DNA from: Geodermatophilus sp. YIM 151500
GTDB taxonomy: Bacteria > Actinomycetota > Actinomycetes > Mycobacteriales > Geodermatophilaceae
Assembly: GCF_025716945.1 (NCBI RefSeq)
Contig: NZ_JAOVZT010000005.1
Location: forward strand, 62,001-126,000
DNA: 64,000 nucleotides
Direction: 5' to 3'
Within the stretch, counting starts at the first letter, position 1, and each line of letters begins with the position of its first letter. A model generated the notes under the pieces. That model was not told the origin of the DNA and ran no database searches. It saw nothing but the letters and a program-made list of their open reading frames with translations. This document shows, piece by piece, positions 1 through 64,000 of this stretch. Made by a program: the position numbers and the translations under genes.

Positions 1-77
1 TCGAGCCGTCGCGGGCTGAGTGAACGCCTCCTCGACAGAAGCAGAAGGTGAAGGTCGGCCCCGCTCGCAGCCCGTGG

Positions 78-1142
78 TCATACTGCGCCGAGGGATGCGC
101 GTCGGCGGGAGATGGTGCGCTTGGTCGCGCCGAGCTGGGCAGCGGTGTCGCGGTTGGACGTGCCGCGGGCGCTGAGGCGGCGGATGACCTCTTGTTGTTC
201 GACTGAGGTGAGGTCGTCGTAGGTGATGTTGTCGCCGGCGAGGGCGCGTTCCACGGCGATCTCGTCAATGTCGTCCCGCTGGGGAAGTCTGGTGGCCGGT
301 GCTGGCGGTGTGGGGTCGGTGTCGATGTCGTCCCAGGCCAGCGGTGGCTGCCACCCTTGTGTGGCGGCGTGTGCCCGGGCGGCGTCGGCGGCGGCGCGCT
401 GCCCGCCGGTCAGCCGTGGTGACGGGACATCCCATAGCCGTTGGTAGAGGGTCGCGACGTCGTGGGCGGTGCTCGCGGTGACCGACTCACCGGTCATGCT
501 GCGGTGCAGGCTGTTCGGGCGACGGCCGAGGTGGGCTGCCAATAGCTCGGCTGGCCAGCCGATGGCGATGAGCGCTTGCAGGCGTCGGCGGGTGCCGGTG
601 GCGTCCACGCGGCTGTGCGGCGTCCGGCTCGTGTCGTTGATGCCGATGGCCAGGATGCGGGTGGCCGTGCTCGGGCGGACCCGTCGCGTTCCTAGGGTGT
701 CGCCGTGGCTGTGCTCGGCCAGTTCGCGGAGATACCTGACCGAGGGGCCGGCAAGCTGGGCGATGCGCACGACGCCTGTGCCGGCCGCGCGCAGTGCGGC
801 GATGTGGTCGCGGACGGGGCCGGCGTCGACGTAGGGCTGCCAGCGGCCGTAGGTGCGTTCTCGGGTGGCGGTGCGGCTGGCGGCGGTGTTGGCGGCGGTG
901 CAGTCAGCACAGCGGCAGCGGTCCTTGACGTAGGCGGCGCGGGTGCCGTGCCGGTGACGGGCCTGTGGATGGGAGCACTCCCGCGGCACTCGCGACTGGA
1001 GGCGCTCGGCTCGGCGCGCGACTCGCTCGAGGCCGCCCCGGTGCTTGGCGCACGAATGGCGCCGATGGTGCGCGTCGGCGAGTGGTGCGCTGCCGTAGTC
1101 GGCGGTGTAGCCGCAGGACAGGCAGGTACGGCTGACCCTCAT
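78..1142 (-). CDS. Phage-type zinc-ribbon / helix-turn-helix DNA-binding protein
   Basis: This 354-residue protein resembles DNA-binding proteins found in actinophages and actinobacterial mobile elements; its exact role is unknown. The N-terminus has Cys/His pairs suited to zinc (CLSCGY near residue 8, a His/Cys group near 25-35). A second cluster, CRCADC near residue 75, follows a HGTRAAYVKD segment. The last 45 residues are rich in Arg/Lys and read as a helix-turn-helix (SNRDTAAQLGATKRTISRRR). Its ATG overlaps the stop of the upstream gene by 4 bp (ATGA), so the two are probably translated together. A broken second copy lies at 18660-19200 in the same orientation. The family resemblance comes from my recognition of the pattern, not from a search. 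Confidence 0.6.
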   Translation of the reverse strand: MRVSRTCLSCGYTADYGSAPLADAHHRRHSCAKHRGGLERVARRAERLQSRVPRECSHPQARHRHGTRAAYVKDRCRCADCTAANTAASRTATRERTYGRWQPYVDAGPVRDHIAALRAAGTGVVRIAQLAGPSVRYLRELAEHSHGDTLGTRRVRPSTATRILAIGINDTSRTPHSRVDATGTRRRLQALIAIGWPAELLAAHLGRRPNSLHRSMTGESVTASTAHDVATLYQRLWDVPSPRLTGGQRAAADAARAHAATQGWQPPLAWDDIDTDPTPPAPATRLPQRDDIDEIAVERALAGDNITYDDLTSVEQQEVIRRLSARGTSNRDTAAQLGATKRTISRRRASLGAV

Positions 1143-1579
1143 CGCCGCCTCGGCTGCCGCGATGGCCCTGACCTGCCGGTGGCGTGCAGGGTGAAGCCGG
1201 GGACGCCGGCGCGGTGGAGTCTGTCCTCGATCCAGTCGGTGCGCAGGGTGCCGGCCTCACCGACGTGTTCGTCGAAGGCCATCGCGGTGAACTGGGCGGC
1301 GAGCGCCGACCACTCGCCGTCCGACAGCGGCCGCTCGAGGTGGGCCTCGACGGTGAGCCGGTCGACGTAGGCGACGCTCGCTCCGAGGGCATCGGCCAGC
1401 TCGGTGAGCAGCCGGTGGGTGTTCCCGCCGTAGGCGGCGACGAGGGCCTCGATCGCCCAGGAGCGCGCGACCTGCCCGACCGGGACGACCGAGTCAGCGG
1501 GTCGGGGCCGGCGATGGTCGTTCGAGTTCACGGTCGGGCTCGGGTCGGCGACGGCGGCTGCTGGGTCCTGCCTCGACAT
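1139..1579 (-). CDS. Hypothetical protein, first gene of the phage-type unit
   Basis: A 146-residue protein I do not recognise. The N-terminal 35 residues are low-complexity (Pro/Arg/Ala). The rest is predicted soluble and mostly helical, with a conserved-looking core (AYVDRLTVEAHLERPLSDGE). I prefer the ATG at 1579 because GGGAGGG lies just upstream; a GTG 30 bases further upstream has no comparable site. It ends with a 4-bp overlap onto the zinc-ribbon/HTH gene, so the two form one transcription unit. Elements that carry such HTH proteins often pair them with small uncharacterised proteins like this one. Confidence 0.5.
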   Translation of the reverse strand: MSRQDPAAAVADPSPTVNSNDHRRPRPADSVVPVGQVARSWAIEALVAAYGGNTHRLLTELADALGASVAYVDRLTVEAHLERPLSDGEWSALAAQFTAMAFDEHVGEAGTLRTDWIEDRLHRAGVPGFTLHATGRSGPSRQPRRR

Positions 1580-1793
1580 CGGCCCTCCCACCGGGTGGCT
1601 GGTGCTCACACCGGGAGAAGGCGTCGTTTTCGGCCGTTTGGTGACACCCTCGGCGAAGAAATCTCAGCGGCGCCGACACTGCGGCCCGCGTCGAACCCGG
1701 GAGCCTGCGACCGTGTGCGCTCACGACGGCGGGCGCGGGTGTCAGCACCGACCGGCAGGCTGATCGGCGTCTGGGACGTCGGGAGGTCCGTGA

Positions 1794-2723
1794 ATGGGGA
1801 GCAGCGGGTCCCGGCCATCCGGGAGCGCCCGGGGTCAGAGCGCCCGGTTCGGGCTGTGGCGGGCGATCGCCGCGACGCCGGCCATGATCGGCAGCCTGCT
1901 GCTGCTGTCGGTCGTCTTCGGTGCACTGGGTCGGTGGGCGGGACTGGTGCTGCTGGTCTGGGTGGCCTGCGGAGCGGCCCTGGTCACCCGGGTCGGTGAA
2001 CGGATCGCCGTCCGCGCCGCGTGCCGGTTCCGCAGCCTCAGCCCGGCGCAGGCCGTGGCGCTCCAGCGGCCGTGGTCGACGGCCCTACGGATGACCGGAA
2101 CCGCGGCCGGGGCTGTCGAGCTGTACGTCCAGCCCGCTCAGGTGCCCAACGCGTACGCGACCGGCGGGCGCAGTGTCGCGGTCACCAGCCGGGTCGTGGA
2201 GGACCATAAATCCGGTCGGCTGCCGGAGGACCAGCTGGTGGCCCTGCTGGTGCACGAGCTGGGCCATCACGCCACCAGAGCGACCCGGCCGATGCTGCTC
2301 GTGTCGCTCCTCGCCGCGCCGTGGCGCCTGGCGGCGAGATTGCTGACCGGCATCGGGCTCGCTCTCTCCGGCCGCCAGCCCCGGCGCGGGCTGATCCTGG
2401 CCATCGTCGCCGGGGTGGCCGTGGCGGTGACGCGCGCCCTGTTCCAGGGGCAGGTGCTGGCCGGGGGAGTACTGACCGCCGTCGCCTTGGCCTCGGTGGT
2501 CTGTCCGCTGGCTGACGCCGCGGTCAGCCGGCGCGCCGAGTTCGCTGCCGACCGGTTCGCCGCCGACCACGGCCTCGCGTCGCAACTGGTCTCCGCGCTG
2601 TCGGCGCTGGATGACGCCCGACGCGCGGGCCCCGGATGGCCAGCACGGCTCCTGGCGTCGCACCCGACCACCGGCCGGCGGATCAGCGCGCTCGTGATGA
2701 CAACGGCGCATTTGCATGTCTGA
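1794..2723 (+). CDS. M48-family membrane zinc metallopeptidase
   Basis: A 309-residue integral-membrane peptidase of the M48 (HtpX/Ste24/BlaR-like) group. Hydrophobic segments lie at about residues 28-67, 166-190 and 198-240. The zinc site is HELGH at residues 154-158, and the third ligand is Glu249 in RRAEFAAD. The HPTTGRRI motif near residue 290 is the usual C-terminal M48 signature. The start is supported by GGGAGGT six bases upstream of the ATG. Proteases of this type act at the cytoplasmic membrane on damaged proteins or as regulators. It runs opposite to the flanking units and no regulatory partner such as BlaI is adjacent, so its substrate is unknown. Confidence 0.85.
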   Translation: MGSSGSRPSGSARGQSARFGLWRAIAATPAMIGSLLLLSVVFGALGRWAGLVLLVWVACGAALVTRVGERIAVRAACRFRSLSPAQAVALQRPWSTALRMTGTAAGAVELYVQPAQVPNAYATGGRSVAVTSRVVEDHKSGRLPEDQLVALLVHELGHHATRATRPMLLVSLLAAPWRLAARLLTGIGLALSGRQPRRGLILAIVAGVAVAVTRALFQGQVLAGGVLTAVALASVVCPLADAAVSRRAEFAADRFAADHGLASQLVSALSALDDARRAGPGWPARLLASHPTTGRRISALVMTTAHLHV

Positions 2724-3177
2724 GCCAAGGGGGACGCAGCTGCCGGGCCGTCCCCCTCCCGCCGGGTGCTCGCCGTTGCTCGGCAACTCCTGGGAAGAGG
2801 CAGAGCCGCGGGCGCAGGAGGGGCGGCGCAGGTGCCACGCCCAGCACACGAGTCGAGGCCATGCATCACCTACTCATCAAATACGGTCGAACGCAGCCGT
2901 CCCCAATCAACCCAACCAACGCCCTGACGGCTCTCTGAGCTGCATGTTCAGCGCCAACCAACGACAGCCAACGGCTCAAGATCAAATCGCAGGGTTATTG
3001 GTTCGAGTCCAATCGGGGGAGCAGCACCGCGTCCCTACTCAGCGGTGACGCCGAGCGGGGGTCCTCCGTTGCCTCCGTCGGAGGGGCAGGCGCTCCGCCA
3101 GGCCGACGCGGCGAGCCGGTGGCGGGCGGTCTCCATGGGGCCGGCGTAGCCGCCACCCGCCGGAGGACAGGCCGCCG
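2724..3177. other. Gene-poor interval with a tRNA 3'-end-like fragment
   Basis: I find no credible gene in this 454-bp stretch. It is less GC-biased than its surroundings around 2870-3000 and contains the tRNA-like fragment listed separately at 2988-3028. Confidence 0.5.
2988..3028 (+). repeat. tRNA 3'-end-like fragment, left copy (possible attachment-site remnant)
   Basis: The T-arm is perfect: ATTGG, loop TTCGAGT, then CCAAT, followed by a 7-base acceptor-like strand CGGGGGA. No matching 5' acceptor, D-arm or anticodon arm is present upstream, so this is not a full tRNA gene. A 41-bp direct copy with six or so mismatches lies at 19334-19374. Integrases of phages and ICEs commonly use the 3' ends of tRNA genes, so both could be decayed att sites. 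Confidence 0.5.
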
Positions 3178-3681
3178 TCAGATGCGGCCCGCGATGAGGT
3201 TGGCCAGGTCGACGGCCATGGCCTTGGGATCTCCGCTGACGGACAGCACCTGCAGGCTGAACACTGCCGCTCCCGTGTCGACCAGCAGGAGGCTCAGATC
3301 GTCGTCCCAGGCGGCTGCCTCCCCGACGTCGACCTGCTCGTCGTCGGGCTGGGCGACCGTCGCGAACTCATCGGGTAGGTAGTTGGTGTCGACGGAGATC
3401 TCGATCGGGATCTCGGTCGGGTCCTCGACCTCGCCGGTCCAGTAGCAGCTGCCCCCGCCGGCCACCGTCTCCTCCGGTGGCCGTCCGGTTGCGGCGGCGA
3501 TCTCGTCCGGGGTCAACAGCGCGCAGGCATCGTCCGTCGTCTGCCCCTGATCGGTGGCCGTGGGTGCCTCCTCGAGCTCGTCCAGCGCGGCGGCCGCATC
3601 GGAGGCGGCCGGGTCGGCGCCGCAAGCGGTGAGCAGCAGCGCCGTGAGCAGGAGCGCCGGGACGATGCGTGGGTTTGGCAT
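3178..3681 (-). CDS. Secreted lipoprotein, DUF3558-like
   Basis: A 167-residue lipoprotein with a signal peptide (MPNPRIVPALLLTALLL) and a lipobox LTAC, so Cys20 would be lipidated after export. The mature part contains DACALLTPDEIAAATG and a GGSCYWTG segment, typical of the DUF3558 group of actinobacterial surface lipoproteins. The two cysteines (in DACALL and GSCYW) may form a disulfide. The ATG at 3681 is chosen over a longer in-frame reading because it starts exactly at the signal peptide and has GAGAGGTG upstream. Function is unknown. It stands alone, with about 290 bp to the next gene upstream. Confidence 0.8.
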   Translation of the reverse strand: MPNPRIVPALLLTALLLTACGADPAASDAAAALDELEEAPTATDQGQTTDDACALLTPDEIAAATGRPPEETVAGGGSCYWTGEVEDPTEIPIEISVDTNYLPDEFATVAQPDDEQVDVGEAAAWDDDLSLLLVDTGAAVFSLQVLSVSGDPKAMAVDLANLIAGRI

Positions 3682-3970
3682 GGGCGGGCACCTCTCGGCG
3701 CGGTCGGACGGGATCGGAGCTGGGACGGCAGGATAGGGGCCAGCGCATCCGAAACAGGCGCCGTCGTCCACGGCCAGCAGCGCCGACGGACGATCCTGCG
3801 CGCACCGGGTCGCTGCGCAGGCTGCCTGGTGGGCAGCTGTTCATCGGTACCGGCGGCCATCATCGGCGAGTGATCGACTGCCATCGACTCCGCGGACATC
3901 GAAAACGGGCAAGGGCGGTCACGACCACGACCGAGCGTCCGGACGAGGCGGCCGGGGCGTACGCGGAGGA

Positions 3971-4726
3971 CTAGGTGTCGCGTCGACGCGCGCTGCCGAG
4001 GTCGTCGGACCGTCCCGCCTCCACGCGGGTCCACTGGGCGATGGGGCGTGCGCCGCGGCGGTAGGGGTGTCCGCCCCCGGCTCCCCAGTGCTGCGGCCAG
4101 CCGGCCGGAGACTCCTCCCAGGGCTCCTGGCGGCCGTACACGGTCAGGTCCAGCAGGCCATAGGTGTTGTCGAGCGCCTCGACCCCACGGTTCTCCGTCC
4201 AGTAGGTCTCGAAGACGCGATCGCCGTCGCGCAGGTAGCAGACGAGGTGGAACACGCCGATCCGGCGGCCGACGAGCAGCGTGTCCAGGGAGGGCTGCGC
4301 CGAGTACCACGGCATGTCCCAGCCCATGAAGTCGCGGTAGCGGGCACTCGGCTCGTAGGGCCCCTGGCAGAGCACGGCGAAGGTGGCGTCGCGGGAGTGC
4401 ACCTGCGACAGCTCGCGGACCTGGCCGGTGTACCAGGTGCAGCCCTCGCACTGGTCTGCCGCGGGCTGCCCGGTCGCCCACATGAAGTAGTACGCGATGA
4501 GCTGCCGGCGTCCCTCGAAGACGTCGAGCAGCGTCAGGGGCCCGCGGGGACCGACGAGGGGCAGGGTCGGGTCGACCTCGACCATGGGCAGCCTGCGTCG
4601 GGCGGCGGCGATGGCGTCCCCCTCTCGGGTGTGCGCCTTCTCTCGAACCCGCAGTTCGTCCAGCTGGGTGGTGAAGGTGGCCCGGTCGACGACCGCTGGG
4701 CGGCCGTGCTGGGATTCGTCGCTCAT
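3971..4726 (-). CDS. DUF899 thioredoxin-fold protein
   Basis: A 251-residue cytoplasmic protein of the DUF899 family, which has a thioredoxin-like fold. Visible family features are VREKAHTREGDAIAAARRRL near the N-terminus, the GPLTLLDVFEGRRQLIAYYFMW strand-helix region (given here only to locate it at about residues 62-84), and ADQCEGCTWY, where the CxxC-like pair sits. The ATG at 4726 is preceded by GGAGAGGAATCC. Some members are annotated as dithiol-disulfide isomerases, but no activity can be assigned from sequence. It lies downstream of a decayed MFS gene in the same direction. Confidence 0.8.
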   Translation of the reverse strand: MSDESQHGRPAVVDRATFTTQLDELRVREKAHTREGDAIAAARRRLPMVEVDPTLPLVGPRGPLTLLDVFEGRRQLIAYYFMWATGQPAADQCEGCTWYTGQVRELSQVHSRDATFAVLCQGPYEPSARYRDFMGWDMPWYSAQPSLDTLLVGRRIGVFHLVCYLRDGDRVFETYWTENRGVEALDNTYGLLDLTVYGRQEPWEESPAGWPQHWGAGGGHPYRRGARPIAQWTRVEAGRSDDLGSARRRDT

Positions 4727-4766
4727 GACGGATTCCTCTCCTGTACCAGGGTCGAGCGAGCACCGG

Positions 4767-5238
4767 TCAGCGGGTTGCCGGACGTCGACCGTTCCGCGCG
4801 AACCCGACGGCGGCGGTGAGGATGCCGAGGAGCGCGAGCAGGGCGACGAAGCCGAAGGCGGTGTGGAAGCCGTCGAGCCCCGAGCCGGCGACGAGCACGG
4901 TCGACACCGCCGCGACGCCCACGGCGCCCCCCGGTCGTGGTCTGCACGAGCCCGGCCGCCGACGGCCCAGATGGTCGGCCAGCCGCCCACCGAGCAGGAG
5001 AAAGCCACCGAGCAGCAGCGCATAGGCGACGACGACCCACTGCAAGGTGCCCGGACCGGTGCCGAGGTCGCGCTGCATCGACGCCAGCGCCACGTTCAGG
5101 ACGGCTGTGTCGATCCCCGTCATGGCCGTCGCCGCGCACGTCAGGGCGAGCACGAGCCCCTGGTCGGGCCGGTCGTTGCGGAGGGCGGTGGACAAGGGCA
5201 TGGTCGCCGCTGTCCGTCGGGGCCGTCTGGATCGTCAT
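4767..5238 (-). pseudogene. Internally deleted MFS (DHA2-type) drug transporter remnant
   Basis: About 85 N-terminal residues are recognisable: TM1 with GIDTAVLNVALASMQRDL, then TM2 WVVVAYALLLGGFLLLGG ending at LADHLGRRR. The sequence then jumps directly to the last two membrane segments (AGLVQTTTGG, then AVGVAAVSTVLVAGSG). Roughly 350 central residues are missing. A frameshift lies in a run of six G residues (antisense, near 4927). The true start may have been the ATG at 5238 in another frame. The product cannot be a working transporter. Confidence 0.75.
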
Positions 5239-5305
5239 GTCGATGCTTGCCTTCCGGCGGAGACGAAGCGGGGTGTCGCGGGCGCCCTCGGGTGCGGCGC
5301 AGGGA

Positions 5306-5647
5306 TCAGCGGCGGGACGACCCGTCGGGGTCGGGGCGCTCGGCCAGCTCCTTGATCCGCAGCAGCCGGGCCTCCCAGGACCGGCCGATCCGGTCGAGCT
5401 CGCGGGCCAGTGCGCCCAGCCGGGCGCCGACGGCGACGTAGACGACCTCGCGGCCGCGCCGCTCGGGCACGACGAGCCCGGCCTCGCGCAGCACGTCCAG
5501 GTGCTTGCCGATGGCCTGCCTGCTCACCGGCAGCAGCCGGGCCAGCGCCGACGCCGACTTCGCGCCGGTCCCAAGCTGGGTGAGGATGTCCCAGCGGGTC
5601 GGGTCACCGAGCGCGGCGCACATCGTCGGGAGGTCCGTCGCGTTCAC
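5306..5647 (-). CDS. ArsR-family transcriptional repressor
   Basis: A 113-residue winged-helix regulator. The N-terminus has the ArsR signature CAALGDPTRWDILTQL, followed by the recognition helix SRQAIGKHLDVLREAGLV and a wing with RRGREVVYV. There is no Cys cluster for metal sensing, so this belongs to the non-metal ArsR group commonly paired with SRPBCC (AHSA1-type) proteins. The GTG at 5647 is chosen because it overlaps the SRPBCC stop by 4 bp (GTGA). Two dyads upstream of the SRPBCC gene (6152-6206) are the likely operators, giving autoregulation. Confidence 0.85.
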   Translation of the reverse strand: MNATDLPTMCAALGDPTRWDILTQLGTGAKSASALARLLPVSRQAIGKHLDVLREAGLVVPERRGREVVYVAVGARLGALARELDRIGRSWEARLLRIKELAERPDPDGSSRR

Positions 5648-6129
5648 GACCCGCTGGTCGCGCGGGACTCGACGAACTCCTTGGCGGCCGCCAGCTCGAA
5701 GGTCCAGCCGCGGTCGTTGCCTGCCCGCTCGCGCAGCCACACGGCGGGGTCCTCGGACAGGCCGGAGAACCCGCTCTCCAAAACCCGCAGGGTCACTCCG
5801 CCCTGGGGCCGATCGCGGACCCAGAATTCCACGAGCGTGCCCGGGGACGAGTTCCGCGACGGGGTGCCCAGCCAGCGGAAGGCCGCGTAGCGCGGCTCGT
5901 CCAGCGCCACGGTGCGGAACCGGTACTCGCCGGTCGAGTCCGTGACGACCGCGACCTCGTCCTCGTAGCGCAGGTCGGGCTCGGCCTCGACCGCGCCGTC
6001 GTTGGCCCACCAGCCCGGCCGGGAGATGAGCTCCCAGACCCGTTCGGCCGGTGCGTCGATGTCGATCTCACGGGAGATGCTGTCCAGCGCAGCCAGCTCC
6101 GCGTCGGTGTACGCGACGTCGTCCTCCAT
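5644..6129 (-). CDS. SRPBCC (AHSA1/START-like) domain protein
   Basis: A 161-residue single-domain protein with a helix-grip fold: EIDIDAPAERVWELISRPGWW starts the domain, and the long C-terminal helix includes GWTFELAAAKEF. Proteins of this kind bind hydrophobic ligands in a central cavity; the ligand is unknown. It is the first gene of a two-gene operon with the ArsR repressor, overlapping it by 4 bp, so the ArsR protein may respond to the same ligand. The ATG at 6129 lies 22 bases downstream of the first operator dyad. Confidence 0.85.
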   Translation of the reverse strand: MEDDVAYTDAELAALDSISREIDIDAPAERVWELISRPGWWANDGAVEAEPDLRYEDEVAVVTDSTGEYRFRTVALDEPRYAAFRWLGTPSRNSSPGTLVEFWVRDRPQGGVTLRVLESGFSGLSEDPAVWLRERAGNDRGWTFELAAAKEFVESRATSGS

Positions 6130-6151
6130 GGCGCTGCTCCCTCGTCGGTAG

Positions 6152-6206
6152 AAGTGCAACCATACAATTGCACTTATCGGCGTCTGGTGCAACCCCGGTA
6201 TTGCAG
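6152..6206. promoter_or_regulatory. Tandem operator dyads upstream of the SRPBCC-arsR operon
   Basis: A perfect 8-bp inverted repeat AAGTGCAA-N8-TTGCACTT occupies 6152-6175. A second, imperfect dyad with the same 8-base spacer, GTGCAA-N8-TTGCAG, occupies 6187-6206. Their centres are 33 bp apart, about three helical turns, as expected for two dimers on one DNA face. These are the best candidates for ArsR binding. Confidence 0.65.
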
Positions 6207-6250
6207 TTCGTGGTCTTGGCGCAGCCGCCTCGTCTCCGCCGCCGGCTCGG

Positions 6251-8452
6251 TCATCCGCGGAGGTGGTGCCGAGGCTCCTGGAGCCGCTCAACGCGTGCGG
6301 CGGGCGGTCCCGGCCTCCCCGGATCCGCAGGCGCCTCCTGATCGGCGCCCACGGTGATCTGCACCAACTCCTGGGTACAGCGGGTCAGCGCGACGTAGAG
6401 AGCGTTCCAGCCGCGAGACCCCGCGGCGATCCCGTCGGGGTCGACGACGACGGTGGCGTCGAACTCCAGGCCCTTCGCCGCGGCGGGGCTCAGGACGGGG
6501 ACGTCCTCGCCCACGGACTGCTGCAACAGGAGCTGTCGGCCGGGTGGGCTGATGACCCCGACCGTGCCGCCTCGGTACCGCGAGCGCAGCAGCCGGACGG
6601 CGTCACGCACGTCATCGGTCAGGGCGTCCTCGGCCGACGATCTGCACGACGGCTCGATCCCGGTGGAGCGCACCGCGCGCGGCGGCCGGTTGGTGCTGCC
6701 TGCTCGGTCCAGCACCGTCCCGGTCAACGCCATGACCTCGCGCGGGGTGCGGTAGCAGATGGTCAGCTCTGCCGCGGTCCAGCGTTCGCCGAAGGCCGGC
6801 CGAAGCGCATCGGCCCAGGTGGCATGGGCATGCGGGGCCTCGGTCTGGTCGACGTCCCCGACGGCGGTGAAGGATCTCGTGGGGCAGCGCCGCACCAGCA
6901 TCAGCCACTGCATCGCCGATAGCTCCTGGGCCTCGTCGACCACGACGTGCCCGTACACCCAGTCCCTCCGCCCGGCCGCCCGCTCGGCCGTGAAGCCCCC
7001 CACGGGCCGAGTGGGCGGACCGTCCCCGAGCAGGTCGGCGACGGCGTCGAGCAGCGGGATGTCGCTCGGTGCCCAACCCGGGGGCTGTTTCGCGACGACG
7101 CCGATCTCGGTCGGCGTGAGGTCCGGGGCGAAGCGACGCAGCAGACGCGCGTCAGCGAGAAACCGCGTCAGTACGGCACCGGCGTCGAGCGGTGTCCACC
7201 AGGCGGCGAGGGCGGCGGCGACGCCGCGGTCGCGGGTGATGCGACGGCGCAGGACCTCCACGTCCTCCTCCGACAGGACGCCGTCGACATCGGAGCCGCG
7301 AACCCCGAGCGGGACGCCGCGGTCGTCCGAGCGAGCAAGGCTGGCGTCCACTCCGGCCAGCACGTCCTCGTACCCCTCCTCGGCCTGCGCCAGGAGTTCC
7401 TCGGCGCGGTCGGCGACGGAGTCGGCGAGCATCTCGTGCACCTGGTCGACGAAGATGCGCCGCGCCGCGTGGTACGGCCGTCCGTCCGACCGCGCCGCGA
7501 GCAGCGCGCTGGCCACCCGCCGCTCGGGCAGCGCGTACTCCTCGCCGTCGAACACCAGCCGCACGGCCCGCCCGCGGGGGTACAGCGTGTCGACGTAGGC
7601 GGTGAGCGCCGCCTGCCACAGCGCCCGACCCTTGATCTCCGCGGCCTCGCGGGCCTCGGTCCGCGTGACGACGGCGCCGGGCACCAGCCTGTCACAGGTC
7701 GTCGCGACGACCTGGGTCTCGCCGAGTGCGGGCAGCACCTGGCCGATGTAGTCCAGGAAGCGGGTGGACGGCCCGATGACGAGCACTCCGCGCTCGGCCA
7801 GCGGGCGGTGGGTGAAGAGCAGGTAGGCGACCCGGTGCAGGGCCACGACCGTCTTGCCCGTGCCCGGACCGCCTTGGACGACGAGCGCGCCGGTCGCGTC
7901 CGCCCGCACGACGGCGTCCTGTTCGCGCTGGAGCGTGGCGACCGCCACGCCCATCCGGCCGGTCCGGCGCTGGGCGAGGGCGTGCAGCAGCGCCCCCTCA
8001 CCGACGAGATCACCGTCCCGCGCCGACGGGTCGAGCGGCTCGTCGTCGACACCGACGACGCGGCGCCTCTCCGTGCGGATGTGGCGTCGCTTGGCCTGTC
8101 CCTGCGGATCGACCGGGGTCGCGGTGTAGAACGGCCGGGCAACCGGTGCGCGCCAGTCGACGACGAGCGGTTCGGCGTTGCGCTCCGCGATGCCGACGCG
8201 GCCGAGGTACCGGACCGTCCCGTCGAGCCCGTCCAGGCGGCCGAAGACGAGCCCGGTCTCGGCTCCGTCCAGTTCGGCGACGCGGCGGCGTAGATGCCCA
8301 GCTCGTGGCCCGGGGCCCTCCGGGAGCCCGGCGCTGTCGGGGCTGAGGTCGGCCAGGTCGCCGTGGAGCCGGTGGAGTAGCTCCTCGCGGAGGGCGTAGG
8401 CGGCGTCGACCGCGGCTTGCTCCTGGGCGATCGCGTCCCGTCGCTCGGTCAT
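6251..8452 (-). CDS. helD: HelD/HelR-type RNA polymerase recycling ATPase
   Basis: A 733-residue superfamily-1 helicase-like ATPase. In order: N-terminal coiled arm (1-60); VVDWRAPVARPFY (about 98-109), diagnostic of the HelD group; Q motif LQREQD (174-179); Walker A GGPGTGKT (194-201); Walker B-like VVVDEAQEL; and C-terminal motifs CYRTPREV, KGLEFDATVVVDP and NALYVALTRCTQEL. HelD proteins bind RNA polymerase, push into its channels and release it from nucleic acid; the HelR branch in actinobacteria also displaces rifamycins. Length and order fit the family. It is a single gene, preceded by a long inverted repeat at 8484-8527. The HelD versus HelR assignment is not settled. Confidence 0.8.
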   Translation of the reverse strand: MTERRDAIAQEQAAVDAAYALREELLHRLHGDLADLSPDSAGLPEGPGPRAGHLRRRVAELDGAETGLVFGRLDGLDGTVRYLGRVGIAERNAEPLVVDWRAPVARPFYTATPVDPQGQAKRRHIRTERRRVVGVDDEPLDPSARDGDLVGEGALLHALAQRRTGRMGVAVATLQREQDAVVRADATGALVVQGGPGTGKTVVALHRVAYLLFTHRPLAERGVLVIGPSTRFLDYIGQVLPALGETQVVATTCDRLVPGAVVTRTEAREAAEIKGRALWQAALTAYVDTLYPRGRAVRLVFDGEEYALPERRVASALLAARSDGRPYHAARRIFVDQVHEMLADSVADRAEELLAQAEEGYEDVLAGVDASLARSDDRGVPLGVRGSDVDGVLSEEDVEVLRRRITRDRGVAAALAAWWTPLDAGAVLTRFLADARLLRRFAPDLTPTEIGVVAKQPPGWAPSDIPLLDAVADLLGDGPPTRPVGGFTAERAAGRRDWVYGHVVVDEAQELSAMQWLMLVRRCPTRSFTAVGDVDQTEAPHAHATWADALRPAFGERWTAAELTICYRTPREVMALTGTVLDRAGSTNRPPRAVRSTGIEPSCRSSAEDALTDDVRDAVRLLRSRYRGGTVGVISPPGRQLLLQQSVGEDVPVLSPAAAKGLEFDATVVVDPDGIAAGSRGWNALYVALTRCTQELVQITVGADQEAPADPGRPGPPAARVERLQEPRHHLRG

Positions 8453-8483
8453 CAGCTCCGGTCCTCGTAGTGGGGCGGGGTCG

Positions 8484-8527
8484 GCTCCGGTTGCACCCCG
8501 GTGCCCGGACGGGGGTGCAACCGGAGC
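8484..8527. promoter_or_regulatory. 16-bp perfect inverted repeat upstream of helD
   Basis: GCTCCGGTTGCACCCC at 8484-8499 is the exact reverse complement of 8512-8527, with a 12-base spacer. It ends 32 bases upstream of the helD start codon. It may be an operator or a stem in the 5' leader; there is no T-run to make it a standard terminator. The rest of the 367-bp interval 8453-8819 shows nothing I recognise. Confidence 0.55.
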
Positions 8528-8819
8528 TGGTCGGCCGGTAACAGGGTGTGGTGTCGGTGAGGACGACGGGTCCGACCGACCGGGCCGCCGGTGGCAGCGC
8601 CAGCACCTCGGCGTCCTGGCGGCCGGGCGAGGCTCGACCTCGCCGCTCCACCGCCCGGCGCTCCCTCGTCGAGGCTTTGGGTCGGGCGGTCGCGTCCGTC
8701 AGCCCCTGGCCGGGATGACTCGAGGCGCCGGTGCTCCCGCGGGCGGTTCGGACATGGCCGGGTAGTCGGGCGCCGGCCTTGCTGCCCTCACCGGGCGGCC
8801 TGGAGCATGGCCGGTCGGC

Positions 8820-9230
8820 TCATCGTCCCCGCCCTGGTGCCGGCTCTCCGGGGAGGGCGTTCCAGTCGACCAACTGGACGATCACCCCATTGGGGTCGCG
8901 GACCTGGAAGGCACGCTCGCCCCACTCCTCGGGGGTGAGCGGCATGGTGATGTCGACTCCCTCCGCCTGCAGCCGGGCCAGTTCCCCGTCGAGGTCGTCG
9001 ACGACGAAGGCCAGGATGAGCCCGGCCGCGTGCACGTCCCGCTGGTCGTCGGGCAGGGTCGGCAGACCCCGGCGGAGGAACACCACGTTCATGCCGACGT
9101 CCTCCCGCGTCAGGGAGGCGAAGCCGTCGGCCGCCATCTCCTCCGTGAACCCGAAGTGCCGCTGCAGGAAGCGACTGGACGCGGCGGCGTCATCGACGTT
9201 GAGCGAGACCGCGGACGAGCTGATCTTCAC
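8820..9230 (-). CDS. VOC-family (glyoxalase/dioxygenase-like) protein
   Basis: A 136-residue protein with two beta-alpha-beta-beta-beta halves of the vicinal-oxygen-chelate fold: VSLNVDDAAASSRFLQRHFGF at the start, and WGERAFQVRDPNGVIVQLVDW at the end (residue 110 onward). The first metal-ligand His of glyoxalase I is absent (Asn in SLNV), and the later Glu/Gln positions are partly kept, so a binding or resistance role is as likely as catalysis. I place the start at the GTG at 9230, which has GAGGAGG six bases upstream. It is divergent from a TetR gene, with a palindromic operator between them, so it is the likely target of that repressor. Confidence 0.8.
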   Translation of the reverse strand: MKISSSAVSLNVDDAAASSRFLQRHFGFTEEMAADGFASLTREDVGMNVVFLRRGLPTLPDDQRDVHAAGLILAFVVDDLDGELARLQAEGVDITMPLTPEEWGERAFQVRDPNGVIVQLVDWNALPGEPAPGRGR

Positions 9231-9259
9231 TGCATCCTCCTCGACCACCGAAGTGGTGT

Positions 9260-9279
9260 CGTACTTTGTACGAAGTACG
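9260..9279. promoter_or_regulatory. TetR-type operator between the VOC and tetR genes
   Basis: CGTACTTTGT followed directly by ACGAAGTACG is a 20-bp palindrome with one mismatch per arm. It lies 30 bp upstream of the VOC start and 56 bp upstream of the TetR start. A weaker related dyad (ACTCCGTA / TACGTAGT) is visible at about 9291-9312. Confidence 0.65.
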
Positions 9280-9334
9280 GGTTGGAAATTACTCCGTATG
9301 GTGTACGTAGTGCAAGCGAGCGGGAGGTCGCACA

Positions 9335-10126
9335 GTGGTCAGGCCCCGTACCAGTGGAGGAGATCCCGCGCGGACCCTGGCGCTGCTGTGGCGCACGCCT
9401 GCGGCGACGCCGCGACGAGGTCCGGAGCGGCGCCTGGACCTCGACGCGGTCGTCACCGCGGCCACGGCCCTGGCCGACGCGCGGGGCTTGGAGGCGGTGA
9501 CGATGCGGGCGGTGGCGCAGGCGGCCGGCACGGCCCCGATGACGCTGTACACCTACGTGCCGGGCAAGGCCGAGTTGCTCGACCTCATGCTCGACGCCGC
9601 CTACGCCACGATGCCCCGCACGGACACCAGCAGCCGGCCGTGGCGCGAGCGTGCCGCCGCGATCGCCGAGGAGAACTTCGCCCTGCACCGGGCACACCCG
9701 TGGACGGTCGACGTGTCGACCCTGCGACCTCCGCTCGGCCCCGGGGCGATCGGCAAGTACGAGCACGAACTGATCGCCTTCGACGGCCTCGGCCTGACCG
9801 ACGTCCAGATGGACGACTGCCTGACCTACCTGCTCGATTTCGTACACGCCGCCGCCCGCGCCACGATGGACGCCGCCGCGGCGCGGCAGGAGAGCGCCAC
9901 CGACGATGCCGCGTGGTGGGCCACCGCCGGACCGCTGCTCGCCCGCGTGCTCGACCCGGACACCTACCCCCTGGCCGTCCGTGTCGGCGCCGCGGCCGGG
10001 GCTGCCCATGGAAGCGCTCAGGACCCCACCCACGCCTACGAGTTCGGGCTGGCTCGCACCCTCGACGGCCTCGCCGCCCTCATCGACGGCACCGTCAGCA
10101 CGTCCCTCCCGGCCGCCCGGCCTTGA
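9335..10126 (+). CDS. TetR-family transcriptional regulator
   Basis: A 263-residue regulator. The HTH is at about residues 38-85 (LDAVVTAATALADARGLEAV, then MRAVAQAAGTAPMTLYTYV). The C-terminal ligand domain resembles the group seen in actinobacterial TetR proteins of about 230 residues. The GTG start at 9335 has GGGAGG seven bases upstream. The N-terminal 35 residues before the HTH are longer than usual. It is divergent from the VOC gene and separated from it by a 20-bp palindrome. Its 3' end overlaps the convergent methyltransferase gene by 32 bp. Confidence 0.85.
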   Translation: MVRPRTSGGDPARTLALLWRTPAATPRRGPERRLDLDAVVTAATALADARGLEAVTMRAVAQAAGTAPMTLYTYVPGKAELLDLMLDAAYATMPRTDTSSRPWRERAAAIAEENFALHRAHPWTVDVSTLRPPLGPGAIGKYEHELIAFDGLGLTDVQMDDCLTYLLDFVHAAARATMDAAAARQESATDDAAWWATAGPLLARVLDPDTYPLAVRVGAAAGAAHGSAQDPTHAYEFGLARTLDGLAALIDGTVSTSLPAARP

Positions 10127-10865
10127 AGGGGTGGTGGCGAGAGGTCGGCCACGGCCGGCCGCCGGCCACGAGCACGGCTCCCCGCTTGGTGACGTCCACG
10201 GGTGCACGGAGCTCGCGCGCCGCCGCCAGGGCGGTGGCGAGAGGGGCCCGCCGGCCGACCAGGTAGTCGCGGACTGCTGCGGCGTCGGGCAGTGTCACCA
10301 GCGGCGCGTCCCACGGGAACACGGCGACCGAGTCGAAGACCCGTGCGAGCAGGCCCGGTGCGTCCTCGGCGTCGAAGCTCGTCGCCGGCCGGCTCCAGTA
10401 CGCCGAGAGCTCCGGGGAGTCGGTCCGCGCGATCGTCGCCGCCACCAGGTGCCCGTCGGAGTGCAGGACACGGCGGGCTTCGCGCAGGGCGGGCACCGGG
10501 TCGGCCAGGTGGTAGAGGACGTTCAGCGCCGTGACCGCGTCCAGGACACCGTCGCGGATGGGCAGCCGCGCGGCGTCGGCACGGACGACCGGAGCCGGGT
10601 GGTCGCGCAGCAGGACGGCGGACACGTCCACGCCGACCAGCCAGGGGCCTGACCCGGACAGCGCGGCGCGCAGCGGGCCGTCGGCACACCCGACGTCGAG
10701 GACGGTGCGCGCGCCCAGTTCGCCGAGCAGCCGCGCCACCTGGCCGTACAGGTCGGCCGCGGTGTGCGCCCGCGCGCTGCGCACGCCCAGCCGGTAGCGG
10801 TCGGGGTCGGTGTCGTAGTCGCACGGAACGCCCACCCGACCAGCCTGCTCCTGTTCCGGTGCCAT
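10095..10865 (-). CDS. Class I SAM-dependent methyltransferase
   Basis: A 256-residue Rossmann-fold methyltransferase. Motif I is VLDVGCADGPL (about residues 55-65), the acidic end of strand 2 is VGVDVS, motif post-II is VVRADAARLPI, and motif IV is AVTALNVLYHL, followed by HSDGHLVAAT. Its overall shape resembles small-molecule (UbiE/Methyltransf_11) enzymes; the substrate is unknown. The ATG at 10865 is chosen because GGAGGG lies five bases upstream; another in-frame ATG lies 42 bases upstream. Confidence 0.8.
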   Translation of the reverse strand: MAPEQEQAGRVGVPCDYDTDPDRYRLGVRSARAHTAADLYGQVARLLGELGARTVLDVGCADGPLRAALSGSGPWLVGVDVSAVLLRDHPAPVVRADAARLPIRDGVLDAVTALNVLYHLADPVPALREARRVLHSDGHLVAATIARTDSPELSAYWSRPATSFDAEDAPGLLARVFDSVAVFPWDAPLVTLPDAAAVRDYLVGRRAPLATALAAARELRAPVDVTKRGAVLVAGGRPWPTSRHHPFKAGRPGGTC

Positions 10866-10973
10866 CCGGGCCCTCCGCTCCCTGCCTCGGCCGGTGGTCC
10901 ATTCCATCCTCGGTGGGGACGGTCGCGGTGGAGGCGGACGTGCCGGCCCGCCCCACCGCGCGGACGAGGGCGC

Positions 10974-11265
10974 TCAGCGGCCGTAGGCCGAGACGTGGGT
11001 GAGGCTGCGGCTGTCGAAGGGTTCGCCGGTCCAGCCGCCCCACCGGTGCAGGAGGCGCAGACCGGCGAGGCGGGCCATGAGGTCCAGCTCCCCGGGCCTG
11101 CCGTAGCGCAACGCGAGGGGGTCGAGCGGCCGGGCCGTCGCCGGCGAGCTCGGCCAGCCGGGTGACCGCGGCCGCCTCGTCGCCGCGCGGGTTGGCGTCG
11201 TAGGCGGCGGCGACGCGCCGGCCGAAGCTGCTGCGGGGATCGAAGGGCATCGGGTCGAAGTGCAC
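10974..11265 (-). pseudogene. Internally deleted methyltransferase remnant
   Basis: The N-terminal 45 residues (MHFDPMPFDPRSSFGRRVAA ... DEAAAVTRLAELAGDG, from a GTG at 11265 preceded by GGAGGA) run to where the SAM-binding glycine motif should begin. The frame then shifts and resumes near the C-terminus (LDPLALRYGRPGELDLMARL ... GEPFDSRSLTHVSAYGR). The whole catalytic core, about 130-150 residues, is missing. Start, ribosome site and stop are intact, which suggests a recent internal deletion. Confidence 0.7.
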
Positions 11266-11288
11266 GGGACTCGTTCCTCCTGGGGTCG

Positions 11289-12794
11289 TCACGGTGCGGG
11301 CTGCGCGTCGCAGGGCCGGGTCGGCGGTGGGCTCGCAGGTGGGCCTGCCGTGTCCTGCGTGCTCCGCTCGCCCGCGTCGCCGGCTCGGCGACGGCCCGCC
11401 GCCGGGGCCGGCGTCGTCCGGCCCGTCGGAGGCCGGTGGAAGGGGGTCCTCCTCGCTCGGTCCCGCCGCCGCCGGAGCCGACGGGTCACCCATGCGACGG
11501 CCGCGGCGTCGACCAGCACGAGGACGACGGCGAAAGCCGTGGGAGCCCACGGCCAAGCCGGCCCGTCGAGCACCAGGCCCGTGGTGGGTAGTTCGAGCAC
11601 CTTCGCCGTCCAACGGGCGGTCGCGACGTCCACGGTTGCTGCGAGGTCGCGCAGCGAGGTGTCGAAGGCGAAGCCCGGCGGGTCGTGCAGGTACTCCGGT
11701 GCCGGCCCTCCGGCCGGCGGCTCCACGGCGTGCGCGGCTGCGGCGCTGACACCGGGCACGAGCAGCCGGTCCAGCCCCGGGGCGGCGTCGGCCAGGTCGG
11801 CCCGGGGCAGGAAGGTCAGCCCGTGCCGGGAGCGCACGGGGCCGCCGTCGACGGTGACGGCGAGCGTGCGGTGCGCCAGCGACTGGCCGTGCACGTCGAA
11901 CACCGACGCGAGCTCGATCTCGCCGACCCCGTCGGTCAGCATCACGCCGATCGTCGGCGGGTTCCACCGGAAACCGGCGTTGACGATCGCGGCCGGGCCG
12001 GGCACACCGACTCCGGTGGCCACGGGCACGTCCTCGCCGTAGTGCCGCCATCCGACGGTGTCGGCGGCGTCGGCGGCGACCGACGCGCCGGCCAGCCGCC
12101 CGACGACGTGCAGCGTGCCGTCGATGCTGGACAGGATGCCCGCGGTGCTGACGACGTCGCCGTCGTCGATGTAGCGCTGCCCGCGCACCCAGTCCACCTG
12201 CGGGTACGCCTCCTCGAAGGAGCCGATGCGCAGCCAGTGCGCGGCCGCGGGCCGGCCGTCGAGCAATCCGGCTGAGGCGAGCACCCCTGATCCGTTGCAC
12301 ACGGCCAGCAGCAGCACGCCCGCGGCGTCCTGCGCGCGCAGCCACTCGGTGACCGGGGCCGTACTGCGCTCGCCGACATCGGGCAGCGCCGGTATGACCA
12401 CCAGGTCCGGGCCGCCGCTTCCCGTCCGAGCGGCGAGGTCGTCGAAGGTGAGATCGGGAACGAGGTCGAGGCCGCCGGTCAGCGGCACCGGCTGTCGCTC
12501 CGGCGCCGCGGTGTAGACGTTGAACCGGCCGGTCGCGGCCAGGATCTCGTAGGGGGCGAGGACGTCGGAGACGACCGCGCCGCGGTTGCCCACCACGACC
12601 ACCGCGGTCGGCCTGGTCGGGTCATGCGTCGACGGCAGTGCCGCCGGCACGGGGCGGTCGGGTCCGGGCGCGTAGAGCGCGCCGAGGGTGGCGACGGCGG
12701 AGATGGTCGCACCGACGGCGGGGACGAGGAGAACGCCGAGCACGGCGGTGATCACGAATGCGAGGCGATGGAGGACCGGGCGCACGGTCACCAC
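11289..12794 (-). CDS. Membrane-anchored protein with tandem DJ-1/PfpI (class I GATase-like) domains
   Basis: About 501 residues. A hydrophobic segment near residues 8-38 (LAFVITAVLGVLLVPAVGA) precedes a first DJ-1/PfpI domain (TAVVVVGNRGAVVSDVLAPY through SVAADAADTVGW). That domain contains the nucleophile-elbow AVCNGSGVLA and the PAAAHWLRI segment known from AraC-type GATase1 sensor domains. A second, degenerate copy follows (TIGVMLTDGVGEIELASVFD). A second membrane span (AFAVVLVLVDAAAVAWV) is followed by a basic Pro/Arg-rich tail. There is no AraC DNA-binding domain. I prefer the GTG at 12794, which has GGGAGG nine bases upstream; an ATG at 12920 would add 42 residues. Function unknown. 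Confidence 0.7.
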   Translation of the reverse strand: MVTVRPVLHRLAFVITAVLGVLLVPAVGATISAVATLGALYAPGPDRPVPAALPSTHDPTRPTAVVVVGNRGAVVSDVLAPYEILAATGRFNVYTAAPERQPVPLTGGLDLVPDLTFDDLAARTGSGGPDLVVIPALPDVGERSTAPVTEWLRAQDAAGVLLLAVCNGSGVLASAGLLDGRPAAAHWLRIGSFEEAYPQVDWVRGQRYIDDGDVVSTAGILSSIDGTLHVVGRLAGASVAADAADTVGWRHYGEDVPVATGVGVPGPAAIVNAGFRWNPPTIGVMLTDGVGEIELASVFDVHGQSLAHRTLAVTVDGGPVRSRHGLTFLPRADLADAAPGLDRLLVPGVSAAAAHAVEPPAGGPAPEYLHDPPGFAFDTSLRDLAATVDVATARWTAKVLELPTTGLVLDGPAWPWAPTAFAVVLVLVDAAAVAWVTRRLRRRRDRARRTPFHRPPTGRTTPAPAAGRRRAGDAGERSTQDTAGPPASPPPTRPCDAQPAP

Positions 12795-13016
12795 GACGAG
12801 CCACCTCCCGCGGAGCAAGAAGCCTGTGCGGACGCGTCGACGATCCGTTCGCCGTCCGGCCCCTCGCATCGGGAGAATCGCCAGTGTCCAGGACGCCGCC
12901 CCCTGCGACTGCTGGCGCACCGAGGACCGGGTCCAGTCCGGTCTGGCCGGTGATGACCGGGAACAGCGTCACCTGCAGGCGGTCGGGGACGTCGACACCA
13001 CGGTGGCCGGCAGGTG

Positions 13017-13162
13017 GACCATCCGCTGCTCCTCGCCGTACAGGGCGCGGCGGCGGTCGAGCAGCTCGGGCCTTGCTTGCCCTAGTAGCCGGTCCAGTCG
13101 CCGCCGGCGGCGCCGAAGCCGTCGAGGCTCGTGAAGCCGTCGAAGGTGTAGGCGGCGGTCAC
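13017..13162 (-). pseudogene. Truncated dihydrofolate-reductase-like (RibD C-terminal) gene
   Basis: From a GTG at 13162 the reading VTAAYTFDGFTSLDGFGAAG GDWTGY matches the N-terminus of small actinobacterial DHFR/RibD-like reductases. A TAG follows TGY, and in another frame the sequence continues GPELLDRRRALYGEEQRMV before homology stops. It is therefore both frameshifted and cut short. The GTG overlaps the hydrolase stop (GTGA), so it was once translationally coupled to the gene at 13159-14091. Confidence 0.65.
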
Positions 13163-14091
13163 GACGTGGTCCTCCTCGGCTGTGCTCGAGCGGGCGTCGG
13201 GGGGTGGATCGGCCTGGTGGAGGCGATGGCAGTCGGCTGCAGCGCGAGCATCGCCGCCGCGACGCGGTCCGCCGCCTCATCGGGGAGAGCGGTCGCGGCC
13301 TGCTCCAGCACCAGGAGCCGGGCTGCAGGGATCTCGCGTGCGAGGGCCTCGCCGTTGCCGACCGGGAAGAACGTGTCGCGGCGACCGTGCACCACCAGGG
13401 TCGGCAACGCGAGCTCGGGCAGACGCTCGCGCCACCGGGGTGTGCAGTCGAGCTTGGCGAAGCCCGTGCCCAACTGGTTGGCCATCTGGACCGCGGGCGC
13501 CGCCCGCGGCGTGCGGTCGAAGATGCGCTCGGCGGTGCTCCGTGCCGCGGCGGGGTCGTCGCCGACGATCTCCGCGCGGGCAGCGGCGAACTCCGCCACG
13601 GCAGCGCGGTCGGACCAGTCGGGCATCGTGAGCGCGACACGCCGCTTCATGGTCGCCGCGTCGTGGTCGGGCAGGTCGCGGTCGACCCGACCCGGTGCGA
13701 CCGGTCGCGTCCCGATGAGGGTGAGTGCCGAGAACGCGTCCGGGTGGTCGAGCGCGGCGACCTGGGCGACCAGTCCGCCGACGCCGATGCCGGCCAGGTG
13801 CGCGGGCCGGTCGTCGAGTCCGCGGGCGAGCGCGGCGGCGTCTGCGGCGAGGTCGCGCAGCGTGTAGGCAGGCGCAGTCGGGTCGACGGTCGTCGACGCG
13901 CCGGCGTCGCGCAGGTCGTAGCGCACGACGTGCCGGCGGCTGCGAGCGAGCGCCACGCACAGCGCGTCGGGCCAGGAGAGCATGGTCGGGCTGCCCACGA
14001 GCAGCGCGAGGGACGCCGTCCCGTCGCCGAAGTGCTCGACGCCGAGCGTGACACCGTCGGGCGTGCGGAACGAGGCGATCGTCGAATGCAT
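13159..14091 (-). CDS. Alpha/beta-hydrolase-fold protein lacking catalytic Ser and His
   Basis: A 310-residue protein with the clear architecture of small alpha/beta hydrolases: LALLVGSPTMLSWPDALC, VVRYDLRDAGAST, and the acid loop LVVHGRRDTFFPV with Asp239. The nucleophile elbow reads GIGVGG at 101-106, with Gly103 where Ser is required. The histidine loop reads EQAATALP, with Thr267 where GH is expected before LP. It is therefore very probably not a hydrolase. Because it sits among pseudogenes, decay is as likely as a new binding role. The reading frame itself is intact. It was formerly coupled to the DHFR-like remnant. Confidence 0.8.
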   Translation of the reverse strand: MHSTIASFRTPDGVTLGVEHFGDGTASLALLVGSPTMLSWPDALCVALARSRRHVVRYDLRDAGASTTVDPTAPAYTLRDLAADAAALARGLDDRPAHLAGIGVGGLVAQVAALDHPDAFSALTLIGTRPVAPGRVDRDLPDHDAATMKRRVALTMPDWSDRAAVAEFAAARAEIVGDDPAAARSTAERIFDRTPRAAPAVQMANQLGTGFAKLDCTPRWRERLPELALPTLVVHGRRDTFFPVGNGEALAREIPAARLLVLEQAATALPDEAADRVAAAMLALQPTAIASTRPIHPPTPARAQPRRTTS

Positions 14092-14190
14092 TGCGGACCT
14101 CCTGAACAGCTGCGGAACGGCGCGGAGCGCGGCGTCGTGGGCGTCGGCGTGGACCCTCCGACCGTGCGGCCCGGTGCGGCGGTGGTCGGT

Positions 14191-14628
14191 TCAGGCACGC
14201 CGCCGGGCCGTCACCCGGATCTCCGCGACCCCGGCCAGGGCGCGGGAGACCCCGCAGCCTGCCTCGGCCGCCTCGACGTGCTTCTGGAGGGCGTCTGCAT
14301 CGATGCCCTCCACGTCGACGGTGGTGTCGAGCTCGACGAGGTCGATGGTCGGCACCCCGTCGACGGGGCGCAGGCGCACCCGGGCGCTCGTGGCGACGCT
14401 GCGGGGGACGCCGCCGGCCTGCGTCAGCAGGTGCGTGAGCGACAACGAGAAGCAGCCGGCGTGCGCGGCGGCGAGCAGCTCCTCGGGGTTCGTGCTGCCT
14501 GCGGTGTCATCGGAGAAGCGGGAGCGGAAGCTGTAGGCGGCTTCCCAGCGCTGTGGGCCGACGACCAGTTGACCACTGCCGTCCCGTAGGTCGCCGGTCC
14601 AGGTCGCGCCCCCGGTGCGTGCGGCCAT
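14191..14628 (-). CDS. OsmC-family peroxiredoxin-like protein
   Basis: A 145-residue OsmC/Ohr-fold protein. ATWTGDLRDGSGQL starts the fold, the peroxidatic cysteine is in AAAHAGCFSLSL, and the second cysteine is in EAAEAGCGVSRAL, in the place of the family's CPVSRAL. These enzymes reduce organic hydroperoxides in the cytoplasm using dithiols. I choose the ATG at 14628, which begins the fold; a longer in-frame reading to 14700 lacks similarity. It lies downstream of two small genes transcribed in the same direction. Confidence 0.8.
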   Translation of the reverse strand: MAARTGGATWTGDLRDGSGQLVVGPQRWEAAYSFRSRFSDDTAGSTNPEELLAAAHAGCFSLSLTHLLTQAGGVPRSVATSARVRLRPVDGVPTIDLVELDTTVDVEGIDADALQKHVEAAEAGCGVSRALAGVAEIRVTARRRA

Positions 14629-14721
14629 CCTCGGAATCCTTCCTGGAAGGGCGAACTCGGGCTTCGGGGGGAGTGGACCGGCGACGGCGGCGGAACTCAT
14701 CGCTCGCTCCTCCGCGCCGCG

Positions 14722-15156
14722 TCAGTGGTGGTGGGCGTACTCCTCGACCCGCAACGCCATCGCGCCGGCCATGGTGAACAGCATCAGGATGTGGCCCCCC
14801 AGGTACATGCCGCCGGGGGAGAGGACGCCGGCCCACATCGGGATGAACAGCACCAGGAAGGGCAGGTACATCGCGGCGGCCATCTCGGCGCAGGCTCGCC
14901 AGCTGTGCCGGCGCCAGCGCATGAGCAGGGTCATGCCGAAGGTCATGTTGGTTGCCATCACCAGTGCCATCGGCTCGGGCCGGTCGAGCACCGCGCCGGC
15001 GCCGGCGGCGTCGAAGGCCAGTCGCCAGACCCACCCGAGGGCGCCCATGCCGAAGCCCATCGCGGCGAGCATCTCCAGGTAGTGGACGACGAGTCGCCGG
15101 TTGCGGCTCCGTGCCTTCGTCGGCGCCGCGTCGACGGCGACGGGAGTGGTGGACAC
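14722..15156 (-). CDS. Small four-helix membrane protein, function unknown
   Basis: A 144-residue protein with four predicted membrane segments (about residues 28-50, 62-78, 90-112 and 118-135). Met and Gly are frequent in them (MLAAMGFGMGALGW, ATNMTFGMTLLM, AAAMYLPFLVLFIPMW). The C-terminus ends in HHH, and there are scattered His and Met residues that could bind metal, although that is a guess. The GTG at 15156 is supported by GGAGG six bases upstream. It follows the HMA-like gene by 22 bp and is probably in one operon with it. Confidence 0.7.
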   Translation of the reverse strand: MSTTPVAVDAAPTKARSRNRRLVVHYLEMLAAMGFGMGALGWVWRLAFDAAGAGAVLDRPEPMALVMATNMTFGMTLLMRWRRHSWRACAEMAAAMYLPFLVLFIPMWAGVLSPGGMYLGGHILMLFTMAGAMALRVEEYAHHH

Positions 15157-15178
15157 AGCGGGCCTCCTGAGACGGGGG

Positions 15179-15412
15179 TCAGGGCAGCAGGGTGTAACCG
15201 GCCGTGGCGAGCGCCGCGGCGATGTCGGCCCGGTCGACGGGGGAGTCGACAGTGACGGTGACCGTGCCGGTGGCTCGGTCCACGCGGACCTCGCGGACAC
15301 CGCCGACCGACCGGATCCGGTCGACGATCGCCGGCCGGTCGGGCGCGTTCGTCGGGCCGGTGACGCGGAAGGACGTCGTCCCGACGAAGGTGCGCGGCGT
15401 GTCGCTCAGCAT
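15179..15412 (-). CDS. Small HMA-fold protein without the metal-binding CxxC
   Basis: A 77-residue single-domain protein with the beta-alpha-beta-beta-alpha-beta pattern of heavy-metal-associated domains: TSFRVTGPTN, IVDRIRSVGGVREVRVD, GTVTVTVDSP and IAAALATAGYTLLP. The GMxCxxC loop is replaced by GPTNAPD, so Cu(I)/Cd binding by the usual cysteines is not possible. It heads a short operon with the small membrane protein and possibly OsmC. Start ATG at 15412 follows a G-rich stretch. The role is unknown. Confidence 0.65.
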   Translation of the reverse strand: MLSDTPRTFVGTTSFRVTGPTNAPDRPAIVDRIRSVGGVREVRVDRATGTVTVTVDSPVDRADIAAALATAGYTLLP

Positions 15413-15635
15413 GGCCGACCCCCCGGCGGGCGTGGACGGATCAGGACGGCCCGACCATTCCTGTGTGGCTGCGCGTCCCGCATCGGTGAAATCACCGGGA
15501 TCCCCGAGCCGACGGGGTCGAGGTGTGCATCCCCCGCAGCCGGGCGACCGGGTGAGTCGGATCGGTGGGATCGCCGGGGTCGGGTGGGACGTCTTCCATG
15601 ATCGCGAACGGCGGGCGCCGAGTACGCTGCCCGGC

Positions 15636-18377
15636 GTGCTGCAGGGCCGAGGACGGGAACGAGCGGCCCTCGGCGCGATGCTCGCCGATGCTGCAGCGGG
15701 CACCGGTGGGGTGCTGGTGCTCCGCGGCCTGCCCGGGGTAGGCAAGTCGGCGCTGCTCGCCGACGCTGCCGTGCGAGCCACCGATGCCTGCATGACCGTG
15801 CTGCGGACGCAGGGTGTGGAATCGGAGTCGCCGCTGGCCTTCGCCGCGTTGCAGCGGCTGCTCCGGCCGATCATGTCCCGCGCCGAGCGGCTGCCGGCTC
15901 CCCAGAGGCAGGCGCTGCGCACCGCGTTCGGGGAGGCCACGGGGGGCGAGCCCGACCGGTTCCTGATCTTCCTCGGGGTTCTCAACCTGCTCGGGGAGGC
16001 GGCCGAGCAGGCGCCGGTGCTCGCCGTCATCGACGACGCGCACTGGCTGGACGAGGCGTCGGCGGCGGCGCTGCTGTTCGTCGGGCGGCGGCTCGCCAAC
16101 GAGCGGGTGGTGATGCTCCTCGGCGCCCGCACCGGGGACGCGGTCACCATCGAGGGGACCGACCTGCCGACGCTCGACCTGGGCGGTATCGACCGCGAGG
16201 CCGCCGGCGCGCTGCTCCGAGAGCGTGCGGGGGTGCCGGTTCCGGCGGAGGTCGCCGGGGCGCTGCTCGCCGCGACCGGCGGGAACCCGCTCGCTCTGGT
16301 CGAGCTCGCGGCGACGCTGTCTGCCGAGCAGCTCGCCGGCGCCGCTCCGCTGCCCGAGCGGCTCCCGCTCACGCAGGGCGTCGAGCGGGCCTTCCTGGAC
16401 CGTCACCGGCGGCTGCCGGCCCAGGCGCAGGCGGTGTTGCTGGCCGCCGCGGCCGACGACTCCGGACGCGCTGCGGTGGTGCGCCGAGCCGCCCGGGAGC
16501 TGGGCGCCGGTGACGAGGCGTGGGAGGAGGCGGAGCGGTCCGGCCTGCTCCACGTCCGCGACGCCGCAGTCGAGCTGCGCCACCCGTTGGTGCGCTCGGC
16601 GGTCTACGGGGCGGCGACGAGCGCCGGCCGGCGGCGCGTGCACCGGGCCCTGGCCGCGGTCCTGGACCGTCCGGAGGAGGTCGACCGGCGGGCCTGGCAC
16701 CTGGCCGCGGCGGTGGAGGAGCCGGCCGAGGACGTCGTCGCCGCGTTGGACTCCGCCGGCGAGCGGGCGGCGGCCCGCGGCGGGTACGAGGCCGCCGCGG
16801 CCGCCTGGGAGCGGGCCGCCGAACTGTCACAGCCGGGGGAGGCCCGTGTTGCGCGCCTGCTCCGGGCCGCGCAGTCGGCCTCGCTGGGCGCGCAGCCGGC
16901 ACGCGCCAGGGCGCTGGCCGACGCCGGTCTCGCCATGGCCGTCGAGCCACGGCTGCGGGCCGAGCTGCGCAGGTTGCGGGCCTACCTGGAATTCCACGGG
17001 GCATCGCCGGAGGAGGCCCACCGCATGGCCCTGACGGCGGCAGCAGAGCTGGCGCCCTGGGATCGCGGGCAGGCCGCCGACCTCGCCATGCTGGGGGCGG
17101 GGCTGGCCGCCTTCGGAGCACGCTCGGCCAGCCCTGTCCGGCCGGTCGACCTGCTGCCCCCCGCCGGCCCCGAGGCACCGGTCCGGAGCCGGTGCCTGGC
17201 CGTCCTGGTGCGGGGGCTGGACGCGGTGCCGCGCCGCGACTGGCAACGGTCGACCCCGCTCCTGCGAGAGGCGGTCGACCTGGCCGATCGGCTCGACGTC
17301 GTCGCCGATGAGGACCTGCTGATGAACCTCGGTGTCGCCGCCTGGCACCTGGGCGACGACGAGGTGGCGATGCGGCTCCAGGACCGGCTGCTCGCGCATG
17401 CACGGTCGACCGGCGCAGTCACCATGATCGTGCACGCGCTGACCCGCCGCCACGTCCCGGAGCTGGCCACCGGCCGGTGGGTCGAGGCGGCCAGCGGCGC
17501 CTGCGAGGCGCTCGCGTTGGCCGAGAACGTCGCCCAGCCCGTGCTCGCCGCTTGGCCCACCGCCACGCTCGCCGTCCTCGCCGCGCTGCGGGGGGACGAG
17601 CAGCGCGCCGCCCGGCACCTGGCCGATGTCGACGCCCTTGCAGCGACGACGGCCCTCGGCATCACCACCGACCTGGTCACCGACCTCGCGCGGTGGGCCC
17701 GGGGGCTGCTCGACACCGGCACCCCGGCGGCCGCGCTGCGGCCTCTCGAACGGATCCGCTCCGAGCCCGTCGGACACCTGGCGGCGGTGGACCGCGTCGA
17801 GGCAGCCGTGCGCACGGACCGCTCCGACCTGGCCGAGCAGTGGGCCGCGGAGCTCGAGGCTTTCGCCGACGGCACGGGAGCGGCCTGGGCGGCGGCGGCC
17901 GCTGCGCACGCCCGGGCGGTGCTCGCCGACGGCGACGAGGCCGAGAAGCACTTCCGGGACGCCCTGGCCGCGCACGGGCGATCCCGGCGACGGCCGGCGC
18001 GCGCCCGCACCCAGCTCGCCTATGGGCGTTTCCTGCGCCGCCGCCGACGGCGGGTCGACGCCCGTCCGCACCTGCGGGAGGCGATGGGCACGTTCGAGGA
18101 GTTGGGCGCGGCGCCGTGGGCCGAATCCGCCCGCCAGGAGCTCCGTGCCTCGGGAGAGGCCGCACAGCGGCGAGACGCCGCGGCCGGAACCACGGAACTC
18201 ACCGCGCAGGAACAGCACGTGGTCCGGCTGGTGCGCCGGGGGTTGCCCAACCGGGAGATCGCCGCACAGCTCTTCCTGAGTCCGCGCACCGTCGACTACC
18301 ACTTGCGCAACGTGTTCACCAAGCTGGGCATCACCAGCCGCACGCAGCTGGCGGCGCTGCCGATGGAGCCGTCGTGA
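15636..18377 (+). CDS. LAL-type LuxR-family ATPase transcriptional regulator
   Basis: About 913 residues. An AAA/STAND NTPase domain has Walker A GLPGVGKS at 31-38 and Walker B APVLAVIDDAHWL. A long TPR-like helical middle follows, then a C-terminal LuxR HTH (LTAQEQHVVRLVRRGL and NREIAAQLFLSPRTVDYHL). Large regulators of this kind (MalT/LAL) activate transcription when a ligand or partner binds. The GTG at 15636 is chosen because the LAL domain begins immediately. No ribosome site is visible, but TACGCT ends seven bases upstream, so the message may be leaderless. The regulated genes are unknown; the divergent HMA/membrane/OsmC operon is one possibility. Confidence 0.8.
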   Translation: MLQGRGRERAALGAMLADAAAGTGGVLVLRGLPGVGKSALLADAAVRATDACMTVLRTQGVESESPLAFAALQRLLRPIMSRAERLPAPQRQALRTAFGEATGGEPDRFLIFLGVLNLLGEAAEQAPVLAVIDDAHWLDEASAAALLFVGRRLANERVVMLLGARTGDAVTIEGTDLPTLDLGGIDREAAGALLRERAGVPVPAEVAGALLAATGGNPLALVELAATLSAEQLAGAAPLPERLPLTQGVERAFLDRHRRLPAQAQAVLLAAAADDSGRAAVVRRAARELGAGDEAWEEAERSGLLHVRDAAVELRHPLVRSAVYGAATSAGRRRVHRALAAVLDRPEEVDRRAWHLAAAVEEPAEDVVAALDSAGERAAARGGYEAAAAAWERAAELSQPGEARVARLLRAAQSASLGAQPARARALADAGLAMAVEPRLRAELRRLRAYLEFHGASPEEAHRMALTAAAELAPWDRGQAADLAMLGAGLAAFGARSASPVRPVDLLPPAGPEAPVRSRCLAVLVRGLDAVPRRDWQRSTPLLREAVDLADRLDVVADEDLLMNLGVAAWHLGDDEVAMRLQDRLLAHARSTGAVTMIVHALTRRHVPELATGRWVEAASGACEALALAENVAQPVLAAWPTATLAVLAALRGDEQRAARHLADVDALAATTALGITTDLVTDLARWARGLLDTGTPAAALRPLERIRSEPVGHLAAVDRVEAAVRTDRSDLAEQWAAELEAFADGTGAAWAAAAAAHARAVLADGDEAEKHFRDALAAHGRSRRRPARARTQLAYGRFLRRRRRRVDARPHLREAMGTFEELGAAPWAESARQELRASGEAAQRRDAAAGTTELTAQEQHVVRLVRRGLPNREIAAQLFLSPRTVDYHLRNVFTKLGITSRTQLAALPMEPS

Positions 18378-18659
18378 TCGGGAACTGTGGCCGCCGACAG
18401 AGGACACGCGCCATCTCGACCGATGGCTGCGTGGAGCCGATGCGGCACTGAAGAGAACGAGTGCCGCGGACCCCGGAGGTGTGCTGTCCGCGGCAAGCCG
18501 ATCCGCGCGTGGGGAGGCGAGAGGAGGGCCACTGACGATGGCGTCCTGCGCTCCACCGATGGAGGGCCACGGGTCGCCTTCCTGCCTACGGGCTCGGTCC
18601 AGCCGAGGGTGCGTCTCGCCGCCTCTCGCCGAGATGGCGCCCTTCACGTGCCCGTCTAG

Positions 18660-19200
18660 CTACGCGGCGCCGATGGCTGCGCGTCGTCGGGAGACCGTTC
18701 GCTTTGTCGTCCCGAGCTGGGCAGCGATGTCCCGGATCGAGCTCCCTCGAGCGGTGAGACGGCGGACAACCTCCTGTTGTTCGGCCGACGTCAGGTCGTC
18801 GTCAGAGACGCTGTCACCGGCGAGGGCGCGTTCGACGGCGATCTCGTCGATGTCGTCTGGCGCAGGCGACCTTGTGGTCGGCGGCGGGGTGGGATCGGTG
18901 TCGATGTCATCCCAGGCCAGCGGCGGCGGCCAACCTCCCACGGCGGCACAGGCTTCAGCGGCGTCGGCGGCGGCACGCTGCTCGAGGGTCATCCGTGGCG
19001 GTGCAAGTTCCCACAGCTGCTCGTAGAGGGCAGCGACGTCCTGGGCGGTGCGGGAGGTGATCGTCCCGCTGAACACGGAGCGGCACAGGCTGCTCGGGCG
19101 GCGGCCGAGCTGGCCTGCCAGCAGCTCGGCCGACCAGCCCATGGCGAAGAGCGCTTACAGGCGACGGCGCGTGCCGGTGGCATCGACGCGGGCGCCCGGC
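18660..19200 (-). pseudogene. Nonsense-interrupted second copy of the phage-type HTH protein
   Basis: The 160 C-terminal codons from 19142 are strongly similar to the protein at 78-1142 (for example PPLAWDDIDTDPTP, DDIDEIAVERALAGD and ATK/TTKRT[IV]SRRRA). Upstream the same frame continues with RVDATGTRRRL, as in the intact copy, and then meets TAA where the intact gene has CAG. Homology fades beyond about 19200, so the zinc-ribbon half is also gone. A restart at the ATG at 19142 could still make a C-terminal HTH fragment. Confidence 0.75.
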
Positions 19201-19333
19201 GCCCGGTTCGGTCCTTCGCCGGGCCGGCGTGGAAGACGGGGGTGCGGATGCACTCGGTCTTGATGACCAACGAGGGTCAACGGCCTGGAAGGCCCTAACC
19301 AGCACGTTCAGCGGCGATCAACCCATACCAACT

Positions 19334-19374
19334 CGCAGGGTTGTTGGTTCGAGTCCGATCGGGGAAGCCCACCC
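19334..19374 (+). repeat. tRNA 3'-end-like fragment, right copy
   Basis: The sequence matches 2988-3028 over 41 bp with only a few substitutions. The T-arm reads GTTGG, TTCGAGT, CCGAT (two wobble pairs), followed by CGGGGAA. No 5' half of a tRNA is present. With the left copy it frames a 16.3-kb block containing many remnants. Confidence 0.5.
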
Positions 19375-20070
19375 GAGCAGCAGCGCATGGCCTCGCCTGT
19401 GCCAGCGAGCGCCCGACGAACGGTCGGGATCCCGGCGTCTGGAACGACGGCATGCCACAGCAGCCCAGCGCCTCTCTCTCGACGGCGGAACGCTGATCGC
19501 AGTCGCCGGTGACCGGATGTCCCCTGCCCTCGACATCCAGGTAGGTGCTGTCCCGTTCCGCGTCGACGTCCCCGAACCCGACGAGCCCGCGGCACAGCGG
19601 GCCTGAGACTCGGGGAGCCGCAGGGCCTCGTCGGTGTCCGTGTGCCACGCCGATCCGGAGGTTGTGCGCCGGCCCCGCCCAACCCATGTCAGCCGCCCCG
19701 GTGTCGATCCTCGACACATTGCCGGTTGTCGGAAAGGTGCGGCCCGGTGGGTTCGCCGGTGGCCGCCCTTTCCGCCGCACTGCTCGACGGGCATGGTCAG
19801 GTCACGAGTTCGGAAATCCGCCGCGGGGAAGGGGGTGATCGTTGTGTCCGCTCGCCCGCCGATCGCCATCGGTGGGTCCATGCGACCGGGCACCGGTCGA
19901 GGCCCCTCGATGCTCGGGCTCCTGTTCTCACCGCTGACCGGCGGGGGACTGCTGACTCTCCCGATCGAACCGCGTGCTCGTGGTTTGCGCGGTCGGGACG
20001 TGCTGCGACGCCGACAGGGCCGAGCGCCGCCGGAGGTCCACTGACCACATCGCAGTGTCAGCAGTCCTCG

Positions 20071-20100
20071 AGGCGCGCCCCACCCGTCGGTGGCGCGCCT
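20071..20100 (+). terminator. Hairpin upstream of the DksA/TraR-type gene
   Basis: AGGCGCGCC (20071-20079) pairs with GGCGCGCCT (20092-20100), followed by TCTGTGTCT. It resembles an intrinsic terminator with a weak U-rich tail, 33 bp before the next start codon. It could end a transcript from the upstream interval or act as an attenuator. Confidence 0.45.
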
Positions 20101-20132
20101 TCTGTGTCTCATCGCCCGACAGGAGATGCACC

Positions 20133-20468
20133 ATGTCCATGACCGTGAACGTGCCGGCCGCGACCGCCCCGACTCCGGCGACCAAGTGGGACTCGTTCCG
20201 GGTGCTGCTGGACGACCAGCGCGCCGACTGCGTCCGCCAGCGGGAAGTCGCCCTGGCCGAAGCGGCCACCTCGATGCCGGATCCGGTCGCCCTCAGCCGC
20301 GCCGCCAGGCTGTTGCTGACCATCGACGAGATCGACGCGGCGCTCGACCGCATCGCCGACGGCACGTACGGGATGTGCACGCAGTGCGGCGTCGAGATTC
20401 CTCTCGAGCGACTGGAATTCCGGCCGTTCGCGGCCGGCTGCGTGGCCTGCCAAGCATCGGCCCGCTGA
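20133..20468 (+). CDS. TraR/DksA-type C4 zinc finger protein
   Basis: A 111-residue protein. Helical coiled region: DSFRVLLDDQRADCVRQREVAL, then LLLTIDEIDAALDRIADGTYG. The zinc finger is CTQCGVEIPLERLEF followed by CVACQ, a C-x2-C-x17-C-x2-C arrangement. DksA/TraR proteins enter the RNA polymerase secondary channel and alter promoter response. The coiled-coil tip DxxDxA of DksA is not obvious, so the effect cannot be predicted. ATG at 20133 has AGGAGA upstream. It stands as a single gene. Confidence 0.85.
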   Translation: MSMTVNVPAATAPTPATKWDSFRVLLDDQRADCVRQREVALAEAATSMPDPVALSRAARLLLTIDEIDAALDRIADGTYGMCTQCGVEIPLERLEFRPFAAGCVACQASAR

Positions 20469-20633
20469 GCGGCCGACACCGGCGCCGGCCTCTCGGCTGC
20501 GCCGGTTCTCCTCGTACCCATCCCCCGGACGTCCACCGGTCCCACACGGCTGACCGGCACGGGCGCACGCCCGACGCGTGCGCCAAGGTCTGGGCCGATC
20601 CCGCTGGCAGCAGACGGCGGAACAGGAGCAAGC

Positions 20634-21923
20634 ATGTCCTTCGAGGAGGAGTACTTCCCATCCGGGCGGGCATCCGCCACCGGCGCCCCGCGGCAGGTGG
20701 CCGTGATCGGCGCCGGCATGGTCGGCCTGTCCTGCGCCTGGTTCCTGCAGGAGACGGGTGTGCAGGTCACCGTCTACGAGCGTGACCGCATCGCCGCCGG
20801 CGCCTCGTGGGGCAACGCCGGCTGGATCACCCCGGCGCTGACCGCGCCGCTTCCGGAGCCGGTGGTGCTGCGCTACGGGCTGCGGGCGGTGCTCAACCCT
20901 CGGTCGCCGGTCTACCTGCCGCTGCGTGCCGACGCCACACTGGCCCGCTTCCTGACCGGCTTCGTCGCGCACAGCACCGAGCGAGCATGGCGGCGCGGCA
21001 TGGCCGCGTACGTGCCCCTGAACGAGCGGGCACTGGAGGCGTTCGACGTGCTCGCCGCGGGCGGGGTGATGGCCGCCACCCACCGGGCGGAGACGTTCCT
21101 GGCGTGTTTCCGCCGCGAGCGCGAAGCCGAGCGCCTCTGCGCCGAACTCGAGCACATCCGCGACGCCGGGCAGACGGCGAACTTCCACGCGGTCACCGAC
21201 TGGCGGGTGGGCGCGACGGAACCGGTGCTGACGGACCGGGTCGGCGCCGCAGTGCAGATCCACGGGCAGCGGTACCTGCACCCACCGGAATTCGTCACCA
21301 GCCTTGCCATGGCCGTGGAGGCTCGCGGCGGCCAGATCGTCCAGGCAGCCGAGGTCACCGACCTGCAGCACCGCACCGGTGGCGTCACCCTGGTCACCGC
21401 GGCCGGGGAGCGACCGCATCACGATGCCGTCGTCGTCGCCACCGGAGCCGACCTGAGCCGGTTGACGCGTCGATTCGGGGTCCGGTACCCGGTGCAGGCC
21501 GGCCGCGGCTACAGCTTCAGCGTCCCGGTGGACCGCATGCCGCGCGGCCCGCTGTACTTCCCGACCCAGCGGGTGGCCCTCACGCCGCTGGGCGAGCGGC
21601 TGCGGATAGCCGGGATGATGGAGTTCCGCCGCCCCGGCGATCCGCTCGACCCCCGGCGTATCGGTGCCATCGTCGACGCCGTCCGCCCCTTCGTGACCGG
21701 CGTGGACCTCGACGACCGGCGCAACGAGTGGGTCGGCTCCCGCCCGTGCACCCCCGACGGGCTGCCGCTGCTCGGCGCGACCGCGTCGCCACGCGTGTTC
21801 GTCGCCGGTGGTCACGGCATGTGGGGCATCGCGCTCGGTCCCATCACCGGGCAACTGATCGCGCAGACCGTGCTCAAGGGGGAGTCCCCACCCGAGCTGG
21901 CGCCCTTCGACCCGCTGCGCTGA
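20634..21923 (+). CDS. FAD-dependent oxidoreductase, DadA/DAO family
   Basis: A 429-residue flavoenzyme. The FAD Rossmann motif is VAVIGAGMVGLSCAWFLQET near residue 23, ending in the ribose-binding Glu of VYERD. ASWGNAGWITPAL is typical of the D-amino acid dehydrogenase (DadA) group. Near the C-terminus, SRPCTPDGLPLLG and AGGHGMWGIALGP complete the DAO fold. It oxidises an amine or amino acid to the imine, but D-alanine, hydroxyproline or glycine cannot be distinguished here. ATG at 20634 has AGGAG upstream. No alanine racemase or partner subunit is adjacent. Confidence 0.8.
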   Translation: MSFEEEYFPSGRASATGAPRQVAVIGAGMVGLSCAWFLQETGVQVTVYERDRIAAGASWGNAGWITPALTAPLPEPVVLRYGLRAVLNPRSPVYLPLRADATLARFLTGFVAHSTERAWRRGMAAYVPLNERALEAFDVLAAGGVMAATHRAETFLACFRREREAERLCAELEHIRDAGQTANFHAVTDWRVGATEPVLTDRVGAAVQIHGQRYLHPPEFVTSLAMAVEARGGQIVQAAEVTDLQHRTGGVTLVTAAGERPHHDAVVVATGADLSRLTRRFGVRYPVQAGRGYSFSVPVDRMPRGPLYFPTQRVALTPLGERLRIAGMMEFRRPGDPLDPRRIGAIVDAVRPFVTGVDLDDRRNEWVGSRPCTPDGLPLLGATASPRVFVAGGHGMWGIALGPITGQLIAQTVLKGESPPELAPFDPLR

Positions 21924-21993
21924 CCCGCCCGCGCACCCGTGCCCGTCGACGGCGAGCTCTTTGCCTCGCCCCCGGCGGGCCAGGTCTTCCCGC

Positions 21994-22473
21994 ATGGAGC
22001 CCTGCGTGCTGCACACGCCCAACCACCGGTCCGTTCCCGCCCCCGGCCAGCTGTTGTCGGTCACGACCCTGCCCGACCCCCGCCCCGGACGAGTGGTCGT
22101 CGAGGTCGTCGGCGAGGTCGACTCCTACACCGCGCCGGTGCTCGAGATCTGCCTCCAGTCGCAAGCGACCCGAGCGGGTCTGCATGAGCTCGTCGTCTTC
22201 CTGGGACAGGTCCGGTTCCTCGGTGCCGCCGGGGTCGAGGTCCTGGCCCGGGCGGATGAACGTTGCCGGATGCGCGGCGCCCGCCTGGTGATCCGCACCG
22301 GCGGTCGCCGCTGCGTCCTCCGTCCACTGGAGTTGACCGGCCTCACCGCCGTCGTCGCCGTCGACCCGGCCGACGGCGAGCGCACTCAGCTGCGCCGCTC
22401 GCGAGCGGGCGGGCCGCCGCGGACGAGCCCACGCCGCCCGCCGGCACGGCGTCCGCGGCGGGTGTGCGGGTGA
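21994..22473 (+). CDS. STAS-domain protein (anti-sigma factor antagonist-like)
   Basis: A 159-residue protein with one STAS domain: VVEVVGEVDSYTAPVLEICL, then LHELVVFLGQVRFLGAAGVEVL. In SpoIIAA-type antagonists the loop after the second strand reads D-S-x-G, with the phosphorylated Ser. Here it is GAAG, so it cannot be switched by the usual kinase. The 40 C-terminal residues are Arg/Pro-rich and probably disordered. No anti-sigma kinase or sigma factor is adjacent. ATG at 21994; the region upstream is close to the oxidoreductase stop (70 bp). Confidence 0.75.
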   Translation: MEPCVLHTPNHRSVPAPGQLLSVTTLPDPRPGRVVVEVVGEVDSYTAPVLEICLQSQATRAGLHELVVFLGQVRFLGAAGVEVLARADERCRMRGARLVIRTGGRRCVLRPLELTGLTAVVAVDPADGERTQLRRSRAGGPPRTSPRRPPARRPRRVCG

Positions 22474-22666
22474 GCACAGCCGGCCGTCAGCCCGTGTCGA
22501 GGCACGCCACGGCTCACCACAGCCGCTCGGCCCCCCGGACGGCTGCGGCGGGGCGGCGCCGGGGTTGCTCACCGTGCGGCCGCGTCAGGAGCGGGCGGCC
22601 TTTGCCGTCCTGCTCTTCCCGCGCGGCTGACCGCCCTGACCGGCTCTCGCCAGGTGCCGCCGGTGG

Positions 22667-23176
22667 CTACACGAGGGCGCGGCAGGCCAGCAGCTCGATG
22701 CACCGCCGAGCGGTAATCAGGCCCAGCAGCCGGTCCGCGTGGTCGACCACGGGGACGGCCTCGGTGTCCGCGGCAAGCATCGTGCGGGCAACGGCGGCGA
22801 GGTCGTCGGAGTCGCGCACCCGTGGGGTGTACCCCCGGACCAGCCGGCGCAGCGGTACGCGTTGCGCGCCCAGCGGGCCGGGAGGCCACGCCAGGGCGAG
22901 GTCATGCTCCTCGAGCACGCCCAGCGGCCGCACCTGGGCGTCGATGACGACCAGGTGTCGTTGCTCGGGGCCACGCAGTCGCGTCCACGCGGTCCAGAGC
23001 GAGGTGTGATGATCAGCGACCGGAGGACTCCGGTGCATCACCTGTCCTGCCGTCGGTGCGCCGTACCGCGCGCACCTGGCGGCGGCGACAGACGTGAGCA
23101 ACTCCCGCTGGGCCGGCGCGGGGGCTGCTAGCCCCGCGGCGATCGCTGCATCGGTGCTCGCCGGACGGCGGATCAT
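22667..23176 (-). CDS. CBS-domain pair protein
   Basis: A 169-residue protein with two CBS domains. The first covers about residues 45-105 (VMHRSPPVADHHTSLWTAWT ... HLVVIDAQVRPLGVLEEHDL). The second covers about 108-165 (VRGYTPRVRDSDDLAAVART ... AVPVVDHADRLLGLITARRC). Such pairs bind adenine nucleotides and often act as energy or redox sensors. The 30-residue N-terminal extension is unremarkable. ATG at 23176 has GAGAGGAG upstream. No catalytic domain is fused, and the partner is unknown. Confidence 0.85.
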   Translation of the reverse strand: MIRRPASTDAAIAAGLAAPAPAQRELLTSVAAARCARYGAPTAGQVMHRSPPVADHHTSLWTAWTRLRGPEQRHLVVIDAQVRPLGVLEEHDLALAWPPGPLGAQRVPLRRLVRGYTPRVRDSDDLAAVARTMLAADTEAVPVVDHADRLLGLITARRCIELLACRALV

Positions 23177-23461
23177 CGCGCTGCTCCTCTCGGTGCCGTG
23201 GCTGTTGGCAGGTCATCCGCCCGACGAGCGCCACAGGCGTCGCTCCCTGATGTCCCCGCCGACCGGCGCCCGACCGATCCGGTTCGCCGCTGGTGGGCCG
23301 GCCTGGGCACCGGCACCTCCTCGCCGCCGTCGACGATGCCGCCTTCCGACGGCAACGCGCCACGGCCGCCGACGGTCATCTGAGGCAAGGTGGTGTTGCC
23401 GGTCGTCGGCAACGGATGCGGGGTCCGCGTGTCGAGCCGTCGCACCGGTGGGAGGGTGACC

Positions 23462-24685
23462 ATGATCCGCCGTGCCGAGGAAGTGCACCGCGAGAGGGGT
23501 TCGACGGCGACGCCGGACTGGTTGGCCGCAGTCGGCGACGCGGCGGCGTCTGCTGCTCGGGCACCGGCCGAGCTGCTCGGGGAGTACCTGCCGCTGCTGG
23601 CCGACGCCGCGATCCACGGCCGCCGTCCCGACGCCTGGGAGCTCGACGCGGTGCGGGAGCTGGGCCGACGGGCGGCCGCCGACGGCGTCGGCGCCCGCCG
23701 CGCTGTCGACCTCTACCTGTCGGCGGCCTGGCGGCTGTGGCGGCAGCTTCCGGTCGTCGTGCGCTCCTCCGACCCGGAGAAGGTCCGTCGCGCCGCGGAG
23801 GCCGTCCTGCGGGTGCTCGACGACGCCATCGGCGTCCTGGTCGACGGCCACCAGTCCGAACGGCGGGACATGATCCGCCGCGAGGAGACGCTGCGCGCGG
23901 AGTTCGTCGATGATCTGCTGCGCGGCGACGCCGACGTCTCGGCGATGGTGCAGCGCGCCGAGTTGTTCGGCATCGACCTGGGCAAGCCCCACCACGTCGC
24001 GCTGGTGGCCCCCCGAGACCCCGACTGCGACGTGAGCCGGGCCGCCGCTGTGCTGGAACGCGCCGTGGTGGACCGGTTCGGCGATCGCGAGGTGCTCGTC
24101 GCCACCAAGGACGGCCGCGTGGTCGTGCTCGTGCCCAGCGCGGCCACACCCGCCGGCGCCGCGGCGCGAGGCCTGGACATCGGTGAGCTGCTGCGCCAGG
24201 ACCTGGAGCGCTTGCGCATCGTCGGCCGCTGGCGAGTAGCAGCCGGGCGCGCGTTCCCCGGGGCCTACGGCGTCGCCAGGTCCTACGAGGAATGCCGGGA
24301 GAGCCTGGCCTTCGCCGACCGGCTGGACCTCGACGACGAGGTCGTCCACGCCCGCGACCTCCTGGTGTACCGGGTGCTCGGCCGGGACCAGGCCGCGATC
24401 GTCGATCTGGTCCGCGACGTGCTCGGCCCGCTGGCGCAGGTCCGGGGCGGGCCGCAGGTGTTGCTGGAGACGCTGCAGGCCTACTTCGGCGCCGGTGACG
24501 TCGCCACCGAGGCCGCCCGGCGGTTGCACGTCTCGGTGCGCACGGTCACATACCGATTGGCCCGCGTCGCGCAACTGACCGGCTACAGCGTGACCCGGCC
24601 GGATCAGCGGTTCTCGCTGCAGGCCGCCGCGCTCGGCGCGCGGCTGCTCGAATGGCCCGCGAGACCGTTGCCCGCCGAAGGGTGA
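23462..24685 (+). CDS. PucR/CdaR-family transcriptional regulator
   Basis: A 407-residue regulator. An N-terminal helical domain of the RsbRD/PucR-associated type spans about residues 1-140, followed by a degenerate GGDEF-like region (GRWRVAAGRAFPGAYGVARSYEECRES, at about 255-285). The C-terminal PucR HTH_30 domain includes LLETLQAYFGAGDVATEAAR and RTVTYRLARV. Proteins of this family often activate purine, polyamine or sugar-acid catabolism. The ATG at 23462 has GGGAGGG upstream. It precedes serA by about 345 bp in the same direction, and a link to serA is possible but not shown. Confidence 0.8.
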   Translation: MIRRAEEVHRERGSTATPDWLAAVGDAAASAARAPAELLGEYLPLLADAAIHGRRPDAWELDAVRELGRRAAADGVGARRAVDLYLSAAWRLWRQLPVVVRSSDPEKVRRAAEAVLRVLDDAIGVLVDGHQSERRDMIRREETLRAEFVDDLLRGDADVSAMVQRAELFGIDLGKPHHVALVAPRDPDCDVSRAAAVLERAVVDRFGDREVLVATKDGRVVVLVPSAATPAGAAARGLDIGELLRQDLERLRIVGRWRVAAGRAFPGAYGVARSYEECRESLAFADRLDLDDEVVHARDLLVYRVLGRDQAAIVDLVRDVLGPLAQVRGGPQVLLETLQAYFGAGDVATEAARRLHVSVRTVTYRLARVAQLTGYSVTRPDQRFSLQAAALGARLLEWPARPLPAEG

Positions 24686-25030
24686 CCGCATCCCGCACGG
24701 TGGTGGGCAGGGGGCGGTCCTCCGGCGCGGCGGACGGACGGCGGACGCTCCAGCCCGAGCGCCGCGAGGAGCACCGGGCCGGTCGGTCGGCCTTGGAGGT
24801 GTACCGGCGAAGCAGTGCGTCGGTGTTCTTGTCGGTGCCGGGCAGCGACGGACTGGCTCGAGGGGCGAAGAAGATGCCTGTCCAGTCGTCGTCGACAGGC
24901 GTGGACGTCGACCCCCTCACCGGAGGGTCGCCGTCCGGCACACGACGAGGTGGACGCCACCCGTGCCCGGCCCTCCCGTGGGGACTGCGAGGATGGGCAC
25001 CACACTCGACTCGAGGGGGACCCGCCAGAC
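24686..25030. other. Intergenic interval before serA
   Basis: No gene or clear structural element is visible in these 345 bp. The final 20 bases hold the serA ribosome-binding region (GAGGGGGA). Confidence 0.4.
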
Positions 25031-26236
25031 ATGCCGAGAGCTCTGCTGCTGGAGAACATCGACCCGGTGGCCAGGGAGCTGCTGTCGGCGGCGGGGTACG
25101 AGGTGGAGTCGCGGCGCGGAGCGCTGGACGAGGCCGACCTGGCCGCCGCGCTCGACGGCGTCGACCTGCTCGGCATCCGGTCGAAGACACAGGTCACCGG
25201 TGCCGTGCTGGACCGCCGTCCGGGCCTGGCGGCGGTGGGCGCCTTCTGCATCGGCACCAACCAGATCGACCTCGTCGCGGCGGCCGCGGCCGGGGTGGCG
25301 GTCTTCAACGCGCCGTACTCCAACACCCGCAGCGTCGTGGAACTGGCGATCGCGGAGATCATCAGCCTGGCCCGGCGGCTGAACGACCGGGACCGGGCGC
25401 TGCACGCCGGCATCTGGGACAAGTCGGCGACCGGCAGTCACGAGATCCGCGGGCGGACGCTGGGCATCGTCGGCTACGGCAACATCGGCAGCCAGCTGTC
25501 GGTGCTGGCCGAGGCGCTGGGCATGCGGGTGCTCTTCTACGACCTCGAGGACAAGCTGGCGCTGGGCAACGCGCAGGCCTGCGGCAGCCTGGAGGAGCTG
25601 CTCGAGCGGGCCGAGACGGTGACGTTGCACGTCGACGGGCGGGCCGGGAACGCGGGCCTGTTCGGCGCCGAGCAGTTCGCCCGGATGCGCCGGCGCAGCC
25701 TGTTCCTCAACCTCTCCCGGGGATTCGTCGTCGATCACGAGGCGCTGCGCGAGCACATCGCGAGCGGCCACATCGCCGGGGCCGCGGTGGACGTGTTCCC
25801 CGACGAGCCGCGGGAGCAGGGCGCCCCGTTCGAATCGGTGCTGCGCGGGCTGCCCAACGTCATCCTCACGCCGCACGTGGGCGGGTCGACCCAGGAGGCC
25901 CAGTACGACATCGGGCGGTTCGTCGCCGGCAAGCTGGCCGACTACACCCGCACCGGGACGACGACGCTGAGCGTGAACCTGCCCGCGGTCGCCCTGCACG
26001 GCTCCTCGGCGGCCCGGTTCGCGCTGCTGCACCGCAACGTGCCCGGTGTCCTCGCCCGTGTCGACGCGCTGGTCGGCGAGCACGGGCTCAACGTCGACGG
26101 ACAGGTGCTGGCCACCCGCGGCGAGCTCGGCTACGTCGTCACCGACGTCAACGGCGACCTGCCCCCGGCCCTGCTGGCCACGCTCGGCGCGCTACCCGAG
26201 ACCGTCCGCCTGACGACGTTCCCCCAGCACCCCTGA
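25031..26236 (+). CDS. serA: D-3-phosphoglycerate dehydrogenase with C-terminal ACT-like domain
   Basis: A 401-residue enzyme that oxidises 3-phosphoglycerate to 3-phosphohydroxypyruvate, the first step of serine synthesis. The substrate domain spans residues 1-105 and the end. The NAD domain carries GRTLGIVGYGNIGSQLSVLA, with Asp of LFYDLED as the nucleotide acid. Catalytic elements are Arg in NLSRGFVVD, Glu in DVFPDEPRE and His in LTPHVGGST. A C-terminal ACT region (about 325-400, HRNVPGVLARVDALVGEHGL) gives the short, E. coli-like architecture, suggesting feedback by serine. It is 1.8 kb from the betaine locus that breaks serine down, so the two could run in opposite directions. Confidence 0.85.
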   Translation: MPRALLLENIDPVARELLSAAGYEVESRRGALDEADLAAALDGVDLLGIRSKTQVTGAVLDRRPGLAAVGAFCIGTNQIDLVAAAAAGVAVFNAPYSNTRSVVELAIAEIISLARRLNDRDRALHAGIWDKSATGSHEIRGRTLGIVGYGNIGSQLSVLAEALGMRVLFYDLEDKLALGNAQACGSLEELLERAETVTLHVDGRAGNAGLFGAEQFARMRRRSLFLNLSRGFVVDHEALREHIASGHIAGAAVDVFPDEPREQGAPFESVLRGLPNVILTPHVGGSTQEAQYDIGRFVAGKLADYTRTGTTTLSVNLPAVALHGSSAARFALLHRNVPGVLARVDALVGEHGLNVDGQVLATRGELGYVVTDVNGDLPPALLATLGALPETVRLTTFPQHP

Positions 26237-26447
26237 CAGCCGGTGGCCGGTCGGCCAGGATGCCGTCCCGCGTGCCCGTGGCCTGTCCCACCTCGAGCAG
26301 GTAGGCGTCCGGGTCGAGCAGGTGGCCCCGCAGCTCGGCCGTGCAGCCGGCGTGGAAGTCCCGGGAGACCGCGACGCCCCGCACGATCGCGAAGTGGGTG
26401 AGCACGAGCCCCTGCTCCGGATCCGGGAGGTCTGCTCGGTTCGTCAT
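26148..26447 (-). pseudogene. Internally deleted VOC-family gene
   Basis: The N-terminus MTNRADLPDPEQGLVLTHFA IVRGVAVSRDFHAG is typical of a glyoxalase-like protein, with GAGAGGA upstream of the ATG at 26447. It jumps at once to the C-terminal strand ELRGHLLDPDAYLLEVGQATG. About 80 central residues are missing, so the fold cannot form. The frame stays open and runs 90 bp into the 3' end of serA on the opposite strand. Confidence 0.6.
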
Positions 26448-26475
26448 CCGGACGTCCTCTCGGTCGTGCCAGCTG

Positions 26476-27420
26476 TCACCGATGCCTGTCCAGTCGACGG
26501 GGGTCGTCCTCCAGGGCCGCCCGGTCCCAGCCGCCGCGCACCGCGGCGGCCTCGTAGGTGCTGTGCAGGAACTCGGCCACCATCCGGTCGGGATCCGCCG
26601 CAGCGGCCACCACCTCGTAGGGCAGCAGGAACTCGCCCTCGTCCCGGCTGTAGAACGCCTCGGACGGACCGATCGGGTGGTCGGCGTAGCCGTCCGGTTC
26701 GGGATAGGCGTAGGCGTAGAAGGCACCCTCGGCACCGCCACCGGGCCAGAACCCGGCGCTGGCCAGCTCGCCCGAGTAGCCCTCCACCATCACCCAGTCC
26801 CCGCAGTTGGGGACCCCGCCGGGATGCGGCGGGGCGGGTCTTCCGGAGAACCTGGTGCAGGCCAGGTCCATGGCGCCCCAGAAGAAGTGCACCGGGCTGA
26901 CCTTGCCGGTGAAGTGGGAGCGGAACTCACCCAGGACGCGGTCGGCCTGCAGCAGCTGGCGCCAGAACAGGTGGGCGGCGGGCGCATCGTAGGAGGCGTG
27001 CTCGTGATCCCGGGCGAACGGGATCGCCGGGTCCACCTCGTTCGGCCTCGCCTGGATCGGGGCCTCGATGCCGAGTCCGCCCAGCGCGTCCATGGTCTCG
27101 GCGTAGAAGGCGGCCACGGGCTTGGGCTCCAGCGCCACCGTGCGGATCCCGCCGTCGCTGCTGCGGATGCGCAGCAGGTGGTCGACGAAGTCGAACTCGA
27201 TGTCGAAGGCGCCCTGCCGGTACGGGACGGCGGACGTGGTCAGGCCCCGCGGCGTCACGTACAGCGTGACCTGCCACCAGTGGTTGAGCAGCGGAGCGTG
27301 GGCCAGTCGGATCTTGCCGACGACCTGGGTCCACATGTGGAGCGTGTCGCGGGTGTCGGTCCAGTCGAGGACCCGCAACCGGGGCCACCCACCGGCCCCC
27401 GCCGCCCTGTCCTCGGCCAT
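26476..27420 (-). CDS. DUF5996-family protein
   Basis: A 314-residue soluble protein of the DUF5996 type, whose function is unknown. Visible features are TRDTLHMWTQVVGKIRLAHA near residue 23, LLNHWWQVTLYVTPRGL, the FDIEFDFVDH strand, and aromatic-rich segments HFFWGAMDLACTRFSG and GAFYAYAYPEPDGY. No signal peptide or membrane segment is present. The ATG at 27420 has GGGAGG upstream. It lies alone between the deleted VOC gene and the betaine carrier. Confidence 0.75.
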   Translation of the reverse strand: MAEDRAAGAGGWPRLRVLDWTDTRDTLHMWTQVVGKIRLAHAPLLNHWWQVTLYVTPRGLTTSAVPYRQGAFDIEFDFVDHLLRIRSSDGGIRTVALEPKPVAAFYAETMDALGGLGIEAPIQARPNEVDPAIPFARDHEHASYDAPAAHLFWRQLLQADRVLGEFRSHFTGKVSPVHFFWGAMDLACTRFSGRPAPPHPGGVPNCGDWVMVEGYSGELASAGFWPGGGAEGAFYAYAYPEPDGYADHPIGPSEAFYSRDEGEFLLPYEVVAAAADPDRMVAEFLHSTYEAAAVRGGWDRAALEDDPRRLDRHR

Positions 27421-27998
27421 GCCGCCTCCCATCGGGGACGCGCTGCCGACCCTGCAGGCATCGCCGCTCGGCCGCTTCGCCGACCGTACCGGGCAACGGG
27501 CATCGACGACCGCGAGCGGTGCGAGCCGGTCTCGGGGCGAAGCGCCGGCGACTCGATCCTCGATCGTGGAACCCGCGCCGGATCCAGGTCGGGGCTGGGG
27601 CAGCGGCGCGCGGGGGAAGCGGGCAGGGTCGATACTGCTCGGAGCGGTCATCGCGTCGGTCTCTCGTGGAGGACTGCGGATGGTGCACACACGTTCACGC
27701 GGTGGCCGTCTCTGCGTGCACGGCCCGCTGGTCATCAGGGCCGTCGCACAACACCTCGGTGGACGCCACGTGGTCGTGTGTCCGCCGCGGCGGGAACCGG
27801 GCCGTCGTGCACGAGCACATGGCCGAGCCGACCGGCGGGCCCCGACCGTCGATCCACCTCGTCCCTCCGACATGACGCTGAGTCCGGTCGGAGGCGAACT
27901 GTGCGAAGAATCACGGGGAGGCCTTGTCTGACAGGCGACCCTCTGGTTCCCTCATGCGAAGTCAGTCTCGGATGACGCAACAGGGATTGGGGAGTGTC
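27421..27998. other. Intergenic interval upstream of the BCCT carrier
   Basis: No gene is supported in these 578 bp; the long open readings are high-GC shadows. A single CGCAAC half-site (27976-27981, in GACGCAACAG) resembles the half-site of the proposed IclR operators at 33470 and 34432. Confidence 0.4.
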
Positions 27999-30011
27999 AT
28001 GGAGCAACCGCGCAGCGAGGAAGCCTCGCCCTCCCGTCGATCGACCCGCTCGGAGGCCGTCGAGGCCCATCCGACGTCCGCCGGCGGCGGAGGCGGAGCA
28101 GGGGAGGGGCGATCGGCCGTCACGGCCGAGGAGGTGTCCGTGGCCGGGACCCACCCCGCCATCGCCAAGCCGCCGCCCTGCGTCGCCGACCGGCACTGGG
28201 CCGTCGACAGGGTCCTGTTCGCCGTCGCCGCGGTCATGGCGCTGGGCTTCGTCGCCTGGGGCTTCGCCACGCCCACCGGCCTCGGCACCGTGAGCGGTTC
28301 GGTCCTCAACTGGATCACCGGCAATCTCGGCTGGCTGTTCGTGCTGCTGGCCTCGGCCTTCGTCGTGTTCGTGATCTGGCTGGCGGCCGGGAAGTACGGG
28401 CGGATCCCGCTGGGGCGTGACGACGAGCGACCGGAGTTCCGCACCATCTCCTGGATAGCGATGATGTTCAGCGCCGGCATGGGCATCGGGCTGATGTTCT
28501 TCGGCGTGGCCGAGCCGCTGTCGCACTTCGTCTCCCCACCGCCCCTCACGAGCGAGGCCGAGACGTCCCAGGCGATCCAGACGGCGATGGCGACCACGCT
28601 GTTCCACTGGACCCTGCACCCGTGGGCTCTCTACGCCGTCGTCGGGCTGGCCATCGCCTACGGCACCTTCAGACGGGGCCGCCGTCAGCTGATCAGTTCC
28701 GCCTTCGTCCCGCTGCTCGGCGAGCGGCGGGCCGCCGGCCCGGCCGGCCGGGTCATCGACGTCCTGGCCATCTTCGCCACGCTGTTCGGGTCGGCGGCGT
28801 CCCTCGGCCTCGGGGCCCTGCAGATCGGCAGCGGGTTCGAGATCCTCGGTTGGGCCGGAGACCTGGGCAACGGCATCCTGGTGGTGATCATCGCCGTGCT
28901 GACCGCCGCCTTCGTCGCCTCGGCCGTCTCCGGCATCGCCCGCGGGATCCAGTGGCTGGCCAACACCAACATGGTCCTGGCCCTGCTCCTCGCGGTCTTC
29001 GTCTTCGTCGCCGGGCCGACGATCTTCATCCTCAACCTGATCCCCGACGCGGTCGGTAGCTACTTCTCCGACCTCGGTGAGATGGCCGCGCGCACCGAGG
29101 CCACCGGCGGTGATCCGATGGCCGCCTGGCTGCGCGGCTGGACGGTCTTCTACTGGGCCTGGTGGATCAGCTGGACCCCGTTCGTCGGGTTGTTCATCGC
29201 CCGCATCAGCCGCGGCCGGACCATCCGCCAGTTCGTCACGGGCGTGCTCCTCGTGCCCAGCCTGGTCAGCCTGCTGTGGTTCGCCGTGTTCGGCGGGGCC
29301 GGCATCGCCACCCAGCGCGACGGTGTCGACGTCGCCGGCCAGGGCACCACGGAGGGGCAGCTGTTCGCCGTCCTGGACCAGTTCCCCCTGGCCACCGCCG
29401 CGACCGTGCTCGTGATGATCCTCGTGGCGATCTTCTTCGTGTCCGGTGCGGACGCGGCCTCGATCGTCATGGGGTCGCTCTCGCAGCGCGGCACCCTGGA
29501 GCCCAGCCGCCCCGTCGTCGTCTTCTGGGGCGTGGTGATGGGCTCCGTGGCAGCCATCATGCTGCTCCTGGGGGAAGACGGTGCCGCCCTGACGGGGCTG
29601 CAGAACCTGACGATCATCGCGGCACTGCCGTTCGCCCTGGTGATGGCGGCCATGGCGGTGAGCCTGGTCAAGGACCTCCGGCGGGACCCCATCGTGCTGC
29701 GGGGCAGCTACGCCACCGTGGCCATCGAGCAGGCCGTGGTCGACGGCATCAGCCGGCACGGCGACGACTTCGTCCTCGTGGTGGAACCGGCCCGGAGCCC
29801 CGGCGCACCGGACCCCGCGGCCGTGGCGGTGCCGTCCTCCCGGACGAGCCCGGAGCCGGGTGACCGGCTGCCGAACGGCCCGGAGCCGGGTGGCCGGCTG
29901 CCGACCGGCCGGGGCGGCAACTTCGTGGCGCCGGCCGGTGACGCGTCCGTCCCTGCGCAGAGTCAGCCCACGGCGGAGGCCATCGGCCGTCCGCAGGATC
30001 CGCGCGACTGA
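27999..30011 (+). CDS. BCCT-family betaine/carnitine/choline transporter
   Basis: A 670-residue secondary transporter with about twelve membrane segments. Family signatures are GMGIGLMFFGVAEP, WTLHPWALYAVVGLAIAY, and WWISWTPFVGLFIARISRGR, the last containing the tryptophan box that binds quaternary amines. BCCT proteins import betaine, carnitine or choline with Na+ or H+. Its position beside a complete betaine-degradation locus argues for betaine uptake as a nutrient. The C-terminal 100 residues include a GDRLPNGPEPGGRLPTG repeat and are disordered. I choose the ATG at 27999 (GGGGAG five bases upstream); several in-frame starts lie up to 75 bases before it. Confidence 0.85.
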   Translation: MEQPRSEEASPSRRSTRSEAVEAHPTSAGGGGGAGEGRSAVTAEEVSVAGTHPAIAKPPPCVADRHWAVDRVLFAVAAVMALGFVAWGFATPTGLGTVSGSVLNWITGNLGWLFVLLASAFVVFVIWLAAGKYGRIPLGRDDERPEFRTISWIAMMFSAGMGIGLMFFGVAEPLSHFVSPPPLTSEAETSQAIQTAMATTLFHWTLHPWALYAVVGLAIAYGTFRRGRRQLISSAFVPLLGERRAAGPAGRVIDVLAIFATLFGSAASLGLGALQIGSGFEILGWAGDLGNGILVVIIAVLTAAFVASAVSGIARGIQWLANTNMVLALLLAVFVFVAGPTIFILNLIPDAVGSYFSDLGEMAARTEATGGDPMAAWLRGWTVFYWAWWISWTPFVGLFIARISRGRTIRQFVTGVLLVPSLVSLLWFAVFGGAGIATQRDGVDVAGQGTTEGQLFAVLDQFPLATAATVLVMILVAIFFVSGADAASIVMGSLSQRGTLEPSRPVVVFWGVVMGSVAAIMLLLGEDGAALTGLQNLTIIAALPFALVMAAMAVSLVKDLRRDPIVLRGSYATVAIEQAVVDGISRHGDDFVLVVEPARSPGAPDPAAVAVPSSRTSPEPGDRLPNGPEPGGRLPTGRGGNFVAPAGDASVPAQSQPTAEAIGRPQDPRD

Positions 30012-30031
30012 AGTCCCGCCCGCAAGGGGGG

Positions 30032-30078
30032 GCCTTCGGGTACCGGAGTCGCCCCGTGCCGCTCCGGTACCCGAAGGC
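30032..30078. terminator. 17-bp-stem hairpin between the carrier and tetR
   Basis: GCCTTCGGGTACCGGAG at 30032-30048 pairs perfectly with 30062-30078 across a 13-base loop. It lies between two convergent genes, 20 bp after the BCCT stop, and can serve as a bidirectional terminator. It has no T-run, as is common in actinobacteria. Confidence 0.75.
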
Positions 30079-30116
30079 TCTCCGCGTTCGGATGCGCGCT
30101 CGTCGCGCTGCCGGGT

Positions 30117-30728
30117 TCAGGCGGAGGAGCGGACCCGAGGCAGCCGGCCCGCCAACCAGCCCGCCGCCATCCGCCGGGCGCGCGTCACCGGGTCGCCGGT
30201 GTCCAGACCCGAGGTGGCCGCCTGGCGCGCGAGGCGGGCCAGGGCCCCGTCGTAGAAGGCCAGCAGGCCGTCGGCGATCTCGGTGGGATCGTCGGCGCCG
30301 GCATCCTCGGCCAGCCGGTGGAGACGCTCGGTCAGCAGCCGCGAGTCGGCGGCCAGCCAGTCCTGGCCCGGATGGCCCGGCGGCAGTTCGGTGGCAGCGG
30401 CGAGGAACGCGCACCCGCGGCGGTTGCCCTCGGCCCGGCGGTACCGCACGACCGCGTCGAAGACCGACAGCAGCCGGTCGACCGGGTCGGACTCCTCGTC
30501 GAGGACCTCGTCCCAGACCTGCTGCCAGTGCCGGTAGCGGCGCTCCAGGTAGGCCGCCACGAGCCCGTCCTTGCCGGCGAAGTGCGCGTACAGGGTCGCC
30601 GGTGAGACGTGGGCGCGGGCCAGGACGGCGTCCACCCCGGTCGCGGCGATGCCGGACTCGTAGAACAACTCGCCGGCGGCGTCGAGCAGTCGCTCCCGGG
30701 CCGGTCGACTCGCAGCGGTGGTGCGCAC
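30117..30728 (-). CDS. TetR-family repressor divergent from an MFS gene
   Basis: A 203-residue regulator. The HTH at about residues 10-56 is RERLLDAAGELFYESGIAAT, VDAVLARAHVSPATLYAHF; the ligand domain contains RRGCAFLAAATELPPGHP, typical of the LmrA/YxaF-like group. The GTG at 30728 comes six bases after TATACT, with no ribosome site, so the transcript is probably leaderless. It is divergent from an MFS gene, with only 21 bp between start codons and two AACG-N2-CGTT dyads covering them. That arrangement means one bound repressor should shut both genes. Confidence 0.85.
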   Translation of the reverse strand: MRTTAASRPARERLLDAAGELFYESGIAATGVDAVLARAHVSPATLYAHFAGKDGLVAAYLERRYRHWQQVWDEVLDEESDPVDRLLSVFDAVVRYRRAEGNRRGCAFLAAATELPPGHPGQDWLAADSRLLTERLHRLAEDAGADDPTEIADGLLAFYDGALARLARQAATSGLDTGDPVTRARRMAAGWLAGRLPRVRSSA

Positions 30729-30734
30729 GCGCCT

Positions 30735-30766
30735 AGTATAACGGTCGTTATGGTGAAACGATCGTT
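30735..30766. promoter_or_regulatory. Overlapping divergent promoters and twin TetR operators
   Basis: Dyad 1 is ATAACG-GT-CGTTAT at 30738-30751; dyad 2 is AACGATCGTT at 30757-30766. Their centres are 17 bp apart, as in QacR-type side-by-side binding. Minus-strand TATACT (30740-30735) is six bases from the tetR GTG. Plus-strand TATAAC (30737-30742) is seven bases from the MFS ATG. The MFS start codon lies inside dyad 1. Confidence 0.7.
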
Positions 30767-32063
30767 ACGGTGGAGTACGAGCCCTGCTGACCGGTGGGCG
30801 CCGCACCCGCTGGTGGTCAGCGGGCTGCTGGTCATCGCCGTGACCTACGGCCTGACCCGGTACGGGATCGGCCTGTACCTGCCCCAGTTCAGGGCCGAGC
30901 TGGGGCTGACCTCCGGCGTCGCCGGCGTCATCGGCGGGAGCAGCTACCTCGCCTACTGCGTCGCCGCCCTCCTGGGCCTGCGGCTGGTCGACCGGGGCCG
31001 GGCACGGCGGGCCCTGTGGTGGGCCGGCGGGAGTGCGGCCGCGGGTTCGCTGGTGGTCGCCTGCGCGGAGGCGGCACCGGTCCTCGCGATCGGGGCGCTC
31101 GTCGCCGGCAGCGGAGCGGGGGCCGCCAGTCCGGCCCTGGTGGCCGCCGTGGCCGGGACGGTGTCGCCGCCGGCCGAACCCCGGTCCCAGGCGGTGGTCA
31201 ACAGCGGCACTGGCGCCGGGGTCGTCGCGGGCGGCCTGGTGGTGCTCGCCTGGCCCGTGGAGTGGCGGTGGGCGTGGCTCGGCTTCGCCGCCAGTGCGCT
31301 GCTCGTGACCTGGTGGGCCGACCGGTCCGCCTGCTGGCGCCCACCCGCCGCCGCCGCGGGTCGGCGGGGTTGCGGACGGCGGCCGCTGCGCCTCGTCCGC
31401 CCGCTGACCGCGAGCGTGCTCGCGGGGGCCGGCGGGGCCGGGGTGTGGACCTTCGGTCCCGAGGCGACGGCCGGGAGCGGACTGTCCACCCAGGTCACCG
31501 GGCTGCTGTGGTGCCTGCTGGGCGGGGCCGCCCTCCTCGGCGGCCTGAGCGCGACCCTGGTGCGCACAGCGGGCCTGCCCGCCGCCTGGCTGGTCTCGGC
31601 GGGGACCGCCGCCGTCGGCACGGTGCTGCTCGCCTGGCGACCGGGCGCCGTCGCGGTCGCCGCGGTGGCGCTGGCGCTGTTCGGCGGCGGCTTCGTGGCC
31701 CTGAGCGGCGTGCTCATCGCCCTGGGCGGCCGGCTGGCGCCCGAAGCGGCCGCACAGGCCACGGCCCTGCTGTTCATCGCACTGACCACGGGCCAGGCCA
31801 CCGGTGCCGTCCTGCTCGGCGCCCTCGCCGACGCCGCGGGAACGCCGGCCACCCTCGTCGCCGCGGCGGCCCTGCTGGCGACCGCCGCAGTCGCCGTGCC
31901 GTCCGAGCGCTCGTCAGCGCGACCGGTAGCCGCCGGCGGTCCGGATCGGCCCGAGGCTCAGGACGCTGCGGCCACCGCCGAGCGCAGCTGCCGGCGCCAG
32001 CGGGTGAAGAGGCGGGGCTGGTTCATCCCGAGGACGGCCACGGGGTGCCCGTCGCGCTCGTAG
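30750..32063 (+). CDS. MFS transporter (YbfB/CynX-like)
   Basis: A 437-residue carrier with about twelve membrane segments and little loop sequence. VTYGLTRYGIGLYLPQFRAE near residue 30 resembles the YbfB/YjiJ group of MFS proteins. There is no recognised substrate. The ATG at 30750 overlaps the repressor's operator and follows TATAAC by seven bases, pointing to a leaderless message controlled by the divergent TetR. Its last 106 bp overlap the 3' end of the convergent ferredoxin reductase gene, so the final 35 residues (Arg/Ala-rich) are unlike the rest and probably not important. Confidence 0.8.
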   Translation: MVKRSLRWSTSPADRWAPHPLVVSGLLVIAVTYGLTRYGIGLYLPQFRAELGLTSGVAGVIGGSSYLAYCVAALLGLRLVDRGRARRALWWAGGSAAAGSLVVACAEAAPVLAIGALVAGSGAGAASPALVAAVAGTVSPPAEPRSQAVVNSGTGAGVVAGGLVVLAWPVEWRWAWLGFAASALLVTWWADRSACWRPPAAAAGRRGCGRRPLRLVRPLTASVLAGAGGAGVWTFGPEATAGSGLSTQVTGLLWCLLGGAALLGGLSATLVRTAGLPAAWLVSAGTAAVGTVLLAWRPGAVAVAAVALALFGGGFVALSGVLIALGGRLAPEAAAQATALLFIALTTGQATGAVLLGALADAAGTPATLVAAAALLATAAVAVPSERSSARPVAAGGPDRPEAQDAAATAERSCRRQRVKRRGWFIPRTATGCPSRS

Positions 32064-33130
32064 ACCACGAGGAAGCTGCGGTCGGCGCAGCTGCCCTCCA
32101 CCACACGCGCGACGTCGCCCTCGCGGCGCAATCCCGCGAACTGGATGCGGGCTCCGTACTGGTCGGACCAGAAGTAGGGCACGGGTGGGGGCACCGGCTC
32201 CCCGGCGCCCAGGAGGGCGGCGACCGCCGTGGCCGGCTGCTCGAGTGCGTTGGTCCAGTGCTCGGTGCGGACGTGCCTGTCCGCGGCGGCCGACCACGTC
32301 GCGGCGCAGTCGCCGACCGCGACCACGCCCGGGATGTTCGTCGCGCCGCGCGCGTCGGTGAGGACGCCGTTGCCGAGGGCCACGCCGGACCCGGCCAGCC
32401 ACTCGACGTTGGGTGCGGCACCGACGCCGACGACCACCACGTCGGCGGGCAGGAGCGTGCCGTCGGTCAGTTCGACGGCTTCGACCCGGCCGCTCCCGAC
32501 CAGTCCGGCGACCCCGGTGCCGGTCAACAGGCGGGTGCCGTGGTCGGCGTGCAACTCGGCGCAGACCGCGCCCATCGCGGCGCCCAGCGGGCCGGCCAGC
32601 GGGACGGGCTGGGTCTCGACGACGGTCACCTCCAGCCCGAGTCCGCGGGCCGTGGACGCGACCTCAGCCCCGATGAAGCCGGCGCCGATCACGACGAGCC
32701 GCTCGGCGGCGGTCAGCTCCTGCCGGAGCGTGATCGCGTCGTCCAGGGAGCGCAGCACGTGCACGCCGTCGAGCCCCTCGCTGCCGGGCAGGCGCCGGGC
32801 GCGGGCACCCGTGGCCAGGACCACGCCATCGGCCCGGATCCCACTGCCGTCGCTCAGCAGCACCGAGCGGCCGAGGTGGTCCAGGCCGATCGCGGTGGTA
32901 CCCAGCCGCCACTCGAGTCCGAGGTCCTCGTCGTCGGGGGTGCCCAGTGCGATGTCCTCGAGCGAGGCGGTGCCGGCCAGGAAGTCCTTGGACAGGGGCG
33001 GGCGGTCGTAGGGGAGGTGCACCTCGTCGCCGATGACCACGATCCGGCCGTCGTAGGACCGGTCACGGAGCGCTCGCGCAGTCGACAGGCCCGCCAGGGA
33101 GGCCCCGACCACGGCGACCGTGGGGCTCAT
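31958..33130 (-). CDS. Rhodocoxin/BphA4-type ferredoxin reductase
   Basis: A 390-residue NAD(P)H-dependent FAD enzyme that passes electrons to a ferredoxin. The FAD motif is VAVVGASLAGLSTARALRD at the N-terminus, the NADH motif LVVIGAGFIGAEVASTARGL is near residue 145, and NIPGVVAVGDCAATW is the second FAD-binding segment. The C-terminal domain is that of BphA4-type reductases. It overlaps the Rieske ferredoxin gene by 4 bp (ATGA) and so forms an electron-transfer pair. The obvious acceptor is the Rieske oxygenase at 34582, giving a three-component system. Confidence 0.85.
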   Translation of the reverse strand: MSPTVAVVGASLAGLSTARALRDRSYDGRIVVIGDEVHLPYDRPPLSKDFLAGTASLEDIALGTPDDEDLGLEWRLGTTAIGLDHLGRSVLLSDGSGIRADGVVLATGARARRLPGSEGLDGVHVLRSLDDAITLRQELTAAERLVVIGAGFIGAEVASTARGLGLEVTVVETQPVPLAGPLGAAMGAVCAELHADHGTRLLTGTGVAGLVGSGRVEAVELTDGTLLPADVVVVGVGAAPNVEWLAGSGVALGNGVLTDARGATNIPGVVAVGDCAATWSAAADRHVRTEHWTNALEQPATAVAALLGAGEPVPPPVPYFWSDQYGARIQFAGLRREGDVARVVEGSCADRSFLVVYERDGHPVAVLGMNQPRLFTRWRRQLRSAVAAAS

Positions 33131-33447
33131 GCGGCACCGTCCGCGGCCACCCCGGGCTGCACGTAGATCGTGCCGTCCTGGACGACGACCCGGTGCGTGC
33201 GGACCGGTGTCTTGGCCGGCGGGCCGGACACCTTCCCGGTGCGCAGGTCGAAGCAGGAGGCGTGCAGGGGGCACTCGATGGCGCAGCCGTCCAGCCAGCC
33301 GTCGGCCAGGGAGGCGTCCTGGTGGGTGCACGTGTCGTCGATCGCGAAGAACTCGCCGTCGACGTTGAAGACCGCGATGGGCTCGTCGGCCTCTACTCGG
33401 GTCGCCTCGCCGGGCGGCAACGCGGTTGTGGGGCAGACCGGGATCAT
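33127..33447 (-). CDS. Rieske [2Fe-2S] ferredoxin
   Basis: A 106-residue soluble Rieske ferredoxin. The cluster ligands are C40-x-H42 (CTHQ) and C59-x2-H62 (CPLH), the standard arrangement for BphA3-like ferredoxins (about 105 residues). The ATG at 33447 is preceded by GGAG. It is the first gene of a two-gene operon with the reductase and is divergent from the IclR gene, with a GTTGCG-N5-CGCAAC dyad 23 bp upstream. It probably shuttles electrons from the reductase to the oxygenase component. Confidence 0.9.
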   Translation of the reverse strand: MIPVCPTTALPPGEATRVEADEPIAVFNVDGEFFAIDDTCTHQDASLADGWLDGCAIECPLHASCFDLRTGKVSGPPAKTPVRTHRVVVQDGTIYVQPGVAADGAA

Positions 33448-33469
33448 GGGCGCTCCAGGCTCCGTGAGT

Positions 33470-33505
33470 GTTGCGGATGTCGCAACCTCGTGCCGATAGC
33501 GCAAC
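33470..33505. promoter_or_regulatory. Candidate IclR operator (ferredoxin / iclR divergent region)
   Basis: GTTGCG-GATGT-CGCAAC is a perfect 6-bp inverted repeat with a 5-base spacer at 33470-33486. An extra CGCAAC half-site lies at 33500-33505. The same motif, with one mismatch, recurs upstream of the oxygenase gene at 34432-34448. Confidence 0.6.
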
Positions 33506-33577
33506 AGCATGGCCGGTCGTCACCCGATCGTCAAGAGGAGAAAGCTGCACTGCACGAGGGCGCCCTACGCTGAAGTC

Positions 33578-34378
33578 ATGAGCGAGCCGCAGGGTGAGAG
33601 CGCAGAGCGGGGGTCGGTCGCCGTCGTCCAATCCGTGGACCGGGCCTTGAGCGTCCTGGAGATCCTGGCGGCACAGGGAGAGGCCGGCGTCACGGAGGTG
33701 GCCGCCGAGCTCGGGGTGCACAAGTCCACGGCCTTCCGGCTGGTCGCGGCGCTGGAGAGCCGGGGCTTCGTCGAGCAGCTGGCCGATCGAGGCAAGTACC
33801 GGTTGGGCTTCGGGGTCGTCCGCCTGGCCGGCGCGGCCGCCGCTCAGTTGGACATCGCCCGTGAGGGGCGGCCGATCTGCGAGGCGCTGGCCGCCGATCT
33901 CGAGGAGACGGTCAACATCGCCATCCTGGACGGCGACCGCGCGGTCAACGTCAGCCAGACCCGCGGGCCGGCGGCGCTCAGCACCCACAACTGGGTGGGG
34001 CAGGGCACCCCCTTGCACGCGACCTCGAGCGGCAAGGTGCTCCTGGCCCACGCTCCCGACGCCATCCGCAAGGACGTGCTCTCCCGGGAGTTGCCGCGGT
34101 TCACCCAGAGCACGATCACCGATCCCGAGGCGCTGCGACACGACCTCGACCGGATCGTGGAGCAGGGCTGGGGCTCCACCGTCGAGGAGTACGAGATCGG
34201 GCTCAACGCCGTCGCCGCGCCGGTCCGGGGCGGGGACGGCGACGTGATCGCGGCCCTCAGCGTCTCCGGGCCGTCCTTCCGCATCGACCCGCAGGACTTC
34301 CCGAGGCTCGTCCGGCGGGTCGTGTCGGGCGCCGGCGAGCTGAGCCGGAGGTTGGGCTTCTTCACCCAAGCCCGTTGA
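33578..34378 (+). CDS. IclR-family transcriptional regulator of the betaine locus
   Basis: A 266-residue regulator. The winged HTH comprises VQSVDRALSVLEILAAQGEA, then VTEVAAELGVHKSTAFRLVA. The C-terminal GAF-like effector domain includes GTPLHATSSGKVLLAHAP and GWGSTVEEYEIGLNAVAAPV. The effector could be betaine or dimethylglycine. The ATG at 33578 lies six bases after TACGCT with no ribosome site, suggesting a leaderless message. It sits between the ferredoxin/reductase pair and the oxygenase, with related dyads at both neighbouring promoters, so it very probably controls both. Confidence 0.85.
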   Translation: MSEPQGESAERGSVAVVQSVDRALSVLEILAAQGEAGVTEVAAELGVHKSTAFRLVAALESRGFVEQLADRGKYRLGFGVVRLAGAAAAQLDIAREGRPICEALAADLEETVNIAILDGDRAVNVSQTRGPAALSTHNWVGQGTPLHATSSGKVLLAHAPDAIRKDVLSRELPRFTQSTITDPEALRHDLDRIVEQGWGSTVEEYEIGLNAVAAPVRGGDGDVIAALSVSGPSFRIDPQDFPRLVRRVVSGAGELSRRLGFFTQAR

Positions 34379-34430
34379 CGCGCCCGCCGTCCGCGGATGA
34401 ACGGACGGATGCACGTCGGGCGCGTGAGGT

Positions 34431-34468
34431 TGTTGCGTCAGGCGCGACCCGCTGAGTAATGTGCAACA
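34431..34468. promoter_or_regulatory. Candidate IclR operator upstream of the Rieske oxygenase
   Basis: GTTGCG-TCAGG-CGCGAC at 34432-34448 matches the dyad at 33470 in half-site and 5-base spacer, with one mismatch. A further GCAACA (34463-34468) pairs with TGTTGC (34431-34436). The oxygenase start codon is about 115 bp downstream. Confidence 0.55.
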
Positions 34469-34581
34469 CATCGGTCGTCCTGAGTTCGGTGACGGACGAC
34501 GACCGTGGTCGACACAGACCTGCGTCGCCCGACTTCCGGCGCGTCCCTCCACACCGCCCGACGGAATCCCCGAGGTGTCGA

Positions 34582-35703
34582 ATGACCACCACCGACCTGC
34601 CCGCGAGCCTCATCTCCACGCTGCCGGGCCAGTACTACACGGACCCGGCCATCTTCGCGCTGGAGCAGTCCCACGTCTTCGAGAACATGTGGCTCTGCGC
34701 CGTGCGCTCGAGTGACCTTCCCACGCCCGGCTCCTTCAAGAAGGTCCAGGTCGGGCGGGAGAGCGTGCTCGTGGTCCGCAGCCGGGACGGGCAGCTGCGG
34801 TCGTTCCTCAACATCTGCCGGCACCGCGGTGCGCAGATCTGCACCGAGGACTCGGGAGCGGTCAAGCGGGCCTTCCAGTGCCCCTACCACGCCTGGACCT
34901 ACGACCTCGAGGGCAAGCTCGTCGCGGCCCCCAACCTGACCAAGATGCCCGACATCGACCGGGTCGAGTACGGCCTGGTGCCGGTGGCGCTGCGCGAATG
35001 GCTCGGCTACGCGTGGGTGTGCCTGGCGAAGGAGCCCCCGTCGTTCGAGGAGGACGTCGTGGGCGCCATCGTCGAGCGCCTCGGGGACGTGGACTCGATC
35101 GACCACTACGAGCTCGATGCGCTGTCCGTGGGGCGCCGCATCACCTACGACGTCAAGGCCAACTGGAAGCTCATCATCGAGAACTTCATGGAGTGCTACC
35201 ACTGCGCCACGATCCACCCGGAGCTCACCGAGGTGCTCCCCGAGTTCGCCGACGGGTACGCGGCGCAGTACTTCGTCGGGCACGGCGCGGAGTTCGGGGA
35301 CGACGTCAAGGGCTTCACCGTCGACGGCAGCGAGGGCTTCGACCGGCTCCCGGGCGTCGACGAGGACCACGACCGCCGCTACTACGCCATCACGGTCAGG
35401 CCGACCGTCTTCGTCAACCTGGTGCCCGACCACGTCATCTTCCACCGCATGTTCCCGGTCGCGGTCGACCGGACCATCGTGGAGTGCGACTGGCTCTACA
35501 CCCGCGAGGTCGTCGAGTCCGGCAAGGACGTGACGCGGTCGGTGGAGCTGTTCCACCGGGTGAACGAGCAGGACTTCGCCGCCTGCGAGCGGACCCAGCC
35601 GGCCATGTCCTCCCGCGCCTACGCCAACGGCGGCGTGCTCGTGCCCTCCGAGCACCACATCGGCGCCTTCCACGAGTGGCTGACGCAGCGCCTGACGAGC
35701 TGA
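34582..35703 (+). CDS. gbcA: Rieske oxygenase, probable glycine betaine monooxygenase large subunit
   Basis: A 373-residue oxygenase that would remove one methyl of glycine betaine, giving dimethylglycine and formaldehyde. Rieske ligands are C79-x-H81 (CRHRG) and C100-x2-H103 (CPYH). The mononuclear iron site includes H206 and H211 in FMECYHCATIHPEL, with a later Asp in NEQDFAACE. The length and ENFMECYHC motif match GbcA/stachydrine-demethylase-like enzymes. No GbcB-type reductase is present; the Rieske ferredoxin and reductase at 31958-33447 appear to serve it. ATG at 34582 has GAGGTG upstream. The substrate assignment rests on the neighbouring DMGO and sarcosine oxidase genes. Confidence 0.85.
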   Translation: MTTTDLPASLISTLPGQYYTDPAIFALEQSHVFENMWLCAVRSSDLPTPGSFKKVQVGRESVLVVRSRDGQLRSFLNICRHRGAQICTEDSGAVKRAFQCPYHAWTYDLEGKLVAAPNLTKMPDIDRVEYGLVPVALREWLGYAWVCLAKEPPSFEEDVVGAIVERLGDVDSIDHYELDALSVGRRITYDVKANWKLIIENFMECYHCATIHPELTEVLPEFADGYAAQYFVGHGAEFGDDVKGFTVDGSEGFDRLPGVDEDHDRRYYAITVRPTVFVNLVPDHVIFHRMFPVAVDRTIVECDWLYTREVVESGKDVTRSVELFHRVNEQDFAACERTQPAMSSRAYANGGVLVPSEHHIGAFHEWLTQRLTS

Positions 35704-35705
35704 CG

Positions 35706-35760
35706 GAAGGACCCTGTCCTCCTCGCCGCTCGCAGGCTCGCGGCGAGCCTCTGGACGGGC
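35706..35760. repeat. Intergenic structured repeat, copy A
   Basis: It starts GAAGGAC two bases after the stop codon. Inner stem: CTCGCCGC (35722-35729) pairs with GCGGCGAG (35740-35747). Outer stem: CCTGTCC pairs with GGACGGG (one wobble). The core CTCGCAGGCTCG is shared with the copies at 45006 and 49971. Confidence 0.65.
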
Positions 35761-35766
35761 CGGTAC

Positions 35767-35797
35767 GGGGCCGGGAGGACGACGTCCTCCCGGCCCC
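35767..35797. terminator. 14-bp-stem hairpin between gbcA and the metF-like gene
   Basis: GGGGCCGGGAGGAC (35767-35780) pairs perfectly with 35784-35797 across a 3-base loop, between convergent genes. It should stop both transcripts. Confidence 0.7.
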
Positions 35798-35830
35798 GCG
35801 GCTGCGATTCGCCGCCGGCCGCGGACGTCG

Positions 35831-36760
35831 CTACCTCGGCACTGCGTCGGACAGGCGAGCCAGCCATTCCTGCCGCCACGCCTCCGTCCGCGCCACCTCG
35901 TTGAACGTGAACAGGTGGAAGCCCTCCAGGTTGTGCTCGAACCGCCCCAGCGCGGGCGCCAGGCCCTGGACGAGACGATCCGGTCGGTAGCCGTGGGGCA
36001 GGAAGAAGCGCCAGACCATGCTGTGCTGCTTCAGCAGGAACCGGGCCGACTGACCGAGCCCGAGCCCCGCCGAGATGCGCACCAGCTTCTGGCGCGTCAC
36101 CGCGCCGGGGAGCCCGATCCGGATCGGGAGGTCGACGCCCCGCAGCTTGACCTGCCGCGCCCAGGCCGTCGTCGTCGCGGCGGAGAAGCACAGCTGCGTG
36201 ATGACGTGCGTGGCGTGCGGTGCCTTGCGCTCGAGGGCGCGTTCGATGTGCTCCGGGCTGATGTGCCCGTGCCCCTCGGGATAGCCGCCGATCCCCACCC
36301 GCCGGAACTGGTGGCCGACGACCTCCAGCGCTTCGAGCAGGCCGAGGGCGTCGGGGAACGTCCCCGCGGGCTCGACGGCGTCGCCCCCGATCACGAACAC
36401 GCTGTCCACGTCCGCGGCACGCAGGCGGGCGACGACGTCGGCCAGGTGCGATGCGTCCCGGACCAGCCGGGCGGCCAGGTGCGGCGTGGCGGTGAACCCG
36501 TGGCGGGACAACCGCTCGGCCAATTCGATGGTCGGCGTCAGGCCCTTGGCCTCGGTCACCGTCACGGTGAGCGGCACGGTCCGGGGGACGTGCTCGACGA
36601 TCGACTCCTCGGCGCCGCGCAGCGGCAGGACCTCGTAGCTCGCCTCGCGCAGCGCCGTTTCCAACCGTTCCCGTGGTCGACGCCGAGACGGCGGGCTGTC
36701 GGCCGAGCTCGCCGGGACCGGGCCGTCCGGTGCGGTGGCGACGCGTCCCTCAGCCGGCAT
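35831..36760 (-). CDS. Methylenetetrahydrofolate reductase-like protein
   Basis: A 309-residue TIM-barrel protein of the MTHFR family, which reduces 5,10-methylene-THF to 5-methyl-THF using FAD. Visible features are VPLTVTVTEAKGLTPTIELA, DVDSVFVIGGDAVEPAGTFP, RVGIGGYPEGHGHISPEHIE and ITQLCFSAATTTAW, matching the MetF barrel strands. It is the last gene of an operon with the MBL hydrolase (11-bp overlap) and the formaldehyde dehydrogenase. It may divert surplus methylene-THF to methyl-THF, or work in the reverse direction; the flavin and pyridine-nucleotide preferences are not visible. Confidence 0.8.
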   Translation of the reverse strand: MPAEGRVATAPDGPVPASSADSPPSRRRPRERLETALREASYEVLPLRGAEESIVEHVPRTVPLTVTVTEAKGLTPTIELAERLSRHGFTATPHLAARLVRDASHLADVVARLRAADVDSVFVIGGDAVEPAGTFPDALGLLEALEVVGHQFRRVGIGGYPEGHGHISPEHIERALERKAPHATHVITQLCFSAATTTAWARQVKLRGVDLPIRIGLPGAVTRQKLVRISAGLGLGQSARFLLKQHSMVWRFFLPHGYRPDRLVQGLAPALGRFEHNLEGFHLFTFNEVARTEAWRQEWLARLSDAVPR

Positions 36761-37358
36761 GACGCAGCTCCGCGGCGATGGTGGTGTCGTCGCCGTGCCC
36801 GGTCCGGACGACGGTGTCGCCGTGCAAGGTCAGCAGCTGCGACCGGATGGAGGCCAGGATCGTGGGCTCGTCGCTGAACGACCGGCCGGTGGCGCCCGGT
36901 CCGCCCCGGAACAGGGTGTCGCCGGTGAAGACGGTGGTCAGCTCGGGAGCGTGGAGGCACGTGCTGCCCGGCGAGTGCCCGGGCGTGTGCAGCACGAGCA
37001 GTTCGGCGCCGGCGACACGGAAGCGCAGGTCCGCGTCGAGATCCCGGTCCGGCGCGATGCCCGGATGGGTCATGTCCCAGAGCATCCGATCGGCGGGGTG
37101 GAACCAGATCGGGGCGTCGACCGCCTCCCGCAGCGCGGGCGCGGCGGTGATGTGGTCGTCGTGCCCGTGGGTCAGCACGATCGCGGTCACCCGCCGTCCC
37201 CCGACCGCTTCGACGATCGGGGCGGCGTCGTGGGGCGCGTCGACCACCAGCACCTCGTCGTCGTCCCCGACCAACCAGACGTTGTTCTCGACGTCGAAGG
37301 CCTGCCCGTCGAGGCTGAAGACGCCGGGGATGACGACCTTGTCGATGCGTGCACTCAC
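36750..37358 (-). CDS. MBL-fold hydrolase, probable S-formylmycothiol hydrolase
   Basis: A 202-residue metallo-beta-lactamase-fold enzyme. Metal ligands are HGHDDH (in [13 protein letters not shown]), the HTPGHSPGS His, the Asp of FTGDTLF and the late His of RTGHGDD. Glyoxalase II-like length. The GTG start overlaps the dehydrogenase stop by 4 bp. In actinobacteria an MBL protein placed next to mscR is thought to hydrolyse S-formylmycothiol to formate and free mycothiol. That role is inferred from position. It lies in the middle of a three-gene operon that handles formaldehyde. Confidence 0.75.
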
Positions 37359-38446
37359 TTGTCCAGCACCACGACCGAGCGCAGCACCTCGCCGCGGCGC
37401 AGGTTGTCGAAGGCCTCCTCGACGTCGTCCAGGCCGATGGCCTCGCTGACGAAGTCGTCGAGCGGAAAGCGGCCCTGGCGGTACAGGTCGACCAGCATCG
37501 GGAAGTCGCGGGAGGGCAGGCAGTCGCCGTACCAGGAGGACTTGATCGCCCCGCCGCGGCCGAAGACCTCCAGCAGCGGCAGGGTGATGGTCATGTCCGG
37601 GGTGGGGACGCCGACCAGCACCACCCGGCCGGCCAGGTCGCGGGCGTAGAAGGCCTGCTCGAACACCTTCGGGTGGCCGACCGCGTCGATCGCGACGTCC
37701 ACCCCGAAGCCGTTCGTGTGGCCCTTGATCGCCTCGACCGCGTCGGTGTTCTTGCTGTTGACGGTGTGGGTGGCACCGAACGCCCTCGCCCACTCCAGCT
37801 TCCGGTCGTCGATGTCGACGGCGACGATCGTGCTGGCACCGGCCAGCTTCGCGCCGGCGATCGCGGCGTCCCCGACGCCGCCGCAGCCGAACACCGCCAC
37901 CGACTCGCCGCGGCGCACGCCGCCGGTGTTGATCGCCGCGCCGACGCCGGCCATCACGCCGCAGCCGAGCAGGCCGGCGGCGGTGGCCGGGGCCTCGGGG
38001 TCGACCTTGGTGCACTGGCCGGAGTGCACCAGCGTCTTCTCCACGAACGCGCCGATCCCGAGGGCCGGGGACAGCTCCGTGCCGTCGGCCAGGGTCATCT
38101 TCTGCGCGGCGTTGTGGGTGTCGAAGCAGTACTGCAGCTCGCCCTTCAGGCACGCCCGGCACTGGCCGCAGACCGCCCGCCAGTTCAGGATCACGTAGTC
38201 GCCGACCGTGACGTTGGTGACCCCCTCACCGACCGCGGAGACGACGCCGGCAGCCTCGTGGCCGAGCAGGAACGGGAACTCGTCGTTGATGTTGCCCTCG
38301 CGGTAGTGCAGGTCGGTGGCGCAGACCCCGCAGGCCTGCACGTCCACGACGGCCTCGCCGGGACCGGGGTCGGGGACGACGATCGTCTCGACGGTGACCG
38401 GTGCTCCCTTGCTGCGGGCGACGACGCCCTTCACCTCGTGCGCCAT
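37355..38446 (-). CDS. mscR: S-(hydroxymethyl)mycothiol dehydrogenase (formaldehyde detoxification)
   Basis: A 363-residue class III-type zinc alcohol dehydrogenase. Catalytic zinc site: Cys in [11 protein letters not shown] and His in [10 protein letters not shown]. Structural zinc site: [18 protein letters not shown] motif: [20 protein letters not shown]. The long form with [20 protein letters not shown] is characteristic of MscR/FadH of actinobacteria, which oxidises the mycothiol adduct of formaldehyde. Formaldehyde would come from the betaine demethylation step next door. It is first in an operon with the MBL hydrolase and MTHFR-like protein. ATG at 38446 has GGAGA upstream. Confidence 0.85.
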
Positions 38447-38615
38447 GACGGTGGATCTCCTCTCCGGATGTACGGACCTGACCCAGCGGCCTCCCTGCAG
38501 GGCCCCGCCGTGAGCCTGCGAACGGCGGGGCAGGCGGGTCATCCGACGGTGGGGGCGGGGAGGTCCTTCTCGGCCCTCTTGACCCCGGCCGGCACCCACC
38601 TTACGGTGCTACACG

Positions 38616-38629
38616 ACTGATATACCAGT
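38616..38629. promoter_or_regulatory. GntR operator upstream of glyA
   Basis: ACTGATATACCAGT is a 14-bp near-palindrome. Its 12-base core CTGATATACCAG is identical, in reverse complement, to CTGGTATATCAG at 50772-50783 in front of gntR and sdaA. It lies 36 bp before the glyA start and overlaps a TATACC that may be the -10 box. Confidence 0.75.
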
Positions 38630-38665
38630 CCTCGGCTTTGGTTCATGACAGAAAGGGACTGCGGC

Positions 38666-39990
<1,325 letters not shown>

Positions 39991-39994
<4 letters not shown>

Positions 39995-41238
39995 GGCCTC
40001 GTTCCTCCACCCCCCGCACCCCCGGCGCGGACCTGCCGGAGCACCCGGACTTCCTGTGGCGGAACCCGGAGCCGAAGCGCTCGTACGACGTGGTGATCGT
40101 GGGCGGCGGCGGGCACGGCCTGGCCACCGCGCACTACCTGGCGAAGAACCACGGCATCACGAACGTCGCCGTCCTGGAGAAGGGCTGGCTGGCGGGCGGC
40201 AACATGGCCCGCAACACCACGATCATCCGGTCCAACTACCTGTGGGACGAGAGCTCGGCCATCTACGAGCACGCGCTGAAGCTGTGGGAGGGGCTCGAGG
40301 AGGACCTCGGCTACCCGATCCTGTTCAGCCAGCGCGGCGTGCTCAACCTCGCCCACTCCCTGCAGGACGTCCGCGACAGCGTGCGCCGGGTCGAGGCCAA
40401 CAAGCTCAACGGCGTCGACGCGGAGTGGCTGGAGCCGGACGAGGTCCGCAAGATCTGCCCGATCGTCAACACGTCGACCGACATCCGCTACCCGGTCCTG
40501 GGGGCGACGTACCAGCCCCGAGCCGGCATCGCCAAGCACGACTACGTGGCCTGGGGCTTCGCCCGCCGGGCCGACGAGGCCGGCATCGACCTCATCCAGG
40601 ACTGCGCGGTCACCGGGTTCGCCACCGACGGCAACCGGGTCACCGGGGTGCAGACCACCCGGGGCACCATCGGCGCCGGCAAGGTCGCCCTCTGCGCGGC
40701 CGGCCACACCTCCGTGCTCACCGATCTGCTCGGCATCCGCGTGCCGGTGCAGAGCCACCCGCTGCAGGCCCTGGTCTCCGAGCTGCTCGAGCCGGTGCAC
40801 CCGACGGTGGTCATGTCCAACGCCGTGCACGTCTACGTCTCCCAGGCGCACAAGGGCGAACTGGTCATGGGCGCCGGCGTCGACTCCTACAACGGCTACG
40901 GCCAGCGCGGTGCCTTCCACATCATCGAGCGCCAGATGGCCGCCGCCGTCGAGCTCTTCCCGGTGTTCGCCCGGGCGCACCTGCTGCGCACCTGGGCCGG
41001 CATCGTCGACGTCAGCCCCGACGCGTCACCGATCGTCGGGCGGACCCCCTACGACAACCTCTACCTCAACTGCGGCTGGGGCACCGGCGGGTTCAAGGCC
41101 ACCCCCGGCATCGGCTGGGCCCTGGCGCACACCATCGCCTCCGACGAGCCACATCCGTACGTGGCGCCGTTCAGCCTCGACCGCTTCGTCACCGGCGCGC
41201 TCGTCGACGAGCACGGCGCGGCCGCCGTGGCCCACTGA
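39991..41238 (+). CDS. soxB: Heterotetrameric sarcosine oxidase, beta subunit
   Basis: A 415-residue flavin subunit. The FAD motif is [19 protein letters not shown] near residue 32, and the FMN-linking His lies in the [12 protein letters not shown] segment. [20 protein letters not shown] at the C-terminus is characteristic. With subunits alpha, gamma and delta it oxidises sarcosine to glycine, giving H2O2 and, with THF, 5,10-methylene-THF. It is second in the operon, with a 4-bp overlap on glyA. Length matches the family (about 400). Confidence 0.9.
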
Positions 41239-41254
41239 CCCCAGGGAGTCCCCC

Positions 41255-41566
41255 GTGCAACTCATCGCATGCCCGTGGTGCGGCCCCCGCGAGGAGGTCG
41301 AGTTCCACTACGGCGGCCAGGCCCACGTCCCGTACCCGGACGACCCCGGCGGGCTCTCCGACGAGGAGTGGGCGCACTACGTCTTCTACCGCGACAACCC
41401 CAGGGGCCGCTTCGCCGAGCGCTGGAACCACAGCGCCGGCTGCCGCCGCTGGTTCAACGCGGTCCGCGACACCGCCACCTACCGCTTCGAGCGCGTCTAC
41501 CGCCTCGATGACCCGAAGCCGCTCGCGACCGAGCTCGCGACGTCACGGAGGAACACAGCCCGATGA
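41255..41566 (+). CDS. soxD: Sarcosine oxidase, delta subunit
   Basis: A 103-residue zinc-binding subunit. CPWCGPREEVEFHYGGQAH at residues 6-24 and NHSAGCRRWFN (near residue 60) hold the Cys/His ligands typical of SoxD. The GTG start at 41255 follows AGGGAG by about six bases. It overlaps soxA by 4 bp. It is structural and contributes to tetramer formation. Confidence 0.9.
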   Translation: MQLIACPWCGPREEVEFHYGGQAHVPYPDDPGGLSDEEWAHYVFYRDNPRGRFAERWNHSAGCRRWFNAVRDTATYRFERVYRLDDPKPLATELATSRRNTAR

Positions 41567-44425
41567 CGAGCCCGTTCCGCACGCCCCAGGGCGGCCGCGT
41601 CGACCGCGCCACCACCGTCGAGTTCACCTTCGACGGGCAGGCCTTCACCGGCCACCCCGGCGACACGCTGGCCTCCGCGCTGCTCGCCGCCGGCCGGCAC
41701 CAGATCGCCACGAGCATCTCGCTCGGCCGACCGCGCGGCATCGCCGCGGCCTGGGCCGAGGACCCCGGCGGCCTGGTGCAGGTCGAGGAGCCGTTCCCCG
41801 AGCCCATGCTGCTGGCCACCACCGTCGAGCTCGCCGACGGGCTGGTCGCCCACGGGCTGCCGGGGCAGGGCCGCCTCGCCGAGATCCCCGACTCCGCTCG
41901 CTACGACGCGGTCCACCACCACGTCGACGTGCTGGTCGTCGGGGCCGGGCCCGCCGGGCTGGCCGCCGCGCTGACCGCCGCCCGGGCCGGCGCCCGTGTC
42001 GCGCTCGTCGACGAGCAGTCCGAGGCCGGCGGCTCGCTGCTGGCGGGCACCGAGCGGCTCGACGACGCTCCGGCGCTGCAGTGGGTCGCCGCGGCGGTCG
42101 CCGAGCTGGCCGACCACCCGGAGGTGCTGCACCTGCAGCGCGCCACCGCGTTCGGCAGCTACGACGACGGCTTCGTCCTGGCGCTCGAGCGGCGTACCGA
42201 CCACCTCGGAGCGGCCGCACCCAGGCACCTGTCCCGCCAGCGGGTGTGGCGCTTCCGGGCCCGCTCGGTCGTCGTGGCGACCGGAGCCCACGAGCGCCCC
42301 GTCGTCTTCGCCGACAACGACCGCCCGGGCATCATGCTCGCCGGCGCCGCCCGCACGTTCCTGCACCGCTACGGCGTGCTGCCCGGTCGCGAGGCCGTCG
42401 TCTTCACCACGAATGACAGCGCCTACGACTCCGCCCTCGACCTGCACCGCGCGGGCGTGCGGGTGCAGGCGGTGGTCGACGCCCGGCCGGAGGGCTCGCC
42501 GCGCCGGCGCGAGGAGTGCGAGCGCGCGGGGATCCGGGTGCTCGCCGGGGCCGTCGTGACCGGCACCCGGGGCGTCGAGCGGGTCACCCACGCCCTGGTC
42601 GCCCCGTTCGCGGACGGCGAGGTCGGCGCCGGGAGCGCGATCGCCTGCGACGTGCTCCTGGTCAGCGGCGGCTGGAACCCCGCGGTGCACCTGTTCAGCC
42701 AGGCCCGCGGCCGGCTCCGCTACGACGCGGCACTCGGCGCATTCGTCCCCGGTGAGGAGCTCGACGGCCTGTCCGTCACCGGCTCGGCCGCCGGCGTCCC
42801 CGACCTGGCCGGATGCCTGGCCGACGGGCAGCGGGTGGCCCGCGCGGCACTGTCGGCACTGGCGATCGCGCCGGCCGCGGACGACCGCCTGCCGGCCGCC
42901 CCGGAACCCGTCGTCCCGTCCGCGCCCCTGGTGCTGTGGCGGGTGCCGGACACCTCCGGCGCCGAGGGCAGCACGTCGTTCGTCGACCTGCAGCGCGACG
43001 CGACGGTCGCCGACATCGCCCGCGCGGTCGGCGCCGGCCTGCGCTCCATCGAGCACGTGAAGCGCTACACGACGATCGGGACGGCCCACGACCAGGGCAA
43101 GACCTCCGGCGTCCTCACCTCCGGGATCACCGCCGAGCTGCTCGGCGTCCCGGTGCAGGACACCGGGACCACGACGTTCCGGCCGCCCTACACCCCGGTC
43201 GCCTTCGCCGCGCTGGCCGGCCGCGACCGCGGCCGGCTCTTCGACCCCGAGCGGGTCACCGCCCTGCACGACTGGCACGTCACGGCCGGGGCGGTCTTCG
43301 AGGACGTCGGCCAGTGGAAGCGTCCCCGCTACTACCCGCGGCCCGGCGAGGACATGGAGGCCGCCGTCCTCCGGGAGTGCGCCGCCGCGCGGACCGGCGT
43401 CGGGATCCTCGACGGCTCCACGCTCGGCAAGATCGACGTCCAGGGCCCCGACGCCGCCGTCCTCCTGGACCGGCTCTACACGAACCTGATGAGCAGCCTG
43501 AAGGTCGGCTCCGTCCGCTACGGCGTCATGTGCGGCGTCGACGGCATGGTCATCGACGACGGCACGGTGCTGCGCCTGGCCGAGGACCGCTTCCTCGTCC
43601 TCACCACCACCGGCGGCGCGGCGAAGATCCTCGACTGGATGGAGGAGTGGGCCCAGACCGAGTGGCCGGACCTGCGGGTCCACTGCACCTCGGTCACCGA
43701 GCAGTGGGTCACCTTCCCCGTCGTCGGTCCCCGCTCCCGGGACGTCGTCGGCGCGGTCTTCCCCCAGGTGGACGTCGCCAACGAGGCCTTCCCGTTCATG
43801 ACCTGGCGGGACACCACCCTCGACGGGGTGCCGGTCCGGCTGGCCCGGATCAGCTTCTCCGGCGAGCTCGCCTTCGAGGTCTACGTCAACCCGTGGTACG
43901 CGGTCGCGGTGTGGCAGCGGCTGCTCGAGGCCGGCCGCCCGTACGGCATCACGCCCTACGGCACGGAGACCATGCACGTCCTCCGCGCGGAGAAGGGCTA
44001 CCCGATCATCGGGCAGGACACCGACGGCACCGTCACCCCGCAGGACCTCGGCATGGGGTGGGCGGTCTCGAAGAAGAAGCCCGACTTCGTCGGCAAGCGC
44101 TCCTTCGCCCGCGTCGAGAACCAGAACCCGCTGCGCAAGCAGCTGGTCGGGCTGCTGCCCGTGGACCGGCGGACCGTGCTCCCGGAGGGCTCGCAGATCG
44201 TGGAGTTCCGCGCCGACGGGCAGCTGCCGCCCCCGCCGGTCCCGATGCTGGGCCACGTCACCTCCAGCTACCGCAGTGCCGCGCTCGCTCGCCCCTTCGC
44301 CCTCGCCCTGGTCAAGGGAGGCCGGTCGCGCATCGGCGACACCGTCCACGTCCCCGTCAACGGCACCCTCGTCCCGGTGGAGGTCACCGGCTCGGTGCTG
44401 GTCGATCCCGAAGGAGCCCGTCGCG

Positions 44426-44433
<8 letters not shown>
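41563..44433 (+). CDS. soxA: Sarcosine oxidase, alpha subunit
   Basis: A 956-residue subunit, about the usual length. An N-terminal ferredoxin-fold domain without cluster cysteines spans about residues 10-95 (GRPRGIAAAWAEDPGGLVQV). The FAD/NAD domain spans about 120-430, with VDVLVVGAGPAGLAAALTAA. A GcvT-like THF domain spans about 560-950 (VGILDGSTLGKIDVQG, YGTETMHVLRAEKGYPIIGQ, DLGMGWAVSKKKPDFVGKRS). The THF domain captures the methylene group and prevents formaldehyde release. It is coupled to soxD (4-bp overlap) and soxG (8-bp overlap). Confidence 0.9.
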
Positions 44434-47564
<3,131 letters not shown>

Positions 47565-47594
47565 ACCCGCTCACGCCCATCCACGAGGACTCCC

Positions 47595-48215
47595 ATGCGT
47601 TCCGACACCATCGAGACCTTCCTGGCGCAGCTCGCCGCCAGGGTGCCCGCCCCCGGAGGAGGGGCCACCGCCGCACTGCACGCGGCCCAGGCCGCGGCCC
47701 TGGTGGCGATGGTCGCCCGCTACAGCGACTCGGCGAAGTACGCCGACCACGCCGAGGAGATCGCCACCATCACGGTCACCGCCGACCGGCTGCGGCAGGA
47801 CGCACTGGGTCTGGCCGAGGAGGACGCCGCGGCCTTCACCGCGGTCACCGAGGCCTACGGGCTCCCGAAAGGAACACCGGACGACGCCGCGGCCCGGTCG
47901 GAGGCGATCGCGAAGGCGCTCGTCGGCGCGGCCTCCGTGCCGGCGGTCGTCGTCGCCGTCGCCGACGAGGTGCTGGGCCTGGCCGAGCGGATCCTGCCGA
48001 TCGGCAACCGCAACGTGATCAGCGACGTCGCCGCCGCCGCCGAGGCGGCCCGGGCTGCAGCGACGACGGCCCGGGTCAACGTGGAGGTCAACCTCGGTGG
48101 CATCACGGACCCGGCGACCTCGGGAGAGCTCGCTGCGGTCGCCGGCACCGTGGACGACCTCGTCCTGCGGGCGGAGAAGGTCACCGCCGCCGTCCGGGAC
48201 GGGTTGGTCCGATGA
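47595..48215 (+). CDS. fchA: Methenyl-THF cyclohydrolase / cyclodeaminase-family protein
   Basis: A 206-residue helical protein of the FTCD_C/FchA family. Signatures are ARVPAPGGGATAALHAAQAA near residue 14, SVPAVVVAVADEVLGLAERI, and NRNVISDVAAAAEAARAA. In anaerobes and methylotrophs FchA opens 5,10-methenyl-THF to 10-formyl-THF. It is translationally coupled (4-bp overlap) to a FolD whose cyclohydrolase lysine is missing, so it probably supplies that activity here. It follows the dimethylglycine oxidase by 30 bp. Confidence 0.85.
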   Translation: MRSDTIETFLAQLAARVPAPGGGATAALHAAQAAALVAMVARYSDSAKYADHAEEIATITVTADRLRQDALGLAEEDAAAFTAVTEAYGLPKGTPDDAAARSEAIAKALVGAASVPAVVVAVADEVLGLAERILPIGNRNVISDVAAAAEAARAAATTARVNVEVNLGGITDPATSGELAAVAGTVDDLVLRAEKVTAAVRDGLVR

Positions 48216-49051
48216 CCGCGACGTTGGGCGGGACCGAGCTGGCCGCCGGCATCCGCGGCGAGGTCGCCACCGCGGCCGCGGAGCTGGCCGCCGCGGGGAC
48301 GCCGCCCGGGCTGGCCGTGGTCGTCGCGACGGCGGACGAGTCCAGCGCCTGGTACGTCCGCTCCATCGCCCGGGCCGCGGAGAGGACCGGCATCGCCTGC
48401 TCGGTCGTCGACCTCGGGGAGACGGCGACGCCGGACGAGATCCGGGTCGAGCTGGCCGCGCTCAGCGGGGATCCCGCCGTGCACGGCATCATCCTGCAGA
48501 CCCCGCTGCCGGCCGACGCCGTCGTCGAGGACCTCGCCGCGTCGATCGACCCGGCCAAGGACGTCGACGGCGCCAACCCGCTCAGCCTGGGACGTCTCGC
48601 CGCGGGCCTACCCGCCTTCGCGCCGGCGACCGCCGAGGCCGTGCTGGCTCTCCTGGACCACCACGGGATCCCGCTGTCCGGCGCGCACGCGGTCGTGGTC
48701 GGGCGGTCCACCGTCGTCGGCAAGCCCGCGGCGCACCTGCTGCTGCAGCGGGACGCAACCGTGACCGTCTGCCACAGCCGCACCAAGGAGCTGGCCGAGG
48801 TGACCCGGTCCGCGGACGTGCTCGTCGCGGCCGTCGGGCGGCCGGAGCTCCTCACGGCCGAGCACGTCGCGGAGGACGCCGTGGTCATCGACGTCGGCAC
48901 CAACCCGACACCCGACGGCGGACTGGTCGGGGACGTCGACGCCGGGTCGGTCACCGGACGGGCGGCCGGGCTGACCCCGGTACCGGGCGGGGTCGGCCCG
49001 GTCACCACCGCGCTCCTCCTGCGGCACACGGTCGCCTCCGCGCGCGGCTGA
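48212..49051 (+). CDS. folD: Methylene-THF dehydrogenase (FolD-like, cyclohydrolase lysine missing)
   Basis: A 279-residue FolD-fold enzyme. Family blocks are [47 protein letters not shown] for NADP, and [19 protein letters not shown]. The Y-V-x-x-K motif, whose Lys is required for cyclohydrolase activity, reads Y48-V-R-S-I52. PxTP, normally after the DVDG block, reads APATAEA. It should therefore only oxidise methylene-THF to methenyl-THF. FchA, coupled upstream, can do the next step. Together they deliver 10-formyl-THF to PurU. It is shorter in some loops but otherwise complete. Confidence 0.88.
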
Positions 49052-49059
49052 GCACGACC

Positions 49060-49926
49060 GTGGTGGACGTCGCGCACCGTCCCCCCGGGGGCGCCCGCAC
49101 CTCGACGCAGCCCCTCGGCCGGGCGCTCGCGGGGAGGCGGCCGCTGGTCTGCGGCATCCTCAACGTCACCCCCGACTCCTTCTCCGACGGGGGGCGCTTC
49201 GACGGCGTCGACCGGGCCGCGGAGCGCGGATGCGCCCTGGCCGGCGAGGGCGCCGACCTCGTCGACATCGGCGGGGAGTCGACGCGACCCGGCTCGCGCC
49301 CGCCGACCCTCGCCGAGGAACTGGACCGCGTCGTCCCGGTCGTCGAGGCCCTGGTCCGGCGGGTCGCCGTGCCGCTGTCCGTGGACACCTCGCGGCCCGA
49401 GGTCATGCGGGCGGCCGTGGCGGCCGGGGCGAGCATGATCAACGACGTGCGGGCGCTGCGGTCGCCGGGCGCTCTGGAGGCCGCCGCGGAGCTGGGGGTG
49501 CCGGTGTGCCTCGTGCACATGCAGCGCTCGCCGGAGAGCATGCAGCGGGATCCCCGCTACCAGGACGTCGTCGCCGAGGTGCGAGCCTTCCTCGCCGAGC
49601 GGACGCGTGCCTGCCTCGACGCCGGCATCCCGCCGGAGCACCTGGTGGTGGACCCCGGGTTCGGGTTCGGGAAGACGCTGTCCCACAACGTCGCGCTGCT
49701 GGCGTCCCTCGATGCGCTCACCGGCCTGGGCGTCCCGGTCATGGTGGGGCTGTCCCGCAAGTCGATGCTCGGGCAGCTCACCGGGCGGGCCGCAGGAGAC
49801 CGGCTGCCCGGGTCGCTGGCCGCGGCCGTCATCGCCGCCCAACGAGGTGCCGCCGTGCTGCGCGTGCACGACGTCGCCGCCACGCGGGACGCCCTGGCGG
49901 TGCTGGACGCCGTCGGCCCGGTGTGA
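49060..49926 (+). CDS. folP: Dihydropteroate synthase
   Basis: A 288-residue TIM-barrel enzyme that joins the pterin pyrophosphate and p-aminobenzoate. Signatures: [48 protein letters not shown] and [11 protein letters not shown], with GLSRKSM near the end. All are intact, so it should be active. The GTG at 49060 lies 8 bp after folD. It is last in the catabolic operon and joins folC and pabBC at 53084-56343 as a dedicated folate supply. The chromosome almost certainly has another folP in its folE-folK cluster, but that is an assumption. Confidence 0.88.
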
Positions 49927-49970
49927 ACCAGGCCTCTCTGCCCGTCCGCGAGCCCGGTGACGTACTGGAA

Positions 49971-50033
49971 CGGCCACCCTTCAGGGTCCCGCGGCGAGCC
50001 TGTGAGGCGTGGGGGAAGGGTGGTCCTCTTTCA
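49971..50033. repeat. Intergenic structured repeat, copy C (inverted)
   Basis: On the minus strand it reads GAAAGAGGAC, then stem CACCCTT, core CTCACAGGCTCG, and closing stem AAGGGTG. On the plus strand CCACCCTT (49974-49981) pairs perfectly with AAGGGTGG (50016-50023). It lies between the convergent folP and gntR genes and may end both transcripts. Confidence 0.6.
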
Positions 50034-50756
50034 GATCACCGCGCGGATCGCCCGCTCGAAGCCCAGGACGTGCTCACGGGCGAGGTCGTCGGCACGATCC
50101 GCGTCGCCCGTGGCGATCGCGCGGAGCAGCTCGACGTGCTCCCCGACGTGCTCGTCCACCATGGGCAGCCGGTCGAGGAACAGGCAGAAGATCCGCGTCG
50201 CCAGGTTGTCGTAACGGATCAGGACGTCCTCGAGGTGCGGGTTGCCGGCCGCCCGGTAGATGGCACGGTGCACGGCGAGGTCCCAGCGCATCAGCTCGGT
50301 CCGGTCGATGCGGGCGATGTCGAGCTGCTGGATCCGCGAGGCCAACTCCTCGAGCTCGGCGTGCGCCGCGCGGACGGCTCGCTCGGCGGCCCGGCGGGCT
50401 GCCAACGGCTCGAGCTGCGCGCGGATCTCGGAGATGTGCGCCAGATCGGAGATGTCCATACCGGTCGCGAACGTCCCACGCCGCGGGTAGGAGATCACGA
50501 GCCGGTCGCCCTCCAGGCGTTTCAGCGCTTCGCGGACCGGGGTGCGGCCCACGCCGAGGTCCGTGGCCAGCGCGTCGTCGTCGATCGGATCGCCCGGACG
50601 GATGTCGAGCATGATCAGCCGGTCCCGGATCGCCACGTAGGCCCGGTCCGCCAGGGACGCGGCGGCAGACGAGTCGAGATCCAAGGGGGCGACGGTCACC
50701 GTCGCATCGTAAGGGCTGAAGGCCACCAAGGCTTGCCTCCATGTGGGTATCGACAT
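50031..50756 (-). CDS. GntR-family (FadR-type) regulator of the one-carbon regulon
   Basis: About 241 residues. The winged HTH includes [35 protein letters not shown] and [11 protein letters not shown]. The C-terminal FCD domain has the His/Asp ligands in [16 protein letters not shown] and [11 protein letters not shown], which in this family bind a metal and an acid effector. I place the start at the ATG at 50756, six bases after TACAGT and next to the operator; a GTG at 50699, six bases after TACGAT, is a credible alternative. The shared palindrome at its own promoter, sdaA and glyA makes it the likely controller of the pathway. Confidence 0.85.
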
Positions 50757-50770
50757 ACGCTTACTGTACC

Positions 50771-50784
50771 TCTGGTATATCAGT
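50771..50784. promoter_or_regulatory. GntR operator between gntR and sdaA
   Basis: TCTGGTATATCAGT at 50771-50784 contains CTGGTATATCAG, the exact reverse complement of the 12-base core in front of glyA. Read on the minus strand it lies 15 bp before the gntR ATG; on the plus strand it lies 47 bp before the sdaA ATG. Confidence 0.75.
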
Positions 50785-50831
50785 TGAGTATCGCGCACCT
50801 GACCTCCACCCCGCGCGACGGAGAGGCACGC

Positions 50832-52205
50832 ATGACCATCAGCGCCTTCGACCTGTTCAAGGTCGGGATCGGCCCGTCGAGTTCGCACACGGTCGGCCCC
50901 ATGCGCGCGGCCTGCACCTTCGTGTCCCGGCTCCGGGACCGGGGCCTGCTGGGGAGGGTCGCCGGGGTGCGCTGCGAGCTGTTCGGGTCGCTCGGGGCGA
51001 CCGGGCACGGGCACGGCAGCGTCAAGGCGGTCGTCCTCGGTCTCGAAGGGGAGCAACCGGACCTGGTCGACCCGGTCGCGGCCGAGCCCCGCGTCGACGC
51101 CGTCCGTCGCGAGGGCAAGCTGGCCCTGGCCGGTGAGCACCCCATCGCGTTCTCGGTGGACGACGACGTCGTGCTGCACCGGCGCAAACGGCTGGAGTTC
51201 CACAGCAACGGCATGCTCTTCCGGGCGCTGGACGCGGACGGCGGCGAGGTCGACCGGCGCGAGTACTACTCGGTGGGCGGCGGATTCGTCCTCGACGAGG
51301 ACGACGCGGGCAACCCGGCCATCGTCGAGGACCCCACGCCCGTCCGGTACCCGTTCCGCACCGGCGAGGAGCTGCTGTCCCGGACGCGTGGGACGGGGCT
51401 GCGGATCAGCGACGTGATGCTGGCCAACGAGCTCGCCTGGCGCAGCGAGACGGAGGTCCGCGACGGACTGCTGCACATCTGGTCGGTGATGCAGGAGTGC
51501 GTGGAGCGCGGCACCCGGACCACCGGCGTGCTGCCCGGCGGGCTCAGGGTCCGCCGGCGCGCGGCTGCTCTGCGCGCCCAGCTCGAGGAGCACCCGGACG
51601 AGGCCGACCCGCTCCGCGCGATGGAGTGGGTGACCCTCTACGCCCTGGCGGTCAACGAGGAGAACGCGGCCGGCGGCCGGGTGGTCACCGCGCCGACGAA
51701 CGGCGCCGCAGGCATCGTGCCGGCGGTCCTGCACTACTACCGGGAATTCGTCGACTCCTTCTCCGAGGACGGCGTGGTGCGCTTCCTGCTCACGGCTGCG
51801 GCGGTCGGGCTGCTCTTCAAGGAGAACGCCTCCATCTCGGGCGCGGAGGTGGGCTGCCAGGGCGAGGTCGGCTCGGCCTGCTCCATGGCCGCGGCCGGCC
51901 TCGCCGAGGTCATCGGGGGAACTCCGGAGCAGGTGGAGAACGCCGCCGAGATCGGCATCGAGCACAACCTCGGCCTCACCTGCGACCCGGTCGGCGGGCT
52001 CGTGCAGATCCCCTGCATCGAGCGCAACGCCGTCGGTTCGGTCAAGGCCATCACCGCGGCCCGCATGGCCGTGCGCGGCGACGGCCGGCACCACGTCCCG
52101 CTGGACAAGGCCATCAAGACGATGCGCGAGACCGGCGCGGACATGAAGGACAAGTACAAGGAGACCGCCCGCGGCGGGCTGGCCCTCAACATCGTCGAGT
52201 GCTGA
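50832..52205 (+). CDS. sdaA: L-serine ammonia-lyase, iron-sulfur type
   Basis: A 457-residue single-chain serine dehydratase making pyruvate and ammonia. The beta domain is at the N-terminus ([20 protein letters not shown]), and the alpha domain carries the [4Fe-4S] Cys residues in [17 protein letters not shown] and [24 protein letters not shown] is part of the active site. The protein ends NIVEC; a C-terminal Cys occupies the cluster in some family members. ATG at 50832 has GGAGAGG. It heads an operon with purU, folC and pabBC, and with glyA it turns glycine carbon into pyruvate. Confidence 0.9.
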
Positions 52206-52215
52206 GGAGGCACCC

Positions 52216-53064
52216 GTGTCCCACCCGTTCACCCTCACGCTGAGCTGCCCCGAGCGTCCGGGCATCGTGCGCGCGGTGAGCTCGTTCCTGTTCGAGCACG
52301 GCTGCGACATCGTCGAGCACCAGCAGTTCGACGACGCCGTCCGCGGGCAGCTGTTCCTGCGCACCGAGTTCGTCTGCGCCGAGGACACCGACGCCGACCG
52401 GCTGTCGGCGGACTTCCGGGCGGTGGCCGACGAGTTCGGCATGCTCTACCGGATGACCGGTGACCAGCCGCAACGCGTGCTCGTCATGGTGTCCAAGCTC
52501 GGTCACTGCCTCAACGACCTGGTCTTCCGCTGGCGCGCCGGCAGCCTCGGCGCGGAGCTCGTCGCCGTGGTGTCCAACCACGAGGACCTGCGCCCGATGG
52601 CGGAGGCGGCCGGCCTCCCGTTCGTCCACGTCCCCGTGACGCCGGCGACCAAGCGCGAGGCCGAGACGCGGCTGCTCGAGCTGGTCGACGAGTACCGGGC
52701 CGACCTGGTCGTCCTGGCCCGCTACATGCAGATCCTCTCCGACGAGACGTGCGCGGCGCTGCACGGCCGGGCGATCAACATCCACCACTCCTTCCTGCCG
52801 GGGTTCAAGGGCGCCAAGCCCTACCACCAGGCCTTCGACCGCGGCGTGAAGCTGGTCGGGGCGACCGCCCACTACGTGACCCCCGACCTGGACGAGGGGC
52901 CGATCATCGAGCAGGAGGTCATCCGCATCGACCACACCTTCGATCCGCGCGCGCTGGCCACCGTCGGACAGGACGCCGAGGCGCTCGCGCTGTCGCGCGC
53001 CGTCCGGTGGCACAGCGAGCGACGGGTGCTGCTCAACGGCCACAGCACGGTCGTCTTCCGGTGA
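52216..53064 (+). CDS. purU: Formyltetrahydrofolate deformylase
   Basis: A 282-residue enzyme that hydrolyses 10-formyl-THF to formate and THF. The N-terminal ACT domain spans about residues 5-80 (LTLSCPERPGIVRAVSSFLF), and the formyltransferase-like catalytic domain has Asn and His in INIHHSFLPGFKGAKPY and Asp in VTPDLDEGPII. It recycles THF when large amounts of one-carbon units arise from DMG and sarcosine. The GTG at 52216 lies 10 bp after sdaA, with GAGGAGG upstream. No formate dehydrogenase is visible in the window. Confidence 0.9.
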   Translation: MSHPFTLTLSCPERPGIVRAVSSFLFEHGCDIVEHQQFDDAVRGQLFLRTEFVCAEDTDADRLSADFRAVADEFGMLYRMTGDQPQRVLVMVSKLGHCLNDLVFRWRAGSLGAELVAVVSNHEDLRPMAEAAGLPFVHVPVTPATKREAETRLLELVDEYRADLVVLARYMQILSDETCAALHGRAINIHHSFLPGFKGAKPYHQAFDRGVKLVGATAHYVTPDLDEGPIIEQEVIRIDHTFDPRALATVGQDAEALALSRAVRWHSERRVLLNGHSTVVFR

Positions 53065-53083
53065 ACCGGCCGCCGGAGGCCTG

Positions 53084-54460
53084 ATGACGACCGGGACGGC
53101 GGGCCTGCCGGCGCCCGTCGGCGCAGCCTCGTCCCGGGCCGCGCTCGACCGCGTCCGCCGGTACCTGTACGAGGAACTCGGCCCGCAGCGGGGGCCGGCG
53201 GGCGCGGGGCTCGCGCGCGCCCGTGCCCTGTTCGGGGCGCTGGGGGATCCGCAGGACCGGTTCCGCGCCGTGCACGTCGCCGGGACCGCCGGCAAGGGCT
53301 CTGTGAGCACCGTCGTCGCGAGCCTGCTCCGTGCGCACGGGTTCCGGGTCGGCGCCCACGTGTCGCCGCACGCCTACTGCCTCCTCGAGCGTTTCCAGGT
53401 CGACGGCGCTCCCGTGAGGGCCGACCTCGTCGACGCCGAGCTGGCCCGGATCCGGCCGGCCGTCGAGGCGGTGGAGCGAGCCGGGCACGGGCGGCCGTCC
53501 TTCTTCGAGGTGACCAACGCCCTCGCCTTCGGCCTGTTCGCCGACCGGGTGGACCACGGCGTGATCGAGACGGGGGTCGGCGGGCTGCTCGACTCCACGA
53601 ACACGATCACCCGCGCGGACAAGCTCGCGGTGATCACGCCGATCGGCCTGGACCACCAGGACCTCCTCGGGGCCACGGTGCGGGAGATCGCGGCCCAGAA
53701 GGCCGGCATCCTGCCGTGCGGCGGTCGGGCGGTCGCGGCTCGCCCGCGGAGCGCCGAGGTCGAGGACGTGCTGAGCGCGGAGGCGGCCCGCCGCAGCTGC
53801 GATCTCCGGTGGGTGGACCTGGATCCCCCGGCGGTGCGGTCCTGGTCCGGGCCTTCCGGCACCGAGCTGCAACTGCGGGGCCAGCCACCCCTGTCCCTGG
53901 GGCTGACCGGCCGGCACCAGGCCGGCAACGCCCACCTCGCGCTGCGTGCCGTCGAGGCGATCGCTGCGCGGGACGGGTGGTCCCTCGACGCGGACGCCGT
54001 CTGGCTGGGGATGCGGAGCGCCACGCTGCCCGGTCGGTTCGAACGCCGTGCGATCGCCGGCCGGCCCGCGGTCCTCGACGGCGCGCACAACCCGATGAAG
54101 CTCGCCGCGCTGGTGGCGACGCTGCGGGAGGTGCACCCCGGCGTCCGGTTCCCGTGGGTCCTCGCGTTCAGGCAGGACAAGGACCTGGAGGGAGCCCTGC
54201 ACGTCGTCGCGCCGGTGGCCTCCCTGGTGGTCGCGACGGAGTTCCGCGCCGACGGCGGCGACCACCCCGCCGGCGCCTCCGTCCCGGCCGAGCTCGTCGC
54301 CGCCGCGGCGGCGCACCGGGGCATCCCGACGGCGGTGGAGAGGGACCCGGTGCGTGCGGTGGGCCGTGCCGGAGAGCAGGCGGACGAGGCGGTGCCGGTC
54401 GTGGTGAGCGGCTCGTTCCACCTGCTCGCCGCCGTCCACGGCGCCACGGTGCCGGGGTGA
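53084..54460 (+). CDS. folC: Dihydrofolate synthase / folylpolyglutamate synthase
   Basis: A 458-residue Mur-ligase-family enzyme that adds glutamate to dihydropteroate and folates. P-loop: HVAGTAGKGSVSTVVASLL near residue 66. Other motifs: AHVSPHAYCLLERFQVDG, IETGVGGLLDSTN, ITPIGLDHQDLLG, AAQKAGIL and LDGAHNPMK. All are in place. It starts 19 bp after purU and overlaps pabBC by 4 bp. Polyglutamylation would hold folate in the cell and channel it to the folate-dependent oxidases. Confidence 0.88.
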   Translation: MTTGTAGLPAPVGAASSRAALDRVRRYLYEELGPQRGPAGAGLARARALFGALGDPQDRFRAVHVAGTAGKGSVSTVVASLLRAHGFRVGAHVSPHAYCLLERFQVDGAPVRADLVDAELARIRPAVEAVERAGHGRPSFFEVTNALAFGLFADRVDHGVIETGVGGLLDSTNTITRADKLAVITPIGLDHQDLLGATVREIAAQKAGILPCGGRAVAARPRSAEVEDVLSAEAARRSCDLRWVDLDPPAVRSWSGPSGTELQLRGQPPLSLGLTGRHQAGNAHLALRAVEAIAARDGWSLDADAVWLGMRSATLPGRFERRAIAGRPAVLDGAHNPMKLAALVATLREVHPGVRFPWVLAFRQDKDLEGALHVVAPVASLVVATEFRADGGDHPAGASVPAELVAAAAAHRGIPTAVERDPVRAVGRAGEQADEAVPVVVSGSFHLLAAVHGATVPG

Positions 54461-56343
54461 CCCGCACCGTGGCGTCGGCCGGCGGAGGGGCGCGGTTCGA
54501 CGACCTCCGCGCCGGAACGGCGGTCCGCTGTCCCGCTCCCGACCGCATCCTGGTGGCCGAGCGCGCCGACGAGGTCGCCGGCGTGCTCGCCGAGGTCGAG
54601 CGGGCCACGGAGTCCGGTCGGTGGGCGTTCGGGTACGTCGCCTACGAGGCCGCCGCCGGGCTGGATCCGCACCTCGCGGTGCACCCATCCCCGCCCCTCG
54701 GCATGCCGCTGGCCTGGTTCGGGATCTGCGACGAGCCGGTTCCGGTGCCGCCGCTGCACGCGCCCGGCCCGGCCGACGCCGGTCCGGCCGCGGCCGCGCG
54801 CTGGCACCCCACGTGGACGGCGGCCGGACATGCTGACGACGTCGCCCGGATCCGGGAGCGGATCGCCGCCGGGGACACCTTCCAGTGCAACCTGACCGTG
54901 CGGATGGCCGGACGCGTGGTGGGGGACCCCTTCCTCCTGTACCGGGATCTGGCGCTGGGGCAGCGTGGGGCCTACAACGCCTACCTCGACCTCGGTCGCT
55001 TCGCCGTGGCCAGCGCCAGCCCCGAGCTGTTCTTCGAGCGCCGCGGCGACCAGGTGCTGCTTCGCCCCATGAAGGGGACGGCGCGGCGAGGACGGGACCG
55101 GGACGAGGACCGGCGCCGGGCCGACGAGCTGCGCTCCAGCCCCAAGGAGCGCGCGGAGAACGTGATGATCGTGGACCTGATGCGCAACGACGTCGCCCGC
55201 GTCGCGGAGGTCGGCAGCGTCGACGTGCCCGCGCTCTTCACGGTCGAGAGCTACGAGACCGTGCTCCAGATGACCTCCGACGTCACGGCCCGGCTGCGCC
55301 CGGGCACCGGCCTGGTGGACCTGTTCCAGGCGCTGTTCCCCTGCGGTTCGGTCACGGGAGCGCCCAAGGCGAGCTCCATGGGGATCATCCGGTCGCTGGA
55401 GGCCGACCCGCGCGGCGTCTACTGCGGAGCCATCGGTCTGGTCGGCCCACCGGACGCGCCGGTCCGCGCCCGGTTCAACGTGGCCATCCGGACCGCCGTG
55501 GTGGACACGTCGTCGGGGGAGGCCGTGTACGGCACCGGCAGCGGGATCACCTGGGGGTCGGCGGCGCCCGCCGAGCACGCGGAGGTCCTCGCCAAGGCGG
55601 CCGTCCTGGCCGCCCGGCCCCGTGCGTTCGAGCTGCTGGAGACGATGCGTCATGACCCGCGGAGCGGTCTGCACAACCGGGACCGGCACCTGCAGCGTCT
55701 CGCGGCCTCGGCCGAGCACCTGGGCTTTCCGTTCGACCCGTCAGCGGCGCGGCGCGTGCTGGCGGTGCGGCTGGCGGGGGAGCCGGCGGCCCGCGTGCGG
55801 GTCCGGCTGCGCCGCGACGGGACGCTCGCCGTCGACGTCGAGGCGCTGCCCGCGGTGTCGGCCGGCCCGGTGCTGCTCGCCCTGGACGACGATCCGGTCG
55901 ACCCCGGGGAGAGCTGGCTGTACCACAAGACGAGCAGGCGGGAGCCGTACGACCGGCGCCGCGACCGGCGACCCGACGTCGACGACGTGATCATGCTGAA
56001 CGACCGGGGCGAACTGACCGAGACCACCCGGGCCACCCTGGCGCTGGAGCTGGACGGGCGGTGGTGGACGCCGCCGGTCGGTTCGGGGTGCCTCCCCGGG
56101 GTGGAACGGGCACGCCTGGTGGACCTGGGGGTGCTCCGCGAGCGGGTGCTCCGGCGGGACGACCTGCACCGGGCGACGGGGCTGGCGGTCATCAGCTCGC
56201 TGCGCGGATGGCGCGAGGGGAGGCTGCGCGAGGAGGCCCCCGTCTCCGTCGCGGGGACGCGCCCGGACCCGGCGCCGGCGGGCGGGCTCGACGACCTGAG
56301 CCCGAGCTCCAGGTGGGTGTCGATGACCAGTCCGGTCCCGTAG
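54457..56343 (+). CDS. pabB: PabB-PabC fusion: aminodeoxychorismate synthase I and lyase
   Basis: A 628-residue fusion. The N-terminal part, about residues 1-390, is chorismate-binding: FQCNLTVRMAGR, LLRPMKGTARRG, MIVDLMRNDVARVAEVGSV, FPCGSVTGAPK and GSGITWGSAAPAEHAEV. The C-terminal third is a class IV aminotransferase (ELLETMRHDPRSGLHNRDRH) with PLP Lys in LYHKTSRREPYD and MLNDRGELTETTRATLAL. It makes p-aminobenzoate, given a PabA glutaminase, which is not in this window. GTG overlaps folC by 4 bp. It is last in the sdaA operon. Confidence 0.85.
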   Translation: MTRTVASAGGGARFDDLRAGTAVRCPAPDRILVAERADEVAGVLAEVERATESGRWAFGYVAYEAAAGLDPHLAVHPSPPLGMPLAWFGICDEPVPVPPLHAPGPADAGPAAAARWHPTWTAAGHADDVARIRERIAAGDTFQCNLTVRMAGRVVGDPFLLYRDLALGQRGAYNAYLDLGRFAVASASPELFFERRGDQVLLRPMKGTARRGRDRDEDRRRADELRSSPKERAENVMIVDLMRNDVARVAEVGSVDVPALFTVESYETVLQMTSDVTARLRPGTGLVDLFQALFPCGSVTGAPKASSMGIIRSLEADPRGVYCGAIGLVGPPDAPVRARFNVAIRTAVVDTSSGEAVYGTGSGITWGSAAPAEHAEVLAKAAVLAARPRAFELLETMRHDPRSGLHNRDRHLQRLAASAEHLGFPFDPSAARRVLAVRLAGEPAARVRVRLRRDGTLAVDVEALPAVSAGPVLLALDDDPVDPGESWLYHKTSRREPYDRRRDRRPDVDDVIMLNDRGELTETTRATLALELDGRWWTPPVGSGCLPGVERARLVDLGVLRERVLRRDDLHRATGLAVISSLRGWREGRLREEAPVSVAGTRPDPAPAGGLDDLSPSSRWVSMTSPVP

Positions 56344-56361
56344 GCACGAGCGCCGAGCGGG

Positions 56362-57765
56362 TCAGTCGGTGGTCATGGCCCGTCGGCGGACCCGCTCGTC
56401 GTAGCGGTCCCGCGCCCTGCTGATGGGGCGGCCCAGGTACTCGCCCAGCGTGACGCCGGCGGCGAGGGCGAGCCCGACGGCGCCGGCGCCCACCAGGGCG
56501 GCGAGCCCACCTTCGATGTCGGCGTCCACGACGATCGCGAACAGGCCCCGGTAGATGGCCAGCCCGGGCAGCAGCGGGACGATGCCGCAGACGGCGACGA
56601 GCTGCGCCGGAACCCGGAACCGTTCGGTCAGCACCTCTCCGCAGAACCCGAGGGCCGCGGCGGCGACCCCGCTGGCCAGCGCGGGACCGGCACCCAGTGC
56701 ACCGGCCGCCCAGAACGCCGTCCAGGACAGCGCGCCGGCCATCGCGGCGAGTCCGACGGCGCGCGGGCGGGCGTGGCAGGCCAGGGCCCAGCACCCGGCG
56801 ATGCCGGCTGCCGCGGCCAACGTGACGGGAAACGGCACGGGCGTGGGCGAGGGGTCGACGATGGTCAGCGGCAGCTGTGCGCGCTGGGCCAGGTCGAGCA
56901 CGCCGGCGATGCCCACGACGATGCCGGCGGTCAGCGTCACCACCTCGAAGGCCCGCCCGCCGGCGGTCACCGGGAACCCGCTGATCGCGTCCTGGGCGGC
57001 GCTCACCAGGGACAGCCCGGCGAGGAGCACCACGATGCCGGCGGCGACGACCAGGGAGGTCCGCACGTCGACGTCCAGGACGAGCAGGAGGACGGCGACC
57101 CCGGTGGCGAGCGCGGCCCCGGCGGCCTGCTGGAAGAACATCGGCAGGCTCTGCCGGCCGAGGACGCGCATCACCTGCGCGATCAGGGCGGTGGTCAGCG
57201 CCGCGAAGAGTGCCTCCAGCCATCCGCCGCCGAGGAGGAGCCCGACGGAGCCCGCCAGACCGGCCCAGGCCAGAGCGTGCACGGTGTGGCGGTACGTGGG
57301 CGGTGCCGCGACCACACGGTCGAGCCGTCGGTGTGCGTCCTCCACGTCGAGCTCGCCCGCGCCGACCGCGCGGGCCAGGTCGGTGATCCCCTGCAGCCGG
57401 GTGTAGTCGATCCGACTCGTGCGCACGATCCGCATCGCGGTGAGCGGCACCGCGTTCTCCCGGTCGTAGCTGACCGTGATCGACGTGAACGTGATGTCGG
57501 CCTGGCAGCTGGTCAGCCCGTAGGCGGCGGCCACCCGCAGCACCGTCGCGGTCACGTCGGCCGCGGGCGCCCCGACGGCCAGCATCGACTCCCCGATGCG
57601 CAGGGCCAGCCCCAGCGCGGCGTGGGCGGTGAGGTCGTCCATCCGGCTGGGCTGGGCGCGCAGGCTGATCGGCGCGGTCGGCGGGTCGCTCCCCGCGATG
57701 GCCCGCCAGGCCCGCTCCGGGATGCGCGCCTGTGACCTGCGGCGATTCCGGGGCCAGGTGGGCAC
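56362..57765 (-). CDS. ThrE-family threonine/serine exporter
   Basis: A 467-residue membrane protein. An N-terminal soluble domain (about residues 40-160) includes SCQADITFTSITVSY, typical of ThrE/DUF1212. About ten membrane segments follow (WAGLAGSVGLLLGGGWL, VVAAGIVVLLAGLSLVSAAQ, then the DUF3815-like part from about residue 300). The family exports threonine and serine. Its placement facing the serine-forming pathway suggests that it relieves serine or glycine overflow. Start GTG at 57765 follows TAGCCT by six bases; an internal ATG at 57642 (MDDLTAHAALG) would also fit. Confidence 0.8.
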   Translation of the reverse strand: MPTWPRNRRRSQARIPERAWRAIAGSDPPTAPISLRAQPSRMDDLTAHAALGLALRIGESMLAVGAPAADVTATVLRVAAAYGLTSCQADITFTSITVSYDRENAVPLTAMRIVRTSRIDYTRLQGITDLARAVGAGELDVEDAHRRLDRVVAAPPTYRHTVHALAWAGLAGSVGLLLGGGWLEALFAALTTALIAQVMRVLGRQSLPMFFQQAAGAALATGVAVLLLVLDVDVRTSLVVAAGIVVLLAGLSLVSAAQDAISGFPVTAGGRAFEVVTLTAGIVVGIAGVLDLAQRAQLPLTIVDPSPTPVPFPVTLAAAAGIAGCWALACHARPRAVGLAAMAGALSWTAFWAAGALGAGPALASGVAAAALGFCGEVLTERFRVPAQLVAVCGIVPLLPGLAIYRGLFAIVVDADIEGGLAALVGAGAVGLALAAGVTLGEYLGRPISRARDRYDERVRRRAMTTD

Positions 57766-57885
57766 GCCACCAGGCTATGTCCCGGTCACCTGCTGACCGA
57801 CCACCGAGCGGGCAGCCGTCCCGGGACGTCCCCGGCTCGGGACCGGCGCGTCCCGGCGGACCGTCCCGGCTGGCACGATGCGACC

Positions 57886-57972
57886 GTGGCGTCGACGCGG
57901 GGGCCGGCCGGCCGGGGCGGTACGGCGTTCGTCCTCGGCGGCGGGGGACTGCTCGGCGCGGCCCGTTGCAGA
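57886..57972 (+). pseudogene. 5' stub of a patatin-like phospholipase gene
   Basis: From a GTG at 57886, the reading TAFVLGGGGLLGAA has the glycine-rich oxyanion loop that begins patatin-like lipases. Homology stops at about 57965 and the frame runs into unrelated sequence. The rest of the gene is not in the window downstream. The GTG lies six bases after CACGAT. The break marks the left edge of the block that carries the heme-oxygenase operon. Confidence 0.6.
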
Positions 57973-57991
57973 GGTGTGCGCAGCTTCGGGC

Positions 57992-59380
57992 TCAGAGGTC
58001 AGCGTGCCAGCCCCGGTCGTGGGACAGGTGGGCCTCGGTCAGGCCGTTGCGGAAGAAGCGCTCGTAGTAGGGCTGCTCCACGTGGTGCACCTGGAGCCAC
58101 ACCCCGGGCACGTGAATCGCCTCGACATGCGCCGGGAACCGGCCGTGCGTCTCGTGGATGTAGGTGCAGATGTCGGTCGCGCAGGCGATGACGTCCGCGT
58201 CGTAGTCGCCGGCCTGATCCAGGTACTCGGCGCCGTAGTCGCCCTTGTAGATGCGACCGAACACCGAGGCGTCGGAGTAGATACCTCCCGGACCGAACTT
58301 GTCGGCGACCACCGCGTCCACCGCCGCTGTCATGCTCGGATAGTTCGGTGGGCACATCGCCTTGATCAAGTGCTCCCCGCCGTGCCGGAGCCCTACCGGA
58401 TGGGCGCGGAGGACCGACAGGCGGGGGAGCGGGACCTGCCAACGCAGGGCGTCGACCGGCTTCCACCTCGGCGTCACCCAGTCGAAGCCGAGCATCGGTC
58501 CGTAGCCGTCGCGGAACTTGGGGTCTCCGAGCAGGACGGGTGGGGAGATGGTGGCGTGGATCCATGCGCCCAGGCCCATCGCGTCGGCGGTGAGCATGAG
58601 ATTCTGGAGCAGCAGGTCGGCCTCGATCTGGGTCCGCATGCCCCAGATCGCCCCGAGCGGCAGCTTGACGTCCTCGTTGAGGAAGCCGCACCGCACCCAG
58701 CGCTTGACGCCCGCGAGGCGGTAGAAGTTCCGGTCGTCGACGATCGTCGGGCGCGCGCCCGACGGCTGGGTGAGCAGGTACATCATGCCGTTGATGTACT
58801 GCCGGGAGAGGTCGACCACCGGGAGCAGGATCGTCGTTCCGGGCAGATTGGACAGAAACCGGTTGGAGTCCAGGTAGGCCGGGAAATCGCGGTTGCCGTC
58901 CGGGACGTCGATCCGATGCTGCAGCAGCCGGACCTTCGCCTCCTCCGCCCGCGCCAGCAGCAGCTCCGGGTCGAAGGGGGAGCGCACGTCCCCCACCGGG
59001 GGCAGCTTGCGGACGAAGTATGTGCCGCTGTCGTTGATGAGGAAGAAGTGGGTGCCCTGGGCGTTGTCCGGGCTGCCCGCCGTCCGGCCGGCCATGGTCA
59101 GGTTCGGTTTGGCCATGATCGGGTCGTCATTGCGCGGGTCGTTGAACGGGCGGTCGGGCATAGTAAGGCCGCTGCACCCCGTCATCGCGATGAGGACGGC
59201 CTCCTCGAGGTCGGTGAGCGGCTCGCGCGGTGCGGCCGACTCGTAGCTCATCGAGCCGGCCCGCACCGAGCTACCGCGGCTGACCCGGTGGGTGCGCCGC
59301 CGCCAGACCACGTCGAGCAGCGAACGCTCGGCTAGCGCGTCCAGCCCCGGGTGTCCGGTCCGCGTCAGCTGCTGGGTCAT
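57992..59380 (-). CDS. Nitroreductase-fold flavoprotein-like protein
   Basis: A 462-residue protein I can only partly place. The segment DLLLQNLMLTADAMGLGAWI (near residue 255) is the typical FMN-nitroreductase helix, and the N-terminal RTHRVSRGSSVRAGSMSYES plus DLEEAVLIAMTGCSGL resembles the start of that fold. The length is twice that of a simple nitroreductase, and extra segments such as YINGMMYLLTQPSGARPTIV and KFGPGGIYSDASVFGRIYKG have no identity that I know. It is third in the operon with the heme fusion and ThDP genes (40-bp gap, GGAGAGGGA upstream). It may reduce an oxidised lipid or pair electrons with the heme enzyme; this is a guess. Confidence 0.55.
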   Translation of the reverse strand: MTQQLTRTGHPGLDALAERSLLDVVWRRRTHRVSRGSSVRAGSMSYESAAPREPLTDLEEAVLIAMTGCSGLTMPDRPFNDPRNDDPIMAKPNLTMAGRTAGSPDNAQGTHFFLINDSGTYFVRKLPPVGDVRSPFDPELLLARAEEAKVRLLQHRIDVPDGNRDFPAYLDSNRFLSNLPGTTILLPVVDLSRQYINGMMYLLTQPSGARPTIVDDRNFYRLAGVKRWVRCGFLNEDVKLPLGAIWGMRTQIEADLLLQNLMLTADAMGLGAWIHATISPPVLLGDPKFRDGYGPMLGFDWVTPRWKPVDALRWQVPLPRLSVLRAHPVGLRHGGEHLIKAMCPPNYPSMTAAVDAVVADKFGPGGIYSDASVFGRIYKGDYGAEYLDQAGDYDADVIACATDICTYIHETHGRFPAHVEAIHVPGVWLQVHHVEQPYYERFFRNGLTEAHLSHDRGWHADL

Positions 59381-59420
59381 GGGTCCGTCCCTCTCCGTCG
59401 AGGTCAGCGGAGTCGTGCCG

Positions 59421-62291
59421 TCATCGGACGCCGACCGGTCGCCACGGCGCGAAGGCGGTGCGGTCGCGCGGCAGCACCCCTGCCAGCTCCGGGCAGTGCC
59501 GCAGGATCACGCTGGTCATGCTGTTCCGTTCGATCCAATCCATGCCCAGCGGCGAGTAGACCTCCGGCCGGAAGTCCACGGTCAGGAAGCGGTCGCTCTG
59601 CAGCCGTCGGGAGGCCATCAGGATGAAGATGCGGAACGCCGTGTCGGAGAAGCCGAACCCCGGCGGTGGGATCTCGGCGAACAGGCCGACCATCGTGTCG
59701 ACGTCGTCGATACGGCCACGGTAGACCTGCCGCAGCAGCTCGGCGTCCTGCGGGTCGGCCGTGAGGTCCTCCCAGCGCTTGACCCGAGGCCGGTGCAGCC
59801 CGACGCGGAACTCGTTGTAGCGGGGGACGCCGCGCATCCGGGTCCGCACCAGGTCGACGACCGACAGGTCGATCCGTTCGCCCTGGCGCTCGGAGTCGGT
59901 GAGCGCTCGCGGGTAGTTGTGCAGCGTGATGGCGCCGGGGTGGGCGCGACCGAACGAATAGAGCGTGTCGACCAGGCCGAGGGTGCGCATCTGTTCATCG
60001 GCCCGGGGCCCCTGGATGTCTCCGAAGGCGCACCGTCCCGTCACATCGCCTGTGCGGTGGTCCAGGAAGGTGTACTCGTCGGGGATCAGCGGGTGCATCC
60101 GGTAGACGGTGACGAAGTCCTCGGTCAGCGAGTACGGGACCCGGTGGTGGTCCGGCTTCGTCTTCGGGATGCCGACGGAGGCGTGCTCGTCCAGGAGCCA
60201 CACCGACAGCCGGGTGAGCCAATCACGGGCCGGCGGGCCGCTCCAGTTCGCCTTCATCCCGACGTCGAGGGTGCGCGTGCCGAGGATCGCTGGGGTCCAC
60301 TCGACGGTGTGGATCTTGGCGATGAGGGCGGACACGATCAGCCGGGCCGTCTGATAGACGCGCTCGTCGTCCCACCTGGGGTACTGGGACCGCAACGCCT
60401 CGCACACGACGTTGTGCTCGCGGGCGAAGAGGGTGTGCATGCCGCTGAGGCCCAGCCACCAGCTCTCGTTGAACCCGGTGACCTCCATGCCGGAGACGTC
60501 CTCGGGCAGGTAACCGCCCTCGGTGAGCTTCAACCCGGCGCCGTCGCGGAGAGAACGGGCGATGTCGGGGTCGCTGCCGTAGACCTCCGAGCCGTCCCAC
60601 CAGTGCGAGGCATCGTTGCCGAACGGCTGCTGGTCAGCACCCGGGGCGTCGCCGCGGGTCTGGTTCCCGGCGATCCTCATGCAAGGCTCGGGGGCACCGC
60701 CGGGCACGTTGACCCAGCCGTCCATGCCCTTGGGCAGAGGAACCCGGACGTCGTGGGTACCCAGCGGGTGGCGGGCGTGGTTGACCCAGTCGTGCACCTG
60801 GAATTGGATCCAGGCAGCGGCCAGCACGTTGAGCGAGCTCGCCGGGATGAACTGGTTCCGAACGAGGAGCTCCCGGCTGACCGTGATCGGGTTCGGCTCG
60901 TTGACCGCCTCGGGGTGGTGCACCGGCCGGAGGTTCCGGCCGAACGTCGCCCCCACCTTGCCCATCTCGGGGTCGGACAGGTCGTTGGCCCTGCCACTGA
61001 AGGTCCGGAAGACCCGGTCGTCCTCGGACGGCTGCGGCGGCACCGTCCGGGCCCGCGGCGGAGCCTCCCGCTCCTCGGTGTCGATGAGATTCTCGCGCCG
61101 CAGGACCTCCCGGAAGACGGTGAGGTTCAGCACGCTCAGCCGCAGGGGTAGCCGGTGCCACGAGATGACCCGGTTGACGGTGCTGAACACCCGGTCTGCG
61201 GCGCCCAGGAGGACCCGGTTGCGCAGCGGCGGGTCGGTCCGCCAGCGCTCCCCACGCCGGTGCGCGGCGGCGGCGTCGTAGGCGGCCTTGCGGGCTCGGT
61301 TCAGGTTGCCCAGCGGCTTGAAGTCCTCCGTGGTGTTCCAGGGGTTGAAGGCCATCGCCTCGACCAGCCCGGCCTGCGCCCGCTCCTCGGCGGTGGTGAC
61401 GTCGCGCCGGCGGATCGTCAGCACGGCGACCGGCTCGGGTGGCGACCCCTTCTCGTTCCACTCGATCGCGGTGTCCTCGATCGGCGTCGACCGCCGGTCC
61501 CGGTACCGCTGAACGCACAACTCCATCCGGATGTCGCCGTCGGCGAGCCGGCGGGCGACCTCGTGGGACAGGTGGGCGGGGTCGGTGCGGGAGGGGCTGG
61601 GCGCCGGCGGCGTCCCCTCGGCCGGGCGCAGCAGGTACCGGACGGCGAGGGGCCCGCCCCACCGGATCGCGCCCCGGCTCCAGTAGCTCTGGGTGGCGAC
61701 GCTGCCGATCCGGGTCCGTCCCCTTCGGATGTTGCCGAGCATGCGGACGGTCTCCCGGAGTCCGCAGCGGAATACCAGTAGCACCAGCCCGACCATCTGC
61801 GACAGGCGGCCGCCTGCCGTCGCGACGGCGAACTCCACGAACTGCTGGGCATTCCGGGCGTGGGACACGGGGTAGTTGGTCATCAGCAGGTCGTGCTGCT
61901 CATCGTCCGAAACGGTCATGCGCAGCGCCACGCCCCGCAGGTCCTTGTCGTAGTCGGGGCGGCCTGTCCCAGCGGCGTTGGAGAACCGGACGACGGTGGA
62001 GTACTCCGCGCCCGGTTGGGCGAACCCAGCCTGCAGGTCCTCGGGCAGGTCATCGCGGAACCGCAGCTCGGCGTCCGCGACGGCCAGCGTGGCCTTGGCG
62101 TGGAAGGCGCGGTCCACCCCGTGTGGGACGCCGCGGGAACTGGCAGCTCGCTGGTTCTTCCGCTGGACCCGCATGATCTCCCGCGCGAGGTCGTCGAACA
62201 GCTGGCGCTCGGCCTCCGGGCTGCCGCCGGCGTACTCCTCGGTCCACGGGGCGGTCATCGCGCTCGTCGGGACGGTCCTCGTGGCGCTCAT
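59421..62291 (-). CDS. Catalase-like domain fused to COX/alpha-dioxygenase-type heme domain
   Basis: A 956-residue, apparently cytoplasmic double-heme protein. Residues 1-350 are catalase-like: distal His64 in RAFHAKATLA, VRFSNAAG, Asn139 in LLMTNYPVSH, and a possible heme-ligand Tyr338 in NRARKAAYDA. Residues 420-956 are an animal-heme-peroxidase domain: distal His500 in QFQVHDWVNH, then LFAREHNVVCEAL, and Tyr730-R-M-His733 in VYRMHPLIPDEY. In COX and alpha-DOX a Tyr three residues before the proximal His starts fatty-acid oxygenation, so oxygenase activity is more likely than simple peroxidation. ATG at 62291 has GGAGGA. It is second of three genes. Confidence 0.75.
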   Translation of the reverse strand: MSATRTVPTSAMTAPWTEEYAGGSPEAERQLFDDLAREIMRVQRKNQRAASSRGVPHGVDRAFHAKATLAVADAELRFRDDLPEDLQAGFAQPGAEYSTVVRFSNAAGTGRPDYDKDLRGVALRMTVSDDEQHDLLMTNYPVSHARNAQQFVEFAVATAGGRLSQMVGLVLLVFRCGLRETVRMLGNIRRGRTRIGSVATQSYWSRGAIRWGGPLAVRYLLRPAEGTPPAPSPSRTDPAHLSHEVARRLADGDIRMELCVQRYRDRRSTPIEDTAIEWNEKGSPPEPVAVLTIRRRDVTTAEERAQAGLVEAMAFNPWNTTEDFKPLGNLNRARKAAYDAAAAHRRGERWRTDPPLRNRVLLGAADRVFSTVNRVISWHRLPLRLSVLNLTVFREVLRRENLIDTEEREAPPRARTVPPQPSEDDRVFRTFSGRANDLSDPEMGKVGATFGRNLRPVHHPEAVNEPNPITVSRELLVRNQFIPASSLNVLAAAWIQFQVHDWVNHARHPLGTHDVRVPLPKGMDGWVNVPGGAPEPCMRIAGNQTRGDAPGADQQPFGNDASHWWDGSEVYGSDPDIARSLRDGAGLKLTEGGYLPEDVSGMEVTGFNESWWLGLSGMHTLFAREHNVVCEALRSQYPRWDDERVYQTARLIVSALIAKIHTVEWTPAILGTRTLDVGMKANWSGPPARDWLTRLSVWLLDEHASVGIPKTKPDHHRVPYSLTEDFVTVYRMHPLIPDEYTFLDHRTGDVTGRCAFGDIQGPRADEQMRTLGLVDTLYSFGRAHPGAITLHNYPRALTDSERQGERIDLSVVDLVRTRMRGVPRYNEFRVGLHRPRVKRWEDLTADPQDAELLRQVYRGRIDDVDTMVGLFAEIPPPGFGFSDTAFRIFILMASRRLQSDRFLTVDFRPEVYSPLGMDWIERNSMTSVILRHCPELAGVLPRDRTAFAPWRPVGVR

Positions 62292-62339
62292 CAGTCCTCC
62301 GATGTGCGTGGTGTGCTGCGAAGGGGACGCGTCGGGGGT

Positions 62340-64000
62340 TCACTCGTCCCGGAACCGCTCCTCGATCATCTCGACCAGACCGTCGATCACCCCGTCCGGC
62401 GAGGGGCTGTAGTGCGGCACGGCCCAGCGGGTGATCCGCGCGTCGATCACCGACGGTCGGCCGGAGGCCAGTGCGGCGGCGAACGCCTGCTCGAACCCGT
62501 CCTCGTCGTCGACCGCGTAGCCGTCGGCACCACAGGCGCGGGCGTACGCGGCGAAGTCGGGGTTCTGGAACTCCACCAGCGCGCTGCGGCCGTAGGCCGA
62601 CAGCTGATAGAGCCTGATCAGCTTGAACTGGTTGTCGTCGAAGATCACCCAGATGACTGGAATGTCGTGTTCCACAGCGGTCATCAATTCGAAGCCGGAC
62701 AGCGAGTAGCAGCCGTCGCCGCAGCCGACGACGACGGTGCGGTCCGGCTGAGCCACCTTCACCCCGAGCGCACCGTTCGTGTGCCCGGCCATCGGGCCGA
62801 ACTGCCCGGCCTTGCGGAAGTTCTGCCCCTCCTCGAGCTCGACGTAGTAGCCGAGCCAGGCGAGGTGGGCGCCGGCATCGGCCAGCAGGACGGCGTCGCG
62901 CGGCAGCATCCGGCCGACGATCCGCGCGAGCTTCCCAGGGTGAATGGTCTCCGGCGTCGGCAGCCGGATCCGCCGGGCCTCCCAGTCGCGCCCCAGGACC
63001 TCGCGGCGGGGAACGGGGCCGACCTTCCGGTCGAGAGCGTCGGTGAGGGCGGCGACTCCCCGCCGGGCGTCGGCCAACAGCGTGTAGGCGGGCTTGTAGC
63101 CGCTGCGGCCGAACTCGGACTCGGCGATGTTGAGCTGGATGAGGACCTTGCCGTCGAACAGGTCCTCCCGGTAGTTGAAGGTGGCGTGCTGGGCGAGTGA
63201 GTTTCCGATGGCCAGCACCACTCGAGCCTGCTGGAACGCCTTCCACGCGCTGGCGTGACCGCTGTCGGCGAACACGCCGACCGACAGGGGATGGCCCTCG
63301 GACACGATGCCTTTGCCGTCCAGCGTCGTCAGGAGCGGGATCTGGAACCGCTCGATGAACCGCTGCACCTCCGCGCCGGCGCCGCTGCGGATCGCGCCGA
63401 AGCCGACCAGCGCCACGATGGAGTCGTCGCGCTCGATCGCCTCGGCGAGGACCCTGGCGATGGTCTCCAGCCGAGCCGGATCGGGCAGCACGTGCGGCAC
63501 GCGTGCCCGAACGTCGTGGTAGTTCTCGACCTCCACGCCGCGCTCGGTGAGGTCCTCCGGGACGTGCAAGTGCACTGGGCCGGGTTTGCCGGAGAGCGCG
63601 ACATTGACCAGGTCCTCAACGACGTCGGAGGTGTCGGCGACGTCCTCCAGGAGGATCGACTTCTTCGTCGTCGCCTCGAACATCCGCCGCGAGTCCGGCG
63701 TGCCACCGAGGCCGGAGGTCTCGTTGAGCGATCCCCGTCCACTCCATTTCCGGTCGGCGTATCCGGAGACGGCGAACACCGGATAGGAATCTGACATCGC
63801 CATGGCCAGGCCGGAGACGAGATTGAACGCGCCCGGTCCGGCCGTGGCGAAACAAAAGCCGATCTTGCCGGTGAACATCGCGTGGCCGCATGCCATGAAC
63901 GACGCGGCCTGCTCGTTCCTGGTGATGATCGGGCGGATCTTCTCCGATTCGTTCAGGGCGATCATCAACCCGGCGGCGTTCTCACCGGCACCGCCGTAGG
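62340..64000 (-). CDS. Thiamine-diphosphate enzyme, acetolactate-synthase-like (5' end outside window)
   Basis: At least 553 residues, missing its N-terminus at the window edge; the frame reads YGGAGENAAGL up to the boundary. ThDP elements: catalytic Glu in TRNEQAASFMA, the binding motif GDGCYSLSGFELMTAVEHDI with FDDNQF, and PGAFNLVSGLAMAMSDSYPV. The central domain is of the usual FAD/ADP type. No regulatory subunit is adjacent. It could be a lyase or decarboxylase of 2-keto or 2-hydroxy acids. The 48-bp gap to the heme-fusion gene makes them one operon. Specificity cannot be read from sequence. Confidence 0.75.
   Translation of the reverse strand, partial: YGGAGENAAGLMIALNESEKIRPIITRNEQAASFMACGHAMFTGKIGFCFATAGPGAFNLVSGLAMAMSDSYPVFAVSGYADRKWSGRGSLNETSGLGGTPDSRRMFEATTKKSILLEDVADTSDVVEDLVNVALSGKPGPVHLHVPEDLTERGVEVENYHDVRARVPHVLPDPARLETIARVLAEAIERDDSIVALVGFGAIRSGAGAEVQRFIERFQIPLLTTLDGKGIVSEGHPLSVGVFADSGHASAWKAFQQARVVLAIGNSLAQHATFNYREDLFDGKVLIQLNIAESEFGRSGYKPAYTLLADARRGVAALTDALDRKVGPVPRREVLGRDWEARRIRLPTPETIHPGKLARIVGRMLPRDAVLLADAGAHLAWLGYYVELEEGQNFRKAGQFGPMAGHTNGALGVKVAQPDRTVVVGCGDGCYSLSGFELMTAVEHDIPVIWVIFDDNQFKLIRLYQLSAYGRSALVEFQNPDFAAYARACGADGYAVDDEDGFEQAFAAALASGRPSVIDARITRWAVPHYSPSPDGVIDGLVEMIEERFRDE

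Follow-up and report, generated by a model that had tools for sequence, protein, structure and literature searches.

Does a FolD whose cyclohydrolase lysine is missing, encoded beside a separate FchA, act only as a dehydrogenase, and what would such a pair do in the cluster that carries it? The question is raised by the window, the whole 64,000-nucleotide stretch of DNA analyzed here, which is a piece of the 4.77-Mb genome of Geodermatophilus sp. YIM 151500 (contig C49).

fchA and folD in a sarcosine/dimethylglycine cluster

The cluster has the order glyA-soxBDAG-dmg, fchA-folD and folP, followed by sdaA-purU-folC-pabBC. Its features, together with a Rieske oxygenase gene upstream, are as follows.

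34459..35703, plus strand: Rieske oxygenase of the N-demethylase type (GbcA-like; NF058607, 225 bits, under the cut-off of 670; relatives 3vca, 4qup and 6y8j)
38645..39994, plus strand: glyA, serine hydroxymethyltransferase (NF000586, 594.5 bits)
39991..41238, plus strand: soxB, sarcosine oxidase beta (TIGR01373, 626 bits)
41255..41566, plus strand: soxD, sarcosine oxidase delta (frame read, with counterparts in loci L038 and L039; start predicted)
41563..44433, plus strand: soxA, sarcosine oxidase alpha (TIGR01372, 1224 bits)
44426..45004, plus strand: soxG, sarcosine oxidase gamma (TIGR01375, 103 bits, under the cut-off of 144)
45096..47564, plus strand: dmg, N,N-dimethylglycine oxidase with FAD and folate-binding GcvT domains (1pj5, 1312 bits, full length; DAO, GCV_T)
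47595..48215, plus strand: fchA, methenyl-THF cyclohydrolase-like protein of the FTCD_C family, 206 aa (PF04961, 171 bits)
48212..49051, plus strand: folD paralogue without the cyclohydrolase Lys (Ile52), 279 aa, predicted monofunctional methylene-THF dehydrogenase (PF02882, 197 bits)
48212..48215, plus strand: ATGA, overlap of the fchA stop and the folD start (sequence)
49060..49926, plus strand: folP paralogue, dihydropteroate synthase (TIGR01496, 317 bits)
50031..50756, minus strand: GntR/FCD regulator, separating the cluster's two halves (PF00392, PF07729)
50832..52205, plus strand: sdaA, L-serine ammonia-lyase (TIGR00720, 685 bits)
52216..53064, plus strand: purU, formyl-THF deformylase (TIGR00655, 323 bits)
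53084..54460, plus strand: folC, folylpolyglutamate synthase (TIGR01499, 265 bits)
54457..56343, plus strand: pabB-pabC fusion, 4-aminobenzoate synthesis (PF00425, PF01063; start predicted)

The frame between soxB and soxA is presumably soxD, a name taken from its position and its CPWCG motif. The presence of glyA, soxBDAG, dmg, sdaA and the Rieske gene indicates that a route from methylated glycine to glycine, serine and pyruvate is encoded, of which the Rieske oxygenase possibly catalyzes the first step on a presumed substrate. Based on curated family models, the same cluster also contains a C1 branch from methylene-tetrahydrofolate (THF) to formate, plus genes able to enlarge the THF pool; the genome has four Pterin_bind matches, including the folP of the cluster. 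A promoter and terminator scan found none. An MTHFR-like protein and a mycothiol-dependent formaldehyde dehydrogenase are also encoded further upstream in the window.

The original prediction, made from the sequence alone, held that the YVxxK and PxTP motifs of FolD are altered and that fchA overlaps folD by 4 bp. All three features were confirmed. Residues 48-54 read YVRSIAR, with Ile at position 52; PCTPxG is changed to PATAEA, in which Cys139, Pro141 and Gly143 are all replaced by Ala; and fchA and folD are open frames that share four bases, the ATGA listed above. In phmmer searches, YVRSI lay ungapped on the YxxxK of solved FolDs (four alignments listed), and Ile52 thus occupies the position of the cyclohydrolase Lys. 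The protein retains Tyr48, Gln96, Asp119 and the nucleotide-binding motif GRSxxVGxP, and also reads PVPGGVGPV. Its THF_DHG_CYH_C domain (PF02882) scored 196.7 bits against a cut-off of 27, and none of the 25 listed of 30 NCBIfam models was over its cut-off (best, 278 versus 421), scores for which no control FolD served as a yardstick. Among the named loci, Geodermatophilus sabuli has the closest FolD (94% identity).

The change at position 52 is common to a whole clade. Among the 28 rows of the clade to which the window FolD belongs, 22 have Ile and 6 have Leu, and none has Lys, which is found in 49/49 canonical rows. These counts, together with the retention of Lys in 111 of 115 FolDs without fchA nearby (see below), indicate that the substitution is not a chance event or a sequencing slip, and a sequencing error or lone mutation behind Ile52 was rejected. 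The clade retains most of the canonical FolD positions. A further difference is found at position 232, where Arg is present in 42/49 canonical rows and the window FolD has Pro. Arg232 is lost in 108/109 Lys-less rows (28/28 actinobacterial, 50/50 from Chloroflexota and 30/31 clostridial), and is also absent from two alphaproteobacterial rows in which Lys is kept. The motif CHSRT of the window FolD has Ser at a position occupied by Ser in 25 of the 28 actinobacterial rows and by Arg in the other 3. By analogy with Ser197 of human MTHFD1 versus Arg233 of MTHFD2, described in an excerpt of PMC9173628, this Ser weakly suggests the use of NADP+.

fchA linkage and the lysine across bacteria

FchA was searched for in 200 genomes of the window's order and found in 34 of them. 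In the same 200 genomes, a FolD search (E ≤ 1e-60), with the window type set at 288 bits or more, identified window-type FolD in 25, of which 24 have FchA; the exception (G033) is 74% complete. Ten of the 34 FchA-bearing genomes are without a window-type FolD. Four of these (G016, G106, G120 and G194) have a Lys-bearing FolD ~1.9 kb from fchA, and one (G127) has a divergent Lys-less FolD. No FolD was found in the stretch read in three others (G114, G011 and G134), and the FchA matches of the last two (G068 and G131) had E values near 1e-3 and were left unread. Of 80 loci returned by one scan of named genomes, 11 carry a window-type FolD, in each case Lys-less and accompanied by fchA. Lys and Gln are both retained in the remaining 69, and the stretch shows no fchA in any of these.

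The survey was extended to other taxa. In Clostridia (the class of G200, a Caldicoprobacter), FTCD_C was detected in 103/291 genomes with 115 matches, and 70 of these loci were read, 31 of them with a FolD. Lys is absent from 30 of the 31 clostridial FolDs adjacent to fchA, the remaining one being unreadable at this position, and Gln is lost as well, with Phe or Leu in 31/31. In Chloroflexota, FTCD_C was detected in 217/301 genomes; 70 loci were read, and Lys is absent from all 50 FolDs adjacent to fchA. Alphaproteobacteria had FTCD_C in 3/190 genomes, two over the cut-off, and both were read. Lys is absent from neither of their fchA-linked FolDs (0/2), in which Glu or Asp replaces Gln. Since a tblastn search with FchA against plasmids missed the FchA of locus L376 that phmmer caught, tblastn negatives are weak.

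For the tally, 234 unique FolDs were classified, with linkage defined as fchA lying no more than 1 kb away on the same strand. Among the 119 with fchA within 1 kb, 115 are without Lys, 2 keep Lys with Gln lost, and 2 were unreadable, one of which (in G127) later proved to have Leu. Lys and Gln do not occur together in any of the 117 readable fchA-linked FolDs. By contrast, 111 of the 115 FolDs without fchA nearby keep both residues and 4 are without Lys; many of these loci are 3.6 kb long (1.5 kb on each side), so that "no fchA nearby" there means within ~1.5 kb. For two of the four Lys-less exceptions (L154 and L156), fchA is located at another site in the same genome (G060 and G021), and Lys-less FolD and FchA thus co-occur even when unlinked. 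The third (L202) is from the 74% complete G033, and the fourth (L372) is on a Paenarthrobacter plasmid, of which 16.8 kb was read.

A strict rule that fchA always accompanies the loss of Lys was rejected. In four loci of the window's family, L381-L384, which lie outside the tally, a folD with Lys and Gln is followed by pabBC and then by fchA, 1849-1888 bp away, and the two alphaproteobacterial FolDs have Lys without Gln. FchA is therefore recruitable without loss of Lys. A separate observation concerns locus L380, whose FolD reads YERRL and VLRPLP and is encoded 910 bp from fchA, behind syringate/vanillate O-demethylase-like and MTHFR-like genes.

Motif columns were removed before tree building. 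Lys-less FolDs from Actinobacteria formed one clade (98, starred; 28 rows) and those from Clostridia another (99, starred; 31 rows). With Chloroflexota added, the actinobacterial clade fell in a set with 13/14 Chloroflexota rows (97/97, starred). Although the window and clostridial FolDs were thus in separate clades, a single origin of all Lys-less rows was not rejected (AU p 0.177 with 36 rows and 0.48 with 53 rows), and many independent losses of Lys are unsupported. Independent pairs differing in fchA linkage numbered two on starred branches (three on the best tree). In one of the two starred pairs Lys tracks fchA linkage, and in the other Lys does not differ; no significance is possible with such numbers. 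Because the clades and independent pairs are few, the association defines a subfamily and cannot be read as statistics over many separate events. Two long rows, L350 and L380, were unsure in position or shifted between trees, and since the two alphaproteobacterial rows are on a long branch, nothing was drawn from them.

Sole FolDs, second FolDs and neighboring genes

A PF02882 search was carried out in 64 genomes, two of which (G119 and G207) are probably one genome, having the same match coordinates. In 15 of the 25 genomes of the order, no FolD but the Lys-less one exceeded the cut-off; four of these 15 have an additional match under it. These 15 genomes are 96-100% complete (G076, G069, G055, G090, G097, G169, G168, G070, G060, G119, G008, G105, G014, G157 and G021). 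All 15 have FchA, and no match to formate-THF ligase was found in any of them. 10-Formyl-THF is required for purine synthesis. FchA is therefore the only candidate for a cyclohydrolase in these genomes among the families searched, provided that neither spontaneous hydrolysis nor the Lys-less FolD itself is sufficient.

The latter condition bears on an alternative, that the Lys-less FolD is still usefully cyclohydrolytic by means of Gln96, Asp119 and water, and that FchA merely adds capacity for a high catabolic flux. It would be consistent with the retention of Gln in 27/28 actinobacterial and 44/50 Chloroflexota Lys-less rows and of Asp in 28/28 and 48/50, respectively, and with the four loci of the window's family in which FchA is combined with a Lys-bearing FolD. 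However, according to an excerpt of PMC5688156, the K54N variant of Escherichia coli FolD has ~19% dehydrogenase and no detectable cyclohydrolase activity, and the Q98H variant has ~8% dehydrogenase and ~1% cyclohydrolase activity. The presence of FchA in all 15 genomes described above and the additional loss of Gln from the clostridial rows also argue against residual activity, which we regard as unlikely. In human MTHFD1, the Lys contributes to methylene-THF binding, and K56E raises the KM more than 6 times (PMC9173628, in excerpt). Loss of Lys alone would thus weaken the dehydrogenase unless other changes compensate.

The window FchA scored 171 bits against PF04961 (FTCD_C; cut-off 24.5) and is the sole FTCD_C match in the window genome. 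It retains P20, G22, G23, D77, D144 and N166, which are invariant across 110 aligned FolD-linked FchA rows. The FTCD_C family includes cyclodeaminases, and the score of the protein against NCBIfam NF045657, 138 bits, is under the curated FchA cut-off of 275. It could accordingly be asked whether FchA is a formimino-THF cyclodeaminase of histidine or purine breakdown, functionally unrelated to a FolD that is a decaying paralogue. This is very unlikely. The best solved relative of FchA is a methenyltetrahydrofolate cyclohydrolase (7vg4, 2e-30), whereas cyclodeaminases matched at ~1e-16, and fchA is upstream of folD in 115/119 linked loci, an order that is the same in Actinobacteria, Clostridia and Chloroflexota. 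Decay of FolD is further opposed by the canonical positions retained in its clade and by the clade's service as the sole FolD in the 15 genomes. The window pair is most likely a monofunctional dehydrogenase FolD with FchA as the cyclohydrolase, as is said to be the case in Clostridium perfringens.

In the window genome itself, the pair does not stand alone. A second, canonical FolD with YVSAK, VQLPLP and PCTP is encoded on contig C22 (L001:1135-2004), and the window FolD is a paralogue, not the sole FolD of the genome. No formate-THF ligase was found in this genome. The original prediction had proposed that what is normally one enzyme is split into a dehydrogenase and a separate cyclohydrolase. 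The comparison with other sox/dmg loci supports the split itself well: with inclusion defined as an fchA-folD pair beside dmg and purU or sox, all 11 loci with fchA have a folD without Lys (the window, L038, L039, L352, L353, L354, L356, L357, L358, and L360 and L376, each with dmg and purU). The organism, however, has not replaced its bifunctional FolD, since a FolD of that type is still encoded. Nine of the 11 sox/dmg genomes were searched (those of L039 and L376 were left out), and in all nine two or more FolDs passed the cut-off. At locus L387, which also carries sox genes, FchA was matched weakly and no FolD was found in 13.3 kb.

The pair is also found elsewhere. Among 26 actinobacterial fchA-folD loci read over at least 9 kb, 15 have the pair apart from sox, dmg and purU, among unrelated genes, one of them (L367) with a PabBC-like match; these stand-alone loci come from genomes with a sole FolD and from some with two. 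A tie of Lys loss to sox/dmg operons was therefore rejected. Two Paracoccus soxBDAG-folD loci and one Rhizobium etli purU-folD locus, all from another phylum, served as controls. Both Lys and Gln are retained in all three, and the stretches contain no fchA.

The proposal that the split pushes methylene-THF flow toward formate found no support. The dehydrogenase and cyclohydrolase steps are each reversible, the irreversible one being that of PurU. PurU, which would set the direction, is also present in the Paracoccus sox operon with an ordinary FolD, and a push by the split itself is thus unsupported. Given this reversibility, FolD could instead reduce, with the pair running from 10-formyl-THF to methylene-THF in the Wood-Ljungdahl direction. 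Formate-THF ligase is present in 31/31 clostridial genomes, each with one FolD over the cut-off, and in four actinobacterial genomes with the pair (G027, G184, G046 and G508), three with sox/dmg clusters and the fourth with dmg. For the window, such a direction is scarcely credible, because neither its genome nor the 15 actinobacterial genomes with a sole FolD gave a formate-THF ligase match, and because two methylene-THF-producing oxidases and PurU are encoded in the same cluster.

Predicted pathway and related systems

The preferred reading, a dehydrogenase-only FolD working with FchA in the oxidative direction, can be laid out step by step. The cluster would degrade a methylated glycine, probably derived from glycine betaine, by removing its N-methyl groups one after another. 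Dimethylglycine oxidase and the heterotetrameric sarcosine oxidase would put the methyl carbon on THF as methylene-THF, the formation of which is established chemistry of both oxidase families. The FolD paralogue would then convert methylene-THF to methenyl-THF with NADP+ or NAD+, and, its Lys being Ile, would be unable to hydrolyze the product. FchA would convert methenyl-THF to 10-formyl-THF, from which PurU, judged by its family function, would free formate and THF. The canonical FolD encoded elsewhere in the genome would serve biosynthesis, and folP, folC and pabBC, encoded in the cluster, probably make more THF available while catabolism proceeds. The window FolD would belong to a Lys-less, FchA-partnered subfamily shared with Chloroflexota, and in some other actinobacteria the pair is the only route to 10-formyl-THF that the searches turned up. 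We are fairly confident of the core of this explanation, an N-demethylation cluster with a dehydrogenase-only FolD paralogue, FchA as the cyclohydrolase and PurU leading to formate in the oxidative direction.

Several known systems resemble parts of this arrangement. In Clostridium perfringens, FolD is reportedly monofunctional, with the cyclohydrolase activity supplied by FchA. As in the window, an FchA-type cyclohydrolase is paired with FolD there, a likeness drawn through the Clostridia sample. The clostridial FolDs sampled have lost Gln and are the sole FolD in 31 genomes with formate-THF ligase, whereas the window FolD keeps Gln96, fell in another clade in the trees and is a paralogue beside a canonical FolD. 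Methylobacterium is said to use MtdA and Fch, likewise a separate dehydrogenase and an FchA-type cyclohydrolase; MtdA reportedly belongs to another family, and in the window the dehydrogenase is a FolD instead. The bifunctional E. coli FolD and the DC domain of human MTHFD1 share with the window FolD the fold family, the cofactor motifs and the Tyr, Gln and Asp residues, but the window FolD differs from them in Ile for Lys and in its changed PCTPxG and Arg232. Yeast MTD1, a single-activity FolD relative (a monofunctional dehydrogenase by a title cited in PMC6443876; structure 1edz), was only a weak match to the window FolD (E 0.0023).

Operons of the order glyA-soxBDAG-purU are found in Corynebacterium and Colwellia (PMC3691474, in excerpt). 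Like these and the soxBDAG-folD-purU operon of Paracoccus yeei, the window combines sarcosine oxidase with serine hydroxymethyltransferase and/or PurU, and has a C1 branch from methylene-THF to formate. In contrast, fchA is missing from the part of the Paracoccus locus that was read, where the FolD retains Lys. The window also goes beyond those sox operons in dimethylglycine oxidase, fchA, a Lys-less folD and THF-synthesis genes. Partial texts of other reports state that a separate FchA is used by some microorganisms, citing Aluri et al. 2016 on C. perfringens, doi 10.1099/mic.0.000209 (PMC7219735), describe fchA and folD in a syntrophic acetate oxidizer (PMC3584212) and mention an FchA-MtdA enzyme of C. 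formicaceticum (PMC12844395). In the literature searched, we found no account of Lys loss in FchA-linked FolDs, which is not proof of its absence from print. The type of pair is reportedly known already from Clostridium; what appears to be new, as far as this literature goes, is the branch in Actinobacteria and Chloroflexota, together with its N-demethylation role.

Lys-less FolD with FchA is probably an old and widely distributed substitute for the bifunctional enzyme, present in Chloroflexota, in Clostridia and in many aerobic Actinobacteria; in part of the Actinobacteria it would be the sole route to 10-formyl-THF, and in others, including the window, a dedicated N-demethylation copy. If so, the annotation label "bifunctional," seen for one Lys-less FolD, would be wrong for these proteins, and the Lys of YxxxK, together with Arg at position 232 and the presence of fchA, would be a sequence mark separating one-step from two-step FolDs. 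The Lys of E. coli FolD also binds carolacton (PMC5688156, in excerpt), and Lys-less FolDs should thus be insensitive to carolacton if this reading is true. In actinobacteria with a sole Lys-less FolD and without formate-THF ligase, fchA is predicted to be essential for purine synthesis. In the window, the demethylation operon would be equipped with a C1-oxidation branch of its own, distinct from the housekeeping FolD.

FchA and residue changes in FolD

At FolD position 232 (48905-48907 in the window), Arg was found in 42 of the 49 canonical FolDs, which bear the cyclohydrolase Lys of YxxxK, and was missing from 108 of the 109 Lys-less rows of the alignment. This Arg may belong to the cyclohydrolase site. 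It was also missing from the fchA-adjoining FolDs of two alphaproteobacterial genomes (loci L210 and L211), in which the Lys is retained and the catalytic Gln is replaced by Glu or Asp. This pattern is a possible other route to cyclohydrolase loss.

In four loci of the window's family (L381, L382, L383, and L384, from genomes G016, G120, G194, and G106), the cluster consists of an MTHFR-like gene, a Lys-bearing folD, pabBC, and fchA, with a folP match in three of the four. In these clusters, FchA is present without loss of the Lys from FolD.

Loci with a single partner

On the Paenarthrobacter sp. YJN-5 plasmid pYJN5-2, a Lys-less FolD (L372:7995-8876) is annotated as bifunctional, and no fchA was found within the 16.8 kb read around it. 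In L387 (genome G134, 82% complete), matches to soxB, soxD, and soxA are followed ~5 kb on by a weak match to FchA (41 bits); no FolD was found within 13.3 kb. Twelve Chloroflexota loci (L286, L301, L306, L311, L319, L320, and L332-L337) encode FTCD_C proteins in frames of ~515-585 aa, with no FolD found in the stretch read. These long proteins are perhaps formiminotransferase fusions.

MTHFR-like and folate-synthesis genes

The following gene of the window adjoins the Rieske oxygenase gene, and relatives of its product adjoin folD in other clusters of the window's family:

35831-36760 (-), MTHFR-like protein (PF02219, 30 bits)

In genome G127, L380:1736-9661 holds a syringate/vanillate O-demethylase-like gene, an MTHFR-like gene, FchA, and a very divergent, Lys-less FolD, with an extradiol dioxygenase nearby. 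This set may act as a C1 branch that serves the O-demethylation of aromatic compounds.

Three folate-synthesis genes share the window's cluster with sox, dmg, and purU:

49060-49926, folP
53084-54460, folC
54457-56343, pabB-pabC fusion

The genome encodes four Pterin_bind proteins, including this folP. Together, folP, folC, and pabB-pabC look like a dedicated THF supply for demethylation.
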